Source of the DNA: a bacterium
Lineage (GTDB): Bacteria > Patescibacteriota > Gracilibacteria > UBA4473
DNA: 64,000 nt
Reading direction: 5' to 3'
Assembly (NCBI GenBank): GCA_009995455.1
Contig: JAACPJ010000002.1
Location: forward strand, 124,001 to 188,000
Part shown: positions 1-64,000 of the stretch, piece by piece
Numbering within the stretch: position 1 is the first letter of the stretch
How the letters are laid out: each line of letters opens with the position of its first letter
Position numbers and translations under genes: made by a program
The notes under the pieces: generated by a model
Told to the model about the DNA's origin: nothing
What the model saw: the letters and a program-made list of their open reading frames with translations, nothing else
The model's database searches: none

Positions 1-783
1 TTAGTTCTTCCTTCAATAAGTGCTCTAAGCGCGCAGGAATCGTGCATTCAAATCATTCAACCAGCCGTGAGTCCAAATGGCGTATGCCAAGAGTTTGCGA
101 ACCCTTGTATTGTTCCAAACGATTGGAAATCAGTTCCTAGCTGTGACCTAATAGGAACTTCTGAAAGCCAAAAAACAACTCTTGAAAACAGAATGGATGA
201 TCGTATTGCTAAGATGCGGGCCTACTGGGATAAGAAGAAAGCCGCACAAGAAGCGGAAGAAAAAAAAGTCACCAGTACAAATTTTAACCGGATCGGATCT
301 GGAAGCTTTACCCGTCAAGCGTCAGCCCCACGGCAAGCCACCAGTACGGCGCCTTCTACCGTTGGTATTAGAGCCTTTACGGAGAAAGATTACAGTTCTG
401 ATATTGCCGAACGATACAGCCAACGAGGCGGTTATGAACGTGAAGGTGACACGACGAGTGAAGAACGTCAAGCACGACGCGCATATACACCACCACGAAT
501 TAGTAGTTCAGACGCCGTTCGTGAAGGAAATCTAAATACAACGGTTAACTGGAATGTAATGTCTCGTCAGTTTACAACGAAGAAAAGTTACGGACCAAAT
601 CCTTATACCGTTCGATCTCAATATCTAGCGGATCAAAAAGCTAAAAGAGACGCTTCAAATCAAGAAATTGATGTATACGAAAGAATGATGAGTCGTTCTC
701 GCGTTTACCGAGGCGAAAGAATGGACGGGAATTTAGATGGCTCAAGTTTACTTGAAAAAGGCTTAATTCCGGGTCAAGAGTAG
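1..783 (+). CDS. 3' part of a secreted Cys-containing hypothetical protein, truncated by the window start
   Basis: Frame is open from base 1 (LVLPSISALSAQESCIQIIQPAVSPNGVCQEFANPC...), so the GTG at 67 is probably internal; stop TAG at 781-783. Confidence 0.7.
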   Translation, partial: LVLPSISALSAQESCIQIIQPAVSPNGVCQEFANPCIVPNDWKSVPSCDLIGTSESQKTTLENRMDDRIAKMRAYWDKKKAAQEAEEKKVTSTNFNRIGSGSFTRQASAPRQATSTAPSTVGIRAFTEKDYSSDIAERYSQRGGYEREGDTTSEERQARRAYTPPRISSSDAVREGNLNTTVNWNVMSRQFTTKKSYGPNPYTVRSQYLADQKAKRDASNQEIDVYERMMSRSRVYRGERMDGNLDGSSLLEKGLIPGQE

Positions 784-809
784 AAAAATTCTTAAATTTA
801 AATCCCATT

Positions 810-846
810 AAAGCCTCAAGAAAATCATCTTGGGGCTTTTTCTTTT
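810..846 (+). terminator. intrinsic terminator
   Basis: AAAGCCTCAAGA-aaatca-TCTTGGGGCTTT followed by a T-rich tract. Confidence 0.8.
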
Positions 847-905
847 TACAAACCCTTGCAGGGTTATTTTTTTTAATTAATGTGCGTTAGCTCTGTTTAA
901 ATTAC

Positions 906-990
906 GCGCGAGTGGTGGAATTGGTAGACACGCTGGTCTTAGGAACCAGTGACGAAAGTCGTGAAGGTTCGAGTCCTTTCTCGCGCACCA
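906..990 (+). tRNA. tRNA-Leu(UAG), CCA encoded
   Basis: Acceptor GCGCGAG/CTCGCGC, anticodon loop CTTAGGA, T-arm GGTTCGAGTCC, long variable arm, 3' ACCA. Confidence 0.93.
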
Positions 991-991
991 T

Positions 992-1037
992 AAAAAAATC
1001 TTTTAAACTTCATTATTGAGGCTTAAAAGATTTTTTT
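992..1037. terminator. bidirectional intrinsic terminator
   Basis: AAAAAATCTTTTAA...TTAAAAGATTTTTTT between tRNA-Leu and a convergent CDS. Confidence 0.7.
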
Positions 1038-1055
1038 GTTATTAAGTTATATTTC

Positions 1056-1607
1056 TTAGGCTTCAAACACTTTCTTCAAATTTTTACGTAAATTCCCCCA
1101 ATCATAAGGAAACTTAAAGTTTTCGTAGGCTCTAATGATAGTCGCTAAACATTCCCACTGGTTTTCGGGGTTATAAAGAAAACAGTTTCCCTGCTCTTGT
1201 TGAACATCAAAACTGGCAAACTCGATTAAAGCATCATCATAAGGCATAATCGGCACCACGCCCTTTCGTGAAAGCTCCTTAATTACTTTTTTATCTGGAC
1301 TGCTCGTAAACAGAACAACCTGCGATTTTTGTACCACTTTGTCTCGATTAGCGGGAATAGACTCAAGTAGCTCGAAATTATCCGGAAACTTTTGAGAAAG
1401 ATCAAAACACTTTTCCTGAGACGCTTGATCGCCTACAGCGAGAACCGAAAAGGTAAAACCAAGATCACATAAAGGTTCAACCGTTTGAAAAAACAGTTCA
1501 GACCTATTCGTTTCGGTTAAGGGGAGAATTACCCCAATGGTAAATTTTTTCTGAACAAACTGAGTTGTCAGTTCTTCTAAGTATTCGGGAGCTGTTTTAG
1601 TTTTCAT
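1056..1607 (-). CDS. hypothetical protein, possibly a GT-B glycosyltransferase-like C-terminal domain
   Basis: ORF start trimmed to MKTKTAPEYLEEL (ATG at 1607); the tail YNPENQWECLATIIRAYENFKFPYDWGNLRKN resembles glycogen-synthase-type C-termini. Confidence 0.55.
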   Translation of the reverse strand: MKTKTAPEYLEELTTQFVQKKFTIGVILPLTETNRSELFFQTVEPLCDLGFTFSVLAVGDQASQEKCFDLSQKFPDNFELLESIPANRDKVVQKSQVVLFTSSPDKKVIKELSRKGVVPIMPYDDALIEFASFDVQQEQGNCFLYNPENQWECLATIIRAYENFKFPYDWGNLRKNLKKVFEA

Positions 1608-1700
1608 GTTTAAGTGAATCTGACTATTATACCAAAAAATAAAGGCTAAGTCGATCATTAAGAATTGCCGAAATCACTAAAAAGTTAAAATATAGTAAAA

Positions 1701-2633
1701 ATGAAAAACTTCCTTCTCATAGACGGATTCGCCATGATGTTTCGAAGTTATTACGCGGTTCGGTTCGCCCCTCAACATGAAGGCAAGAATATTAATGCGG
1801 TTTACGGGTGCGCTACGACTATTATGCAAGCCTTAGAACAGTTTAAACCTGAAAAAGTGCTAGTGGCCTTTGATGCTCCCGAAAAGACCTTCAGACACGA
1901 ATTAGACCCAGAATATAAAGCCCAAAGAACCGCCGCCCCAGATGAATTTATTGCCCAAATTGATCTGGTTAAAGAACTCATTGAAGCCTTTAATATCCCT
2001 CTTTTTATCCACCCAGGGTTTGAAGCCGATGATATTATTGGCACTTTGGCGACACAAGCCACCGACTATAAAAGCTATATTCTGAGTGGAGATTTAGACT
2101 TTTTGCAGTTAGTGAATGATAGAATTACGCTGGCTCGCTTTAATGGAAAGGGGCCTGAGTTGTTTGATGCTCAGGCCACAGAAGCGAAACTTGGTATTCC
2201 ACCAAACCAAGTCATAGACTATAAAGCGATGTGTGGTGATAGCTCAGATAATTACAAAGGAATCCCAGGACTTGGCCCTAAAGGAGCGGTCAAGCTACTC
2301 AAAGATTTTAACAATATTGAAGGCATCTATGCCAATTTAGGCCAATTACCAGCCGCACAAAAAGCAAAATTCGAAGAACACCGAGACTATTTAATGCACT
2401 GCCAACATTTGGCGAAAATCGAACAAAATGTGCCGCTAGATTTTACCCCTCAAACAATTCCAAATTATGAATTTGATAGTGATTCCTTGGAGTATTTTTT
2501 CCGAACCGTCGGATTTAATAGTTTGCTCAATCGGATGCAGAATTTGAACCATAAAAGTGATCAAGATATTTTTCCAGAACAAGAAAATGAATCAAAAAAT
2601 GATGATTCAAATCAACAATTAAACCTATTTTAA
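1701..2633 (+). CDS. stand-alone 5'-3' exonuclease (Pol I N-terminal domain type)
   Basis: LLIDGFAMMFRSYYAV, FEADDIIGTLA, YILSGDLDFLQLV, GDSSDNYKGIPGLGPKGA motifs; no polymerase domain. Confidence 0.93.
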   Translation: MKNFLLIDGFAMMFRSYYAVRFAPQHEGKNINAVYGCATTIMQALEQFKPEKVLVAFDAPEKTFRHELDPEYKAQRTAAPDEFIAQIDLVKELIEAFNIPLFIHPGFEADDIIGTLATQATDYKSYILSGDLDFLQLVNDRITLARFNGKGPELFDAQATEAKLGIPPNQVIDYKAMCGDSSDNYKGIPGLGPKGAVKLLKDFNNIEGIYANLGQLPAAQKAKFEEHRDYLMHCQHLAKIEQNVPLDFTPQTIPNYEFDSDSLEYFFRTVGFNSLLNRMQNLNHKSDQDIFPEQENESKNDDSNQQLNLF

Positions 2634-2766
2634 AAATTTTAAGCGTTTAATTTCAGTCCTGATTTTAGTGAAGATTACCCTCTAAAAACCTCTAAAAGAC
2701 GCTTAAAACAGACCTTGAGCACAAATTTTGTTATATAAACTTTTTTATTTTGAACAGCTTTTTGAA

Positions 2767-2822
2767 AGAGCCCTTATGAGCAAACGAATTTTATGGATAA
2801 AATTTCGGTTCATAAGCGCTCT
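2767..2822. promoter_or_regulatory. long imperfect inverted repeat upstream of ftsA
   Basis: AGAGC-c-CTTATGA ... GAATTTTAT-gg-ATAAAATTTC ... TCATAAG-c-GCTCT, two nested stems. Confidence 0.55.
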
Positions 2823-2970
2823 GAAAGAAAAAAACATTTGCACAAGAAATCTTATTTTGGTACGGTTTTTCAGCTTTACGTAAGGGATTTTCCCCAAAAA
2901 ATCAGAGCGTAAATTCCCCCAAAATTGTATTAAAAAGAAACATTTAAAAACCTACCCAGGATTTATTCGC

Positions 2971-4203
2971 ATGGCTAATCAAAAAACAATCGTCGGTCTT
3001 GATATCGGCTCTTCAAAAATACGGGTTATAGTCGCTACCGTAGAAGACAAAAAGAATACGGTTAATGTTATTGGAGTTGGTGTGTCGCCCTCTAATGGGA
3101 TTCGTCGAGGAATGATTACCGATATTGATGAAGCGACTTCTAATATTACGGCCGCTTTAGATGATGCCGAACGAATGTCGGGTGAACCCATTCACCGAGT
3201 ATTTGTAGGAGCCTCTGGAACGCATATTGAAACCTATGACTCAAAAGGAGTTATTGCTATCAGTGGTCAAAACGCTGAAATTACCGAAGACGATGTTGAC
3301 CGAGTACTTGAAGCGGCTCAAGCGGTTTCACTACCTGCAAATCGAGAAATTTTGCGAGTCATTCCAAAAAGCTTCTCGGTTGATTCTCATAAAAGCGTTA
3401 AATACCCAGTTGGCATGACCGGGATTCGTTTAGAAGTTGAAGCCCATATTATTACGGGCCAAGTTTCAGCGATTAAAAATATTGATAAGTGTTTGTATCA
3501 AACTGGAGTTGATCCACAAGAAATTGTTCCTTCCGTGCTCGCTTGTGCTGAATCGGTGTTAAACCGAAAGCAAAAAGAGCTCGGTTCAGTGTTAATCGAA
3601 ATTGGTTCAAGTTGTACGAACATTGCTGTATTTGAAGAAGGCTCAGTTATCTACTCGGCCGTCGTTCCGGTTGGGGGTGAGCACGTAACCAACGATTTAG
3701 CCATCGGTTTACGATGTAGCATTGAAACCGCCGAAAAAGTTAAAATTGAATACGGAACTTGTATTCCAAAAGATATAAGCGAACGAGAAGAAATAGATTT
3801 ATCTCAAATCTCTAAAACAGACAGCCATGCGGTTTCAAAAAACCAAGCGGCTAAAATTATCGAAGCTAGGTACCACGAAATCTTTTTGATGTGTCGTGAT
3901 GAACTTTCTCGTATTGGCCGAGACGGTATGTTACCCGCTGGAGCGATTTTGTGTGGCGGCGCGGTAAAAATGCCTGGAACCATTGATTTAGCCCGAGAAA
4001 CTTTGCAACTTCCAGTACAGATGGGCTTCCCACAAGATATTGAAGGAATTGTAGACCGAATTGACGATCCGAGTTTTGCGCACATCGTTGGTTTAGTGCA
4101 CTTTGGGCACCGTTTTGGGGCGACGCCTTCTATGTTTGATTTCAACTTTGGCCGTATTGGTGAAAGTACCTGGAAATGGCTCAAAGGCTTACTGCCCCAA
4201 TAA
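2971..4203 (+). CDS. ftsA: cell division protein FtsA
   Basis: GLDIGSSKIRVIVA N-terminus, actin-like motifs, amphipathic C-terminal tail WKWLKGLLPQ; directly precedes ftsZ. Confidence 0.97.
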   Translation: MANQKTIVGLDIGSSKIRVIVATVEDKKNTVNVIGVGVSPSNGIRRGMITDIDEATSNITAALDDAERMSGEPIHRVFVGASGTHIETYDSKGVIAISGQNAEITEDDVDRVLEAAQAVSLPANREILRVIPKSFSVDSHKSVKYPVGMTGIRLEVEAHIITGQVSAIKNIDKCLYQTGVDPQEIVPSVLACAESVLNRKQKELGSVLIEIGSSCTNIAVFEEGSVIYSAVVPVGGEHVTNDLAIGLRCSIETAEKVKIEYGTCIPKDISEREEIDLSQISKTDSHAVSKNQAAKIIEARYHEIFLMCRDELSRIGRDGMLPAGAILCGGAVKMPGTIDLARETLQLPVQMGFPQDIEGIVDRIDDPSFAHIVGLVHFGHRFGATPSMFDFNFGRIGESTWKWLKGLLPQ

Positions 4204-4242
4204 TTAAAATAACCCACTAAATTTCATAACTACTTACTTCCG

Positions 4243-5409
4243 ATGAAAGACCTTTTACAATCTGCTATGGCTCAAACACAATCTGATAAAAAAAGCATTC
4301 AGGCTAAAGACCGACAACCACAACCTGGTTCGGCTAATAATATTCCTGACGTAGCTCCTATCGCTAACATTAAAGTTGTTGGTGTCGGAGGCGGCGGATC
4401 GAATGCGGTTAACCGAATGGCGAGCGCTGACTTTGCGAATGTTGAGTTCATTGCCGTTAACACGGATGCGCAAGCTTTGTATCACTCTAAAGCGGAACAC
4501 AAAATTCACATCGGACGTGAAGCCACTCGAGGTTTAGGCGCTGGGGCAAATCCAGAAATCGGAAAAACAGCCGCCGAAGAATCGATTGAAGAACTCAAAT
4601 CAGCTTTAAAAGGCGCTGATATGGTGTTTGTAACCTGTGGTTTAGGAGGTGGAACCGGAACGGGAGCCGCTCCGGTAGTTGCCAGTGTTTGTAAAGAATT
4701 AGGGGCTTTAACGGTTGGAGTCGTAACTCGACCTTTCTCGTTTGAAGGACAAAATCGAGCTAAAAAAGCCGATGAAGGTTATGAAGAACTTAAAAACAAT
4801 GTTGATACGTTGATCACCATTCCAAATGATAGAATTCTTTCTATTATCGATCGAAAAACTCCGTTAACAGATGCTTTCTCTGTAGTGGATGAAGTACTGC
4901 GACAAGGGGTACAAGGAATTGCCGATTTAATTACGCTTCACGGCCTGATCAATGTGGATTTCGCTGATGTTAAATCAATTATGATGAACGCGGGAACCGC
5001 CCTAATGGGAATTGGGTATGGTGCGGGTGAAGATCGAGCTATGGCTGCGGCAAAAGCCGCCATTGAATCACCACTACTCGAACAATCAATTGGGGGAGCG
5101 AAAGGAATTTTATTCAACGTTACGGGTGGAACCGATCTTTCAATGTATGAAATTGACGAAGCCGCTAAAGTTATTACGGAAGCCGCTGACCCAGACGCCA
5201 ATATTATTTTCGGAGCGGTAATTAATGAAAACTACAATGGTGAAATTAAAATCACCGTGATTGCGACTGGTTTTGCGCCTGAAGGACGTAAGAAACCAGG
5301 ACACGCTCAATTGATGCGCAAAGCCTTCTCTATGCCAGGTGAAAACCCACCAAAAGAAGATGGCAACGATTTAGATACTCCAGCATTCCTCCGCAACAAA
5401 ATGCGTTAA
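4243..5409 (+). CDS. ftsZ: cell division protein FtsZ
   Basis: [26 protein letters not shown] tubulin signature, C-terminal [11 protein letters not shown]. Confidence 0.98.
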
Positions 5410-5442
5410 TATTTTGACCCACAAAATATCTAGAAGTTAAGT

Positions 5443-5468
5443 AAAACCCCGCAACTGCGGGGTTTTTT
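5443..5468. terminator. intrinsic terminator
   Basis: AAAACCCCGCA-act-GCGGGGTTTTTT. Confidence 0.9.
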
Positions 5469-5479
5469 ATGAACTCAAT

Positions 5480-6349
5480 TTAATCCTTCGGCTCCACGTG
5501 AATAATCACAGAACCAAGTTCTGGCATTTGCTCGTGTAAATAATCTTGCAGATTATGCGCAATATCATGTCCAGCACGCACGGTAATATCCCCATCAACA
5601 ATCAGGTGCAAATCAACTTGGTATTTCATCCCCGCTTTGCGAATAAAACACTTTTCGGTGTCCACCACCCCCTTAACCTTTAAAGCGGCGCTTCTGATAT
5701 CATCGATCATATCCTCATACAGATGTTCATCCATTATCTCCCCCAACGCCGGGCGTAATAATTTAAAGCTGTTGTAAACGATAATTCCAGAGGCCAGTAA
5801 GGCGGCATAGTCATCCATCATTTCATAGCCTTCTCCTAAAACCAGCGCTGCCACAATCCCGATAAATGCCAGTAAAGACGTAATGGCGTCACTACGATGA
5901 TGCCACGCTTCGGCCAGTAAAACGGTGCTATGGGTCGTTATGCTTTTTCGCTTGAGCCACTGAAAACACCCTTCTTTCCAAAAAATAATGGCCGCTAAAA
6001 TCCAGAGTGTCCAGGCTTTTGGCCCTGGCCCAGGATGTAAAATATTTTGGATACTACCGTATGCAATGATGCCCGCGGAAAACACCAAAAACAAAACCAC
6101 AACAAAGGCGAGTAAAGGCTCAATTTTTCCGTGGCCATAAGGGTGATTTTTATCGGCTGGCTTCGCCGCAAACTCCAAACCAACGAGCATCAATATAGAG
6201 CTAAACACATCAACCGTTGATTCTATCGCGTCGGCAATTAAAGCGTACGAGTTCCCTAAAATTCCAGCCGTAAACTTAATGATCGCGAGGAAAAAATTAC
6301 TCACTAAACTGAGTAAAATGGTTTTTCGGGCGATTATTTGGTGTGGCAT
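5480..6349 (-). CDS. cation diffusion facilitator family transporter
   Basis: IADAIESTVDVFSSILMLVG, HPYGHGKIEPLLAF, AWHHRSDAITS motifs. Confidence 0.92.
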   Translation of the reverse strand: MPHQIIARKTILLSLVSNFFLAIIKFTAGILGNSYALIADAIESTVDVFSSILMLVGLEFAAKPADKNHPYGHGKIEPLLAFVVVLFLVFSAGIIAYGSIQNILHPGPGPKAWTLWILAAIIFWKEGCFQWLKRKSITTHSTVLLAEAWHHRSDAITSLLAFIGIVAALVLGEGYEMMDDYAALLASGIIVYNSFKLLRPALGEIMDEHLYEDMIDDIRSAALKVKGVVDTEKCFIRKAGMKYQVDLHLIVDGDITVRAGHDIAHNLQDYLHEQMPELGSVIIHVEPKD

Positions 6350-6466
6350 TGGTACGATCTTGGCAAAATCTGTCGGAAATAGCTTAGAACCCTTAGAGAG
6401 AATAAAAAACTAAAATAGTATTTTTTGTAATTGGTTTTAAGCCGAGCAACCTCTAAAATAATATTG

Positions 6467-7543
6467 ATGACTAAGTCAGAGTTTCAACAAATTTTAGCAA
6501 CCCTCGAAAAACAATGGCATGATTTGTGCGGTAAGCTTGATTTAGCAAAACTAAAACTTGAAGTGACGGCGCTTCAAGAAAAAATTAATCAGCCCGGGTT
6601 TTGGGATAATCCAGATGAAGCGCAAAAAATTTCTCAACAGGCATCGCAAAAAGAAACTCAATTGAACCGCTGGCAAAACTTGGGCGATAATCTCAGAGAC
6701 TTTTCAGACATGGCCGATTCAGCATTAGAGGCCGAATTGAACGAGTTTGTACCTGAACTTGAAGTACTACAAAAACAGCTCAAAGACATTCGAACTGAAA
6801 CCTTACTCGACGGTGAATACGATGATCATAATGCGATTGTAACGCTTCAAGTGGGAAATGGCGGACAAGACGCTGAAGATTTTTGTAAGATGCTACAGCG
6901 CATGTATTTACGCTGGGCCGAAAGCCAAGATTACAAAGCCGCCATTTTAGAAGAATCTAGATCTGATGATGGTTTACGTTCTTGCCAACTCAGTATATCT
7001 GGGCCGATGGCTTATGGGTTTTTACGCAGTGAACATGGGGTTCATCGCCTCATTCGTCTCTCCCCTTTTAACGCTAAAAGTTTACGCCAAACGTCGTTTG
7101 CAAGGGTTGAAGTGATTCCTGAAATTGAAAGTGAAACCGAACTCACTATCGACCCAAACGATTTACGCATTGATGTTTTTCGGAGTGGCGGCGCTGGTGG
7201 ACAATCGGTTAACACCACCGATAGTGCGGTGCGCATAACCTACCTGCCCCTGAATTTAGTCGTCACGTGCCAAAACGAAAAATCTCAACACCAAAATAAA
7301 GACTCCGCCTTGAAAGTTTTAAGGTCTCGTTTAGCACAATTAAAAGCTGAACAACAAGCGGCTGAACTAAATCAATTACGGGGTGATATGCTGGAAAACT
7401 CTTTTGGTTCTCAAATTAGAACCTACACCTTGCAGCCCTATAAGTTAGTGAAAGACCATCGCACCGATTACGAAGAAAACCAACCCGACCGTGTTTTTGA
7501 TGGAAATCTAAAAGGGTTTATTGAAAGTTATTTAGGGCAATAG
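6467..7543 (+). CDS. prfB: peptide chain release factor 2
   Basis: SPF motif (RLSPFNAKSLRQTSF), GGQ motif (RSGGAGGQSVNTTDSAVR); start trimmed to ATG 6467. Confidence 0.95.
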   Translation: MTKSEFQQILATLEKQWHDLCGKLDLAKLKLEVTALQEKINQPGFWDNPDEAQKISQQASQKETQLNRWQNLGDNLRDFSDMADSALEAELNEFVPELEVLQKQLKDIRTETLLDGEYDDHNAIVTLQVGNGGQDAEDFCKMLQRMYLRWAESQDYKAAILEESRSDDGLRSCQLSISGPMAYGFLRSEHGVHRLIRLSPFNAKSLRQTSFARVEVIPEIESETELTIDPNDLRIDVFRSGGAGGQSVNTTDSAVRITYLPLNLVVTCQNEKSQHQNKDSALKVLRSRLAQLKAEQQAAELNQLRGDMLENSFGSQIRTYTLQPYKLVKDHRTDYEENQPDRVFDGNLKGFIESYLGQ

Positions 7544-7591
7544 TTGAAAAATTATTCTGCTCATCTAGTCTGCCGCATGAATAAAAAATAA

Positions 7592-8542
7592 ATGGAAATT
7601 CTAATTTGGCTCGCGGCGTTAATTGGTTCTCTGACCTTGCTGGTTTTTTCGGCTGATTATTTTACCAAAGCAGCGGAGCGCATTGGTTTATTTTTTGGGC
7701 TTTCGAGCTTTATTGTCGGCGCCACGATTGTGTCTGTAGGAAGTTCGATGCCTGAACTCGCCACTTCCATCATTGGGGTTTTAAACGGTGTGCATGATTT
7801 TCCTATTAGTAATGCGATTGGTTCCAATATAGCCAATTGTTTATTGGTGGGGGGAATTTGCGCGATTATTGTGAAAACCCTAAAAGTAGAACAAAAATTG
7901 GTCGATGTGGACCTGCCGTTCTTTTTTTTGTCGTCCGCTTTATTTATTTTGTTGGTATTAGACAAAGAAATTAGCCGAGCCGATGCGACAATAATGTTGC
8001 TCCTGCTGATTGTGTTTATGGTTTACACCGTTATGGAAACGGGGAAAAACAAAATTGTGACTTTTGTAGAAGAGAAGATGAAAAAGCGACCAAAACTTAA
8101 ATTACTGGACGCCGTATATTTAATTGGAGGAACGATTGGTATCTATTTTAGTGCCGATTTCACCATTCGATCCGTCACTGAGTTAGCGACTATTCTTAAT
8201 ATTAGCAGTTCTATTGTGGCCATGCTTGCCGTAGCGGTGGGGACCAGCTTACCAGAATTAGTGGTCTCGGTTCGAGCCGCCATAGCGGGTAAACACTCCA
8301 TTGCAATGGGTAATATTTTTGGATCTAACACCTTTAATATTTTAGCCGTTACGGGTATTCCTGCCTTTTTTGGGAAAGTCGTTATTAGCGATGAAGCCTG
8401 GCTGATTGGGATTCCTTTTTTAATTGTGACTACGCTGGCCTTTATATTTGTAACAACCGACGACCGCATTCAAAAATGGGAAGGGATGGCCTTACTGGTT
8501 TTGTACGTAGCGTTTGTAGGAACTTTAACTGGACTCATTTAA
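7592..8542 (+). CDS. calcium/sodium antiporter (CaCA family)
   Basis: Two GSSMPELATS / GTSLPELVVS alpha-repeats, GNIFGSNTFNI, about 10 TM segments. Confidence 0.93.
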   Translation: MEILIWLAALIGSLTLLVFSADYFTKAAERIGLFFGLSSFIVGATIVSVGSSMPELATSIIGVLNGVHDFPISNAIGSNIANCLLVGGICAIIVKTLKVEQKLVDVDLPFFFLSSALFILLVLDKEISRADATIMLLLLIVFMVYTVMETGKNKIVTFVEEKMKKRPKLKLLDAVYLIGGTIGIYFSADFTIRSVTELATILNISSSIVAMLAVAVGTSLPELVVSVRAAIAGKHSIAMGNIFGSNTFNILAVTGIPAFFGKVVISDEAWLIGIPFLIVTTLAFIFVTTDDRIQKWEGMALLVLYVAFVGTLTGLI

Positions 8543-9255
8543 ACCGCTCCCGTAAAAATTTCGTCTATATCATCGACTTGATTTAAAGCTTCTAAAAAAT
8601 CATCAAGTTTTTTTTGATCGCCTGACGACAATTCAACCGGGTCTTTGGCTTGAAAAGTTGGTTCGGCTTTTTCAATTTCAATCCCCTGCTCGGTTAAAGC
8701 CTGGCGAACTTTGCCTAAAGATTCGAAAGTCGTGCTCACCATGACCGTATTTTCGTGCACTTCAAAATCATCGGCTCCCGCGTTGGCAATTAATTCAAAC
8801 AGTTGCTCTTCGTTTCGTTCGCCAAGCGCAAACTGAATTTCACCGACATGATCAAACATAAACGCCACCGAACCGCTGCTGCCCAAATTACCACCATGCT
8901 TGTTAAAAGCCGTTCTTATGTTCGTAAAGGCTCGATTCGAGTTATCGGTTAAGCTACTGACGATAATTGGAATTCCAGCTGGTCCATAACCTTCATACAA
9001 ATTTTCGGTAAAAACGGCTGCGTTACTCCCCTGTCCAGAAAGCTTTTTTAAAACTCTCTCAATGTTTTCTCGCGGAACGCCATCAGTTTTAGCGTTGACG
9101 ATGGCATTTCTTAAGGCCGCATTCGTCTCTGGGTTAGGATTATCGCGCCCAATGACTTGCAGCAATTTACCGTGCTTAGTTAAAAGTTTGCCCCGCTTTA
9201 AATCGTTGGCCCCTTTTTTATGTTTGATCTGTTTCCATTTACTGTGTCCAGCCAT
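8539..9255 (-). CDS. yebC: YebC/PmpR family protein
   Basis: MAGHSKWKQIKHKKGANDLKRGKL signature; start trimmed to MAGHSK. Confidence 0.97.
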   Translation of the reverse strand: MAGHSKWKQIKHKKGANDLKRGKLLTKHGKLLQVIGRDNPNPETNAALRNAIVNAKTDGVPRENIERVLKKLSGQGSNAAVFTENLYEGYGPAGIPIIVSSLTDNSNRAFTNIRTAFNKHGGNLGSSGSVAFMFDHVGEIQFALGERNEEQLFELIANAGADDFEVHENTVMVSTTFESLGKVRQALTEQGIEIEKAEPTFQAKDPVELSSGDQKKLDDFLEALNQVDDIDEIFTGAV

Positions 9256-9339
9256 CGCGCGCAATTATCTCTGAGCCACTATTATTTGCAACTCGCAACT
9301 TAACTAGAAATAAAACCTAATTTCGGGTATAATGCTTTA

Positions 9340-9627
9340 ATGTCTTTTGGAGAAATACCCTCTAGTCACGAATCACCTTCCCCGAGCGCTCAAGTGCTGG
9401 TGGAACGCTTAATGCCCAGTTTTGAAACGGTCGAAACACAAGAACAAGCGATTGATGCGATACTCGAATTGAAAATGCAGTGTGTTGAGAATGGGGTTGA
9501 TTTTAATGAAGCTACCATGCTAACCGCGGGTTTAGCAGAAACCGCACGGAGTGTCGGTATCGGTTTAATCAGAGGCGTATTAACCAATCCACAAGGATTA
9601 ACCGCCGTTGGTCAGTTATTAAGTTAA
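9340..9627 (+). CDS. small hypothetical protein, 95 aa
   Basis: ORF with TATAAT about 7-12 nt upstream; divergent from yebC. Confidence 0.55.
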   Translation: MSFGEIPSSHESPSPSAQVLVERLMPSFETVETQEQAIDAILELKMQCVENGVDFNEATMLTAGLAETARSVGIGLIRGVLTNPQGLTAVGQLLS

Positions 9628-9703
9628 TATTTTAAAAGAACAAAAAAAGAGCCCAACTTTTCCCCTTAAACAAAGGGTTATAAGAAGTTTAAGCAAAAAA
9701 GTT

Positions 9704-9732
9704 TTGACAAGAGAGATAGTTCTGATTACTAT
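9704..9732 (+). promoter_or_regulatory. sigma70-type promoter
   Basis: TTGACA (9704-9709), 17 nt spacer, TACTAT (9727-9732). Confidence 0.75.
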
Positions 9733-9823
9733 GTTCTGAACACTTCGCTTCAACTTAAAAACACCAAGCAGTGCTTCACCAAAAGAGACAGAGAAAGGTT
9801 AGGAACACAGACGGAGACAGGGA

Positions 9824-9982
9824 ATGATCTTTTACAACAACGGTAACCAATTCACTTCTTTCCCACAGAAAGAAGACGAATTACTACATAAAACAGTGGA
9901 GAGTAAAGAGCCGAGACACTTTATTCAGAACTTATATCCTCACCCAACGTACTCGTCGGTGCACGGCACAAGTTCTGCATAA
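9824..9982 (+). CDS. possible 52-aa small ORF inside the candidate RNA
   Basis: ATG preceded by GGAG; MIFYNNGNQFTSFPQKEDELLHKTVESKEPRHFIQNLYPHPTYSSVHGTSSA stop. Below the ORF-track threshold. Confidence 0.35.
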   Translation: MIFYNNGNQFTSFPQKEDELLHKTVESKEPRHFIQNLYPHPTYSSVHGTSSA

Positions 9983-10482
9983 ATCCCGTTCATTCGGGCC
10001 TCGTTTCTTTTCTCTCCGCTCTGCGACGAGGTTTATAAAGCCTTAAAACCACTTTATAAATTCCCTTCACAAAACGGTTGAGAACAAAATGCTAGTCCTT
10101 GATTTGATTCTAAAATAACTGATTCAAAACGTGTTTACCGCAAGGCAAACACAATCAAAAGACATTACATATTGCAATGCCTTTTCGATTCCAACCACTA
10201 ACGTTTTGTAGAGGTCTAAACACTTGGTTCGCACTATAAATAATTTACCTTTGAAAGTAAATACCCTGATAGCGCATATGAACCCCGTAGGTACTTCGGT
10301 ATAGTACCCAAGCAAGGCGAGAGTTTATGTAGGCTGGTAACCTATAGAATCTTAGGAGCGGCTCTAATTCACTTATATTAATAAGACCTGATTAATCCAC
10401 CGCTCCTGATTCGTTTCTTTTCTTAAGAACAAAAGTTCCGAATTACGATTCATTTACGCAAAACACAAATTCAAAAATGAAC

Positions 10483-10520
10483 AACTTCTAAATCGCACTT
10501 AGCGTCTTAGAAGTTTTTTT
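10483..10520 (+). terminator. intrinsic terminator of the candidate RNA
   Basis: AACTTCTAA-at-CGC-actta-GCG-tc-TTAGAAGTT then T-run. Confidence 0.85.
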
Positions 10521-10701
10521 AGATTGACAAATTCAAAATTTATTTTTTTTGTTTTTTTAAATATTAAAGTGATATCTAAGCCTTAAAACAGACAACTTTA
10601 AGCATACAATTTTAAGTCATAAACAATTATTGTGTTCAAAAAAACTTGCGTTCCGGCTACTAAAATTAATGATAGTAAATGACTCTATAAAAGTGACTTA
10701 A

Positions 10702-11676
10702 ATGAAAGCCCATTTACTTATCGCTGGCCTCGCACTCCCTATCACAAGTTTTGCCTTTAGTGATATTACTATTCGAGACCAAGTATACGACTCAACTACC
10801 TATTTAGAAGCGGTTGAAGTTTTTAAAGGCTATGACGACGGTTCATTTGGGCGCGATAAAACTATTAATCGAGCTGAAGCGCTTAAAACAATATTAACCG
10901 CGGCTGAATTAGAAATGCCAGAGAGCACCACGAATCGTTTCAGCGACGTGCCAGATGGAATTTGGTTTGCCCCTTACGTAAATTATTCTGCTTCAGAAGG
11001 CATTGTAAAAGGCGATGATACAACCGGTCTTTTTTCTCCTGGAAGAAACGTAAATAAAGCCGAGTACTTAAAAATGCTAATGCTTTCCTTTGATGTGGAT
11101 CCTTCGCAATACCCGGTTATTACAGACGTAAAAATCAATGACGTAGAAGATGGCATTTGGTACGCGCCTTATTTTAAATTCGCGGTTAAGTTTAAAATCT
11201 TAAATGTAGATGGAGAAAATAACATCAATCCAGGCGAAGAGTTAAGTCGAGGCCAAGCCGCAGAAATTTTATTCTCTATGATTCGCCAAGGTAAAGGCTT
11301 AAAACCTCAAGTCTTACTTAACCTTTCAGAACTACACTTACTCAAAGCCGTTGAATTTATGGATATGGAGTCTGTAGCCACCGCCCAAATTTTGGTAGAC
11401 GTAGCCAGTATGTTCTCCACCTATACGTTAGAAATGTTACCAGAAAATAACATTGTTCAATCGGCCGACCGAGTTATCGAAGCCATGAAATTATTAACCA
11501 CCACTTTCTCCATGAGAGCAGAAGGAAATTACGATGCCGCTATTCAAACCGCTAAAGATGCTTGGGCCAAAGCGGATGAAAGCTTACAGCTTAATCCACA
11601 GAACAAACTATTAACGGATAAAATCAAAGAAATAGCGGCTGGTATCGCCGATAAAGCTCGAGCAGAGCAATCTTAG
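10702..11676 (+). CDS. S-layer homology (SLH) domain protein with helical C-terminal domain
   Basis: Signal peptide; repeats YDDGSFGRDKTINRAEALK, FSDVPDGIWFAPYVNYSASEGIVKGDDTTGLFSPGRNVNKAEYLK, INPGEELSRGQAAEIL. Confidence 0.88.
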   Translation: MKAHLLIAGLALPITSFAFSDITIRDQVYDSTTYLEAVEVFKGYDDGSFGRDKTINRAEALKTILTAAELEMPESTTNRFSDVPDGIWFAPYVNYSASEGIVKGDDTTGLFSPGRNVNKAEYLKMLMLSFDVDPSQYPVITDVKINDVEDGIWYAPYFKFAVKFKILNVDGENNINPGEELSRGQAAEILFSMIRQGKGLKPQVLLNLSELHLLKAVEFMDMESVATAQILVDVASMFSTYTLEMLPENNIVQSADRVIEAMKLLTTTFSMRAEGNYDAAIQTAKDAWAKADESLQLNPQNKLLTDKIKEIAAGIADKARAEQS

Positions 11677-11720
11677 ACCCCTTGAATCACCTCCCCAAAT
11701 CTGTAAAAAAAACAAAAGAA

Positions 11721-11748
11721 AAACCCAGAACTCTCGTTCTGGGTTTTT
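11721..11748. terminator. bidirectional intrinsic terminator
   Basis: AAACCCAGAAC-tctc-GTTCTGGGTTTTT between convergent genes. Confidence 0.9.
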
Positions 11749-11774
11749 CATTAAATTAAGTTCAAAGTCTCAGT

Positions 11775-14700
11775 TTATTTAACTTTGATATTGAATTTAA
11801 CTGGTCCTAGGTAAACCGGATTAGCGTCCGTTCGAGTCGTTCCTTTTGAAGCGAATCGAAACGTAAGTGTGATGTATTCCCCAGGAGTAAAGGTTCCACC
11901 GGCGAAAGTTACGTCTGCATCATCTACCCAAGTATCAGCTGTTCCACTCACCAAGCCTGTTCCACCAGTAAGTGTTACAGCCGCTCCAGCGGTATCAAGC
12001 ATTGATACGATGTCTAATCGATTATCTGAGGCAGTCGTTAGATCGGTTTTGTAATCAAGTTCAATTTCAGGATTTGTGTCAGAGAAACCAACAAAGTTTT
12101 CTGGAACCATCCATTGAAATACTAGATCGTAATCGTTTAAAGCATCCGTACGACGAGTCGTCCAAGCGTAGTAATTACGGTCAGTAGTTGCATCGTGATC
12201 TGAAACCATCGTTCCACTATTGTTCGTTCCATCAGCGGTTAGCGTAAAGTTAGAGAATTCTGGAACAACTGTGTAGAAAGTTTCAATTTCAGCCACATCG
12301 TCTCGAGTAATCGTTCCATCTAGAATTTTAGCGGAAGTTACAGCATCGTCTTGAATGGCGGCAGTGTCTACTGCATCATTCGCTAGTTCATCTGAAGTAA
12401 TGGCATTATCGGCAACATCTGCGGCAGTAATAGTGTCTGCGGCAATTTTTGCTGAAGTTACGGCGTTGTCCGCAATAGCGGCAGTGTCGACTGCGTCATC
12501 CGCTAGTTCGGCTGAAGTAATCGCATCATCGGCAATATCTGCGGCAGTAATAGTGTCTGCGGCAATTTTTGCTGAAGTTACGGCGTTGTCGGCAATAGCG
12601 GCAGTATCTACTGCATCATCCGCTAGTTCTGAAGACGTTACAGAATTTGGAGCTAGATCATCAGCGGTAAGCGAGTTGTCGGTAATTTGAGCGGATCCAA
12701 TTTCGAAACCCGTTAAATTAATATCTTCGGTAATAACCGTTCCATTTAAGATTTCAGCCGTGGTGACCGCTCCAGTTGCAATATCGCCTGCAAGAATTGT
12801 ATCAGCGGCAATTTTTGCTGAAGTTACGGCATCATCTTGAATGGCTGCTGTATCAACAGCGTCATCGGCGAGCTCGGCAGAAGTAATAGCATTATCCGCA
12901 ACGTCTCCTGCAACAATCGTGTCAGCAGCAATTTCAGTCGTCGTTACTGAATTAGCGGCTAATTGTAAGTCCCCTGTTTCGTCAATCGTGGCATCACCAC
13001 TAATCGCTACATTAATCCATTCACTGTTCACTGCGTCGTATACCGTTACATCGGCATTCGCAAGACCAGTAAAGTTAGTGTCAGAAAGTCCAAAGAATGA
13101 ACCTGCAGCAGCCGCTGCCCATTCAGGCGCTGTGGCTCCAGCATTAGTTGTTAAAACTTGTCCAGACGTTCCAATTCCAAGACGTAACCAATCGGTTCCA
13201 TCAAAGTAAATGGTGTCTCCTGCGGTAGTACCAATCCCTAATTTGGTTCCATCAATCGCGTTGTTCGCAATATCAGCTGTCGCAATTGTTCCGTCTAGAA
13301 TTTTCCCAGAAGTAACCGCGTCATCAGCTAGTTCTGCTGTATCAACGGCGTTAGCCGCGATTTCATCAGAATCTACTGAATCAGTTCCTAAATCAGCCGC
13401 TGTAATAGAGCCGTCAGTGATCACACCACCAGCTCCACCATTTACCGAACCATTGGCTAAATCACCCGCCAAAATCGTCGCATCTAAGATTTCAGCAGTT
13501 GTTACGGCTCCTGTTGCAATATCTGCCGCTACGATAGTATCAGCGGCAATTTTTGCAGAAGTTACAGCATCATCTTGAATGGCCGCAGTATCAACTGCGT
13601 CATCGGCTAATTCTGAGTCTGTAACTGCGTCTACAGCAATTTCATCTGTATCAACAGAATCAGTGCCTAAATCAGCCGCAGTAATAGATCCATCGGTAAT
13701 CACACCGCCTGTTCCACCATTCACTGAGCCATTTGCTAGTTTTGCGGCGGTAACATTCGCGTCTAAAATAGCGGCGGTATCGACGGCATCATCTGCTAGT
13801 TCAGAGGCCGTTACCGCGTCTGCAGCAATTTCATCTGTATCAACAGAATCGGTGCCTAAATCAGCCGCAGTAATAGAACCATCGGTAATGACTCCGCCTG
13901 TTCCCCCATTTACTGAGCCACTAGCTAGATCACCCGCTAGAATTGTCGCGTCTAAAATTTCTGTCGTTGTTACGGCTCCCGTTGCAATTTCTGCAGCGGT
14001 AACTGAATCGGCGGCTAATTGTAAATCACCCGTTTCATCAATTGTGGCATCTCCACTAATCGCTACGTTAATCCATTCACTATTTACCGCGTCATAAACG
14101 GTTACATCCGCATTTGCTAAACCGGTAAAGTTTGTGTCAGTAAGACCAAAGAATGAACCCGGTGCTGCCGCAGCCCATTCAGGCGCTGTCGCTCCAGCGT
14201 TTGTGGTTAAAATTTGACCAGAAGTCCCAATTCCAAGACGTAACCAATCGGTTCCATCAAAGTAAATGGTGTCTCCAGCGGTGGTACCAATTCCTAATTT
14301 GGTTCCATCAATCGCGTTATTCGCAATATCAGCTGTCGCAATTGTGCCGTCTAGAATTTTTCCAGAGGTAACGGCGCTATCGGCAAGTTCTGCTGTGTCA
14401 ACCGCGTTGGCCGCGATTTCGGCAGAATCTACTGAATCGGTTCCTAAATCATCAGCGGTAATCGTACCATCAACAATTTTTGCTGAAGTTACTGAATCAT
14501 CGGCTAAATCTTCGGTTAGAATCGTTCCGTTTAAGATTTCGGCAGTGGTAATTGAACCAGTCCCTAAATCTTCAACAGAATTAAAGGCAAAAGTACCACT
14601 TCCAGGTGTAATCTCATTACAGATCATGACCGAAGCGGTCGTTGTATCGTAATAAGTGTAGGCTAAATTGGAAAGATCACAGGCGACTGGTGCCCCTGCA

Positions 14701-15029
14701 TTTGAACCAATTCGGAAATTTTGAAGCTGATTCGCTTCAAGGTCTAATGACCCTGTTAAAATGAAGTAACCAAGTGAATCGTTATACGTTAACGCTTCAC
14801 CAAGGTTAGCCCCGAAGATCAAACTTAGATCTACATTATCGGTTAGGTTCACCGTCCCATCCACATCGAGTGTATAAGTGTCGGCTTCTGCCCCATCATC
14901 CTCTGTAGTAAAGATGAGTCGTGCTTCTGCAGAGGGAGACAGAATTGCCGCTCCTAAAGTAATGGCTAGAAAACCACTTAGGAATGACTTAGCACGTCGT
15001 TGTGACAGCCGGTTAAACATATTGATCAT
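11775..15029 (-). CDS. large secreted repeat protein (short xAVTSAKIADD/xAVDTAAI-type repeats)
   Basis: Signal peptide, dozens of ~10-11 aa repeats (ADDAVDTAAIQDDAVTSAKI...), two long near-identical segments, beta-rich C-terminal domain. Confidence 0.85.
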   Translation of the reverse strand: MINMFNRLSQRRAKSFLSGFLAITLGAAILSPSAEARLIFTTEDDGAEADTYTLDVDGTVNLTDNVDLSLIFGANLGEALTYNDSLGYFILTGSLDLEANQLQNFRIGSNAGAPVACDLSNLAYTYYDTTTASVMICNEITPGSGTFAFNSVEDLGTGSITTAEILNGTILTEDLADDSVTSAKIVDGTITADDLGTDSVDSAEIAANAVDTAELADSAVTSGKILDGTIATADIANNAIDGTKLGIGTTAGDTIYFDGTDWLRLGIGTSGQILTTNAGATAPEWAAAAPGSFFGLTDTNFTGLANADVTVYDAVNSEWINVAISGDATIDETGDLQLAADSVTAAEIATGAVTTTEILDATILAGDLASGSVNGGTGGVITDGSITAADLGTDSVDTDEIAADAVTASELADDAVDTAAILDANVTAAKLANGSVNGGTGGVITDGSITAADLGTDSVDTDEIAVDAVTDSELADDAVDTAAIQDDAVTSAKIAADTIVAADIATGAVTTAEILDATILAGDLANGSVNGGAGGVITDGSITAADLGTDSVDSDEIAANAVDTAELADDAVTSGKILDGTIATADIANNAIDGTKLGIGTTAGDTIYFDGTDWLRLGIGTSGQVLTTNAGATAPEWAAAAAGSFFGLSDTNFTGLANADVTVYDAVNSEWINVAISGDATIDETGDLQLAANSVTTTEIAADTIVAGDVADNAITSAELADDAVDTAAIQDDAVTSAKIAADTILAGDIATGAVTTAEILNGTVITEDINLTGFEIGSAQITDNSLTADDLAPNSVTSSELADDAVDTAAIADNAVTSAKIAADTITAADIADDAITSAELADDAVDTAAIADNAVTSAKIAADTITAADVADNAITSDELANDAVDTAAIQDDAVTSAKILDGTITRDDVAEIETFYTVVPEFSNFTLTADGTNNSGTMVSDHDATTDRNYYAWTTRRTDALNDYDLVFQWMVPENFVGFSDTNPEIELDYKTDLTTASDNRLDIVSMLDTAGAAVTLTGGTGLVSGTADTWVDDADVTFAGGTFTPGEYITLTFRFASKGTTRTDANPVYLGPVKFNIKVK
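12955..13395. repeat. intragenic long direct repeat, copy A
   Basis: Encodes LGIGTTAGDTIYFDGTDWLRLGIGTSGQ..TTNAGATAPEWAAA..; copy B is 1056 bp (352 codons) downstream. Confidence 0.85.
14011..14451. repeat. intragenic long direct repeat, copy B
   Basis: Same amino-acid segment as copy A, with many synonymous nucleotide differences. Confidence 0.85.
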
Positions 15030-15202
15030 TAAATTGTGTTACAGATAGATCAGAGCATTGTAACAAATATTGGCTTTAATTTCAACTCAAAAAACCGAGT
15101 TATTCCAGTTATAGACTCATTTTAACATAAATACAATAATTTTAAATAATTGCAAATAATGTATTAACTTAAACTCAGTATGGCTTAAATAAAAGTAAGT
15201 AT

Positions 15203-17629
15203 TTACGAACTAATAATCACAATATTATCTAAAGCCGTGTCTCCAGCAAAATTCGCCCCTGATGTGTAGAAAAATCTAAGCCCCTCCACCGGGAACGGAC
15301 TCAAATCAATAAATTGGTTTAAATACGCATCTCCCTGAGCGCCTTGTTGTTGGCCAGAAAGCGTGAAGCGGGTAGTCCAAACTCCATCGTAAAAAGTCTG
15401 TAGTTCAAGTACCCCTATATCGGCCCCAACCATATGGTAATCAAAACTAATAGACTCTGCATGCGCAAAATCCGTTGTTTGAATGCCGAACTGAACATTT
15501 GGAAAATTAGGGTTACTCGTTTCAGTGTAAATGTAGGTGGCTCCAGCCGAAGCACCATTCGGTCCCGTTCCGGCCGAACCGGTGCCTCCATTATTTCGGG
15601 TCCACGCTGCGGCTAGCCCCGAGCTCACCCAACTTCCAAAATTGGTCTCAAAACTTTCGGTATAGGTTCCAGCGGCTCCAGTACCAACTATTTGAAGGAC
15701 TTCTAGTGAATCAATGCCATTGCCGGGCCAAGTTGTATTATCAGTCCCGTTGTTATCAATTACAATGTCGTAACTATTTTGGACCGCTACAGTTGTAATA
15801 TTTAGGTCAATTTGGGTGGGGGAAACAACCGTGGTGGTATTAATAGTTCCAGGAAATCCGGGAATAGAAACGGTTGAATCAGGAATAAAACCAGTACCAG
15901 TAATCGTGATATCAAAGGTGCTGTTGGTTCCAATCACTGGAGGAGACACACTTTCAACAAAAGGCGTCGAAGATCCCGCTGAACCAGATGCCACCAATTG
16001 CACAACTGACAAGGAAGAACTATTGGGAATCATGGTCGCAACGCCTGTCGCACTTTCTCGATCAATCAGCACTTCAAAATAATCTCCCGCATTTAAATCT
16101 AAAATAGTTGAGAACGTTAAAGAAGTTTCATTTTGCCCACTGGCACTTCGTATATACCCTGGTTGGAAAGTTACAGGTAAAGTGGTGGTACCGTTAATCC
16201 GAAATTTAAGAATCCCGTTATACCTTTGCACCGTTGAAACGATATTTACAGAACCCGACACCAGATATTTAGCCGTTTTAGTAACTGCTACACGACTATT
16301 ATTGGTGACGGTATCATGCAAAAATGTTGAATCTTCGAAATCTTCAATATTCCAAGGGACAATATTGTCGGTTGCGGCACTATTAATGTTAGTTGAGGAG
16401 CTATCACGGTAAAGAGCCGTCGCCAACGGCTGTGGTGTAGAACTTCCTCCACCGCTCCCTAATTCTACCCAGTCAGTACCATCACATACCAAAGGCTTAC
16501 TTAAAACCGTATCGTAATAAACTCTCCCCGTCGACAGCGCATCGCAACTCGGTGCGCTGGGTAAATTTTCAAATCGAGTATTGATTAGTTGAGCCGACGC
16601 TAAATCTAAATCAGCACTCAATAAAAATCGACTATTGGTATCATCCCAACGTATGAACTCGGCTAAAGTAGTACCAAATTGAAGGGTGACGTCACCGCCA
16701 GAATCATCTTGGTCCAGCGTGAAGACATTTTCATTGGTTCCTAATCCAACGCTTCCAGGGGCTCCATCTGCGCCTGGAACCCCAGGGTCACCTTTTATAC
16801 CTTCAAGCTTAATAATTGAGAAATAAATCTCATCTTGGGTTACATCGACAGTCGCATCACGTTGCAATTGCAACGAAATAAAATCCCCGGCACTTAAGTT
16901 CGCCAAAAAAGAAGCGGAAGTAGTTGAAAATTCACCTTGGTAATTTTTATTTACGGACTCAGATCCAGGCAAAACGGACGTATCATTTACCCTGACTCGT
17001 GCCCTAGCTTCATGTGTACCAGTAGCACTCCCACCAGCCGTGTAACCATAAATTATTTGGTACATGGCGGTAGCGCCAATATCGATACGATCCCGCAGAG
17101 TGTCATCATGATCCAACGTCGAAACATCATTTTCTAAATCTGTCGTATCTAAATCAACATCCCCGTACGTAGTGGGGAGCGTAAAAGATGTTGTGCGCCG
17201 TGCTTGAACTACAGGGAACTCAATCGTGGCATTTAACGCATTTTCAAACGGGTTCCAAATGCCAGCCCCATCACATGAATAAGTAAGCTTATCACTGGTG
17301 TTGTAATAAATTTGTCCTAGCTTACCAGCATCACAAATGGGCGCACTTACTAAATTTTCAATTCGAATATTTATTAACTCTTGGCTTTGCAAATCAAGCG
17401 AATCTGATAATGAAAATCGAGCATTTACACTATCCCACTGTAAGGTTTCACCCAGGGTGTTTCCAAACTGAAGGTCTATATCACCGCCCGTATCGTCACC
17501 ATCAAGCGTTAATACATTGGCACTAAATGTCACATCTGTTTCGCCTTCAGGTACAAAATCATCTGCATAGCTTATAGAAGCTATGCTTAGAAAAATTAGA
17601 AAACCTGTACTTAAAGCCGTATAACGCAC
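15203..17629 (-). CDS. secreted surface protein: module, C1q/TNF-like domain, collagen-like stretch, module, C-terminal beta domains
   Basis: VLTLDGDDTGGDIDLQFGNTLGETLQWDSVNARFSLSDSLDL module; jelly-roll-like FPVVQARRTTSFTL...IIKLEGIKG; GIKGDPGVPGADGAPGSVG; IPT-like VSPPVIGTNSTFDITITGTGF. Confidence 0.8.
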   Translation of the reverse strand: MRYTALSTGFLIFLSIASISYADDFVPEGETDVTFSANVLTLDGDDTGGDIDLQFGNTLGETLQWDSVNARFSLSDSLDLQSQELINIRIENLVSAPICDAGKLGQIYYNTSDKLTYSCDGAGIWNPFENALNATIEFPVVQARRTTSFTLPTTYGDVDLDTTDLENDVSTLDHDDTLRDRIDIGATAMYQIIYGYTAGGSATGTHEARARVRVNDTSVLPGSESVNKNYQGEFSTTSASFLANLSAGDFISLQLQRDATVDVTQDEIYFSIIKLEGIKGDPGVPGADGAPGSVGLGTNENVFTLDQDDSGGDVTLQFGTTLAEFIRWDDTNSRFLLSADLDLASAQLINTRFENLPSAPSCDALSTGRVYYDTVLSKPLVCDGTDWVELGSGGGSSTPQPLATALYRDSSSTNINSAATDNIVPWNIEDFEDSTFLHDTVTNNSRVAVTKTAKYLVSGSVNIVSTVQRYNGILKFRINGTTTLPVTFQPGYIRSASGQNETSLTFSTILDLNAGDYFEVLIDRESATGVATMIPNSSSLSVVQLVASGSAGSSTPFVESVSPPVIGTNSTFDITITGTGFIPDSTVSIPGFPGTINTTTVVSPTQIDLNITTVAVQNSYDIVIDNNGTDNTTWPGNGIDSLEVLQIVGTGAAGTYTESFETNFGSWVSSGLAAAWTRNNGGTGSAGTGPNGASAGATYIYTETSNPNFPNVQFGIQTTDFAHAESISFDYHMVGADIGVLELQTFYDGVWTTRFTLSGQQQGAQGDAYLNQFIDLSPFPVEGLRFFYTSGANFAGDTALDNIVIISS

Positions 17630-17683
17630 GCTGTCAGACTACATATTTAACCTTAATTTTCAATAGCTTCTAGCCAAAAAACC

Positions 17684-19552
17684 TTATTCTACTCGAATAA
17701 TTTCAACATTCGCGTTCCAAATACTTGAATTTATACCACCAGCAGCGGCAGCCCATTGAAGTTGAACTGTTTTAGTTCCTGGGGTCGTTACATTTACGTA
17801 ATAGGTGGTTGAAAAACCATATTTTTGATCTGTCCCGGTTCCCCCAAAAGCTCCAGCGGTATCTTTGGGTTCTTGACGATGCATTTCATTATTGTAAGCC
17901 GCCGCTAAATTTACCCCGTCAAATAAAAATCTTCCTAAAAAACCACTGGTAGCACTATCGTAATTCCAATTATAAGAAATATCTATTTTATAAATTCCAA
18001 CCGGTAAAGCCGTAGTTGTGTCATTAATTTTGTTTTGAAAAGTCGTTGTGTTTTGAGTTGAAACAGCCGTACTTTGAAACAAATTGAACTCGGTGCCATA
18101 AACCGTCGTCATTTTACCAAAGGCTCCGTTATTGTTACTTAACTCCCATTGATTTGAGGTGGCATTGTAACGAATTTCTCCGTTCAAATCAGTCCCCTGT
18201 TCCGACACAATTGAGGTATTGGCTCCAGCACCAGCGTTATCAGCATCTAACGTTAAGGTGTTACCCGAATGTTCTAAATTACCACCTAAACGCAAATCAT
18301 CACTTAAGCTAAAACGTCCGTTAGTATTATCCCAGGTGAGGAATTCATTCAAAGCCGCCCCAAACTGCAAACTAACGTCCCCGCCCGTATCATCTTGATC
18401 GAGAATAAAGGTTTCGGCGTCTGTCCCAGAACCCGCTCCACCGGGGGCATCGGCGCCTTTGGCGGCCAGTAGTTCCCAATAGGTGGGATTCGTTGGATCT
18501 TCATTACTGACGGTATTTAAAATACAAACATAACTCGAACCATTAAATTCAACCGCTTGGTTCACTAAATAATTTTGCGCCACCCAAGGACCTTCCCAAG
18601 TAATATCTCCATCGGCCCCATTGGTTCCATTTATTCCATTTGCTCCGGCCGCTCCGGTCAAACCGATATCGCCCTTGTCCCCTTTCACGCCTTCAATTTT
18701 TAAAATCGAAAAGAAAACATCGCCTTGTGTACTATCCGCCGCTGCATCTCTGGAAAGCTGAAGTGAAAGAAAATCTCCACTATTTAAAGAAACAATAAAA
18801 CTAGAAGAAGTGGTTGAAAACTCACCTTGGTAATTTTTATTCTGGGAACCAGAACCATTTATTACGGTTGTGTCATTTAAACGCACTCTCCCAAAAGCTT
18901 GATGAGTGGCGGTTGCCGTTGCCCCAGGCGTGAAACTATAAATGACTTGATACAAACCGGTTTCGTTAATCAAAATTCTATCACGCACCGTATTATCATG
19001 ATCAATAATCGTCGGGCTATTTTCAACGTCCGTCGTATCTAAAGTTATATCGGTGAAAGTGGTTGTAAGCGTGTAGGCAGTGGTTCTTCGCGCCTGTACT
19101 GCGGGAAATTCTACCGTGCTTCCCAGTGTATTTTCGAGGGGGTTGTACTGCGTTCCATTACACACATAAGAATTTAAATCTGTCGTATTAAAGTACATCC
19201 GCCCGACTTGAGTGCCATCACAAGCCACCGCCGGTGAAACCGCATTTTCCAGACGCGTATTATAAAGTTGATTTCCCCCCAAATTCAAATTGTCACTCAA
19301 GCTAAAACGAGCATTGCTGCTATCCCACTGCAAGCTTTCTGATAAGGCTTGCCCAAATTTTAATTCAATATCCCCCCCCGTATTGTCACCGTCTAGAGTT
19401 AAAACATTAGCACTAAAGGTTACATCATCTTCGCTTTCTGGCACAAAATCATCGGCAAAAACGACTAAACAGTAAATAAGGTTTACCCCTAGTAAGGCAA
19501 AGAAAGCCGAAATCCGACTCAATTTTTTCAACGCAAGTAACGCTGTTCTCAT
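17684..19552 (-). CDS. secreted surface protein with C1q-like domain and collagen-like stretch
   Basis: Same N-terminal module; GVKGDKGDIGLTGAAGANGINGTNGADGD; ITWEGPWVAQNYLVNQAVEFNGSSYVCIL carbohydrate-binding-like segment. Confidence 0.8.
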   Translation of the reverse strand: MRTALLALKKLSRISAFFALLGVNLIYCLVVFADDFVPESEDDVTFSANVLTLDGDNTGGDIELKFGQALSESLQWDSSNARFSLSDNLNLGGNQLYNTRLENAVSPAVACDGTQVGRMYFNTTDLNSYVCNGTQYNPLENTLGSTVEFPAVQARRTTAYTLTTTFTDITLDTTDVENSPTIIDHDNTVRDRILINETGLYQVIYSFTPGATATATHQAFGRVRLNDTTVINGSGSQNKNYQGEFSTTSSSFIVSLNSGDFLSLQLSRDAAADSTQGDVFFSILKIEGVKGDKGDIGLTGAAGANGINGTNGADGDITWEGPWVAQNYLVNQAVEFNGSSYVCILNTVSNEDPTNPTYWELLAAKGADAPGGAGSGTDAETFILDQDDTGGDVSLQFGAALNEFLTWDNTNGRFSLSDDLRLGGNLEHSGNTLTLDADNAGAGANTSIVSEQGTDLNGEIRYNATSNQWELSNNNGAFGKMTTVYGTEFNLFQSTAVSTQNTTTFQNKINDTTTALPVGIYKIDISYNWNYDSATSGFLGRFLFDGVNLAAAYNNEMHRQEPKDTAGAFGGTGTDQKYGFSTTYYVNVTTPGTKTVQLQWAAAAGGINSSIWNANVEIIRVE

Positions 19553-19622
19553 TTATTAAAAAGATCAACGCATTATATGCCTGATTTTATAAAAAAGCTA
19601 GCCTCAAAATTAGAATTTTTGG

Positions 19623-21776
19623 TTAATCGTATTTAACCCAAAAAGTTCCCATACACTCTGTCCAGCTTCCACTTTCAGTTTGAGCGTAAACTCCTACTAC
19701 ATCATTGGCCCCAAAAGCCACATTACAAGATGTATTTGCTACGCCACCAATGGTAGCGGGAATACTTAAATCACAAGCACTTGAAACATCGTTAACCCGA
19801 ATTTCAGCACCGAGAGAGGTTCCGACCGATCCTGTACAAGTAGCCGCAAAACGTTGCACCGTCCCGCTACAACCCATCACACTTCCCCAAGGGGTTTGTC
19901 CGTTCCCCATTGACCAGGACTGATTTGAAGCCACCCCCCCTCGTTCCGCCCAAAACGCGGCACTGGCTCCACAATCACTGTTAATATTACCGTTTACCTG
20001 CAAATCACCATCAATTTGGGCGTTAAGAGTACTTGATGTGGTTACGCCATCTTCACTCCAACCGCCACCACTAACGCCATCAGCCCCCGCTGGGCCTTGT
20101 GGACCTTGTGGACCAATTAAACCTCCGCCGTTATCAAGTCGAATAATTTTCAACCTACAGCTATCAGGCACGGTTTGTAAATTTCCGTTTGAATCCCCAA
20201 ACGCTTGAAATTTAAGCATATCTCCCGCTGAAAAATTTTGATAATGACTAATGTTTGCATTATCACGCCCATCTCCGACGGTTCGGTGGTAACTCACCGT
20301 TCTTGTGCCTGGAGTTTCGGTAAAACCACTACCGGTATTAATCATCATATAGTGAGTAATCAGGCTTCTGTCATCTGTCGTAACTTCAGCCGTACAATTA
20401 TAATCTACCGAGTAATTACCAGCGGTGTTGATAGTTACCTCTGCGCTATCTGCTGCATGCATAAACTGTGCATCTTCCCTAATTTCGGTATCAAATGGGA
20501 TATCAACTGGAGTTAAACCAATCGCGGTATTCCCCGCTGCATCATAGGCGTAAAATATTTGGTCACTCGCCGTACCCGGCTCAAGCGCAATAAAAGCACC
20601 CCCATCATTACTTACCTCCCAAACATTGTCAGTAGCGTTATAACGAATTTCGCCGTTGTTATCGGTTCCTTGTTCGGCCACGATTGATACGTTCGCTCCA
20701 GCCGCCGTATTATCGGCATCTAAAGTAAAAGTATTCCCTGCTTGCAACAAATCGCCACTCACATTCAAGTCGTCACTTAAATCAAATTCACTGTTTGCAC
20801 TGTCCCAAGTGAGAGATTCTGACAAAGTCGCCCCAAAAACTAAACGAACGTCTCCACCAGTATTATCATTATCTAGGGTAAAAGTATTACTATCGGTGTT
20901 ATCACCAGAGCCGCCAGGGTCTCCAGGATCTCCTTTATCGCCTTTTATTCCTTCAAGTTTTACGATGGAGAAAAAGATTTCGTCTTGGGTTGCATCTACC
21001 ACGTTATTTCGAAACAACTGCAAACTAATAAAATCTCCGGCGGTTAAATAGGCTAAAAAAGAAGCCGAAGTGGTTGAAAACTCTCCTTGGTAATTTCGAT
21101 TCACAGATTCTGACCCGGTTAAAACCGTCGTATCATTAACCCGCACCCGAGCCCGCGCTTCATGTGTACCGGTGGCCGTTCCTCCAGCGGTGTAGCCATA
21201 AATAATTTGGTACATCGCATCAGCACCAATATCAATTCGATCTCGCAATACGTCATCATGATCGAGCGTCGTTGCATCATTTTCTAAATCTGTCACATCC
21301 AAAGCAACGTCGGTGTAAGTGGTTGTTAAAGTAAAAGAAGTGGTTCTGCGTGCTTGAACCACCGGAAACTCAATCGTGTTATTAAGCGCATTTTCAAGCG
21401 GATTCCACACCCCCATTCCATCACAAGAATAAGTCAATTTATCAGTGGTATTATAGTACAATTGACCTAATTTCCCAGCATCACAAGTAGGGGCGCTGGC
21501 TAAGTTTTCAACCCGAATATTAATCAGTTCACGGCTTTGTAAATCTAAAGAATCTGATAATGAAAATCGAGCATTCGCACTGTCCCACTGTAAACTTTCC
21601 CCTAAGGTATTTCCAAACTGCAAATTTATATCACCGCCTGTATCATCTCCATCAAGCGTTAATACATTCGCACTAAAAGTTACGTCTTCCTCTCCTTCTG
21701 GCACGAAATCGTCCGCATAAGTTTCCCCCGAAAAAACTAATGTAAGTAGTATAAAGCTGAAGATTATTTTAAACAT
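19623..21776 (-). CDS. secreted surface protein with C1q-like domain and two collagen-like stretches
   Basis: Paralogue of 15203-17629; GIKGDKGDPGDPGG and GPQGPQGPAGADGVSGG. Confidence 0.8.
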   Translation of the reverse strand: MFKIIFSFILLTLVFSGETYADDFVPEGEEDVTFSANVLTLDGDDTGGDINLQFGNTLGESLQWDSANARFSLSDSLDLQSRELINIRVENLASAPTCDAGKLGQLYYNTTDKLTYSCDGMGVWNPLENALNNTIEFPVVQARRTTSFTLTTTYTDVALDVTDLENDATTLDHDDVLRDRIDIGADAMYQIIYGYTAGGTATGTHEARARVRVNDTTVLTGSESVNRNYQGEFSTTSASFLAYLTAGDFISLQLFRNNVVDATQDEIFFSIVKLEGIKGDKGDPGDPGGSGDNTDSNTFTLDNDNTGGDVRLVFGATLSESLTWDSANSEFDLSDDLNVSGDLLQAGNTFTLDADNTAAGANVSIVAEQGTDNNGEIRYNATDNVWEVSNDGGAFIALEPGTASDQIFYAYDAAGNTAIGLTPVDIPFDTEIREDAQFMHAADSAEVTINTAGNYSVDYNCTAEVTTDDRSLITHYMMINTGSGFTETPGTRTVSYHRTVGDGRDNANISHYQNFSAGDMLKFQAFGDSNGNLQTVPDSCRLKIIRLDNGGGLIGPQGPQGPAGADGVSGGGWSEDGVTTSSTLNAQIDGDLQVNGNINSDCGASAAFWAERGGVASNQSWSMGNGQTPWGSVMGCSGTVQRFAATCTGSVGTSLGAEIRVNDVSSACDLSIPATIGGVANTSCNVAFGANDVVGVYAQTESGSWTECMGTFWVKYD

Positions 21777-24130
21777 TATTGAAGTTCTTTACCCGTATAA
21801 GAAATTCTAAGTTGGTGAATATTGATATCGCCGGCATAAGTGTCAGCAGCAACTCCAGGGGTTCTCGCTAAATTCAGATTAATCATGTCATCCAAAGCTA
21901 AACTAGCCGCTGGAATATCTTCACTGAGTTCGTAAATATCAAGCTCGGTTGAAGCCGCAATGCTTGCGGCCCCTGTTACGGTATCAGCAAACGAACCCGA
22001 TGTAACCGTTTCGCCAATCCCAAAAGCCGCATGCAAAAGTTCAAATTGAACATTCCCAGCGGTGTTATCTGATGGTGAATAGTAGACGTCCACATTGATA
22101 TCCGTCCCCACTTGCCAATCTGATGGTACTGGCAATGAACATCTCATTTGACTGTTATTATTGCCGTCAAACCGAATCACTGGCGCGTTTCCTCCCGCCA
22201 CAGTCCCTGCGGTAGCCGACCCACGAATACAACCAAAAATATCAATAAATTGGTATTTAGTAGCGGTGCTATTATTCCAAACTGGAGCCGTAGCCCCTGG
22301 GTTCACTTGTAAGACTTGGTTTGCGGTGCCAAGAGCTAAACGCGCCCAATCAGTTCCGTTATAAAACATTAAGTCCCCTGTTGTGTCGCCCCCTAAGGCA
22401 ATATCCGTTCCATCAACCGAATTATCTTGAATCGTAAATGCACCGGTATTAGAAAGACTTAAATCGCCAGAAGCCGTTACGGCTGTGGCTAAGTTAGAGG
22501 CGTTACCCACAAAAATATTCGCCGAAGTTAGGGCTAAATCATTCGTAAAATCAGCTAGAGTAATATCGGTGTTGTTTAGATCGGCAAAAGTGATCGTTCC
22601 ATTGGCAATATCACCGGTGACAATCGTTGAATCTAAAATTTTTGCACTCGTTACGGCATTATCTTGAATTTCTCCGGTAGCGATATCCGTGCCTAAATTG
22701 TTACTAAAAGTAGTACCTGTTAAAGTTAAACCCGTTCCCGCTGTATAAGTCGTATTCGTGTCTGTAGTAATAAATCCCGCATCATTGGTGAAGTCATTTA
22801 AAGTTACTTGAGTGTAATTTATTTCGGAATCTCCAACAGCATTGGTATCAATTGCATTTGCATTCACGGCTCCAAAAGCAATTTTTGCTGAGGTAACGGC
22901 ATTACTCGCTAACTTATTAGCCGTCACGTTTCCATCATTAATTTTAACGGTCGTCACGGCATTGTTTGCCAATTCATTGGTGCCAACCGAACCATCCACA
23001 ATCTCAGCCGAATCTACCGATCCAAACGCCAAATCATCTGCCGTAATTGAGGAATCTTGAATAATTCCCCCCGTCCCTCCCGTTACCGAACCGTTAGCCA
23101 TTTTAGCATTGGTCACCGACCCAGCGGCCAGCTCATTGCTCCCCACCGAACCGTCCACAATGGCCGAAGATCCAACTGAGCCAAAGGCTAAATCATCAGC
23201 CACAATAGTCCCATTCGCAATTTTCACAGAGGTAACAGCGCTATTATTTATTTTGCTCGTCGTAACCGCATTATCTTGAATTTTAGAACTAATAATTGCG
23301 TTGGTCGCAATATCCTCCGCAAGAATGGTACTGTTGGTAATTTCACTACTTTCAATTGCCGTGCCCAAATCATTACTGAATGTTGTGCCGGTTAACGTTA
23401 ACCCTGCCCCTGCCGAATAGCTGGTTCCACCAGCATCTGGTGCACAAACCCACGCGGATCCGTTCCATTTTGCAACTTCCCCTGATGCACAACTTAAAGC
23501 ATCAAGTGTATCTGAATCAATGGTAATAAACCCCGCATCATTGGTGAAGTCATTTAAAGTTACATTGGTAAAATCAATTTCTGAGTCACTAACAGAATCA
23601 TCCGCTAAATCTGCCGCCGTTAGGGTCGCGTCTAAAATTTTTGCTGAAGTAATTGCGTCATCAGCAATGTCCGCTGTATCAACCGTTCCATCCGTAATTT
23701 GCGCCCCGGTGATATTTTCATTATCTAAATATTCAAAGACCGCTCCGTCGCAAACAAAGGTTCGGTTAAGGGTGGTATTAAAATACATTCGCCCAATTGA
23801 GCCAGCATCACAAATTGGCGCACTTGCAAGCAGTTCAATTTTGAAATTTTGCAGCTCCAGTAAACTTAAATCTAAATTTCGGTTTAACACAAAACCGTCT
23901 TCAACCACGTTGTAGCGCAATTGAGCCCCAGAAGAACTGCCGAAGTTTAAATCGACAAAGTCATCTGATGAATCGCCTTTGTTCAAGTAAAACACCGGGC
24001 TCTCCACTCCGTCTTTTTCAGTACTAAATACCAAAGCGGCCTCTGCAGAGGGGCTGCAGAAGGTGCTGAAGGCCAGGGCCATCAGCATCAAAACGCAATT
24101 TCGCTTAATAAATATATACATAGGTATCAA
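21776..24130 (-). CDS. secreted repeat protein (AVTSAKI/DFTNDAGF repeats)
   Basis: Signal peptide ending SPSAEAAL; ITSAKILDATLTAADLADDSV..., LNDFTNDAGFITIDSDT; overlaps the next gene by 1 nt (21776). Confidence 0.82.
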   Translation of the reverse strand: MIPMYIFIKRNCVLMLMALAFSTFCSPSAEAALVFSTEKDGVESPVFYLNKGDSSDDFVDLNFGSSSGAQLRYNVVEDGFVLNRNLDLSLLELQNFKIELLASAPICDAGSIGRMYFNTTLNRTFVCDGAVFEYLDNENITGAQITDGTVDTADIADDAITSAKILDATLTAADLADDSVSDSEIDFTNVTLNDFTNDAGFITIDSDTLDALSCASGEVAKWNGSAWVCAPDAGGTSYSAGAGLTLTGTTFSNDLGTAIESSEITNSTILAEDIATNAIISSKIQDNAVTTSKINNSAVTSVKIANGTIVADDLAFGSVGSSAIVDGSVGSNELAAGSVTNAKMANGSVTGGTGGIIQDSSITADDLAFGSVDSAEIVDGSVGTNELANNAVTTVKINDGNVTANKLASNAVTSAKIAFGAVNANAIDTNAVGDSEINYTQVTLNDFTNDAGFITTDTNTTYTAGTGLTLTGTTFSNNLGTDIATGEIQDNAVTSAKILDSTIVTGDIANGTITFADLNNTDITLADFTNDLALTSANIFVGNASNLATAVTASGDLSLSNTGAFTIQDNSVDGTDIALGGDTTGDLMFYNGTDWARLALGTANQVLQVNPGATAPVWNNSTATKYQFIDIFGCIRGSATAGTVAGGNAPVIRFDGNNNSQMRCSLPVPSDWQVGTDINVDVYYSPSDNTAGNVQFELLHAAFGIGETVTSGSFADTVTGAASIAASTELDIYELSEDIPAASLALDDMINLNLARTPGVAADTYAGDINIHQLRISYTGKELQ

Positions 24131-24203
24131 AAGATTTTAGCTTATCTAGATAAACACCACAACTATAATAACTTGCCAAACACCTATATTATATTTAAGT
24201 AAA

Positions 24204-24231
24204 AAACCCCAAACGAGTTTCGCTGGGGTTT
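24204..24231 (-). terminator. intrinsic terminator downstream of 24258-27464
   Basis: On minus strand: AAACCCCAgcgaaactcgttTGGGGTTTTTT. Confidence 0.85.
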
Positions 24232-24257
24232 AAATAGAAAAGTAAATACCTATGGTG

Positions 24258-27200
24258 CTACTGAGAAACGTAATTTATTTTAATATTTCCAACTTTAGCC
24301 GATTGAGCGTCTTTTGAGAACATTTTAATTTTAATTTTTATCGTATCACCAGCGGTCCAAGTGGTGGTTCCGTCGAATGTAAAAGTGCCGTTTGACCAAG
24401 TATTTGAATTAAGACCAATACCCGCTCCTGAAATTTCGTCATCACCGTCATTATTTCGTTCAACCGTTAAATCAACTTTAGCATCGGCTACCGTTCCTTC
24501 CGTTAAATAATCTAAGTTAAGCGCTGGCGTTTGAAAGCTATCAAAACCTTCTGGTACGGTAAATTGAACCACGATGCCATAGTCCTGTAAAACCGCTTGC
24601 CCAGAGAACCATCGTAAAATAGTGCCGACAATTCCACTGGCTAATGTTTCTTCTTCTTCAAACATCGAACCAGTGTTATTCGTGCCATCGGCTTCAAAAA
24701 TTGAGCTTGGGTAGCGAGGGCTTAAAACGTGACTGACATTAAAGAATCCCCCTGCGCCTGAAGGCGCACAAACCCAGGCCGTTCCATTCCATTGAGCGAC
24801 TTCACCATTAGCACAACTTAAATCACGCAACGTATCATCATCGGTCGTTACGTACCCCGCGTCATTGGTAAAGTCAGACACCGTAATATCAGTTAAATTT
24901 AAATCTGCCGCAGTAATCGTGCCGTCGGTAATTTCCCCCGTTTCAATACTGGTACTAAAATCATTGGTAAAATTAGACCCGGTGAGGGTAATTCCGTCTG
25001 AGGCTGTATAGGCTGTACCACCCGCATCAGGTGCACAAACCCAGGCCGTTCCGTTCCATTTAATAATCTCACCGCTAGCACATGAAATATCGGCTAAGGT
25101 ATCTGTATTATCTAAATAGTCTGAAAGATCGACTGTGGTAGCATCACTGCTTAATGAAAGCGTGTTGCCTGTTCGGCTTAAGTCTTGAATCTCATTTGTA
25201 ACGCTGCCATCCACTTCAGTGGTTAAATAGCCCGCATCGTTGGTAAAATCACTGACGGTAACATCGGTTAAATCAAGGTCTTCGGCTTTTACCGTTCCGT
25301 TTTCAATTTCTGTTGAATTAATCGTCGTTCCTAAAGTTGATGAAAGGGTATCATCGGTTAAAACAATCCCCGTGCCCGCTACTAAATTTGTGTTGTCGCT
25401 CACATCAACCGTGCTGAGGTAACCGGCGTCGTTGGTAAAGTCACTCACCGTAATATCGGTTAGGTTTAAATCAGCGGCAGTAATCGTGCCGTCGGTAATT
25501 TCTGAACCTTCAATCGTGTCGCCTAAATTAATCGAGATTTGATCACCCGTTAAAGTCGCCCCAACCCCCGCCGTAAGATTCGTGTTATCACTAATATCAA
25601 CGGTGGTTAAGAACCCAACGTCGTTAGTGAAATCGGCTAAGGTTACGTTCCCAAAATCGAGTTCATCTTCCCCAACGCTGTTATTGGCAAGCGTAAAAAC
25701 ACCCGTGTTACTAATGGTTGCATCACCAGAAAGTGTTACTTCTGTAGCAATATTAGAAGCATTCCCCACAAATATTCGGTTATTGGTTAACACCAAATCG
25801 TTTGTGAAATCAGCCAAAGTTACATCAGTAAAATCCAAGTCTTCATCTTGAACATTTAAATCTGGCAAAACTGAATCTGGTAAGCGACCGGTAAAATCTA
25901 AGTACGGAATATTACCGCTGCCAAAACCAAGGTCTCGGTAGTCCAATTTATTAGCATTAAACGCGAATGGAACCGAAGCAATGACTTTTCTGTCATCGGT
26001 ATCGCTGGCTAAATTAATATCCACAAATTCATAAGCGGTGTCTGGGTCGACTGAATTCTTAACCTCTACTTGAAGGAACAAATTGTCTCGGTCAAACATG
26101 CCCGCAATAAATGGTGTTACCTCACTTAAAAGTAGTGAAAATGAACCATCATCAAGCGTCGTTGTACTTTGCGCTTCCATCCAGCCTAAATAGTCGGGTG
26201 CGGCCGCATTAATGGTTCCACCAACTACATCCGTGGCTTCGTAGTCACCATTATCCCAAAAGCTAAATCGGAAAGTATAGTCTCCTGCCGCAGGAGCGCC
26301 TAAATCATCTAGTAACTCCCCTTCATAAATAAGAATTTGAGGCGTGGTAGTACTTTGTGCTTGTGTTACAGCCGTTGAGCTGAGAAGGAGCACTGACATT
26401 AGGCCGATTGATTTGAGGAATTTTTTCATGTTTTTTACAAAGTCTTTGAAGTGGTGTTTTTTGAAGTGTGTGAGCATATAGTGCAGAATGATAAGTTGTA
26501 TGATCGCATTAATTAGCAGCAGTAGAAGAATGAGCAACCACCACCAGATAGATATCTCGCAAGTTCTGTCCTCACAGGTTGGGCAATCCACATAATCTAA
26601 TTGAGTGGCGTTTACGATTTCTGACCGATCTTTAATTAGGCTTGGAGCGGCACCGTATAATCTTTCATATTTAGAAGGACTCACCGCCCAGGTACTTAAG
26701 TCGGAATAATCAATTTCACCTTTATATGGGGAGTTAAACTGAGAACCAAAATCCAGTACTAACTGACCTTGTGGTTTCGGGGCCGCGCCCAATAAAATGT
26801 CTTCAGCGGTTAAATTTTCTGAGATGTAAGGGGTTTCGTTTTTTGAAATACCAGGGTCCTCATCTTTTACATCTTCGGGTAAAATTGGATCCTCAACGGT
26901 TGAAGAATCTCCTTCAGCATCCGCAGAATTATCGATTATTAAATCCTCTTCTGATTCAGTATTCACGAGTTCCACTGTGTCAGGATTCGGAGGAAAGTAA
27001 TCAAATCTATCTCTTGGATCTTCTGGAGCCGAAGCAAGGAATGGTTCATCCGCTTCATCTCTGTCTCGCACGAGCTCGTCATACTTACGTTGTAAATACC
27101 AATTTGAAGAATAAGACGTACTGTTATCAAACTGTTGTCCGCCATTACCGCCTCCATTATTGTTTCCATTTTCAACAACCGGTGGCGTTACAGGATCAAC

Positions 27201-27464
27201 TGGTGTTGGGGGTTGAGCTGGCACTACTAAATCGGCCGATCGAATTGTCAGTTTTGGTTGAATCAACATATCTGCACTAACCCGAAAATTAGCCGACTCA
27301 GCAAAAGGCTTACTCTTCATTACGCTCAGCGTATCCGCGTTTCTAATTTCAAAAGCCTTAACTTCCCCATACGGGACTATACTGGCGATCGAAATAACCG
27401 CGAAAGCTGAAGCCAGCGTTAGGCGCTTAAAGATAGAATTTCTCCGATTCAAGTAATTTGACAT
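24258..27464 (-). CDS. large secreted/membrane repeat protein, possibly two fused genes
   Basis: N-terminal signal peptide, Asn/Gly/acidic linker, internal TM (WWWLLILLLLLINAIIQLIILHYML) and a second signal-peptide-like segment MKKFLKSIGLMSVLLLSSTAVTQAQ (ATG at 26429), then VTLADFTNDAGYL repeats. Confidence 0.8.
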   Translation of the reverse strand: MSNYLNRRNSIFKRLTLASAFAVISIASIVPYGEVKAFEIRNADTLSVMKSKPFAESANFRVSADMLIQPKLTIRSADLVVPAQPPTPVDPVTPPVVENGNNNGGGNGGQQFDNSTSYSSNWYLQRKYDELVRDRDEADEPFLASAPEDPRDRFDYFPPNPDTVELVNTESEEDLIIDNSADAEGDSSTVEDPILPEDVKDEDPGISKNETPYISENLTAEDILLGAAPKPQGQLVLDFGSQFNSPYKGEIDYSDLSTWAVSPSKYERLYGAAPSLIKDRSEIVNATQLDYVDCPTCEDRTCEISIWWWLLILLLLLINAIIQLIILHYMLTHFKKHHFKDFVKNMKKFLKSIGLMSVLLLSSTAVTQAQSTTTPQILIYEGELLDDLGAPAAGDYTFRFSFWDNGDYEATDVVGGTINAAAPDYLGWMEAQSTTTLDDGSFSLLLSEVTPFIAGMFDRDNLFLQVEVKNSVDPDTAYEFVDINLASDTDDRKVIASVPFAFNANKLDYRDLGFGSGNIPYLDFTGRLPDSVLPDLNVQDEDLDFTDVTLADFTNDLVLTNNRIFVGNASNIATEVTLSGDATISNTGVFTLANNSVGEDELDFGNVTLADFTNDVGFLTTVDISDNTNLTAGVGATLTGDQISINLGDTIEGSEITDGTITAADLNLTDITVSDFTNDAGYLSTVDVSDNTNLVAGTGIVLTDDTLSSTLGTTINSTEIENGTVKAEDLDLTDVTVSDFTNDAGYLTTEVDGSVTNEIQDLSRTGNTLSLSSDATTVDLSDYLDNTDTLADISCASGEIIKWNGTAWVCAPDAGGTAYTASDGITLTGSNFTNDFSTSIETGEITDGTITAADLNLTDITVSDFTNDAGYVTTDDDTLRDLSCANGEVAQWNGTAWVCAPSGAGGFFNVSHVLSPRYPSSIFEADGTNNTGSMFEEEETLASGIVGTILRWFSGQAVLQDYGIVVQFTVPEGFDSFQTPALNLDYLTEGTVADAKVDLTVERNNDGDDEISGAGIGLNSNTWSNGTFTFDGTTTWTAGDTIKIKIKMFSKDAQSAKVGNIKINYVSQ

Positions 27465-27552
27465 CAGACCATTTTACCATTCTTTTATCTAAAAATCAAA
27501 TATAAGAATAACAAAAACATATCTCGTCAAGCCCCTGTATTTTTAGGCTATG

Positions 27553-27903
27553 CTAGTAAACAAACGCAAACTCAGATTCATTTACTTCGACAAAACTCTT
27601 CGTGTCGGCTTCTGGTAAATTTTGAATTAATTCGTTGCTTTCTAAAGCGTATAAACTGTTTGGAATTGCCAAACTAATATCAATCGCTTCAATTTCTTTA
27701 TACAAGGCTAACTGTTGTCCTTTCAAGATTTCCATATCAAACCCTTGGGTCGCTAAACCATTGAGCATTACTAAATAAGTTACCGCTAACATCACACTTG
27801 AAACAATAATCCCTACTTTAAAATACTGCCAGTGCAGGGTTATTTTCAAACCTGTAAGTTCAGGAGCGTGGGAGTGAGCTGGATCAAAAAAAGTTACGTT
27901 CAT
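27553..27903 (-). CDS. FtsL-like small single-TM protein
   Basis: Start trimmed to MNVTFFDP; one TM plus short helical segment; immediately downstream of rsmH as in dcw clusters. Confidence 0.5.
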   Translation of the reverse strand: MNVTFFDPAHSHAPELTGLKITLHWQYFKVGIIVSSVMLAVTYLVMLNGLATQGFDMEILKGQQLALYKEIEAIDISLAIPNSLYALESNELIQNLPEADTKSFVEVNESEFAFVY

Positions 27904-27907
27904 ATTT

Positions 27908-28843
27908 TTATATTTTTTCAGCGATACGAAATTTAACCGATCTTGAACGAGGATTGCGTTCAATTTCAGCCTGGCTCGCGCTTATAGGTTTTTTAGTAAT
28001 CAGACTTATTTCAGCTGGTTCTACGGTTTCATGAAGTGAAAATTTGGTCGCCTCTGTTTTAGGTCTACTACGGTGTTGAAATTGCTGTTTCACCACTCTA
28101 TCTTCAAGCGAGTGATAACTCATCACGCCAATTCGATCCCCTGATTCCATCAAATCAAAGCTTTTGTCTAAAGCGAGTGACAAATGGTGTAACTCTTGGT
28201 TTGTCGCCATTCTAAAGGCTTGAAAAACACGCGTAAGGGCTTTTTTCCGGTCACGCGGGTGCACCGATTTTTCTATAATTTCTTTTAATTCACTGGTTCT
28301 GGTCAGCGGTTTTTCTTCACGGGCCGCCACAATTTTTAGCGCTATGCGGTGGGCAGATGGCTCTTCACCAAAATCACGCATAATTTTTGTTAACCCCCCA
28401 ACCGATTCTTCGTTTAATATTTTTTCACAATTGTGTTCCTGATTCGTACTAAAGGCCATATGAAGCGGGCCATCCGCTTGATGAGAGAAACCTTTGGTTT
28501 CATCATCTAAATGATTCGAACAAACTCCTAAATCAAGCAAGATGCACGTTGGACGCGGCAAAGGGTGCGCTTTATTAACGGCATCAATTTCTGAGAAATT
28601 AGCTTCAACCCCCACAAAACGTTCTTTGTAAGGCGCTAAAAACTCGCGCGCCGCGTTTAAATGTTGGCCGTCCAAATCGGTACCGACGTACAATTTTATA
28701 TTAGGAAAAGACTTTAAAATTAAGTCCGCGTGACCGCCTAAACCTAAAGTTCCATCAAAAACTGAAGCCGCCTCTGAATGTAAGAGGGACTCAAGCACTT
28801 CATTTTGAAGTACAGAATCATGTTTAAGTGTTTGGTGTTGCAT
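27908..28843 (-). CDS. rsmH: 16S rRNA (cytosine(1402)-N(4))-methyltransferase RsmH
   Basis: FDGTLGLGGHADLIL, LLDLGVCSNHLDD, VMSYHSLEDRVVKQQF motifs; start likely MQHQTLKHDSVL. Confidence 0.95.
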   Translation of the reverse strand: MQHQTLKHDSVLQNEVLESLLHSEAASVFDGTLGLGGHADLILKSFPNIKLYVGTDLDGQHLNAAREFLAPYKERFVGVEANFSEIDAVNKAHPLPRPTCILLDLGVCSNHLDDETKGFSHQADGPLHMAFSTNQEHNCEKILNEESVGGLTKIMRDFGEEPSAHRIALKIVAAREEKPLTRTSELKEIIEKSVHPRDRKKALTRVFQAFRMATNQELHHLSLALDKSFDLMESGDRIGVMSYHSLEDRVVKQQFQHRSRPKTEATKFSLHETVEPAEISLITKKPISASQAEIERNPRSRSVKFRIAEKI

Positions 28844-29089
28844 TAATCGTGAACAATATTTGGTATGATGTGCAAAACTTGTGCACACCTCGTGGATAAC
28901 TTTTTTTGAGACTAAGCCAGTGATAGACTCAAGCAGCTGTATATTGAGCTAAATATAGAACAATAAATTTGTTTATACAACGTTTTTTCATAGTTTATGA
29001 TTGATCTAATTGGAATCCTGTTTTATTTTTTTGTTCGTTAAGAATAATTTTATTGTTCTTCACATTTTATCCACATTTTACGCCACTTA

Positions 29090-29563
29090 ATGGAATATTT
29101 TTACACTTATCTTTGGTCTATCACACCAGTGGTAGAACTGCGTGGCGCCATTCCTATCGGATACTTGCATTACGATTTGGGTATAATTACGGCGACATTG
29201 ATTGGAATCTTAGGGGGCATCACCATTGTGATCTTTTGTTTACTCACCCTGCCGCTTCTTTTTAAAGCTTTAGAATACGTGCCGGTTTTAAACACCCTTA
29301 AAGAGGCTGTTCTAGAAAAGACACGCACCAAACATTCCGAAAAAATGCTCCTCTGGGGCGAGTTCTTCCTCGTAGTCCTAGTCGCCATCCCCTTACCTGG
29401 TAGCGGCGCGTTTACAGGCAGTTTAGTGGCTTATTTATTTGGAATCCCAGCCAGAACCGCCTTTTTACTTATTAGTTTAGGAACGATTATGAGCGGCATT
29501 ATCGTGGCTGCCTTAACCGTTTCAGGCCAAGGCCTATGGGGATTAATCACTGGGATTCTCTAA
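29090..29563 (+). CDS. small multidrug export family membrane protein (COG2426-like)
   Basis: PVVELRGAIPIGY and LPLPGSGAFTGSLVAYLFG-type motifs, 4 TM segments. Confidence 0.8.
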   Translation: MEYFYTYLWSITPVVELRGAIPIGYLHYDLGIITATLIGILGGITIVIFCLLTLPLLFKALEYVPVLNTLKEAVLEKTRTKHSEKMLLWGEFFLVVLVAIPLPGSGAFTGSLVAYLFGIPARTAFLLISLGTIMSGIIVAALTVSGQGLWGLITGIL

Positions 29564-29565
29564 AT

Positions 29566-30078
29566 CTATCGAATTCTTTTAGGCTTATTTGGCACTGTGT
29601 AATCCCAGATTTCAGACGGAGAAATAGAATCATCTAACACAGGTGATTCTGAAAAAATCAGAATCTCACTCCCCCACTCCCCCACTATCTTGGAAGGATC
29701 GTAGATATTACTTTGACCTGATAAATTGGCTGAGGTAGCCGTTACAGGGTAATTAATGGCGCTTGCTACTGCTGGCCTGGTTGCGATTCTAAAACCAACC
29801 GCATGGTCTGGCCAGAAAGGTGATTTAGGTAAACTCTCTTTCGGTTTTAAGATAACGGTTCGAGGGGAGGCTGTAAAAAATTTTTCGGTCAAAATTTCTG
29901 GTACTTCCGCATACTCGTTTAACATCTGCCAATCTTTTACCATTAAGCTGGTAAACTTGGTGACGGGCCTTTTTTTAATTTCGTAAAGTCGGTCGAGCAT
30001 TTCTTCATCGTCAGCCCTAACACCAAGCCCATAACTGGTATCGGTGGGATAGGCGACAATTTTTCCATTAGCAAACAT
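29566..30078 (-). CDS. tsaC: L-threonylcarbamoyladenylate synthase (Sua5/YciO/YrdC family)
   Basis: IVAYPTDTSYGLGVRA, KKRPVTKF, TSANLSGQSN motifs. Confidence 0.9.
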   Translation of the reverse strand: MFANGKIVAYPTDTSYGLGVRADDEEMLDRLYEIKKRPVTKFTSLMVKDWQMLNEYAEVPEILTEKFFTASPRTVILKPKESLPKSPFWPDHAVGFRIATRPAVASAINYPVTATSANLSGQSNIYDPSKIVGEWGSEILIFSESPVLDDSISPSEIWDYTVPNKPKRIR

Positions 30079-30158
30079 GCCCCTAGACTAGCAAAATTGA
30101 TTTGACCCCCCAAGCAATTTTTTTAAGATCATCGAGCTTTGGAAAACAAAGCGAATGA

Positions 30159-30233
30159 GCGCGTGTCGTATAATGGCTATTATCCCGGCCTTCCAAGCCG
30201 ATGACGTGGGTTCGATTCCCACCACGCGCTCCA
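30159..30233 (+). tRNA. tRNA-Gly(UCC), CCA encoded
   Basis: GCGCGTG/CACGCGC acceptor, anticodon loop CTTCCAA, T-arm GTGGGTTCGATTCCCAC, 3' TCCA. Confidence 0.93.
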
Positions 30234-30236
30234 AAG

Positions 30237-30277
30237 AAAGTCTGTTACTCCCGAAGGGGGTGCCAGACTTTTTTTTT
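30237..30277 (+). terminator. intrinsic terminator after tRNA-Gly
   Basis: AAAGTCTG..CTCCC-gaa-GGGGG..CAGACTTTTTTTTT. Confidence 0.85.
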
Positions 30278-30298
30278 GATTTCACGTCCGTGAAATCA
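30277..30298. repeat. perfect 10-bp inverted repeat
   Basis: TGATTTCACG-TC-CGTGAAATCA. Confidence 0.85.
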
Positions 30299-30387
30299 CA
30301 TCGAACCCATGGGTTCGCAAATTTCTCCAAGAGCCACAAGCGATTGGTTAGAAATTGCCTCTGTTCAAACTTTGTTTGATAAAGAGT

Positions 30388-30404
30388 TTCCCACCACGCG
30401 CTCC
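30388..30404 (+). repeat. 17-bp direct duplication of the tRNA-Gly 3' end (possible att scar)
   Basis: TTCCCACCACGCGCTCC identical to 30216-30232 within tRNA-Gly. Confidence 0.7.
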
Positions 30405-30409
30405 TCTAA

Positions 30410-30814
30410 TTAAACAAGAGTCACGACAACTTTTCCAAAAATGCTCAAAAATAAAATGAGTATACATAAGAAAAGAAATACACGACCACTCTTAGTGTTA
30501 ATGAAGTTAGGAAAAAATGATATTCCAAGTGGCAAGACTAAGAGCAACACAGCCAAGGTAGAAAAAGGGAGCAAGTATTCAGAATCTAACAATACCTGTT
30601 TTATGTTTGGCAATAGCTCATCCTTAGAAATCCGACCACTATAGAAAAGCCACGCAATAATTAATGCCCAAAGAGTCGTGTAAATATAAAGACTTGATTT
30701 AACAGTAAAGTCTATACTCTTTTGGGCTATTACACCTTTTTTGTAGAGATATTCCGCCCAGGTTATCAAAGTTTTTTTTATTCTATTTAGGTTACGGCTT
30801 ATTTTTCCTTTCAT
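30410..30814 (-). CDS. hypothetical membrane protein, 134 aa
   Basis: Three hydrophobic segments; located inside the tRNA-flanked accessory region. Confidence 0.6.
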   Translation of the reverse strand: MKGKISRNLNRIKKTLITWAEYLYKKGVIAQKSIDFTVKSSLYIYTTLWALIIAWLFYSGRISKDELLPNIKQVLLDSEYLLPFSTLAVLLLVLPLGISFFPNFINTKSGRVFLFLCILILFLSIFGKVVVTLV

Positions 30815-30950
30815 GTATCCATAAATACTGGTTAGATCAAAATAATCCAGTAAGCCTGAATCTCAGCGCCTGTGATGGCAGTCATCGTTTGTAGGCTGTG
30901 TACAGTGCGTGGCGCTCGAGGCTGCCCCGAGCCCCCTTTCTAAGTAAAGG

Positions 30951-32210
30951 TTAAAATTCAATTGGTTCAACCGTCTCAAATTTAAAATCATCTGTTTGTT
31001 TATTGATTATATGAATCAAGGCCTCACCAATATGAAATCCTAAATTCACAGGCACAGCATTTCCAACTTGTTTGTACTGAGAATTCACAGAACCATGAAA
31101 CGCCCAATCATCAGGAAAAGTTTGTATTCTAGCAGATTCTCTAATAGTTAGAGGGCGAGTCTCTTCTGGATGACAACGCTCAGTTTGTTTTTGTGCAGGG
31201 CTACAAAGAATCGTTAAACTTGGTTCATTCCAGCTAAGTCTCCTAGCCATACCAGTTTTCCCTCCACCTAAATAAAAACTTTTCCCCATATATTCTTTCT
31301 GAATATCAATTGGTAAATCCTTCCAGTATCCACCAGGTGGTACTAGCTTTAAGATTTTATGCTTCTTTTCATTGTAAGCCTGCCCTTCAGACTTTGGCAC
31401 ATTTTCTAAAGCTTCTTTTAAAGACACTGTGTAATTTTTCTCCTTAGGATATAACATTTTAAGGTCTAGGTCTTTTCTAATTGCCATAATTATAAGACGC
31501 TCACGTTTTTGCGGGACATCTAAATACTGTGATTTCATTAATTTAAACGAAACTTTATATCCAATTTCATCAAGTACAGATAACATGGTGTCTAATGTCT
31601 TTCCCCCATCGTGGCTAATTAATCCTTTAACATTTTCACCAATAGCTACCTTCGGCGAAACCTCTTTTACACAACGCGCGAACTCAAAAAATAAAGTACC
31701 GCGTGTATCGTCAAATCCTAATTTTTTACCCGCGAAGGAAAAAGCTTGGCAGGGGAATCCAGCCTCAACTACATCAACTTTATTCTTATATTTTTTGAAA
31801 CATAGCTTTGAGACATCTTCATTCAACACATCAACACTTTTAAAGTTATTTTTAAGTGTTTGGGATGCATCCTTATCAATTTCTACTAACAATTTATGCT
31901 TAAGACCTGCGTTTTTAAATCCAAGAGCAGTCCCGCCAGCCCCAGAAAAAAGGTCTATTACTTGTATATCATGCGACTTATTGTTTTTTAGAATCTTATA
32001 ATTATTTTCATTACAACTAATTCCGCTCAACTTTGATTGAATTCTAGAAACTTCCTCAGTATCAAAAATACGGTAGTTATTTTCGTTACGCTTACCTTTT
32101 ATCAAACCCTGTTTTTCCCACCGCCTGACACTGTCAGCACTAATATTTAGAGCCTTACATACGTCATTAACAGTCATAAAAACAGCGTCGCCTTGGGTTT
32201 TCACTTTCAT
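30951..32210 (-). CDS. C5-cytosine DNA methyltransferase with N-terminal MerR-like HTH
   Basis: DVCKALNISADSVRRWEKQGLIKGKRNENNYRIF HTH; DLFSGAGGTALGF, EAGFPCQAFSFAGK, ENVKGL, QKRERLIIMAIR, QVGNAVPVNLG. Confidence 0.95.
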   Translation of the reverse strand: MKVKTQGDAVFMTVNDVCKALNISADSVRRWEKQGLIKGKRNENNYRIFDTEEVSRIQSKLSGISCNENNYKILKNNKSHDIQVIDLFSGAGGTALGFKNAGLKHKLLVEIDKDASQTLKNNFKSVDVLNEDVSKLCFKKYKNKVDVVEAGFPCQAFSFAGKKLGFDDTRGTLFFEFARCVKEVSPKVAIGENVKGLISHDGGKTLDTMLSVLDEIGYKVSFKLMKSQYLDVPQKRERLIIMAIRKDLDLKMLYPKEKNYTVSLKEALENVPKSEGQAYNEKKHKILKLVPPGGYWKDLPIDIQKEYMGKSFYLGGGKTGMARRLSWNEPSLTILCSPAQKQTERCHPEETRPLTIRESARIQTFPDDWAFHGSVNSQYKQVGNAVPVNLGFHIGEALIHIINKQTDDFKFETVEPIEF

Positions 32211-32275
32211 AATAATTAATTAAGCGAAATCAATCTAATTATAACCATTGCATAATGCAAGGGTTACTCTTAATG

Positions 32276-32981
32276 TTAACTTAACAAACCCGACTCTTCA
32301 ATTTCTTTAGCGAGTTTTGTTGCTCCGTCTAACAATAGAGTTTCAGTTTCTAAATCAAATATCATTTGATTAAGACTCACTATTAACTTCGGATAAAATA
32401 GCTCAAACCCAGTTAACCGATGCCACAAATCTTGACCGACTAGAACTGGATAAGTTTCATTAATTATTTTATAGTGCTGACTTAACTGTACTTCCTCTGC
32501 ATATAAAACACCAAGAACCAAGTCAGAGTTATTTAGATCAATAACATTAGTTCGTGCTAAATTTGCGACTGCATTAAACTTTTGAATCAATGGTGCTACA
32601 TCTTCTGAATTTATAGTATTAGGTCCAGCTTTTAACTGACACCATTTCTTTCTTCCATCTATTTTATCAATAAATTCAACATCCATCCCTTTTATCAAAG
32701 ATCCACTTGCTAAGCCTAAAGCCACAATCATATTTTGGCTTTGTGTTCCAAAAGAAGTATTAATCGATGTTCCTAGAACTCTTGGATAATAATAGAGCCT
32801 TTGCGACCCCTAAAGGGCTAAAGTCATTTTGTAATATCTTTGCTAAATATTTAACAACAATCGGGTTAACATTGTAAGATTTTAGTTTCGTGTTTTTACC
32901 AGCTGAAGAACTCAAATGTTTTTCAAAAATAACCTTCTTAAGGTGCTCTGTAACTTTCAAAATTAGTTGATCTTCTGTCAT
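32276..32981 (-). pseudogene. Eco47II/Sau96I-like type II restriction endonuclease, frameshifted
   Basis: Two ORFs (32760-32981 and 32276-32731). A +1 T around 32786-32795 (minus strand CTATTATTATCC) separates ...GVAKAL from YYPRVLGTSINTSFGTQSQNMIVALGLASGS..DVEFIDKIDGRKKWCQLKAGPNTIN. Confidence 0.75.
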
Positions 32982-33078
32982 ATGTTATTGTGTTTTTTAC
33001 TTATCTAACAATAACTCTTTTAAAACATTTTCATACAAATTAAATTCTATTCCGTAACAATTTCCCATAAGTAGCCCC

Positions 33079-33119
33079 ATAAAAAATTTCTTAAGCCCCT
33101 AAGGGTTTGAGAAATTTTT
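33079..33119. terminator. probable intrinsic terminator
   Basis: AAAAAATTTCTTAAgccccTAAGGGtttGAGAAATTTTTT. Confidence 0.6.
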
Positions 33120-33271
33120 TATTTAGCACGAAGTGCTGTGGTGGGAATTGAACCCGGGTTCGATACAAGGAAGCCTATAAAAACAAGCGCCGCAGGCATT
33201 TGTTTTTTAGGCGACGCCGTCACGATAAAAGCAGGGTGAAACGAATGGAATATTCCCAATACTCTCTTAAA

Positions 33272-33302
33272 AAAAGCCCTATCAATTTGATAAGGCTTTA
33301 TG
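33272..33302 (-). terminator. intrinsic terminator of the PKD protein gene
   Basis: Minus strand: AAAGCCTTATCAAATTGATAGGGCTTTTTTT. Confidence 0.8.
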
Positions 33303-33323
33303 GTTTAGAATCTCAATCACAAA

Positions 33324-35096
33324 CTAGTAGTTGTACATTGGAGTTGGAATTTCGTAAGGACGGTAGACATACCCGTCACTCACACGCACCGTAGTAGTAG
33401 TTCTAGCCGTTTTTCCTGCTCGGTTTTTAACGGTAATAGAAACCGTGTAAGTTCCCGCTTGGTTGTATTGGTGTGTAAAAGTTGAGTTTTGTACAAAACC
33501 GCTTTCAGGCGCCATCATTGATCGAGATTGAGAAGCATAATTTCGATCCCCGTAATCAATTTGATACATCAAGTCTTGATTGTTTGGATCTGAAGCTTGA
33601 ACTCTCCAGGTTCCGGTTTGGCCGGTGGTTAGTGTTGTTGGGCCACTGATACCATGTACAACTGGCACCGCATTATTATATCGGCGTTCGGTTACTTTAA
33701 CGGTAAGCACTTTTGTCGTGCTGCCCCCAACACTCGTAGCCGTTACCCGAACCTGATAAGTCCCCGGTAAATTGTACACATGTTGAAAGCTTCGGCTTGA
33801 TCCCCAACCGCGATAATCGTTTACATCATTATTTTGGGCGTAAACTAGATCGCCCCAATTGATACTGAATTCTACTGGGCGATCGGTTGGATCTGTAGCT
33901 ACGACCTTAAAGTTTCCGGTTTCCCCAACTTCTAAAGTACTTGGTCCTGTGAAAGATGAAATCGTGGGCGCGCCATAATTACCGTTTTGAACTCGAACCG
34001 TTTTAGTAGAAACCGCTTGTTGACCATTTTGGTCGCTTACCGTTACACGAACAGTATACGTTCCAGCTTGCGAATATTGATGTGTGAAAGTCGTTGTTTG
34101 CGAAGGTCTAATTTGAGACATTTGTCGCACACCATATAAATTTTCGCCCCAATCAATTGAGTAGCTTAATTGACTATTATACCCGCCTCGAGCTTGAACC
34201 GTCCAAGTTCCGGTTTGATTAACATTAAGGCTTGAAGGCCCATCAAAACCAGTAATTACAGGCCGTCCTCCTGGATTTGGCGTTTCGCTACATTGGCCTT
34301 CATAAAGAAATCGAGCTCCCGCTAAACCAAGGTGACATCGGCTTGAGTAGGTGACTAAACGATCTCCGCCTAAGCTTCCACAGACAGGATCGTAAATCGC
34401 TGGGCAATAAGCCGAATCGTCTTGTGTTCTATCACAGAAAAAGTGAGTTAAACATTGCGTACCCGCATTGTATTGAGCTTCCCAAACGCCGTTACATTGA
34501 CTGTCTGGTGGACGATTAACCACAGGACAAAAACTTCCGCCTTGGCACTGCCAATCTATCGTACATCCATAAGTATTAGTAATCGGTTCAAATCGCCCGC
34601 CTTGGCAAGTACTTGGGTTTGGGCGAGGCGCTGGATTACATTGGGTAGCAAAGGTATTAGCTTGAAGATTTCTGCCAAAATATTCAGTGTAACCTCCCCC
34701 TGTATTGCCATAAGTATTATTATAGCCGCCATTGTTGTTATAACTGTTATTGTAAGAGTTATAATTGTTGTTTGAGTAAGTCCCATTCGCGGCGTAGTAA
34801 GCGGTCAAACCACCACCTGTGCTGTTTCCATATCCATTGTTACCTGAAAAAGTGTTATACCCTCCAATACCGACACTGCTTGGATTTTGAGCATAATTCT
34901 GATTGTAATTTGAATTGTAATTATAGTTATTGGTGTAGCCGCTACTGCCTACGTAACCATTATTAATGGGTTGATTGTAGTTAGAGCCTCCTCCAAATTG
35001 GCTTTGGTACCAGGCCGTGTAACCACCAGCCGCATTAGCTATACTAAAGAGTGATAAAGCTCCCAACGCGACAGCCGACAAAGATAATTTTTTCAT
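33324..35096 (-). CDS. secreted protein: Asn/Tyr/Gly-rich N-terminal region, Cys-rich/Kazal-like domain, three PKD domains
   Basis: NYNYNSNYNQNYAQ low complexity; CPAIYDPVCGSLGGDRLVTYSSRCHLGLAGARFLYEGQC; three ...FTHQYSQAGTYTVRVTV..-type PKD repeats. Confidence 0.85.
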   Translation of the reverse strand: MKKLSLSAVALGALSLFSIANAAGGYTAWYQSQFGGGSNYNQPINNGYVGSSGYTNNYNYNSNYNQNYAQNPSSVGIGGYNTFSGNNGYGNSTGGGLTAYYAANGTYSNNNYNSYNNSYNNNGGYNNTYGNTGGGYTEYFGRNLQANTFATQCNPAPRPNPSTCQGGRFEPITNTYGCTIDWQCQGGSFCPVVNRPPDSQCNGVWEAQYNAGTQCLTHFFCDRTQDDSAYCPAIYDPVCGSLGGDRLVTYSSRCHLGLAGARFLYEGQCSETPNPGGRPVITGFDGPSSLNVNQTGTWTVQARGGYNSQLSYSIDWGENLYGVRQMSQIRPSQTTTFTHQYSQAGTYTVRVTVSDQNGQQAVSTKTVRVQNGNYGAPTISSFTGPSTLEVGETGNFKVVATDPTDRPVEFSINWGDLVYAQNNDVNDYRGWGSSRSFQHVYNLPGTYQVRVTATSVGGSTTKVLTVKVTERRYNNAVPVVHGISGPTTLTTGQTGTWRVQASDPNNQDLMYQIDYGDRNYASQSRSMMAPESGFVQNSTFTHQYNQAGTYTVSITVKNRAGKTARTTTTVRVSDGYVYRPYEIPTPMYNY

Positions 35097-35309
35097 AATG
35101 ATGAAATACTTTATTAATTTATAACGAGTTAATAATTATTGAGTGACTCTGTTATGTTTAATTTATAAACTCCTATACATAGTTTGTCAAAGCCTTTTAA
35201 TATCAAGTTCCAATATGTCAAGCTTTCAAGTTTTTTCTCTCTTCTAACTATTTGGTCATAAGCTATTTTTATTCTACAATAATTCAGAAATTAATCGCCC
35301 GTATTACTC

Positions 35310-37181
35310 ATGACCAATCTGCCCCTAAACCTAGTTCCTAGTTTCACAAAAGCTTGTCGTCGTAGCATTCTTAAAATGCTTCACACTTCACAATCGGGTC
35401 ATCCGGGGGGAAGTTTAAGCGCGTTAGACTTTTTAGCCGTTCTTTATACTCAAAGACTTGGTTCTACTCATGAAACCGTCGTTGTTTCCAATGGGCACAT
35501 TTCTCCTGGGGTATACAGTGTGCTCGCAGAAATGGGGGCGATCGACCAACAAGCGGTGAATTCAACTTTCAGACAAATTGGTTCTATTTACGAAGGTCAC
35601 GTTACGCGTCACGTAGCGGGAGTACATTTTGGTACAGGTCCACTGGGGGTTGGAGTTTCAGCGGCCTCTGGCTTTGCTAAAGCCGAAAAATTAAAAAATT
35701 CAGGCAAAAAGGTTTTTGCCGTCATGGGTGATGGCGAAGCGCAAGAAGGCCAAGTGCACGAAATGGCTTTGTTTGCGGCGAAAGAAAAATTGAATAATTT
35801 TACCGTTTTTTGTGATTATAACCGTGTTCAATTAACCGATAGTTTGGCGGATACGATGCCCGTTGACGTAGCCGCTATTTTTGCGGCTTGCGGTTGGGAC
35901 GTTTTAGAAATTGATGGTCATGATCACGAAGCTTTGCTAACGGCGATTAATCATGAATCGGATAAACCAGTGATGATTGTTGGGCAAACTATTATGGGCT
36001 ACGGTGTGCCAATGATGGAAAGCGCGGGTCGAAACGATAAAGCCGATTGGCATGGAAAAGCTCCTAGTAGAGACGATATTAAAGCTCAGTTAGAAACCCC
36101 TGAACTGACCCTCAGTGCTGAAGAAGAAGCTCAACTGGATAACTTTAGAAAAGACGTAAAATTTAATCCGGGAAAAAATAGTTTCACGACCACTGGGACG
36201 CCTTTAAACGAGGTTTCAGCTGGTGAAGCCATAGTTTATGATCAAGACACTTTAACCGATTGCCGAAGTGCCTACGGGAAAGCATTACTTTCACTCGCTC
36301 AAGCCAATGAAACCGTGTTAGCTGGAACGGCTGATTTAGGGGGTTCTGTGATGACAAAATTTGTAAAATCGGAACTGCCTGACCAACACATTGAGTTTGG
36401 TATTTGTGAACAAAACATGGTGAGTGTAGCTGGGGGTTTATCTTTCTCTGGTTTCACGCCGTTTGTTTCAACTTTTGGCGCCTTTATGAGTTCTCGCGCG
36501 AAAGACCAAGCGCGCGTAAATGACATTAACCAAACCAATGTTAAAATGGTTTCCACCCATTGTGGTTTGAGTGTGGGCGAAGATGGTCCAACCCATCAAG
36601 CGATTGATGATATGGGAAGTTTCCTCGGAATGTTTAACACCATGGTGGCCGAACCCGCAGATCCAAACCAATGTGATCGAATTATTCGTTATATGGCGAC
36701 GCATTATGGAAATTGTTACGTTCGCATGGGACGACACAAACTACCGGTTTTAACCAAAGCTGATGGTTCAATTTTATTCGATAAAGACTACCAATATTCA
36801 TACGGACGTACCGATATTTTACGCGAAGGTTCGGCCTTAACCATAGTGGCTTCTGGCCCCATGGTCATTGAAGCGCAAAAAGCCGTAGAAGCCGCTGGTA
36901 TTGACGCTGAAATTTTAATTGCCTCAAGCCCAAAACAATTTGATGACGGCCTTAAAAAGTCTCTCGAAAAAACCGGGAAAGTCATGGTGATTGAAGATCA
37001 TAATGCTAAAAGCGGTTTTGCCTCACAGGTAACCCTATACGCGGCCCAAAACAATATTACGCTCCATAAATTTAAATCAATTGCTGTTGGTGAATATCAA
37101 CTTTCTGGTTCACCAGCAGAACTATATGACTCAGCGGGAATTGGATCAAAAGCAATTGAGATGGCTTTAAGCTCTTTCTGA
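35310..37181 (+). CDS. tkt: transketolase
   Basis: TSQSGHPGGSLSALDFLA, GPLGVGVSAASGFA, VMGDGEAQEGQVHEMA, EFGICEQNMVSVAGGLSFSG; stop TGA. Confidence 0.95.
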   Translation: MTNLPLNLVPSFTKACRRSILKMLHTSQSGHPGGSLSALDFLAVLYTQRLGSTHETVVVSNGHISPGVYSVLAEMGAIDQQAVNSTFRQIGSIYEGHVTRHVAGVHFGTGPLGVGVSAASGFAKAEKLKNSGKKVFAVMGDGEAQEGQVHEMALFAAKEKLNNFTVFCDYNRVQLTDSLADTMPVDVAAIFAACGWDVLEIDGHDHEALLTAINHESDKPVMIVGQTIMGYGVPMMESAGRNDKADWHGKAPSRDDIKAQLETPELTLSAEEEAQLDNFRKDVKFNPGKNSFTTTGTPLNEVSAGEAIVYDQDTLTDCRSAYGKALLSLAQANETVLAGTADLGGSVMTKFVKSELPDQHIEFGICEQNMVSVAGGLSFSGFTPFVSTFGAFMSSRAKDQARVNDINQTNVKMVSTHCGLSVGEDGPTHQAIDDMGSFLGMFNTMVAEPADPNQCDRIIRYMATHYGNCYVRMGRHKLPVLTKADGSILFDKDYQYSYGRTDILREGSALTIVASGPMVIEAQKAVEAAGIDAEILIASSPKQFDDGLKKSLEKTGKVMVIEDHNAKSGFASQVTLYAAQNNITLHKFKSIAVGEYQLSGSPAELYDSAGIGSKAIEMALSSF

Positions 37182-37204
37182 GATTAAATTACGATAAACT
37201 CACC

Positions 37205-39415
37205 CTACTCAGCGGCTAAATCAGCCGCTGAGTGATGTTCATATTTAAGAATACTTTCTTCGATTGGTTTCGCTCCTCGCTTTTTAGGTCTGAATTTAAC
37301 AATCACTTCCAACATGGCGGCTATTTCTAACAATTCAGCGGGTTCGGTTTGAACCCACGACACTAACGCCTGGTAAGACGCTTCTTCTAAATGATCATGG
37401 TTCGGAGATGGAACCTCAATTACGATAGTTAAACAAGGCTTAAGGTAATCACTGTAATTTTCGATTGGTAAAGGTGTCGGTGCTGAAGCGGATAAATTTT
37501 TAGATTGTTTAAAAGTTAACAGGGGCATACTGAGGCTTTGCTCTTTATCCCAGAAGGCACGAGCCGCTTCTAACAAGCTTTTCTGCAAACGTTGGCTCTC
37601 TTTTTTAGGAATTTTTACTTTATCGCATTCGCTTAAGAATTTTTGAATCGCCGACTGTTTAAGAGTCTCCTTTCTTTTTTGCGCGGCCTTGATTCTGCCA
37701 TCTTCAACGAGGTCTCTAGCGTCTCTAATTTTGGCTTGTTCAGGTGTTTCCACTAAAGGTTGGGGTCCTAATATATTTCCCCTAGGCGCTAAATCTTGAT
37801 TCACTTTTGGCTGACCAACCGGCTTTGATTTGACTCGACGGGGGGCTCGTGAAGTCTTTGGCTTTATGGATTTCTTACGTCCAGCTTGGGCCGCGTCCAT
37901 TTCTTCCCAAACAATTTTTGGCACCTGCCAATTTAACGTACGAGGGTCCAAGTCACTCAATTTTTGATTCATATCTCTAAGAACAACATGAACCGACTGC
38001 CGCACTTTTTTAGAAATACTTAAAACGAGTTCCCCACTCCGGGCTTCAAACCCAATCCCCCCTTTCATCGGTTTTAGATTATTGGCTTTCTCTAATAATT
38101 CGAGACCCGTAACTTCCATGGTTTCGATTGGTTCGATTTCAATGATTGATTTAGAAGGTTTTTCTGGCGCGTTAAGCGCTTTGACCTCCGCTTCTTCCTC
38201 TTTAATTTCTAACGCTTTTAAAGAAGCTAACTCCACTTCCCAATCTAAAGTCATGGGGTCTACATTAGAAAGCAAAATCGTATCGCGATAAACCTGAGTG
38301 AGTAAGTTTCCCTGACCATCTGCAAATACCACCAGCTGCTTATCGCCTGACCGTCCATTTAAAACAGTTGAGCCTTTTCTATTAAGGTGTTTATGACATA
38401 GTAAAGTTTTTAAATCAGCGCCGCTCATCGTGGTTTTTGTTTTTTCTGTGCGCCGCTCTGTTTTGTCGGATTTGGCAGGCTCTAAGTTTTCAGGCAAAAC
38501 CAACTGCCAATGGTGTTCAACACATAAATTAGTCAATTCTCCTGACATCAAAAAACTTATTTCACAATGACGTCTAATTAGGTCTCCCCGATAAGAAACG
38601 CCCCCACTTTTCCCCTTAAAAGCTTCTAGTGTTCCTATAGCTTCTCCGGTTTCATCTAACACGGTTAACGCACAAAAAGTTTCTAAATACTTTGTTGAAG
38701 AAGTTTCAATCGCCTTAAAAACAACGTTTAATTTATCTCTTAAATTTTTATGATCTAATTTTCTTTTCGCTTCAACTTCTGCCATTTCGGTCTGTAGATT
38801 TTGAATCCAGGTCAGCAGACGTTGATGTCTATAACTTTCAAATTGAGCCACATTAATTTGTTTCGCCACTAAGGCCTGAATACTTTGAATTAACGGCCAA
38901 TCAATGGTGTTCGCCTCAAGCCCAACCGCCTTTGAATTTAAAGCTTCAACCAAAAAAGCGGACTCAATAGGCTTTATTTCGCCAGCCAATTGGTCTGGCA
39001 GGTTTAAAACTAAAGCTTTAGGACGGAAAAATATTTCTTGCTGAGCTTTCTCTAAAGTCCAATCCATGGCTTCTAAAAGTTCTGCCATAAAAACATCAAA
39101 ATGATACTTTTTCCCAGGTTCTAGTGTAGAACGAGCATACGCCCCATCGTGCTCATGCGTGAAAAACCAAGCTTCTACGCCGCCCAAATCGTCCTCCGTT
39201 TCTGTTTCCAACAAATAATAAGGCACCGAAGAATCATAAACGGATTCATCACCAGACTGCCAAGCTGCTAAAAATTTTTCCCCCTCTAAATCAGTCGGAC
39301 TCACGAGTCTTAAAATAGAATCTGGCAAGCCTAGGAATCTGTTATCAAACTCCGTTAATTCATCTCGGTTAACATTTTCTGCTTCAACTGAAACCCGAGA
39401 TAGAGTTATTTTCAT
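37205..39415 (-). CDS. hypothetical protein with an internally duplicated domain, 736 aa
   Basis: Long ORF; two copies of RSG..LV(L)...RD..LS..DP.TL(D/N)W.V. Confidence 0.7.
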   Translation of the reverse strand: MKITLSRVSVEAENVNRDELTEFDNRFLGLPDSILRLVSPTDLEGEKFLAAWQSGDESVYDSSVPYYLLETETEDDLGGVEAWFFTHEHDGAYARSTLEPGKKYHFDVFMAELLEAMDWTLEKAQQEIFFRPKALVLNLPDQLAGEIKPIESAFLVEALNSKAVGLEANTIDWPLIQSIQALVAKQINVAQFESYRHQRLLTWIQNLQTEMAEVEAKRKLDHKNLRDKLNVVFKAIETSSTKYLETFCALTVLDETGEAIGTLEAFKGKSGGVSYRGDLIRRHCEISFLMSGELTNLCVEHHWQLVLPENLEPAKSDKTERRTEKTKTTMSGADLKTLLCHKHLNRKGSTVLNGRSGDKQLVVFADGQGNLLTQVYRDTILLSNVDPMTLDWEVELASLKALEIKEEEAEVKALNAPEKPSKSIIEIEPIETMEVTGLELLEKANNLKPMKGGIGFEARSGELVLSISKKVRQSVHVVLRDMNQKLSDLDPRTLNWQVPKIVWEEMDAAQAGRKKSIKPKTSRAPRRVKSKPVGQPKVNQDLAPRGNILGPQPLVETPEQAKIRDARDLVEDGRIKAAQKRKETLKQSAIQKFLSECDKVKIPKKESQRLQKSLLEAARAFWDKEQSLSMPLLTFKQSKNLSASAPTPLPIENYSDYLKPCLTIVIEVPSPNHDHLEEASYQALVSWVQTEPAELLEIAAMLEVIVKFRPKKRGAKPIEESILKYEHHSAADLAAE
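37207..37233. repeat. perfect 11-bp inverted repeat spanning the stop codon of the 736-aa ORF
   Basis: ACTCAGCGGCT-aaatc-AGCCGCTGAGT. Confidence 0.85.
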
Positions 39416-39543
39416 TAACTTAAAATTAAAACCAATTAGTGAAGCTTTGCAATCGGTTTTACCAAAACTAATCTTTTATAGGGCGTCATAAACTTGCCCC
39501 TAAAGCGTTAATCTTCAATAATAGAAAAAACTAAATTCAATAT

Positions 39544-40905
39544 ATGAAACACTTTTGCTTTATCTGCGGACTCCTCGGATCTTTTCTTATTTTATCAACG
39601 GTAGAAGCGGCTTTTACTGATGTACCGTCTAGCCACCCAAATTACGAAGCGATTAATTATGTACAAGCCAAAGGGATCGTAGAAGGTTATGGCGACGGCA
39701 CTTTTAAACCTGATACGACTATTAACCGAGCCGAGCTCACTAAAATTATTATTGCCACTCAATTTGAAACAAACTTAATTACAAATTGTAATGTTTACAG
39801 TACAAATTTAGCCGATGTATCAACTGATGCTTGGTTCGCCTCGTTTGTTTGTACCGCCAAAGCTGAGGGCATTATTGCTGGATATGGTGATGGCACTTTT
39901 AAACCAGGGCAAAACGTTACTTTTGTGGAGGCCGCTAAAATTATCAGTCTTGGTTTTGGGCAAACTTTTGCCGCAGATGCAGAACTTTGGTACCGGCCAT
40001 ACGTCGATTATTTATCGATTAAAAGCGCTATTCCTGAATCGGTAAACGCCGTGGCTAAAAATATTACCCGTGGGGAGATGGCGGAAATTATTTACCGTTT
40101 GCATGCAGCGGTTAGCAGCCGCCCTGCGCAAGCTTTTGTAGACGGCAGTTTAACCCCTATGACAACAGAACTTAAAACTCAAATCAGTGCTGAAGCTAAG
40201 TTAAATCCTTCAACTTCAACCACGACTCCTACAACCACTAACACGCCAAACACACCTGGAACTAGTGCTGAAGTTTTAGGCAATACGACGATAAACTTAA
40301 ATAACCCGATGATATGTGAATCGTGTCAGGCCGGATTTATTGGCCAACCGAGTAATAGCTGTGCTTGTGAACGGGCTTACATTTTTGAGCAAACTTACCC
40401 CGCTGAACAATGTGGAACCGTTGAATTTACTTGCGGTGAAGGCTATGGATATTTTACGAACCCAGAACAATGTGGATGTAAACTAAAAGAAGAAATTATT
40501 GAATACTGGTTAGCCACTGAGCCAACATTTAAACTAAATGCGCTTGATGAAACCGCTCCTATTGTGCACGGAAGTTATGAAGCCTTAAATGCTGGTGCGC
40601 TTGAAGCGGCTCTTGGAAATAAGAATATTATTCTTTTCTTTCATGCCGATTGGTGCCCGGATTGTGTAAAAACAGACACTGAAATTAAAGATCGAATTAC
40701 CGAATTACCAGAAGACTCGATCATTTTTAAAACCGATTACGATAAAGAAGTGAAACTTCGACAAAAGTTTGAAATCACGTCTCAACACTCAATTGTTATT
40801 ATCGATAAAAATAACGCCTTACAGTTTAAACAAACCGGTTTTGATTTTGATGACATTGTCTCAGTTCTTGAAAAAATCAAAGAGGCTGAGAATTTAGAAC
40901 AGTAG
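39544..40905 (+). CDS. SLH-anchored secreted protein with Cys-rich linker and C-terminal thioredoxin-like domain
   Basis: FTDVPSSHPNYEAINYVQAKGIVEGYGDGTFKPDTTINRAELTKI (SLH); NIILFFHADWCPDCVKTDTEI (thioredoxin CxxC). Confidence 0.9.
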   Translation: MKHFCFICGLLGSFLILSTVEAAFTDVPSSHPNYEAINYVQAKGIVEGYGDGTFKPDTTINRAELTKIIIATQFETNLITNCNVYSTNLADVSTDAWFASFVCTAKAEGIIAGYGDGTFKPGQNVTFVEAAKIISLGFGQTFAADAELWYRPYVDYLSIKSAIPESVNAVAKNITRGEMAEIIYRLHAAVSSRPAQAFVDGSLTPMTTELKTQISAEAKLNPSTSTTTPTTTNTPNTPGTSAEVLGNTTINLNNPMICESCQAGFIGQPSNSCACERAYIFEQTYPAEQCGTVEFTCGEGYGYFTNPEQCGCKLKEEIIEYWLATEPTFKLNALDETAPIVHGSYEALNAGALEAALGNKNIILFFHADWCPDCVKTDTEIKDRITELPEDSIIFKTDYDKEVKLRQKFEITSQHSIVIIDKNNALQFKQTGFDFDDIVSVLEKIKEAENLEQ

Positions 40906-40928
40906 TTAAATTATTACGGCTGTTGTCA

Positions 40929-40975
40929 GAACCCGGGATCTTAGGCCAAAAGAGCTTATAGATCCCGGGTTCTTT
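40929..40975. terminator. 12-bp inverted repeat, probable bidirectional terminator
   Basis: GAACCCGGGATC...GATCCCGGGTTCTTT between convergent genes. Confidence 0.65.
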
Positions 40976-40989
40976 ATTTGAGCGCGCCT

Positions 40990-41727
40990 TTATCGATACC
41001 ACGCCGGTTCATGCACTCTTAAATAAGCCGCCCCAGTTTCAATAGCTCGCTTAGCCGCGGCCAGGTTTACTTCTTTTCCAAATCGATCTTCCCCTAAAAA
41101 ACGTTTCTTAGAATGCCCGATTAGAACTTCAAATTCAGGAGTTTGTGCCGCAAACGCAAGCAAAGCCCAATTTAGTTCTGGGGTTTTCCCAAAGCCAATT
41201 CCAGGATCAAGAATAATTTTATTTCGATCAACCCCCTGCCCAATCATTTGCTTAGCACGCGCTAGAAGATCCTCAGTCACCTGACTTATTGAACTAATTT
41301 TTTGTTCATGAACTTCACCCACACTTTTGCCAGGAAAATGATTCACGACGCAAGTCGCCTGATACTCAGCCGCCAACACAATCATTTCTGGATCTTGAAA
41401 ACCCGATACGTCATTAATAATTTTTCCCCCAAGTTTTAAAAACTGTTCAGCCGTACTTGGGTTTCTGGTGTCGAGACTAAAGTGAGAAATATCTAACAAA
41501 TCTGAATCTACTACTCCCTGCCAAAACTCAGACATTCTCTCCCACTCTTCTGTTGGTGAAATAGCATTAGCGCCTGGTTTGGTCGATTCTGCACCGACAT
41601 CAACTAGGTCCGCGCCATCCGTTATAAGTCGCTTGGCTTGAGTCAAAGCCAAATCAGTATTTGCGTATAATCCCCCATCTGAAAACGAATCAGGAGTGAT
41701 ATTGAGAATGCCCATAATTTTTGCCAT
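40990..41727 (-). CDS. folP: dihydropteroate synthase
   Basis: MGILNITPDSFSDGG, ADLVDVGAESTKPGA, IINDVSGF, ILDPGIGFGKT. Confidence 0.95.
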   Translation of the reverse strand: MAKIMGILNITPDSFSDGGLYANTDLALTQAKRLITDGADLVDVGAESTKPGANAISPTEEWERMSEFWQGVVDSDLLDISHFSLDTRNPSTAEQFLKLGGKIINDVSGFQDPEMIVLAAEYQATCVVNHFPGKSVGEVHEQKISSISQVTEDLLARAKQMIGQGVDRNKIILDPGIGFGKTPELNWALLAFAAQTPEFEVLIGHSKKRFLGEDRFGKEVNLAAAKRAIETGAAYLRVHEPAWYR

Positions 41728-41773
41728 CGCTTTTAGGATGACACGACCCGCAAAAAAAATAAACTTCTTTAAG

Positions 41774-42043
41774 ATGACTTACACAGACCTTATTGGTTAC
41801 ACGGCCTCATTACTAATTATGGTGGCTTTTTTACCGCAAGCCTACCAAGTTTGGAAAACTAAATCAGTCGAAGATGTATCGTTAATGACCTACACTATTT
41901 TAATGTTTGGTTCGGTTTCTTGGACGACCTACGGACTGCTAAAAAGTGACTTTCCTATCATTATTACCAACGTGACTCTATTCGTGGTACAAGGTTCTAT
42001 AATGGTCTGTAAGCTTAAGTACGGTAAAAAAATCATTACATGA
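41774..42043 (+). CDS. SemiSWEET/PQ-loop family small transporter
   Basis: Start trimmed to MTYTDLIGY; LPQAYQVWKTKSVEDVSLMTYTI PQ-loop motif, 3 TM. Confidence 0.88.
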   Translation: MTYTDLIGYTASLLIMVAFLPQAYQVWKTKSVEDVSLMTYTILMFGSVSWTTYGLLKSDFPIIITNVTLFVVQGSIMVCKLKYGKKIIT

Positions 42044-42705
42044 AAGCCCCTATAATTGTTCTCGAAGGTTTAGACGCTTGTGGTAAATCAACGCAAACCG
42101 AACTGCTGATGGAAAACCTGGCCGCTAAAGGTTTAAAAGCGGGCTGGAAAAGATTTCCTGGCTATGAGGATACAACCGCGGGGAAACGAATTGCCGCCTA
42201 TTTACGAGGTGAACTGGGAGACTTTCACCAAATAGACCCAAAAATGATAGCGGCGTTGTACGCGGCCGATCGATTAGCCCAAATTGAAGAAGTCGAAGCG
42301 CTAACCGCCAACAATGAAGTGGTTATTTTTGATCGAGGCGTAACCTCAAATTTAATCTACACACCCGCTCGGGCTGAAATACCAGAAGATATAAAGATGC
42401 TGTCGGACTACGTGGAAAAACTAGAATATGAAGTATTTGGTTTTCCGCGTGAAAGTTTAGTTTTATTTCTCGATGCCTCACCCGAAGCTCGTGCTTTAAT
42501 TCATGCTGCCAAAGGCCGCACCACTGATTTACATGAGTCAGATGATTCTTACCTACAAAAAGTTCGCGAAGTCGCGTTAGAACGATGTGAAAAAGATTTC
42601 CGCTGGAAAAAAATCAGTGTCGATCGAAGTGGCGAACTTAAACGTCGTGATGAAATCAGCGACGAAATTTTAGGTTTAGTTTTAGCCAAGTTACAAAAGA
42701 AGTAA
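42040..42705 (+). CDS. tmk: thymidylate kinase
   Basis: IIVLEGLDACGKSTQTELL P-loop, FDRGVTSNLIY. Confidence 0.92.
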   Translation: MKAPIIVLEGLDACGKSTQTELLMENLAAKGLKAGWKRFPGYEDTTAGKRIAAYLRGELGDFHQIDPKMIAALYAADRLAQIEEVEALTANNEVVIFDRGVTSNLIYTPARAEIPEDIKMLSDYVEKLEYEVFGFPRESLVLFLDASPEARALIHAAKGRTTDLHESDDSYLQKVREVALERCEKDFRWKKISVDRSGELKRRDEISDEILGLVLAKLQKK

Positions 42706-42706
42706 T

Positions 42707-43792
42707 TTATAGATCTACCAAAGCCCCCGTTTCAAATTCCGAAGTCGCCCCCGCCCACTTAATAAAGTAAGGCACTTTTTTTTCACGGGCCACAATGGCG
42801 GAATGAGAAAGTTGGCCGCCTTGTTCTAAAATAATGCCTTTAAAGTCACCAATGCGGGTGACCCAAGCATTATCAAAGTAAGGGGCTACCAAAATGCAGT
42901 TCTCTGGGAAATTACCTCGAAATGTTTTTGGACTTTTCACCACAAACGCAATGCCTTTAATTTTGCCTTTTACGACCGCCACAGATTCACCACTCGAATT
43001 CTCTGCAAAGTTGGCTGGAAAATCTAAGCCTGAAAACGGTAACTCAAACGCGGCTCTCTTTTCTAACTCAGATGGAGATATGGAATCAATCTCATCCACC
43101 AAAGCAAAAGCCAGCCATGGATTTTTGTTCACTTTGGTTTTTAGTTTACTGAGTTCAAACAAAAACAAATGTTTATAAACATCTCGCCAATCAGCCCAAG
43201 TCATCTTTTCTTTCGCTTCTGGAAAATCTAAAACTAGTGTTTTTGAAACCTCATATTCTTGCGGCCAAGTACGGCAAGTCACCTGCTGTGCGTTTTGATT
43301 TTGCTGGGCGTAGAAGTTTGCGATTTGCCAATGCGCAAAAATTTCTTTTAAACCTGAAAAACTAAAAGCCTCACTTGGTTTATAACTTTCATAAAAAGTC
43401 TGCACTTGCTGGTTAAACTTAGGCGACTTGGCACTTTGCCAAAAAGGGGTAAACCAGCTTTTTAACGCAAAAAATTCTTGTTGCGCTTTTGGGTCCGCGT
43501 ATATTTGCCCATTTCTACTTCGCTTTAAAAAATTAAAGTTATCCGCCTTAAAACCCAAGTGTTTAAAGGTTGGCACGCTCGAGTTAAAACATTCTTCAAG
43601 CACTGAAAAACTGAGCGGCGACAAAACGCCAAAGGTTTCTGCGTAAGCGTTAATCTGCCAATCGGCTTGATGTGATTGATTTAACAAATTTCGCTCGGCT
43701 TCCACTTGTGATTCTGTTGGTACCGCAAAGGCTTGCAGCGGTCGAGTCGCTGGGCGAACTTGCAGCAACGTAACCTTGTTATTGTGCGCCAC
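42707..43792 (-). CDS. PEP-synthase/PPDK-like protein, C-terminal part with phosphohistidine swivel domain
   Basis: VTLLQVRPATRP; GGQLSHSAIVAREKKVPYFIKWAGAT; in the same frame as 43826-44377, separated only by TAG plus 11 sense codons. Confidence 0.75.
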   Translation of the reverse strand: MAHNNKVTLLQVRPATRPLQAFAVPTESQVEAERNLLNQSHQADWQINAYAETFGVLSPLSFSVLEECFNSSVPTFKHLGFKADNFNFLKRSRNGQIYADPKAQQEFFALKSWFTPFWQSAKSPKFNQQVQTFYESYKPSEAFSFSGLKEIFAHWQIANFYAQQNQNAQQVTCRTWPQEYEVSKTLVLDFPEAKEKMTWADWRDVYKHLFLFELSKLKTKVNKNPWLAFALVDEIDSISPSELEKRAAFELPFSGLDFPANFAENSSGESVAVVKGKIKGIAFVVKSPKTFRGNFPENCILVAPYFDNAWVTRIGDFKGIILEQGGQLSHSAIVAREKKVPYFIKWAGATSEFETGALVDL

Positions 43793-43825
43793 CCATTCGG
43801 TATCGAGCGGATAATCGAAAAGATT

Positions 43826-44377
43826 CTACAGTTTCACTACTAATGATTTTAAGGCCTCTGTTGGAATTTTTTCTGGAGATAAAGTATCGGTCGCTTCTGA
43901 ATTTTTGCCGAGTAAGAAAAAACTAGAATCCACCCCTTCCACCGAAGCTTCGGCGCCACCAGTTGAAACTTCTCCCACAAAGTGACCCGGGAAATATTTC
44001 CAACGTGAGAACAGGACCCCGCCGAGCTCTGCCGTCATAAAAGTTTGAACCATCAAGTTTACTTCCCCGTTTGGAAGAATCTTTTTTTGAATCAAATTAT
44101 TTTTTTTAAAGTAGTCCGCTACTGCCGTTTCAAGCTGCTCAGGTTTAATTCGACCTGAACTTTCAAAGTGCCCTGCCATTGATACATCAACGGCGTCTTC
44201 TCCACTAACGCAACTTCTAACGATATAAAAAGCACTCTCGTTTTGATCAATAAATTTGTTCAATAATTCAGCGTAATTTTCATTCTCCAGTACGTTTTTT
44301 TCTAGAAAGAGGGTGGCTGGAGTAGCCACCCCAGCGGATTCGGCCTCAGCTAGAAGTCTATACTTTGATGGTTGCAT
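43826..44377 (-). CDS. PEP-synthase/PPDK-like protein, N-terminal ATP-grasp part
   Basis: YIVRSCVSGEDAVDVSMAGHFES, VNLMVQTFMTAELGGVLFSRW; ends in TAG. Confidence 0.75.
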   Translation of the reverse strand: MQPSKYRLLAEAESAGVATPATLFLEKNVLENENYAELLNKFIDQNESAFYIVRSCVSGEDAVDVSMAGHFESSGRIKPEQLETAVADYFKKNNLIQKKILPNGEVNLMVQTFMTAELGGVLFSRWKYFPGHFVGEVSTGGAEASVEGVDSSFFLLGKNSEATDTLSPEKIPTEALKSLVVKL

Positions 44378-44655
44378 TAAGGAATGGCTTTAGTTATCCA
44401 CAACACGAATACTACTAGAATACTCAACACTAAACAGCCCAAAGTAATCATTAATCTTCGGTGTAATTGCCACCACAATTTTAAGGTGTCTTTTAACAAA
44501 AAAAAGCCGGAGATCAAAAAGGCAGCGGCCACGCCAAAAACTTGCAGCGCCGACTGCATCCCCGAAATTAAAATGTCTGGCGGTGGAATTGCCAGAGCGG
44601 TTTGATTGGCCGTTAAACCAATTATACCAACCGATGTAAAAGCTAAATATCGCAT
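44377..44655 (-). CDS. small membrane protein, 92 aa
   Basis: Three hydrophobic segments; TAATG overlap with the upstream gene and 1-nt overlap with the downstream gene. Confidence 0.7.
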   Translation of the reverse strand: MRYLAFTSVGIIGLTANQTALAIPPPDILISGMQSALQVFGVAAAFLISGFFLLKDTLKLWWQLHRRLMITLGCLVLSILVVFVLWITKAIP

Positions 44656-45629
44656 TAAAATTCGTAATAACCAATAATATTACCGCCCATTTGCTCATAA
44701 GTATAAGCGAACATACGAGCATCGTAGCACTCCGATTCGGTGTCGCAAAGCAGCACCACACTTTCTTGTCTGAGAGAATCAATAAAGTCTCTTACTTGAG
44801 CCGTGGTTTGCAACTCGCTGTTAAAAGCTTTGGTGTTAGGAAACGTGAAGCTAGAAATTAACGCGTTTATTCTAAAGTCTATTTTTAGAGCCTCTAGGTT
44901 TTCCACTTCGTTTAAACTTAAACGATTATAAGCGCTTGAGAGAAATTCAAAATCTTCAAAAGCGCCTTTAGCGGGTAAACCCGCCCCATACCAAGCTTCC
45001 AAACCACCCCTAATAAAAGCAACTTTTTCAAACCCCTGCGCTTTTAAAAGATTCGCCATTAAATATCCACGAAGCCCCGAATAGCAAATTAACACCACTC
45101 GCTTGGTTTTATCGAGTTTCGGTATTTGGTCATTGGCTAAGTCACCGTATCTAAAATGAAACGCTCCAGGGATACCATAGCCCTCAAATTCATAATTCTC
45201 TCGCACGTCTAGCAACTGTGTTTCCGGGTATTTTTCAAGTAAAAGGTTGAGACCATTTGGAGAAAACGATTCTACCGTCCCTAAATCTACTAGGTCTAAA
45301 TTTTGGGATTGCCGGTACGCATTTAAGTTGTTTGAAAGCTCTTTTAAAATGTTGCGCTTCCAAACACGCGACGTTACGTCAGTATCAGCTTGAAACACGG
45401 TTTCAATATCCCAATAATCGCCGCTTAATGGCTCTTCTGTGCTTTGTGGAACATTGATTTGGTTAAAAATAATGAAACCCGCAAACAGGAAATTCAAACT
45501 TAAAATGACGCCTAATAATTGTTTTTTTAATTTTTCAGGCTTGGCAAAAAACAGTACAAATGGCAGTGCCACCCACGAAGGTAGTGCCAGATACTGAAGA
45601 ATGATAAAAGTTAATTCATACCAATTCAT
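44655..45629 (-). CDS. membrane-anchored rhodanese-domain protein
   Basis: N-terminal TMs; LLDVRENYEFEGYGIPGAFHFRYGDL, VVLICYSGLRGYLMANLLKAQGFEKVAFIRGGLEAW. Confidence 0.88.
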   Translation of the reverse strand: MNWYELTFIILQYLALPSWVALPFVLFFAKPEKLKKQLLGVILSLNFLFAGFIIFNQINVPQSTEEPLSGDYWDIETVFQADTDVTSRVWKRNILKELSNNLNAYRQSQNLDLVDLGTVESFSPNGLNLLLEKYPETQLLDVRENYEFEGYGIPGAFHFRYGDLANDQIPKLDKTKRVVLICYSGLRGYLMANLLKAQGFEKVAFIRGGLEAWYGAGLPAKGAFEDFEFLSSAYNRLSLNEVENLEALKIDFRINALISSFTFPNTKAFNSELQTTAQVRDFIDSLRQESVVLLCDTESECYDARMFAYTYEQMGGNIIGYYEF

Positions 45630-45726
45630 GCTTTATTAGTATAACGCATAAGATTGGGAAAACACGACAAATCCCCATTTAAAAAAAAATATAAACCAGT
45701 ATGGTGAAATCCCTTAAGCACTAAAT

Positions 45727-46578
45727 ATGACGGCTCTAATTATTTCTGGAAAAGACATCGCTGAGAATTTACTCGATAACGAGCTTGTACCTCGCGTTGA
45801 AGCTTTAAAAGCCAAAGGCGTTACGCCACGGTTGATTGTAATTCTGATTGGAGACCACGCCGCTTCGGCCAGTTATGTTCGTCAAAAAGAAAAATTTGCG
45901 GAACGAGCCGGCATTGTCGCCGAAACGTGGCGTTATAACGACAGCGTGACCGAGGCAAAAATTTTAGAAGAAATTAAGAACATTAATGAAGATGCATCTA
46001 TTCATGGTGTGATCGTGCAATTACCCGTTCCGGATCATATTTCAGTGGAAAAAATTCTGCGCGCCATTCACCCCAGCAAAGATGTAGACGGCTTTACCCC
46101 AGAAAACGTTGGTCAATTATTCTTAGGGGAACCAACGCTTGAATGTTGTACTCCAAAGGGCATCATTCGGATGATTGAAGCCTCAGGCGAAGACTTAAAC
46201 GGGAAGCACGTTGTGGTCGTCGGCCGATCAAATATTGTCGGAAAACCAGTGGCCATTTTAGCGCTTAACAAAAATGCCACGGTCACCATCTGTCATTCGC
46301 GCACCAAAGACTTAGAAGCGCAAATCGCTCAGGCAGATATTCTGATTGTGGCCGTTGGGCGTCCAGAAATGATTAAGGGGGATCAAATTCCTGAAGGATG
46401 CACGGTGATTGATGTTGGAATTCACCGGAAAGAAGGCGGTGGTTTATGCGGCGATGTAGAATTTGCCAGTGCCGTTAAAAAAGCCCGCGCGATTTCACCA
46501 GTTCCTGGCGGAGTTGGTCCTATGACTGTTTTTTGTTTAATTGAAAACACGATTGAAGCGGCCGAAAAATTAAGCTAG
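45727..46578 (+). CDS. folD: methylenetetrahydrofolate dehydrogenase / cyclohydrolase
   Basis: GDHAASASYVRQKEKFAE, PSKDVDGFTPENVG, VVVVGRSNIVGKPVA, PVPGGVGPMTVFCLIENT. Confidence 0.97.
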   Translation: MTALIISGKDIAENLLDNELVPRVEALKAKGVTPRLIVILIGDHAASASYVRQKEKFAERAGIVAETWRYNDSVTEAKILEEIKNINEDASIHGVIVQLPVPDHISVEKILRAIHPSKDVDGFTPENVGQLFLGEPTLECCTPKGIIRMIEASGEDLNGKHVVVVGRSNIVGKPVAILALNKNATVTICHSRTKDLEAQIAQADILIVAVGRPEMIKGDQIPEGCTVIDVGIHRKEGGGLCGDVEFASAVKKARAISPVPGGVGPMTVFCLIENTIEAAEKLS

Positions 46579-47096
46579 TTTTGGGTTTCTGTTTTTAAAG
46601 CTCTATCTATTTGATGCAGAGCTCTAAGTTCCGCTAATTGTTGCGCGTTTAGATTTAGGGCCTGCGCCACCAGCTGTTTAACGGTCTGATTTATAGCGTG
46701 ACACCAGACTTCGGGCCAATTGGTTCGTTGTGAAATACCATATTCTTTTTGAACGGGCACCGACTTACATTTATGCGAAAGATGCCAGAGGATTAAATCT
46801 TCAAGTCTAGCTGTATCTCGGGCTAAATCTCGATTACGATCCGTTACTTGTAAACTGGGCAAACCATTATGCGTTAAAATGTTTTGCAAATTTGCGACTA
46901 GAATGGCTTTCACCCGCGCTCGAGTTTCGCCATCCAAGTCACCTAAAAGATTCATAATCTCATTCGATTGCTCAAACTGGCTGGCTAAATAACAACTTAC
47001 ACTTTCAAATTCAGTTTGGCCTGCCGTAAAATCTAAATCTCTCATCTTCCTAACATTAGTTCTGGTTACAAATACAAATTTTTCATTTCTTTCCAA
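46575..47096 (-). CDS. hypothetical protein, 173 aa
   Basis: ORF overlapping the desaturase 3' end by 31 nt. Confidence 0.5.
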   Translation of the reverse strand: MERNEKFVFVTRTNVRKMRDLDFTAGQTEFESVSCYLASQFEQSNEIMNLLGDLDGETRARVKAILVANLQNILTHNGLPSLQVTDRNRDLARDTARLEDLILWHLSHKCKSVPVQKEYGISQRTNWPEVWCHAINQTVKQLVAQALNLNAQQLAELRALHQIDRALKTETQN

Positions 47097-48073
47097 GAAA
47101 TCATGCGTTCTAATTTTTCATCCCAGAACTTGAGTTTCATCGTTTCCCAACAGTTAGCCAGAGTTAAGGTAGTAACTTCTGTTTGTAGTACCTCATTCTC
47201 GTTGTGACACGCTTCCAGTTCGTAATTAGGAATTAGCGGATTCAAATGATGCACATGGTGGTAGCCGATATTCCCGGTAAACCACTGCAAAATTTTAGGC
47301 AGTTTAAAGAAAGAACTTCCGTGCACAGCGGCTTCGGCCTGGGTCCAGTTTTCGGTTGGCCGCCAGTAACCATCTTCGAACTGATGTTGTACATAAAACA
47401 TCCATACCCCCATCACGGCGGTAAAATAAATAATCATCAAGTGTACCCAAGCAAAATTCCAGCCGAGAAAATAAATCCCCACCCCAAACAAGGCTAGTAA
47501 CCAAGCGTTAGTGAGCCAGACACTTTGTCGGTACACTTTGTGCTGACGGTGCTCTTTCCAATAAGGCCAGCGGTAAAAACCAAAAAATACCCAGGCGGGA
47601 CCAATTAAAAAAGTAGCCGGTGGAAAGCGATAAATGCGATATTTAATTTTTTCCCAACGAGAAAGCGCCACGAACTCAGCCGCCGTGAGCATTACAATTT
47701 CCCCTAAATCACGATGTTCAATCTTACCACTGTGTGCATGATGCATGGCATGTTCCCACTGCCAGCCACGGTAAGGCGTCATGGTAATGAAGCTGCAAAC
47801 GATCCCCACCCGATCGCGCCATTTCATACTTTTGAAAAAAGAACCATGACCACAGTCATGCTGAATAATGAAAATTCGCAGCCCGAATAAGGCCGCTAAA
47901 AAAGCGACTGGAATCATGAACCAAAAACTGACCTCCAAGGCAAAATAAGCCAAACCCCACAATAATAAAAACGGACCAAATGAGTTCAACACTTGCATCC
48001 AACTTTTAAAGCTATCTGGTTTTTGAAAAGACTTTGTTAAAGCGAGCCAGTGTTTTGAAGAAATTGATTCCAT
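47066..48073 (-). CDS. fatty acid desaturase
   Basis: His boxes HDCGHG, HAMHHAHSG, YHHVHH and several TM segments. Confidence 0.92.
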   Translation of the reverse strand: MESISSKHWLALTKSFQKPDSFKSWMQVLNSFGPFLLLWGLAYFALEVSFWFMIPVAFLAALFGLRIFIIQHDCGHGSFFKSMKWRDRVGIVCSFITMTPYRGWQWEHAMHHAHSGKIEHRDLGEIVMLTAAEFVALSRWEKIKYRIYRFPPATFLIGPAWVFFGFYRWPYWKEHRQHKVYRQSVWLTNAWLLALFGVGIYFLGWNFAWVHLMIIYFTAVMGVWMFYVQHQFEDGYWRPTENWTQAEAAVHGSSFFKLPKILQWFTGNIGYHHVHHLNPLIPNYELEACHNENEVLQTEVTTLTLANCWETMKLKFWDEKLERMISWKEMKNLYL

Positions 48074-48205
48074 TTTTGGGCAAATTTATATCCGCCGCAT
48101 TTTAAAAGATTTAAAACTTAAACCCAACTATTTAAAGCCTTTAATCTTGTAGATATTTCAAAAAAAGTCATTCCTACATTTACCCCTCATTTTAAATCGC
48201 CCCCC

Positions 48206-49000
48206 TTATTCGCTTTGATCAAGTTTATTGCCGCAATTCTTACAAAACCTGGCATCGTAATCATGCTTAGGAAAATGACAGAAAAAACAAACATGATGCT
48301 TTTTACCAAAAAAATGATCAATAAACATTTTCGTAATAATCGCCGTAAAAATGGCGATTACCCCCAACCCCATAAACATCATCACCCCAGCGAGTATTTT
48401 TCCACCAACCGTGATGGGTACAACATCACCATATCCAACGGTTGAAATGGTTACCACGGCCCACCATAACGCTTCTGGAATTGTATCCAGTAAAGGATTC
48501 ACCGCTCTTTCTAAATAATAAAGCCCACTGGCACTTAAAATTAAAGCCACTGCTAAGGTAGAGAAAAAGATCTTTAACTCGTTGCGGTAGTTCTTGAACG
48601 ACACAAAGAAACCCAGCAAAATCTCTGAGTATCGAAAGATTTTCAAAAGTTGTAGTATTTTAAGCACTCTAAAACTTCGCAAGAAGATAAAATTACTCAC
48701 CGATAAGTAGAAAGTTAAAATCACAAATAGGTCGAGCAAGGCCAAGGGAGACAAAATAAAATTACGTCTGCGCGGCGCTATATAAAGACGAATCAAGTAT
48801 TCAATCGCAAAGATCGTCACCACAAATAGATCAAAATAGTGAAAGTACTCGAGATATTGGTAACCGATCGGCGTAGTTTCAATTACAAACAAGCTGATAG
48901 AGATAATTATCAGTGTTACCAAAAAATAACCAATCCACTTCCCAACCACTGAATCGTGGTTGTTGAATATCTCGCTGAGGAATGATTTAAATTTAGACAT
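48206..49000 (-). CDS. voltage-gated K+ channel-like protein with C-terminal zinc ribbon
   Basis: S1-S4-like helices, TISTVGYGDVVPIT filter, C-terminal CFFCHFPKHDYDARFCKNCG. Confidence 0.9.
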   Translation of the reverse strand: MSKFKSFLSEIFNNHDSVVGKWIGYFLVTLIIISISLFVIETTPIGYQYLEYFHYFDLFVVTIFAIEYLIRLYIAPRRRNFILSPLALLDLFVILTFYLSVSNFIFLRSFRVLKILQLLKIFRYSEILLGFFVSFKNYRNELKIFFSTLAVALILSASGLYYLERAVNPLLDTIPEALWWAVVTISTVGYGDVVPITVGGKILAGVMMFMGLGVIAIFTAIITKMFIDHFFGKKHHVCFFCHFPKHDYDARFCKNCGNKLDQSE

Positions 49001-49150
49001 AAAATTCTGGGCATTATACCATAATTTTTGATGGAATTCGAGTCCGTATAGTGGTTTTTAATCAAGGCAAAATCAGGGCCGAGTGTCTTTGACTTAGAAA
49101 GATGAAAAGGTATAACGGGCCTACAAAATTTAGGTATACCCAAGTTAAGC

Positions 49151-49909
49151 ATGCTAGAGATTAAAAATGTACACGCGCAGTTTGAAGAAACCCTGATTCT
49201 TAAGGGAGTCGATTTAACCGTAAACCCAGGAGAAGTTCACATTTTGCTTGGGCCAAATGGAAGTGGAAAATCCACGTTAGGACGAGTGCTTTTAGGAGAT
49301 GAAAAGTACGAAAAAACGGCCGGTGAAATTATTTTTAATGGTGAGTCTTTTGAAGACATGGATCCGAGTGAAAGGGCCCAAGCGGGTTTCTTCTTCACGT
49401 TTCAATCTCCGCCTGAAATTGATGGAGTCAGTGTTAAAGACTTTTTATTTGCGGCTAAAAAAGCGTTAGACCCTGAATTCAAATCAAGTTTCAAATTTAA
49501 AAAAGGGCTCGAACAAACCTTAGAAGATTTGCGATTGCCAGCCGAATTTGTCGATCGTGAAACCAATCTTGGCTTTTCAGGAGGCGAACGAAAGAAAATC
49601 GAAATGGCTTCACTTATGACCTTAAATGCCCAATGTGCTTTTCTAGATGAAATCGATTCTGGAATCGATATTGACACCATTCGTCAGATTGGAAAAACCC
49701 TGCGTGAGTTTTTAAGTGATAAATCAAAATCTGTTATTTTGGTGACGCATTCTGATAAACTAATCGAAGAAGTAAAACCGACGCATGTTCACGTGTTTGG
49801 TAATGGACAAATTTTAAAATCTGGGGGCCCAGAACTGGTAAAAGAAATCCAAACAAGTGGGTTTGACGCACATGTAAAAAGATCCAGTTCTTTAAACGTA
49901 CTTTCGTAA
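49151..49909 (+). CDS. sufC: Fe-S cluster assembly ATPase SufC
   Basis: LLGPNGSGKSTLGRVLLGD, LGFSGGERKKIEMASL, FLDEIDSGIDIDTI. Confidence 0.96.
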   Translation: MLEIKNVHAQFEETLILKGVDLTVNPGEVHILLGPNGSGKSTLGRVLLGDEKYEKTAGEIIFNGESFEDMDPSERAQAGFFFTFQSPPEIDGVSVKDFLFAAKKALDPEFKSSFKFKKGLEQTLEDLRLPAEFVDRETNLGFSGGERKKIEMASLMTLNAQCAFLDEIDSGIDIDTIRQIGKTLREFLSDKSKSVILVTHSDKLIEEVKPTHVHVFGNGQILKSGGPELVKEIQTSGFDAHVKRSSSLNVLS

Positions 49910-51280
49910 ATGAGAAACTATTTTTTAAGCGCTTTTCTCGTCTTATTTGGGGTTTTTAATGTAAGCCCGACTTACGCGAACCCGGTAACAGACTTAGTAG
50001 AAAGTGCCACAGACCCCGCCAATTACTTTATTGTCGGCCAGATTAAAACGTACTATGAACTCATTGATCAACTTGATAGCAAAAAAGTAGAGCTTCAAGT
50101 TTTAGATTCGAGTAATGCCGCTCAGCAAAAGAAAATTGATCAGACTAAAATAGCGATAGCGCAAACTCAGGAAAATCTGGAAAAAGCCGAGTTAAACCTG
50201 AAAAGTTTACAAGCCAACACCGACTTAACCCCAGCCGATAGAGAACGGAGCGCGGCTTTAGAACAAGAAATTGAGAACCTTGAAAATTCTCTCGCAGAAA
50301 AAAAAACAGAGCTTGAAGCGTTGGAAGCCACTTTAAATCAAGATTTAGGGGAAGGCGAAATTTCTAAAGAACAAGCTTTACGAAACGATATCAGCCAACT
50401 ACAAGAAGAACTAAGTAAAAGTCAAATTCGACTCAAAAGTTACACGGAAAGTTTTGTCAAAAAAGTTGTTTTAGTAGTGCTCATTTGGTTTATTTCGATT
50501 GTTGTTAAGACCATTGTGAGTCTTATTTTTAAACGCGTTAATTTTTATTTAACCCCACAAAGAAAAGCATTCATCTTACAACTCATCAAGTTGGCGATTA
50601 ACCTAATAACCTTTATTGCAATTTTACTGGTGTTCTTTTCCCAGTTGATCCGAGCCCTTCCCTACTTTGCCATATTTGCAACCGCTTTAGCTTTTGCCCT
50701 GCGGGATGTGATTTTGTCAGTCATTGCCTGGCTGATTATTGGAACCAAAGATGGTTATAAAGTTGGGCATTATCTTCATATCGGAACTTTATGGGGAACC
50801 GTGGTCGAGATTAATCCTTTTAATACGATTGTTCGCCAAGGTGGCATGTCTGGGCAAACAGGGCGCTTGCTGACTTTTCCGAATAAAAAAATATTTGAAG
50901 AGTTTTTAGAAAACTGGTCGAAGCTTTATAATTTTACGTTTCTTAAATGGGATTTCTTTTTAGAACAAGGCTCTGACATTGAAAAAGCCGAAGCTATTTT
51001 ATTAAAAGTGTTAGAAGCCGAGCAGAAGAAATTCAAAGAAACGATTACCAAAAAACGTTCTCAATTTATAAAAAAAGGGTTAAGCGATGATGATCTTCAA
51101 CCACGCATTTTTTGGGAAATTCAAGCCAATGGTATTTTACTGCGTGGGAAATTGCTGGTTGATTTTGATCACTTTTTTGAAATCAGAAGCGCGGTGACCA
51201 GAGCCTTCATTATTGAAATAAACAAAGAAGAAAATATTCACCTTCGCTTTGTCAATAACTTACTCCCTAATGCGTTATAA
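49910..51280 (+). CDS. MscS-family mechanosensitive channel with signal peptide and coiled-coil domain
   Basis: Heptad-rich N-terminal region, TMs, FALRDVILSVIAWLIIGTKDGYKVGHYLHIG; starts directly after the sufC stop. Confidence 0.82.
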   Translation: MRNYFLSAFLVLFGVFNVSPTYANPVTDLVESATDPANYFIVGQIKTYYELIDQLDSKKVELQVLDSSNAAQQKKIDQTKIAIAQTQENLEKAELNLKSLQANTDLTPADRERSAALEQEIENLENSLAEKKTELEALEATLNQDLGEGEISKEQALRNDISQLQEELSKSQIRLKSYTESFVKKVVLVVLIWFISIVVKTIVSLIFKRVNFYLTPQRKAFILQLIKLAINLITFIAILLVFFSQLIRALPYFAIFATALAFALRDVILSVIAWLIIGTKDGYKVGHYLHIGTLWGTVVEINPFNTIVRQGGMSGQTGRLLTFPNKKIFEEFLENWSKLYNFTFLKWDFFLEQGSDIEKAEAILLKVLEAEQKKFKETITKKRSQFIKKGLSDDDLQPRIFWEIQANGILLRGKLLVDFDHFFEIRSAVTRAFIIEINKEENIHLRFVNNLLPNAL

Positions 51281-51283
51281 AGT

Positions 51284-52696
51284 ATGAAAAACTCTGCGGT
51301 GGCTTTCGATGAAATTACACGTGACGATTTAGATCGCGCCGATGACCAGAGTTATATTGATAACTATGAGAAAGGTTTAAGCGAGAAACTAATTCGACTT
51401 ATTTCGGGCGAAAAAAAAGAACCGCAATGGGTGCTTGATATTCGTTTAAAAGCTTTTGCGGAATTTCAAAAAAAAGCGACGCCAACTTGGGGGCCAGATT
51501 TATCAAAACTCGATTTAAGCCAGATTCGCTTTTTTGCCACCGCAGACGGGAATAAAAATCAGAAATCTTGGGATGATGTGCCAGATGATATTAAACGAAC
51601 CTTTGAACGCCTTAAAATACCAGAAGCCGAACGCGCGGTTTTAGCGGGCGTTGGAGCCCAATACGACAGTGAAACGGTGTACCATAATTTAAAAGACGAG
51701 TGGACGGATCAAGGCGTTATTTTTGAAGATTTTGATTACGCCATTGCGAATCATCCAGAGTTGGTGAAAAAATATTTCACTAAATGTATTCCTATAAATG
51801 ATCATAAATTCGCGGCCCTGCATTACGCAATTTTTTCTGGTGGCACGTTTTTATACGTGCCAAAAGGCATAAAAATCAGCCAACCGCTCCAAGCCTATTT
51901 TAGAATGAACGCTAAAAATGGCGGACAATTTGAACACACCTTAATTGTGGTAGAAGAAGACGCCTCAGTGGAATATATCGAAGGCTGTAGCGCTCCTAAA
52001 TTTGGAGAAAACTCACTGCACGCGGGCGGGGTGGAAGTTTTTGTGGCTGATGGTGCTCGGGCTCGATATAGCTCGGTAGAAAATTGGAGCCAAGATACCT
52101 ATAACCTCAATACTAAGCGCGCCATTGTACAAAACAACGCTCGGATGGAATGGATTGGTGGCAACCTCGGTTCTGGGACAACGATGCTTTACCCGGCTAC
52201 GATTTTGGCAGGCAACAGATCCCGCGCCGATCACTTAGGCGTGGCTTTTGCCAACGCTGGGCAGAACCAAGATACCGGCGCTAAAATTACGATTGTCGGT
52301 AAAGACTGTCGGGCTTCAGTGGTTTCGAAAAGTCTGAGTAAAGGTGGCGGCATCTCTACGTACCGAGGTTTACTCGATATTAAAGCCAGTGCCGACCGCG
52401 CCATGGTGGCGGTTGAGTGTGACGCTTTGATGCTCGATGACCTGGGATCGGTTTCCGATACCATTCCCCATATCATATGTGCCAACGATACCGCGCAAGT
52501 AAATCACGAAGCTTCGGCCGGAAAAATATCCGATGAAGTGCTGCTTTATTTTCAGTCACGTGGGATTGACGAAGAAACCGCTAAAGGCATGATTGTGAAT
52601 GGATTCTTAGACGAAATCGTTAAAACGCTCCCCCTTGAATACGCCGGCGAATTAAACCGTTTAATTGAACTAGAAATGGAAGGGAGCGTGGGATGA
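51284..52696 (+). CDS. sufB: Fe-S cluster assembly protein SufB
   Basis: YVPKGIKISQPLQAYFRMN, VEYIEGCSAP, LSKGGGISTYRGLL, LLYFQSRGIDEETAKGMIVNGFLDEIV. Confidence 0.96.
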   Translation: MKNSAVAFDEITRDDLDRADDQSYIDNYEKGLSEKLIRLISGEKKEPQWVLDIRLKAFAEFQKKATPTWGPDLSKLDLSQIRFFATADGNKNQKSWDDVPDDIKRTFERLKIPEAERAVLAGVGAQYDSETVYHNLKDEWTDQGVIFEDFDYAIANHPELVKKYFTKCIPINDHKFAALHYAIFSGGTFLYVPKGIKISQPLQAYFRMNAKNGGQFEHTLIVVEEDASVEYIEGCSAPKFGENSLHAGGVEVFVADGARARYSSVENWSQDTYNLNTKRAIVQNNARMEWIGGNLGSGTTMLYPATILAGNRSRADHLGVAFANAGQNQDTGAKITIVGKDCRASVVSKSLSKGGGISTYRGLLDIKASADRAMVAVECDALMLDDLGSVSDTIPHIICANDTAQVNHEASAGKISDEVLLYFQSRGIDEETAKGMIVNGFLDEIVKTLPLEYAGELNRLIELEMEGSVG

Positions 52697-52747
52697 TATT
52701 TCTCCCGTGCATTGGCTTTACTTCTACGATTGCAGCGTCTTAGTAAA

Positions 52748-53710
52748 TCACCAACGATTCCCCAAAAACACGTCTTGCGGAAAATAAGGATAGTACGCCC
52801 GGCCAATCCCTTTTAAAGATCTGGAATTTTCTCCATCTCCGATATTAATAACGCGTTGCTCTGTGGCGGGCTGAGTTCGGTGTGACTCCAGTATCAGCGC
52901 TCTAGTTTCTGGGCACAGCGGATTTAAATTGGGCCACGTTTCTACTTGTCCATTAGTAAACAAACGCGTGACTTCAATAGCTTTGGGAACATGTGCCGCT
53001 TGACTCATATCTATTCCCGCTTCGGCTAAAGCCTCTAAATTACGGAGAAAAGGTTCATCATTTTTAGGTTCAATCGGATCAAGCAGACGAGCACTTGGCA
53101 TCGGCAAATTTTCATTTACGATAACTCCTAACACTTGATCTTGCACCAGCAACTGGTAGGTATTGGGATCGGTTGTACTGGCTTTTACAAAACTAAGTCG
53201 ATCTGCGGAGGGCAAAGCTTTATTTAGATTTATAGCCTTTTCAACCAAGCCCGCGTCATGCTCTATACCGACGACACGCATTTTAACTCCTTGCTGTAGA
53301 GCTGCTAAATTTATAGCATGGGTGAGCACACCGGTTCCACTGCCTAAATCTAAAGCCAAGTTACCTTCCCGAATTTTCGTTTTAAGAACCATTTCTAGTA
53401 AACCGGCAGTTTTTGCAAAATCAAACAAACAGCGTTCCCCCATTAAAACCGCAACGGGCTCCTGTTTTAACTTTAATCGCAAGGCTAATATTGCCTGAAC
53501 TAATTCCGCTAACAGCACGGGCTCTTGCGCATCGTCCGGAAAATAAAACGCGTTGAAATATTTGAGCACCCAATTAGCAATAATTCGGCGAGCCGCTTCT
53601 ATTTGGTTAGATTCAAGACTTACTATTTGCTCGCTCAGACAAGCTAATGATGTTGGATCATACCATTCATCTATTAAGTTTTGATACTTTCCTGCACTAA
53701 CGTCTAACAT
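52748..53710 (-). CDS. class I SAM-dependent methyltransferase-like protein
   Basis: NLALDLGSGTGVLTHAINLA, RVVGIEHDAGLVEKAINL. Confidence 0.75.
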   Translation of the reverse strand: MLDVSAGKYQNLIDEWYDPTSLACLSEQIVSLESNQIEAARRIIANWVLKYFNAFYFPDDAQEPVLLAELVQAILALRLKLKQEPVAVLMGERCLFDFAKTAGLLEMVLKTKIREGNLALDLGSGTGVLTHAINLAALQQGVKMRVVGIEHDAGLVEKAINLNKALPSADRLSFVKASTTDPNTYQLLVQDQVLGVIVNENLPMPSARLLDPIEPKNDEPFLRNLEALAEAGIDMSQAAHVPKAIEVTRLFTNGQVETWPNLNPLCPETRALILESHRTQPATEQRVINIGDGENSRSLKGIGRAYYPYFPQDVFLGNRW

Positions 53711-53805
53711 AATAAATTAATAAAATATTTTTACATCATGTCAATTTATTAAAAAGGATTTTTACTTTCTACGCTAGACGTTAGGGCCGCTCAAAAAGTG
53801 GTGGA

Positions 53806-54903
53806 TTAATCGGCGGCGTTAAATCGAAGAGTTCTCACTAAATCGAGTTTCAATACTACATTCTCCTGGAGGGCTTCGGCCAAAGAATTCTCAATTGAGC
53901 TAAAAGTAGCGCGTGTAATTGATTGCGATTCTAAAATCACCAGTTTTCCTGAAACTTCCAACGCCTCCTTTGTGTCGGTCAAACTGATATCCTCAACCCC
54001 GGCTCCAGGAATTTTTTCCTTCACTAACTTTTGTAATTCAATTTGAGTTCTATCAACTTGTTGCCTTTGAATTTCGATTTGCTTGAGGTTATAACTTAAT
54101 ACCAGCCACAATCCCAGCAACGTCAAGAACAAAAAGGCGAGCTTCCCCAAAGAAGATTCTGTTTCAGAACGGTGAGGATTAAATCCATAAAAAATAAACA
54201 ACACTGCGCCGACCGCTAAAATCGCCACCAGATTGGTAAGGAAAAGTAAAGTGGCTCCTAAAGCGAGTTCCCAATTACCCCACCAAATCTGCATTCCAAT
54301 TACCACTAAGGGCGGCATTATCGCTGTAGCCATTGCCACTCCAGCCACACTTTCATTTAAACGTTTATAAGCAAAAGCCAAAATCGCCACAACGGCCGAA
54401 AATATGGCAATTAATAAATCGAGTAAATTGGGTTGGGTTCGAGCGGCAATTTCTGATGTGGATTCAGTACCTGGGAAGAAATACAAAACCACTATCGGGA
54501 CTAAAATAGAAACCAGAACACTGAGTGCCAGCAAGCGAAAAGCACGTGCAAACAAGTACGGCCGGCCCAGTACAATCGAATAAGCTAGACCTTGAATAGG
54601 ACGCAAAAGCGGCGCAATTAACATCGCCCCAATAATAACGGCTACCGAATTTTGCATTAGCCCGAAAGTCGCAATCAGGGCCGACAAAGTAACCTCTAAC
54701 CAATAGAGTTTGTTGGTCTTTATGCCCTCGTTTACCGCTTGTGATATTTCTGATTTTCGTTCATCTGTTTGTTGTAAAATAGCCAGCCGATTAAAGCTTT
54801 TATCAAACACAAAATCCCAAGAATCATCTTCTGTTGCCCCAAATAAAATTTTTATTTTCTTTTGTGTTTGAATCCACCAAAACCGTATTTTTACGAAATC
54901 CAT
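53806..54903 (-). CDS. DUF389 family membrane protein
   Basis: VAVIIGAMLIAPLLRPIQGLAYSIVLGR, VAGVAMATAIMPPLVVIGM. Confidence 0.88.
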   Translation of the reverse strand: MDFVKIRFWWIQTQKKIKILFGATEDDSWDFVFDKSFNRLAILQQTDERKSEISQAVNEGIKTNKLYWLEVTLSALIATFGLMQNSVAVIIGAMLIAPLLRPIQGLAYSIVLGRPYLFARAFRLLALSVLVSILVPIVVLYFFPGTESTSEIAARTQPNLLDLLIAIFSAVVAILAFAYKRLNESVAGVAMATAIMPPLVVIGMQIWWGNWELALGATLLFLTNLVAILAVGAVLFIFYGFNPHRSETESSLGKLAFLFLTLLGLWLVLSYNLKQIEIQRQQVDRTQIELQKLVKEKIPGAGVEDISLTDTKEALEVSGKLVILESQSITRATFSSIENSLAEALQENVVLKLDLVRTLRFNAAD

Positions 54904-54994
54904 CGCCCGACAGCATAGTGGAATAAAATGGAAGCCAAAGTTTAATTATCATTATTGCATCTAAGCATGTTCTCCCTTAAACTTACCCAGAAAT

Positions 54995-55831
54995 ATGCAT
55001 TCCTTCCAAGATTTACTTTCTAAAAATTTACCCGTTTGTGTTCGGGTTGAAACCAACAACGTTTTTAACGAAAGTTGGTCACAGCAAATAGTTCTTTTTT
55101 TACTTATAACAACTACCTGTTTAACCGGTATAACTGTTTTAAGTGCTTTAACTTACCAATTTGGTTGGCATAATTTACAACCATTTGGGTTAGAAATTCA
55201 ACCACTACTGTTATCTTTTATTGCCCTTTTATTTATCGCTTCCACCATTTGCATGGGGTTTTGGCTTCACGATGATAGATACAGTGATAAACAATTAGGG
55301 GCTCAAAACAGCGAAGAACTTGATTACATTTTCCCCCAATCTCATTCACTACACATCAAAGAAAAAGCTTGGGATTTAACGAACGCATATCGCATAATTC
55401 TTGATTACCCAGACCGAGTTATTGTGCATTTTAAAGACCCCGATCAGACCTTTATTTTGCGAGATGATAAAAGTGGTTATCCATTCGAGGCTACCAGTGA
55501 TAAAGAGCTCAAGCGTTTAGCCTACAACAGCGCTTTATTTGTTTATTTAACGGGCATTGATTTGCCAAACAGGGCTATCTATAAAACTAATTGGTGGTGG
55601 AACATTGGTGCGGGATTTATGTTTGTTTTTGCTACCATGGTGCCCTTCTTTTTTCAAGCTGTGGGAATGCCTTTTTACTGGGTAGGATTTTTAGCGATTC
55701 CAGTAAGCTACTTAGCGTTTCGAGTCGGACAGAAAGAATTTCAACACCATCATTTTTTTAGTTACGCCCAATTTTTGATGGACCACGACCGCCACGTTGA
55801 TATGCGACTGTACCGGGCGCCTTTAATTTAA
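54995..55831 (+). CDS. hypothetical membrane protein
   Basis: Long ORF, 4 predicted TM segments. Confidence 0.65.
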   Translation: MHSFQDLLSKNLPVCVRVETNNVFNESWSQQIVLFLLITTTCLTGITVLSALTYQFGWHNLQPFGLEIQPLLLSFIALLFIASTICMGFWLHDDRYSDKQLGAQNSEELDYIFPQSHSLHIKEKAWDLTNAYRIILDYPDRVIVHFKDPDQTFILRDDKSGYPFEATSDKELKRLAYNSALFVYLTGIDLPNRAIYKTNWWWNIGAGFMFVFATMVPFFFQAVGMPFYWVGFLAIPVSYLAFRVGQKEFQHHHFFSYAQFLMDHDRHVDMRLYRAPLI

Positions 55832-55876
55832 GTAAGTCTTTTGTGATTTCGTCTTAATTGATTATATTATTTTACG

Positions 55877-56401
55877 ATGAAATTTACCGATCCTTCTGGA
55901 AATAAAACGATTCAAATAATTGATGACATCCCTGTCGAAATATCACTGGAAGATTTTTCTAATGGCAGTCGTGACTTTAATTTGACCATTGAATTAATCG
56001 CTGAAAATGCAGAGTGTCATGTTAAAGGGAGAACTCAATGCACGGGTACAGACAAAAAAAGTTGGAAGGTAAAGCAACTTTTTAAAGGTAAAAACCAAAC
56101 CGGTTCCATTGATTTACGAGGCACCGCCGAAGACCAAAGTTTTTTAGGTTTTGATGGGAATGGAACTTTAACCTCAGAGTCGGAACAAGCCGACGCCAAA
56201 ATTACTGAAAAAATAATTTTATTTGATCAGGCTAAAGGAAAATCTTTACCCGTTTTGAGAGTTGAAACCGATAAAGTTAAATCAGCCGGGCACGGTGCCA
56301 GCATTGCCCCAGTCGACCCAGAAAAAATTCTTTATTTTCAAGCCCGCGGCATTAACAAAAAAACAGCTGAAAATTTAATTAAAACTGGATTCTTAAAATA
56401 A
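55877..56401 (+). CDS. short SufB/SufD-like protein (mini-SufD)
   Basis: C-terminus KILYFQARGINKKTAENLIKTGFLK matches the SufB/SufD C-terminal signature; beta-rich N-terminal part. Confidence 0.75.
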   Translation: MKFTDPSGNKTIQIIDDIPVEISLEDFSNGSRDFNLTIELIAENAECHVKGRTQCTGTDKKSWKVKQLFKGKNQTGSIDLRGTAEDQSFLGFDGNGTLTSESEQADAKITEKIILFDQAKGKSLPVLRVETDKVKSAGHGASIAPVDPEKILYFQARGINKKTAENLIKTGFLK

Positions 56402-56425
56402 TCACTCTTTAACTTTATTCCCCTT

Positions 56426-57292
56426 ATGAATTTTTCAATATCGCAAGAAACACTTCAAGAACTTTACCAACGAGCTTTAACCATGCTGGTTGAATACACG
56501 CCTAAATTTATTTCGGCCATCGTGGTGTTGGTTATCGGTTGGATTGCGATTGGCTTTGTAATGCGAGGCCTTCGAAGATTTTTTAATCGAGTTCATTTAG
56601 ATCCAGCACTTGAAAGTTTCATTATGAGCTTTTCTGGGGTCATGCTAAAAATTGTTTTACTGGTGGTTGTCGCCACCATGTTTGGAGTGCAAACGACTTC
56701 ATTAGTCGCCTTGCTTGGGGCCGCGGGTTTAGCGGTTGGTTTGGCGTTGCAAGGCAGTCTTTCAAACTTTGCAGGCGGCGTGTTGATCTTGTTTTTTAAA
56801 CCCTTTAAATTAGGAGATTACATTGAAGCGCAAGGCGTTAGTGGGACGGTAAACAACATTCAAATTTTTAATACTATTTTAAAAACACCAGATAATAAAA
56901 CGATCGTGCTACCAAACGGAAATTTAGCCAATGACGTTCTAACCAATTACAGCACCGAGCCTTTCCGACGTTTAGATTTTACCTTTGGTATTGGTTACGG
57001 TGACGACATTAAACTGGCAAAAGATTTACTGGAAAAAAATGTCGTTAAAGACGAAAGAGTCATTAGTGATGATCCAGACCGAAAACCACAAATTGTGGTC
57101 GGAAATTTAGGTGAAAGTAGTGTCGATATTTTCTGTCGGGTTTGGGTTAAAACCGATGATTACTGGAACATATTTTTTGAAAAAAATGAAGCGGTAAAAG
57201 AAGCGTTTGATAAAAATGGTATCTCTATCCCTTTCCCACAACAGGATGTCCACCACTACTATGAAAACGGCACCGGCCCCACTGACATTTAA
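56426..57292 (+). CDS. mscS: small-conductance mechanosensitive channel MscS
   Basis: LLGAAGLAVGLALQGSLSNFAGGVLILFFKPFKLGDYIEAQG. Confidence 0.95.
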   Translation: MNFSISQETLQELYQRALTMLVEYTPKFISAIVVLVIGWIAIGFVMRGLRRFFNRVHLDPALESFIMSFSGVMLKIVLLVVVATMFGVQTTSLVALLGAAGLAVGLALQGSLSNFAGGVLILFFKPFKLGDYIEAQGVSGTVNNIQIFNTILKTPDNKTIVLPNGNLANDVLTNYSTEPFRRLDFTFGIGYGDDIKLAKDLLEKNVVKDERVISDDPDRKPQIVVGNLGESSVDIFCRVWVKTDDYWNIFFEKNEAVKEAFDKNGISIPFPQQDVHHYYENGTGPTDI

Positions 57293-57581
57293 TGAACAGT
57301 GCTATAAACTTTTAAGCACGGTGCCAAAAGGCAAAATTACCACTTATAAGTATTTAGCCGAAGCGTTAGGCACCAAAGCCTACCGAGCCGTTGGGAATGC
57401 GATGAATAAGAATCCCTATCCGCGTGACTTAGTCCCCTGTCATCGCGTCGTAAATAGTGATGGCCGACTTGGCGGTTATGCGGGAAAAACTAGTGAAAAA
57501 ATTGCCCGTCTTCACGATGAAGGCGTTGAAGTTTTTGACGGCCTCATTGTGGATTTTAAAAATAAACTCCACACTTTTTAA
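57261..57581 (+). CDS. methylated-DNA-[protein]-cysteine S-methyltransferase family (MGMT/ATL)
   Basis: AYRAVGNAMNKNPYPRDLVPCHRVVNSDGRLGGYAG; PCHR active site; start trimmed. Confidence 0.92.
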   Translation: MKTAPAPLTFNEQCYKLLSTVPKGKITTYKYLAEALGTKAYRAVGNAMNKNPYPRDLVPCHRVVNSDGRLGGYAGKTSEKIARLHDEGVEVFDGLIVDFKNKLHTF

Positions 57582-57603
57582 TTACATTTATGAACGATAC
57601 CTT

Positions 57604-58563
57604 ATGAAAATTGTATTTCTCGATACGCAACTAATGGGCCCAGATATAGATCTTTCTTCCTTTGAAGCCTTAGGAGAAGTTATGTTTTATGAATCAACCA
57701 CGCCCGAACAAGTGGCCGACCGAATAGAAAACGCTGAAGTTATTATCACGAATAAAGTAAAACTCGACGCTTTTAGTTTATCGGTCGCCAAGTCTTTAAA
57801 AATGGTAGCCTTAACCTGTACCGGTACTGATGGAGTTGATTTAGACTACGCTAAACAAAGAAACATTGCCGTCGCTAATGTGGCTGGATACAGCACTCAA
57901 AGTGTGGTGGAACAAACCTTTGCATTGCTGTTTGCTTTAATGCGTCACACCGCTTGGCACGACGAGTTTGTAAAAACAAAATACGCTCAAAACGCCACCG
58001 GTATGATTACTAGTTTCGAAAGAATGTACCCTGAGTTATCGGGTAAAACCTGGGGTATTTTAGGCCTGGGGAGTATTGGTAAAAAAGTAGCCAGTATTGC
58101 GGAAGCCTTTGGCTGCAAGATAATTTACCACTCAACTTCAGGACGGCATATCGATGGCCCCTATCCCCATGCGACCATGAACCAACTGTGTGAAAAGTCA
58201 GATATTATTTCGATTCATGCCCCTCTTAGTGAAAGAACAAAAAATTTGATCAACAAAGAAAATTTAGAATTAATGAAGCCCAGCGCTTATCTCTTAAACT
58301 TAGGACGCGGAGGCATTGTTAACGAAGCTGATTTAGCAAATGCTTTGAACAATAATCAACTCGCTGGAGCTGGCCTAGATGTTTTTGCAGAGGAACCAAT
58401 TGAAAAGAATAATCCGCTGCTCTCTCTTACAAACTCAGAAAAATTAGTCGCTTCCCCACACATTGCGTGGGCCAGTATTGAAGCGCGCACCAGACTAGCC
58501 GCTGAAGTTATCGCTAACATTGAAGCCTTTAAAAATGGCGAAGAACGGAATCGAGTGGTTTAA
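57604..58563 (+). CDS. D-isomer-specific 2-hydroxyacid dehydrogenase
   Basis: GKTWGILGLGSIGKKVASIAEAFGCKIIYHST, LLNLGRGGIVNEADLANAL; start trimmed to MKIVFLDTQLM. Confidence 0.93.
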   Translation: MKIVFLDTQLMGPDIDLSSFEALGEVMFYESTTPEQVADRIENAEVIITNKVKLDAFSLSVAKSLKMVALTCTGTDGVDLDYAKQRNIAVANVAGYSTQSVVEQTFALLFALMRHTAWHDEFVKTKYAQNATGMITSFERMYPELSGKTWGILGLGSIGKKVASIAEAFGCKIIYHSTSGRHIDGPYPHATMNQLCEKSDIISIHAPLSERTKNLINKENLELMKPSAYLLNLGRGGIVNEADLANALNNNQLAGAGLDVFAEEPIEKNNPLLSLTNSEKLVASPHIAWASIEARTRLAAEVIANIEAFKNGEERNRVV

Positions 58564-59124
58564 TTATTCGGGCCAAGTTTGAATAACTCTTGTAAAAAAA
58601 TCGTCTAAATCTTTGATTGAAGTAGCTCTCCTGGGGTTTGTGGCGAATGTTGTAGAAAGATTCCCACTCGCATGTAATGAGACTAAATCTGCTTCATACA
58701 ACAACATTTTTCTAAGACGATCTTTAGAGCGACTCTCCGTTTCGGCTACTCGAGGGTTTCGGAGATAAATATTATTATCATCCTCTACTGCAGAATCTTC
58801 GTGGCGACGACGTTGAGCAAAGAAAGGTTTAGTCCCTAAACTGGCTAAATTCCGAGACCTGTCCGCAATTTTAAGGCCCTCTAAAATCAGTAAAGCATAC
58901 ATTTTACCCTTTTCGCAATCGGTTAAAGTCTCGCTCGTAACCACTCTTTCTACTAAAAGTTTAAATTTTTGATCTAGCTCTAAATCCGCTAATTCACAAA
59001 CATGCAAAATTCGAGTCACAATAGCGCGCGCTTCATTTTCTAATCGCTTTTGTTGCGCACTAGCCGCCAATGCAGAAATTGCTTCTGGTCCGTGACTGCT
59101 TAAAGGGGTTAACTTCATAACCAC
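58564..59124 (-). CDS. hypothetical protein, 186 aa
   Basis: ORF flush with the convergent neighbour. Confidence 0.55.
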   Translation of the reverse strand: MVMKLTPLSSHGPEAISALAASAQQKRLENEARAIVTRILHVCELADLELDQKFKLLVERVVTSETLTDCEKGKMYALLILEGLKIADRSRNLASLGTKPFFAQRRRHEDSAVEDDNNIYLRNPRVAETESRSKDRLRKMLLYEADLVSLHASGNLSTTFATNPRRATSIKDLDDFFTRVIQTWPE

Positions 59125-59204
59125 AATTTAAATTAAAAAATATTCATGTCAATTATTGAGGTTTATGATTTAGTTATGAAAGCTCTTAAAGACTATATTT
59201 AAGA

Positions 59205-61394
59205 CTATCGATCCGGTGGTACTTCAAAATAATCAAACAAGAATTCAGCAATTCTTTGAAACGTAATAGCGGCTGTTTCAGATCCAAACTGAGAAGTTTT
59301 TGGATAATCGTATTTTACCAGCATCACAAATTTTGGTTCTTGAATCGGACCAAAACCCGCAAAACTCGCAATGGTTGTTCCCACGCCTTCTAAAACTTTA
59401 CCATTACGATAAGTTTGAGACGTACCCGTTTTGCCCATCACGCTGTAACCGCTAACCCGGGCGGCGCGTCCCCCACCAGAAGTCACCACGTTTAACAGCA
59501 TCGATTTTACGGTGTTATAGGCTTCGTTCCCTACTACACGACGAACCACTTCTGGGTGAAAAATTTTAGCGGGACGGCCATCTTGATAACGCACTTCTTC
59601 CACAATAATTGGTTTATATAAATAGCCTCCGTTTGCGAGTGACGCAAACCCCATCACCATTTGCAAAGGCGTTACCGCAATCCCCTGCCCAAACCCTCGA
59701 GTAATGAGTTCTGACTCAGACCAGTCTTGCCAGTATTCAAGCCCCCCGTCGGCTTCACCAGGAAGTTCAACATCGGTGTACTGACCAAACCCGAAATCAC
59801 GCATATATTCGTAGACCAACTTAGAACCCATTTTTCGGGTGACGAAAGCGATACCCGTATTAAGTGATCGGTTTAAAACCGAAATCATACTGGTTGGTCC
59901 GGCGTAAACTCCGTCAGAATTACGAATATTAAAGTCATCAACTTCAACAGGACCCGTATCTTGAAAGAGAGTCGTTGGCGTCACTTCAGCGGCATTAATT
60001 GCCGCGGCCATAGTTAAGGCCTTCATAACAGAACCAGGTTCATACAGATCGGCTACCAGTTTATTTCTGAAGACCGTGGGTCCCCAAACATTGAAATAAC
60101 GAAACAAGCGGCCATCTTCGTTAAGCGTCGGAATTCTTTGGTTAAAGTTTTCGTCTTCCAAATCTAGCTGATATTGCTCTGGTGGAATTTCATATTTCAG
60201 AAAAGCTTTACCGTACTCATTTGGGTCAAAACTTGGCGAATTGGCCATCGCTAAAATTTTACCGGTGTTTGGTTCAACTATTATCACTTGGCCAAAATCA
60301 GCCTGAAAACGTTCGGTATCTTCTTCCAAAATTTTCTCGACTTGCCCTTGAATGACCCGATCAATCGAAATGACAATATCGGCCCCATCTCGAGCTTGCG
60401 TAATACCCGAATCTTTCCCCAGAATTCGTTGCCCCCGTGTATTAGTCGCTCCATAAATATAACCTTCTTGTCCGCGTAAATCTAAATCAAACCGACCTTC
60501 AATCCCGTACTGTCCATTCCCATTTGAATCGACAAACCCCAATACCTGAGACGCTAAAGAACGCTCTGGGTAATATCTCCAATATTCATCTTTCATTTGG
60601 ATACCGCGCATTAAAGAGGCATATCGAGGATTCTCTTTCATTTCGGTAATTTTTTCCGAAACTTCTGGCACAATTTTGTTCACTATTTCCACATAGCGTC
60701 GAGGTCGCCGTTCCAGCAAACTAGTGAGCCTATCCACTTCAATATTTATCATTGGGGCCAAAGCCTGCGCCGTCATCTCAGCATTCAAAATCAGCGTTGG
60801 ATTTGCCACCAAGGTGGTTCCCTCCAAGCTGATACCTCTTAAAGCAAGATTTTCAATTTCGGTAATTCGATTAGGCGCTAAATCACTATCCAGCACCACT
60901 CGAGTTCTTTCCACTTGCCCCAGAATTTCACGTAATTCTTTTTCGTAGGCCGTAATCGCAATTTTTTCTGGTGCGGTCCAAGACTCAGGATCGGTATTAA
61001 TTTCGCAGCCTTCAATTTCTTCACAATGTGCGTGAATTAAAACGGGAGCCAGTAAAGCCGCGACCGCATTAGGGTCCCCTTGTTCTTGTTCATTTAGAGG
61101 CAATTGTGGATTATACTTCGGATAAGCCAAAACTAAAGGATCGACAAACAACATTTTTAAAGTGTTATTCGTCGCCAACGGTGTTAATTCTTCATCGATG
61201 TAGTTTTTATGCACCAAAATCTTCCCTCGTCTGGCCGGTAAAACAGAGCGTTTTTCGTGTTGTAACTTTGCCTCTTGCGCGTAGGTTTCAAAATTTATCA
61301 CTTGCAAACTAAACAATCGCCCCGTAAAAACCACGGCCACCAAAACCAAAGTGATTTTTACAACTTTTAAACGGGCTCCAAAATTAGTTCTCAT
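59205..61394 (-). CDS. ftsI: class B penicillin-binding protein (FtsI/PBP2-like transpeptidase)
   Basis: N-terminal TM, RRGKI, YEPGSVMKALTMAAAIN (SxxK), SLN, MGKTGTSQT (KTG). Confidence 0.92.
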   Translation of the reverse strand: MRTNFGARLKVVKITLVLVAVVFTGRLFSLQVINFETYAQEAKLQHEKRSVLPARRGKILVHKNYIDEELTPLATNNTLKMLFVDPLVLAYPKYNPQLPLNEQEQGDPNAVAALLAPVLIHAHCEEIEGCEINTDPESWTAPEKIAITAYEKELREILGQVERTRVVLDSDLAPNRITEIENLALRGISLEGTTLVANPTLILNAEMTAQALAPMINIEVDRLTSLLERRPRRYVEIVNKIVPEVSEKITEMKENPRYASLMRGIQMKDEYWRYYPERSLASQVLGFVDSNGNGQYGIEGRFDLDLRGQEGYIYGATNTRGQRILGKDSGITQARDGADIVISIDRVIQGQVEKILEEDTERFQADFGQVIIVEPNTGKILAMANSPSFDPNEYGKAFLKYEIPPEQYQLDLEDENFNQRIPTLNEDGRLFRYFNVWGPTVFRNKLVADLYEPGSVMKALTMAAAINAAEVTPTTLFQDTGPVEVDDFNIRNSDGVYAGPTSMISVLNRSLNTGIAFVTRKMGSKLVYEYMRDFGFGQYTDVELPGEADGGLEYWQDWSESELITRGFGQGIAVTPLQMVMGFASLANGGYLYKPIIVEEVRYQDGRPAKIFHPEVVRRVVGNEAYNTVKSMLLNVVTSGGGRAARVSGYSVMGKTGTSQTYRNGKVLEGVGTTIASFAGFGPIQEPKFVMLVKYDYPKTSQFGSETAAITFQRIAEFLFDYFEVPPDR

Positions 61395-61481
61395 GCGTAT
61401 TTTATACTAAGACTGCGGTCAAAAAAGGCCAAGAAAAATGGACAAAACAACGTTGATCTACCATATTAAATTTTAGCGATT

Positions 61482-63494
61482 ATGAACTTAGCCACTACCC
61501 CAGAATATCAAGCTCAATTTGAACAAGATTTAAACGATATCTTGTATCAAGTAGAACATTATTATCCAAATTTAGATGAAGCTAAAAAGGATAAAATTAA
61601 ACGGGCTTATTGGTTTGCGGAGAAAGCGCATCAAAACCAATCTCGGTTTTCTGGGGAGCCTTACTTCATTCATTTGGTCGCCGCTACCAAAATCTTACTG
61701 CAGATTCAGCCCGATTTAGAAACCATTTGCGCGTGTTTATTACATGACGTAATTGAAGACACCCCCGTGACACCCGATGAAATCGAAAGACGCTTTGGGA
61801 AACGAATTCGGTTTCTTTGTGAAGGGGTCGAAAAAATTACGAAAGTTAGACTTCAAGGAAAAGAACGAGAACTCGAAAGTTTGCGAAAACTATTTGTCGC
61901 TATGGCCAAAGACGTGCGAGTAATTTTTATTAAACTGGCCGATCGAATTCATAATTTATCAACCTTAGATCACGTTCCACCAGAGAAAAGAACCCGAATT
62001 GCCCGAGAATCTTTACAGATATATGTACCAGTCGCCGATCGACTTGGGATTCACGAGTTCAAAACCCAAATGGAAGATTTGTGTTTTAAGAATCTAAATC
62101 CGGAAGAATATGAAATGCTTTCGAATCAGATTAAACAGTCTAAAAAAGTTCGTGAAAAATTTATCAATGCGGCGGAAAAAGAAATCCGAAAATTACTGAC
62201 TAAAGCCGAAGTGGAATTTGTAACGGTTGGTGGTCGAGACAAAAATTTGTATTCAGTGAGTGAGAAACTCAAAAAGAAAAACTGCAATCATGTCTCTGAA
62301 ATTCATGACTTGCTCGGACTTCGCGTGATTGTGAATGAACACTCAGACTGTTATCGAGTACTGGGTTTGATCCACTCACATTGGAAACCAATGCCTGGCC
62401 GATTTAAAGATTACATCGCCGTTCCAAAAGCCAATGGCTACCAAAGTTTACACACCACCGTTCTCGGTTTGGCCCAAAGTAAAGTACCGACTGAAATTCA
62501 AATCCGCACCAAAGCCATGCATTTAGATGCTGAATATGGTCCGGCTGCGCATTGGGCATATAAACAAACTTCAAATGCTCGATTTGATGAAGATTACCTA
62601 GAAAAAACGAGCTGGATTCCAGAAGATTTAGCTGAAATTACTCAGATTAAATCCTCCGAACATTTCTTCCGTTCGATTTCAGAATCTTTATCGGCTAAAA
62701 GAATTCACGTCTTAACCCCTAAAGGTGATGTTAAAAATTTACCCGCTCATTCCACGCCTATAGATTTTGCCTACGCGATTCATACCGATATCGGAAACCA
62801 GTGTTTTGGAGCTAAAGTAAATGGAATTATCAAACCTTTAAATCATGAACTGAGTGCTGGTGATGTGGTGGATATTATGACCAAAGCCGGTCGGGTGCCA
62901 AACCCTGAATGGCTTAAGTTTGTTAAATCTGCCAGTGCGCGACACAAAATTCAAGCCTCAATAAATAGCCATACTAAAGAAGACGAAAAACCACTCGATA
63001 ATTCACCTAGAGTCAAAACTCAGATTCGGACGACTCCACTCGGAGCTGCACCCGTTCGAGAAGCCGGCTTTAACAGTGATCATTCTATTATTATCGGAAA
63101 CGAAAGTGGCCTTGGGCATCATTTCCCAAAATGCTGTAGCCCCTTACCACATCAAGAAATTGTGGCCTATAACACCCGTGGCCGTGATTTTGTAATTCAT
63201 CAAAAGGATTGTAAAATTTTGGCAAAACTAGAGGATGAAAGAAAACTTGAGGCCCAAGTCGTCATGCAAAAAAAATTCACTATTACCGCCAAAGACCGTG
63301 TGGGATTAATGCGTGACTATTCAGCGATTTTAAGTGAACGAGATATTTTTATTTGGGATGTGAAGTTTAAAAAACCAAAGAACGAAACCCTCATAGGAAC
63401 TTTCACGGTGCACATTCCCGACAGTAAAACTTTTCGCGAGGCCATGCAGGCCTTGCAAGGCGTTGATAACGTGAAAGAGGTTCAAGTAATTTGA
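61482..63494 (+). CDS. rel: bifunctional (p)ppGpp synthetase/hydrolase RelA/SpoT
   Basis: HDVIEDT (HD), GLRVIV..RFKDYIAVPKANGYQSLHTTV, EIQIRTKAMHLDAEYGPAAHW, TGS domain, Cys-containing and ACT domains. Confidence 0.95.
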   Translation: MNLATTPEYQAQFEQDLNDILYQVEHYYPNLDEAKKDKIKRAYWFAEKAHQNQSRFSGEPYFIHLVAATKILLQIQPDLETICACLLHDVIEDTPVTPDEIERRFGKRIRFLCEGVEKITKVRLQGKERELESLRKLFVAMAKDVRVIFIKLADRIHNLSTLDHVPPEKRTRIARESLQIYVPVADRLGIHEFKTQMEDLCFKNLNPEEYEMLSNQIKQSKKVREKFINAAEKEIRKLLTKAEVEFVTVGGRDKNLYSVSEKLKKKNCNHVSEIHDLLGLRVIVNEHSDCYRVLGLIHSHWKPMPGRFKDYIAVPKANGYQSLHTTVLGLAQSKVPTEIQIRTKAMHLDAEYGPAAHWAYKQTSNARFDEDYLEKTSWIPEDLAEITQIKSSEHFFRSISESLSAKRIHVLTPKGDVKNLPAHSTPIDFAYAIHTDIGNQCFGAKVNGIIKPLNHELSAGDVVDIMTKAGRVPNPEWLKFVKSASARHKIQASINSHTKEDEKPLDNSPRVKTQIRTTPLGAAPVREAGFNSDHSIIIGNESGLGHHFPKCCSPLPHQEIVAYNTRGRDFVIHQKDCKILAKLEDERKLEAQVVMQKKFTITAKDRVGLMRDYSAILSERDIFIWDVKFKKPKNETLIGTFTVHIPDSKTFREAMQALQGVDNVKEVQVI

Positions 63495-63535
63495 GATTGG
63501 CTGATTGCTATAAATTTTTAAATCATTAAAATAAA

Positions 63536-63566
63536 AGTCCTTAACAATTTAAGGATTGATCTTTTT
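63536..63566 (+). terminator. hairpin between rel and ssrA, weak terminator
   Basis: AGTCCTTAA-caat-TTAAGGATTgatCTTTTT. Confidence 0.55.
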
Positions 63567-63572
63567 GGTAAC

Positions 63573-63999
63573 GGGGGTGCACTGGCTTCGACGGAGTGAA
63601 TCGAAGCTCTGTACGGGCGTTTTCGGTTGGCACAGCGTACCGGTTATCCACGATGTGCAATTCTAAGTGCAACAGCATTTACAAGTAAGTTCAACCAACT
63701 TCGTCAAACTGCAGCTCGAGCTTTAGCTCCTGCTCCAGTATTTGCTTAGTTTTTTGGCTTCTAGGATAAACCCTAGTTGAGCCAACGCTCCTAGGTGATG
63801 TCTCGCTTTACCACGCAGCGTTTCATCAAACTCAGTGGTGTAGAATTTAAAATTTGATCGACTTTAAATTTGAATCTCAGATCACCTTTTCAAGTCTTTT
63901 GTCTGCTTTAAAGCTTGAATCGTAAACAAACAGACTACAAACGTAGAACGTGCATTGTTTCCACTGCGGACGCGGGATCGATACCCGCCACCTCCACCA
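63573..63999 (+). ncRNA. ssrA: tmRNA
   Basis: 5' GGGGGTGCACTGGCTTCGACGG, 3' GATCGATACCCGCCACCTCCACCA; acceptor GGGGGTG/CACCTCC; tag ORF ending ...QTAARALAPAPVFA-TAG at 63747-63749. Confidence 0.96.
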
Positions 64000-64000
64000 A

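Follow-up and report, generated by a model that had tools for sequence, protein, structure and literature searches.

Comparative sequence analysis indicates that a gene of Candidatus Gracilibacteria encodes a new class of standalone structured noncoding RNA. The gene was located at positions 9694 to 10520 of the window, the 64,000-nt stretch of DNA that was analyzed (genome G000), and sequence comparison confirmed, with corrections, a standalone noncoding RNA gene that is predicted to make no protein. The RNA is kept in at least 32 related genomes from two families, all Candidatus Gracilibacteria. In the reading that we favor, at a probability of roughly 60%, this new RNA class is expressed and probably matured like rRNA, through an exchange of helices between leader and core, and acts in trans as a structural RNA. 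The original prediction, that of a large structured RNA not described before whose gene has its own promoter and terminator, is supported in that there is no Rfam match, the homologues covary, and coding conservation is absent. The rRNA-type promoter, the boxA-like element, the pseudoknot, and the long-range helix P2 are new to that prediction; the hairpin sequences that it quoted are all present, but several of its pairings were wrong or specific to the genus.

Gene limits and expression signals

The gene fills a gap of 0.8 kb between a 95-aa ORF (9340 to 9627) and an SLH-domain gene (10702 to 11676). The longest sense-strand ORF in the gap was 52 aa, in agreement with the predicted absence of any above 60 codons. 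Protein-coding conservation, which the original prediction had counted as evidence against an RNA gene, was not found in the homologue alignment, which shows indels and short unaligned frames. The folding energy was 6.0 SD below that of shuffled sequences on the sense strand, a value that alone cannot choose the strand because the reverse strand scored alike (−6.2). The strand was set from the promoter, boxA, terminator, and homology. The strong terminator that had been predicted is present in the predicted fold with its stem and U run; a motif-based terminator scan missed it, the loop being longer than 8 nt, and it was recovered from the fold. The features are listed in Table 1.

The predicted promoter was recovered at 9704 to 9732 and is conserved in homologues. 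It consists of TTGACA (9704 to 9709), a 17-nt spacer, and TACTAT (9727 to 9732), with 10 of 12 consensus matches. The 13-mer AAAAGTTTTGACA has just two occurrences in the 1.32-Mb genome, one at the RNA gene (C9:133697) and one about 500 bp before the 16S rRNA gene (C13:312114), where it again serves as the −35 region. A promoter in common with the rRNA operon, as in an rRNA-type transcription unit, was thus found in G000, the one genome in which promoter identity was checked.

The leader also has a boxA, by sequence a putative NusB/NusE site and a further mark of an rRNA-type transcription unit. Perfect boxA-like GATCTTTNACA was found in 12 of 17 own-family leaders, usually with 0 of 300 shuffles equally good; the second-family form is GATCNTTCACA, present in the leaders of several members. 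G010 and several second-family members have a degenerate element or none. GATCTTTNACA alone arises by chance elsewhere in the genome (4 occurrences genome-wide versus 5 for the reversed control), so that weight can be given only to the conservation of its position. The order of elements common to the homologues is promoter, motif TGAACACTTCGC, boxA-like GATCTTTNACA, P1, core, hairpin, and terminator.

Gene limits were also defined without folding, from the copies in G016, G000, and G009. G016 carries two copies at unrelated sites; the duplicated unit of 856 bp (94.7% identity, L020:1526-2378) starts shortly before the promoter and stops at the terminator, and so corresponds to the transcription unit. 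A second, partial copy in G000 (L008, C14:1-135) comprises the 3' end of the gene and shows 100% identity along 98 bases, terminator included (C14:1-98). Because it begins at a contig edge, G000 probably has two near-identical copies, like G016. A partial second copy was also found in G007. In G009 (L019:4320-5287), the core from P1 to P10 is a tandem duplicate between one promoter and one terminator, and the two copies are well diverged.

Table 1. Predicted features of the RNA gene, in window positions
Feature	Sequence	Span	Strand	Basis and remarks
Promoter	CAAAAAAGTTTTGACA-N17-TACTAT	9694-9732	+	Promoter scan; 13-mer AAAAGTTTTGACA common only to the 16S rRNA promoter; kept in homologues
Conserved 5'-end motif	TGAACACTTCGCT	9737-9749	+	Directly after the inferred transcription start; a version in 15/17 own-family members
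boxA-like antitermination element	GATCTTTTACA	9826-9836	+	In leader; positional conservation
Helix P1	GTGGAGAG 9896-9903 / CTCTCCGC 10012-10019	9896-10019	+	Encloses a variable extended hairpin; overlaps P2 5' strand
Long-range helix P2	CTCTC 10012-10016 + GCTCTGC 10018-10024 / GCAAGGC 10312-10318 + GAGAG 10319-10323	10012-10323	+	Closes the core
Hairpin P3	TTTATAAAG 10032-10040 / CTTTATAAA 10052-10060	10032-10060	+	0/2000, hand-registered; two-sided changes in 6/9 pairs
Arm P4/P5	P4, ACAAAACG 10069-10076 / CGTTTTGT 10202-10209; P5, GTTG 10077-10080 / CAAC 10192-10195	10069-10209	+	P4 and P5, 0/2000 each
Insert hairpin	GTGTTTACC-GCAA-GGCAAACAC	10131-10152	+	Only in G000 and G002
Hairpin P6	AAAAGACATT 10157-10166 / AATGCCTTTT 10176-10185	10157-10185	+	Two-sided changes in 5/9 pairs; conserved A-C mismatch
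Possible helix P7	GGTTCGCACTA / TAGCGCATATGAACC	10226-10284	+	Read off the alignment; own genus and G010 only
H-type pseudoknot	S1, CCG 10285-10287 / CGG 10297-10299; S2, GGTAC 10290-10294 / GTACC 10304-10308	10285-10308	+	
Hairpin P10	TAGG / CCTA, conserved loop CUGGU	10330-10344	+	0/2000, hand-registered; two-sided changes in 4/5 pairs
Hairpin P11	GGAGCGG / CCGCTCC	10355-10406	+	Fold and alignment; fused with the terminator in G009, G013, G018, G019
Intrinsic terminator	AACTTCTAA 10483-10491 / TTAGAAGTT 10507-10515 + U run	10483-10520	+	Fold; intact in the partial copy G000:C14:1-98

Conserved structure

Sequence comparison shows a core composed of the long-range closing helix P2, hairpins P3 and P6, arm P4/P5, an H-type pseudoknot, and hairpin P10. 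The weight of the structure rests on two alignments, both made with MAFFT blind to structure, because the hand-registered helices were picked for pairing. For the own family (11 sequences; P3, P4, and P6), standard pairs made up 83.8% versus 70.5% after shuffling, two-sided changed cells numbered 44 versus 19.4 (0 of 500 shuffles as high), and the covariation score was 0.408 versus 0.185, with slid partners at 0.169 or below. For the second family (14 sequences; P2, P3, the pseudoknot stems, and P10), the corresponding values were 93.1% versus 85.4% standard pairs and 33 versus 9.1 two-sided changed cells (0/500). Covariation in homologues, the check proposed with the original prediction, was thus found in two alignments, beyond all 500 shuffles and far above the slid controls. 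Sequence and covariation together establish the gene, the identity of its promoter, the boxA-like element, and the core helices.

The 9-bp hairpin TTTATAAAG/CTTTATAAA of the original prediction is P3, which covaries strongly, and its GGAGCGG/CCGCTCC is P11, in which both strands change in step in the two genus relatives. The long-range pairing of CAAAACGT (10125 to 10132) with ACGTTTTG is not conserved, because 10125 to 10132 lies at the edge of an insert that most homologues lack; the covarying partner is ACAAAACG at 10069 to 10076. The arm P4/P5 has a conserved bulge on its 3' side. The hairpin in the insert reads GTGTTT/AAACAC in G000 and GTCTTT/AAAGAC in G002, and the other members are without it. 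The proposed CCTCG/CGAGG pairing was discarded, since CCTCG is part of P1 and in G001 is altered while CGAGG stays the same. GGTAC/GTACC held up as pseudoknot stem S2, but the C(UUCG)G beside it is part of the pseudoknot and forms no tetraloop. This stem, as P8 alone, was not significant in the own-family hand-registered test and was renamed after the second family was compared; with hand registration across both families, 0 of 5000 shuffles were as good for S1 and 2 of 5000 for S2. The P10 loop is CUGGU in the own family and CACCUC, CUCCUC, or CGCCUC in the second family (L117-L132), where it resembles the anti-Shine-Dalgarno end of 16S rRNA.

P2 joins CUCUC(C)GCUYUGC, immediately 5' of P3, to GCAAGGC..GAGAG, 3' of the pseudoknot. 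Compensating changes turn GCUUUGC/GCAAGGC into GCUUUAC/GUAAAGC in G003, with GCUGUGC/GCACGGC in G255 and GCUCUGC/GCAGGGC in G215, and the outer part in G017 is CUUUC/GAAAG instead of CUCUC/GAGAG. The covariation of P2 is modest (118/5000 by shuffling) because the inner helix is almost invariant. The 5' half of P2 doubles as the 3' half of P1. P1 is replaced by GAAAGCCG/CGGCTTTC in G017 and was not significant alone in the permutation test (137/2000); in L121 and L123, it seems not to overlap P2. In RNAfold, which ignores pseudoknots, P2 usually reached a probability of 0.7 to 1.0 when the core was folded by itself, whereas the presence of the leader mostly brought it below 0.2. The exceptions were G017, L119, and L120, which do not favor P2 in the core, and L126 and L127, which retain it with the leader. 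Because P2 is predicted as near certain without the leader and near zero with it in most members, we propose that the RNA may pass from P1 to P2 in a leader/core helix exchange.

Distribution and comparison with known families

BLAST against 60 relatives gave full-length homologues within the genus and partial ones in four further genera, and covariance models built from these homologues extended the list of members. With the two methods combined, the RNA was detected in 16 of 20 own-family genomes (G000-G003, G006-G010, G012, G013, and G015-G019) and was not detected in G004, G005, G011, and G014. The second family of the class carries a compact form in at least 16 genomes; an exact 17-letter motif matched 16 second-family genomes, versus one reversed-control match in 360 genomes. 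Gene size across the members is 0.35 to 0.9 kb. Neither the covariance models nor the motif gave a match in most of the class. Weak model matches in G003 (C57), G011, G202, G211, and G227 look coding or unrelated and were dropped on inspection. G034, of a third family (L133), has the 5' motif of P2 and a plausible 3' strand for it: GCUUUGCGAUGGCG, then GUGAGGC some 140 nt further on, and then a 3' hairpin GGCUCAGUGA...UCAUUGAUAGCC that resembles that of the second family. This locus may represent a third branch with a shorter RNA, a doubtful assignment by sequence.

The Rfam scan proposed with the original prediction matched no family: among the 4227 families of Rfam 15, only chance-level matches were found, all below gathering scores at E ≤ 5 (OLE, ROOL, GOLLD, raiA, HEARO, group I/II introns, 6S, SRP, RNase P, and tmRNA included). 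Eleven homologue-bearing loci likewise gave no family match, SRP included. These scans agree with the earlier remark that signatures of RNase P, SRP, 6S, and tmRNA are absent, and on their basis tmRNA, introns, and other known RNAs were rejected. RNase P RNA was rejected as well; it was found normally in G000, the one genome tested, and its true gene lies at C13:213927-214299 (RF00010, 148.6 bits). The raiA motif/ModT was rejected for want of an RF03072 match. No paper describing the RNA was found in the literature. A separate observation concerns the tmRNA gene at window positions 63573 to 63999, which has an unusually long predicted tag, ATAFTSKFNQLRQTAARALAPAPVFA, of 26 aa.

Alternative explanations

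The neighbors of the RNA gene vary by lineage (SLH protein, YebC, RuvB, S1 protein, LeuRS, SecD/F, and others), which argues against a leader of a single conserved gene and for action in trans. A cis-acting long leader or attenuator of the SLH-domain gene at 10702 to 11676 would fit the four genomes where such a gene lies downstream (G000, G001, G009, and G010) and is scarcely credible overall; it was rejected because a terminator stands between the two and other neighbors (RuvB, S1 protein, LeuRS, Bax inhibitor family, MurB) are found in G007, G012, G013, G015, G016, G018, and G019. The ruvB gene adjoins the RNA gene in five genomes (G012, G013, G018, G019, and G006; L079, L080, L083, L084, and L085), and yebC adjoins it in G000 and G010. 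This recurrence suggests an ancestral yebC/ruv neighborhood and a long-resident chromosomal gene. It also speaks against an intron or a large RNA of mobile or phage origin, comparable to ROOL and GOLLD, in favor of which a size near 0.8 kb, the two copies in G016, and the partial second copies in G000 and G007 might be cited. Such an origin is very improbable and was rejected, as no match was obtained to the ROOL, GOLLD, or intron models of Rfam or in 2.9 million viral contigs (searched by pattern), 50,697 phages, and 72,556 plasmids.

A regulatory action in trans on RNA polymerase or mRNAs, in the manner of 6S RNA or by antisense pairing of exposed loops, would accord with high inferred expression and with the conserved unpaired motif in the P10 loop, but is unlikely: the loop sequence differs between the two families, and conservation lies mostly in the compact multi-helix core, not in one exposed loop. 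The single long promoter-like bulged hairpin of 6S RNA is also missing; 6S RNA itself was rejected on the covarying multi-helix pseudoknotted structure and the lack of an RF00013 match. The RNA was further considered as the missing SRP RNA, strongly altered and Ffh-binding, because the small and large bacterial SRP RNA models gave no match in 40 to 41 Gracilibacteria genomes, with most control genomes positive; in these genomes, SRP RNA is either lost or diverged past recognition. A chromosomal RNA present in one or two copies and carrying expression signals like those of rRNA would suit that role, and AGCAAGGCAG bears a loose resemblance to SRP AGCAGCCAAGGCAG. We consider this identity improbable and largely rejected, as helix 8 is absent: its signature AGG-stem-GNRA-stem-AGCA occurs in 0 of 32 members, although the same pattern detects the E. 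coli sequence, and the AGCA is base-paired in P2. Moreover, the RNA was undetected in most families that likewise have no recognized SRP RNA.

Proposed function

By analogy with rRNA, we infer that the RNA is abundant and made under rRNA control. In the rRNA of E. coli, the antitermination complex is loaded by boxA, and the leader bears boxB/boxA/boxC and leader helices (PMC10250234). Our inferences on the new RNA, from antitermination and processing to its abundance and cellular role, give the following course. Transcription would be driven by the strong rRNA-type promoter, and the boxA-like leader element would load an antitermination complex that lets the polymerase pass the strong internal structure. 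In the fresh transcript, the leader would pair with the strand CUCUC(C)GC as P1. Leader trimming or RNP assembly would then free this strand to pair with the 3' GCAAGGC..GAGAG as P2, closing the core that holds P3, P4/P5, P6, and the pseudoknot. The mature RNA would work in trans, abundant and probably as a ribonucleoprotein scaffold tied to translation or growth.

Cells of the candidate phyla radiation, in which this RNA occurs, have heavily reduced genomes. A role in a core process is likely because such cells keep an RNA gene of 0.35 to 0.9 kb under an rRNA promoter motif. A structural RNA or RNP tied to translation would be the most likely role. More tentatively, and with the odds against it, the RNA may be an essential housekeeping RNA found only in Gracilibacteria, whether as a ribosome-associated RNA, a new ribozyme, or an SRP RNA replacement, gated by a leader/core exchange that both families retain. 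Concrete targets for mutants and structures are the pseudoknot with its covarying stems, helix P2, and the predicted exchange. That about forty Gracilibacteria genomes apparently lack a recognizable SRP RNA is a question apart from these.

To our knowledge, large structured RNAs of a new class are seldom found in bacteria, and OLE, ROOL, GOLLD, and raiA are still without a biochemical function. Like bacterial SRP RNA (4.5S), a housekeeping chromosomal RNA unrecognized in the class, whose gap it might fill, the RNA is chromosomal; it differs in having no helix 8, no Rfam match, and another topology. With the pre-16S rRNA leader it has in common the promoter 13-mer (in G000), a boxA-like element, and a leader helix that needs undoing, but the part downstream is an unrelated pseudoknotted core and not rRNA. 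The raiA motif RNA/ModT (RF03072) is also a standalone pseudoknotted bacterial RNA, and its abundance in growing cells rivals that of rRNA (PMC11706538); the promoter leads one to expect a similarly high abundance of the Gracilibacteria RNA. Reports of ModT come from Bacillota and Actinomycetota; it has two pseudoknots and its own P1-P8, and its covariance model gave no match here. In one strain, ROOL reached the abundance of 16S rRNA (PMC12286853). ROOL and GOLLD occur mostly in phages and prophages near tRNA islands, whereas the Gracilibacteria RNA is chromosomal. It resembles OLE, ROOL, and GOLLD as large, ornate, standalone many-helix bacterial RNAs of unknown biochemical role, and it is distinguished from them by matching none of their models, by its rRNA-type expression signals, and by its occurrence in Gracilibacteria only.
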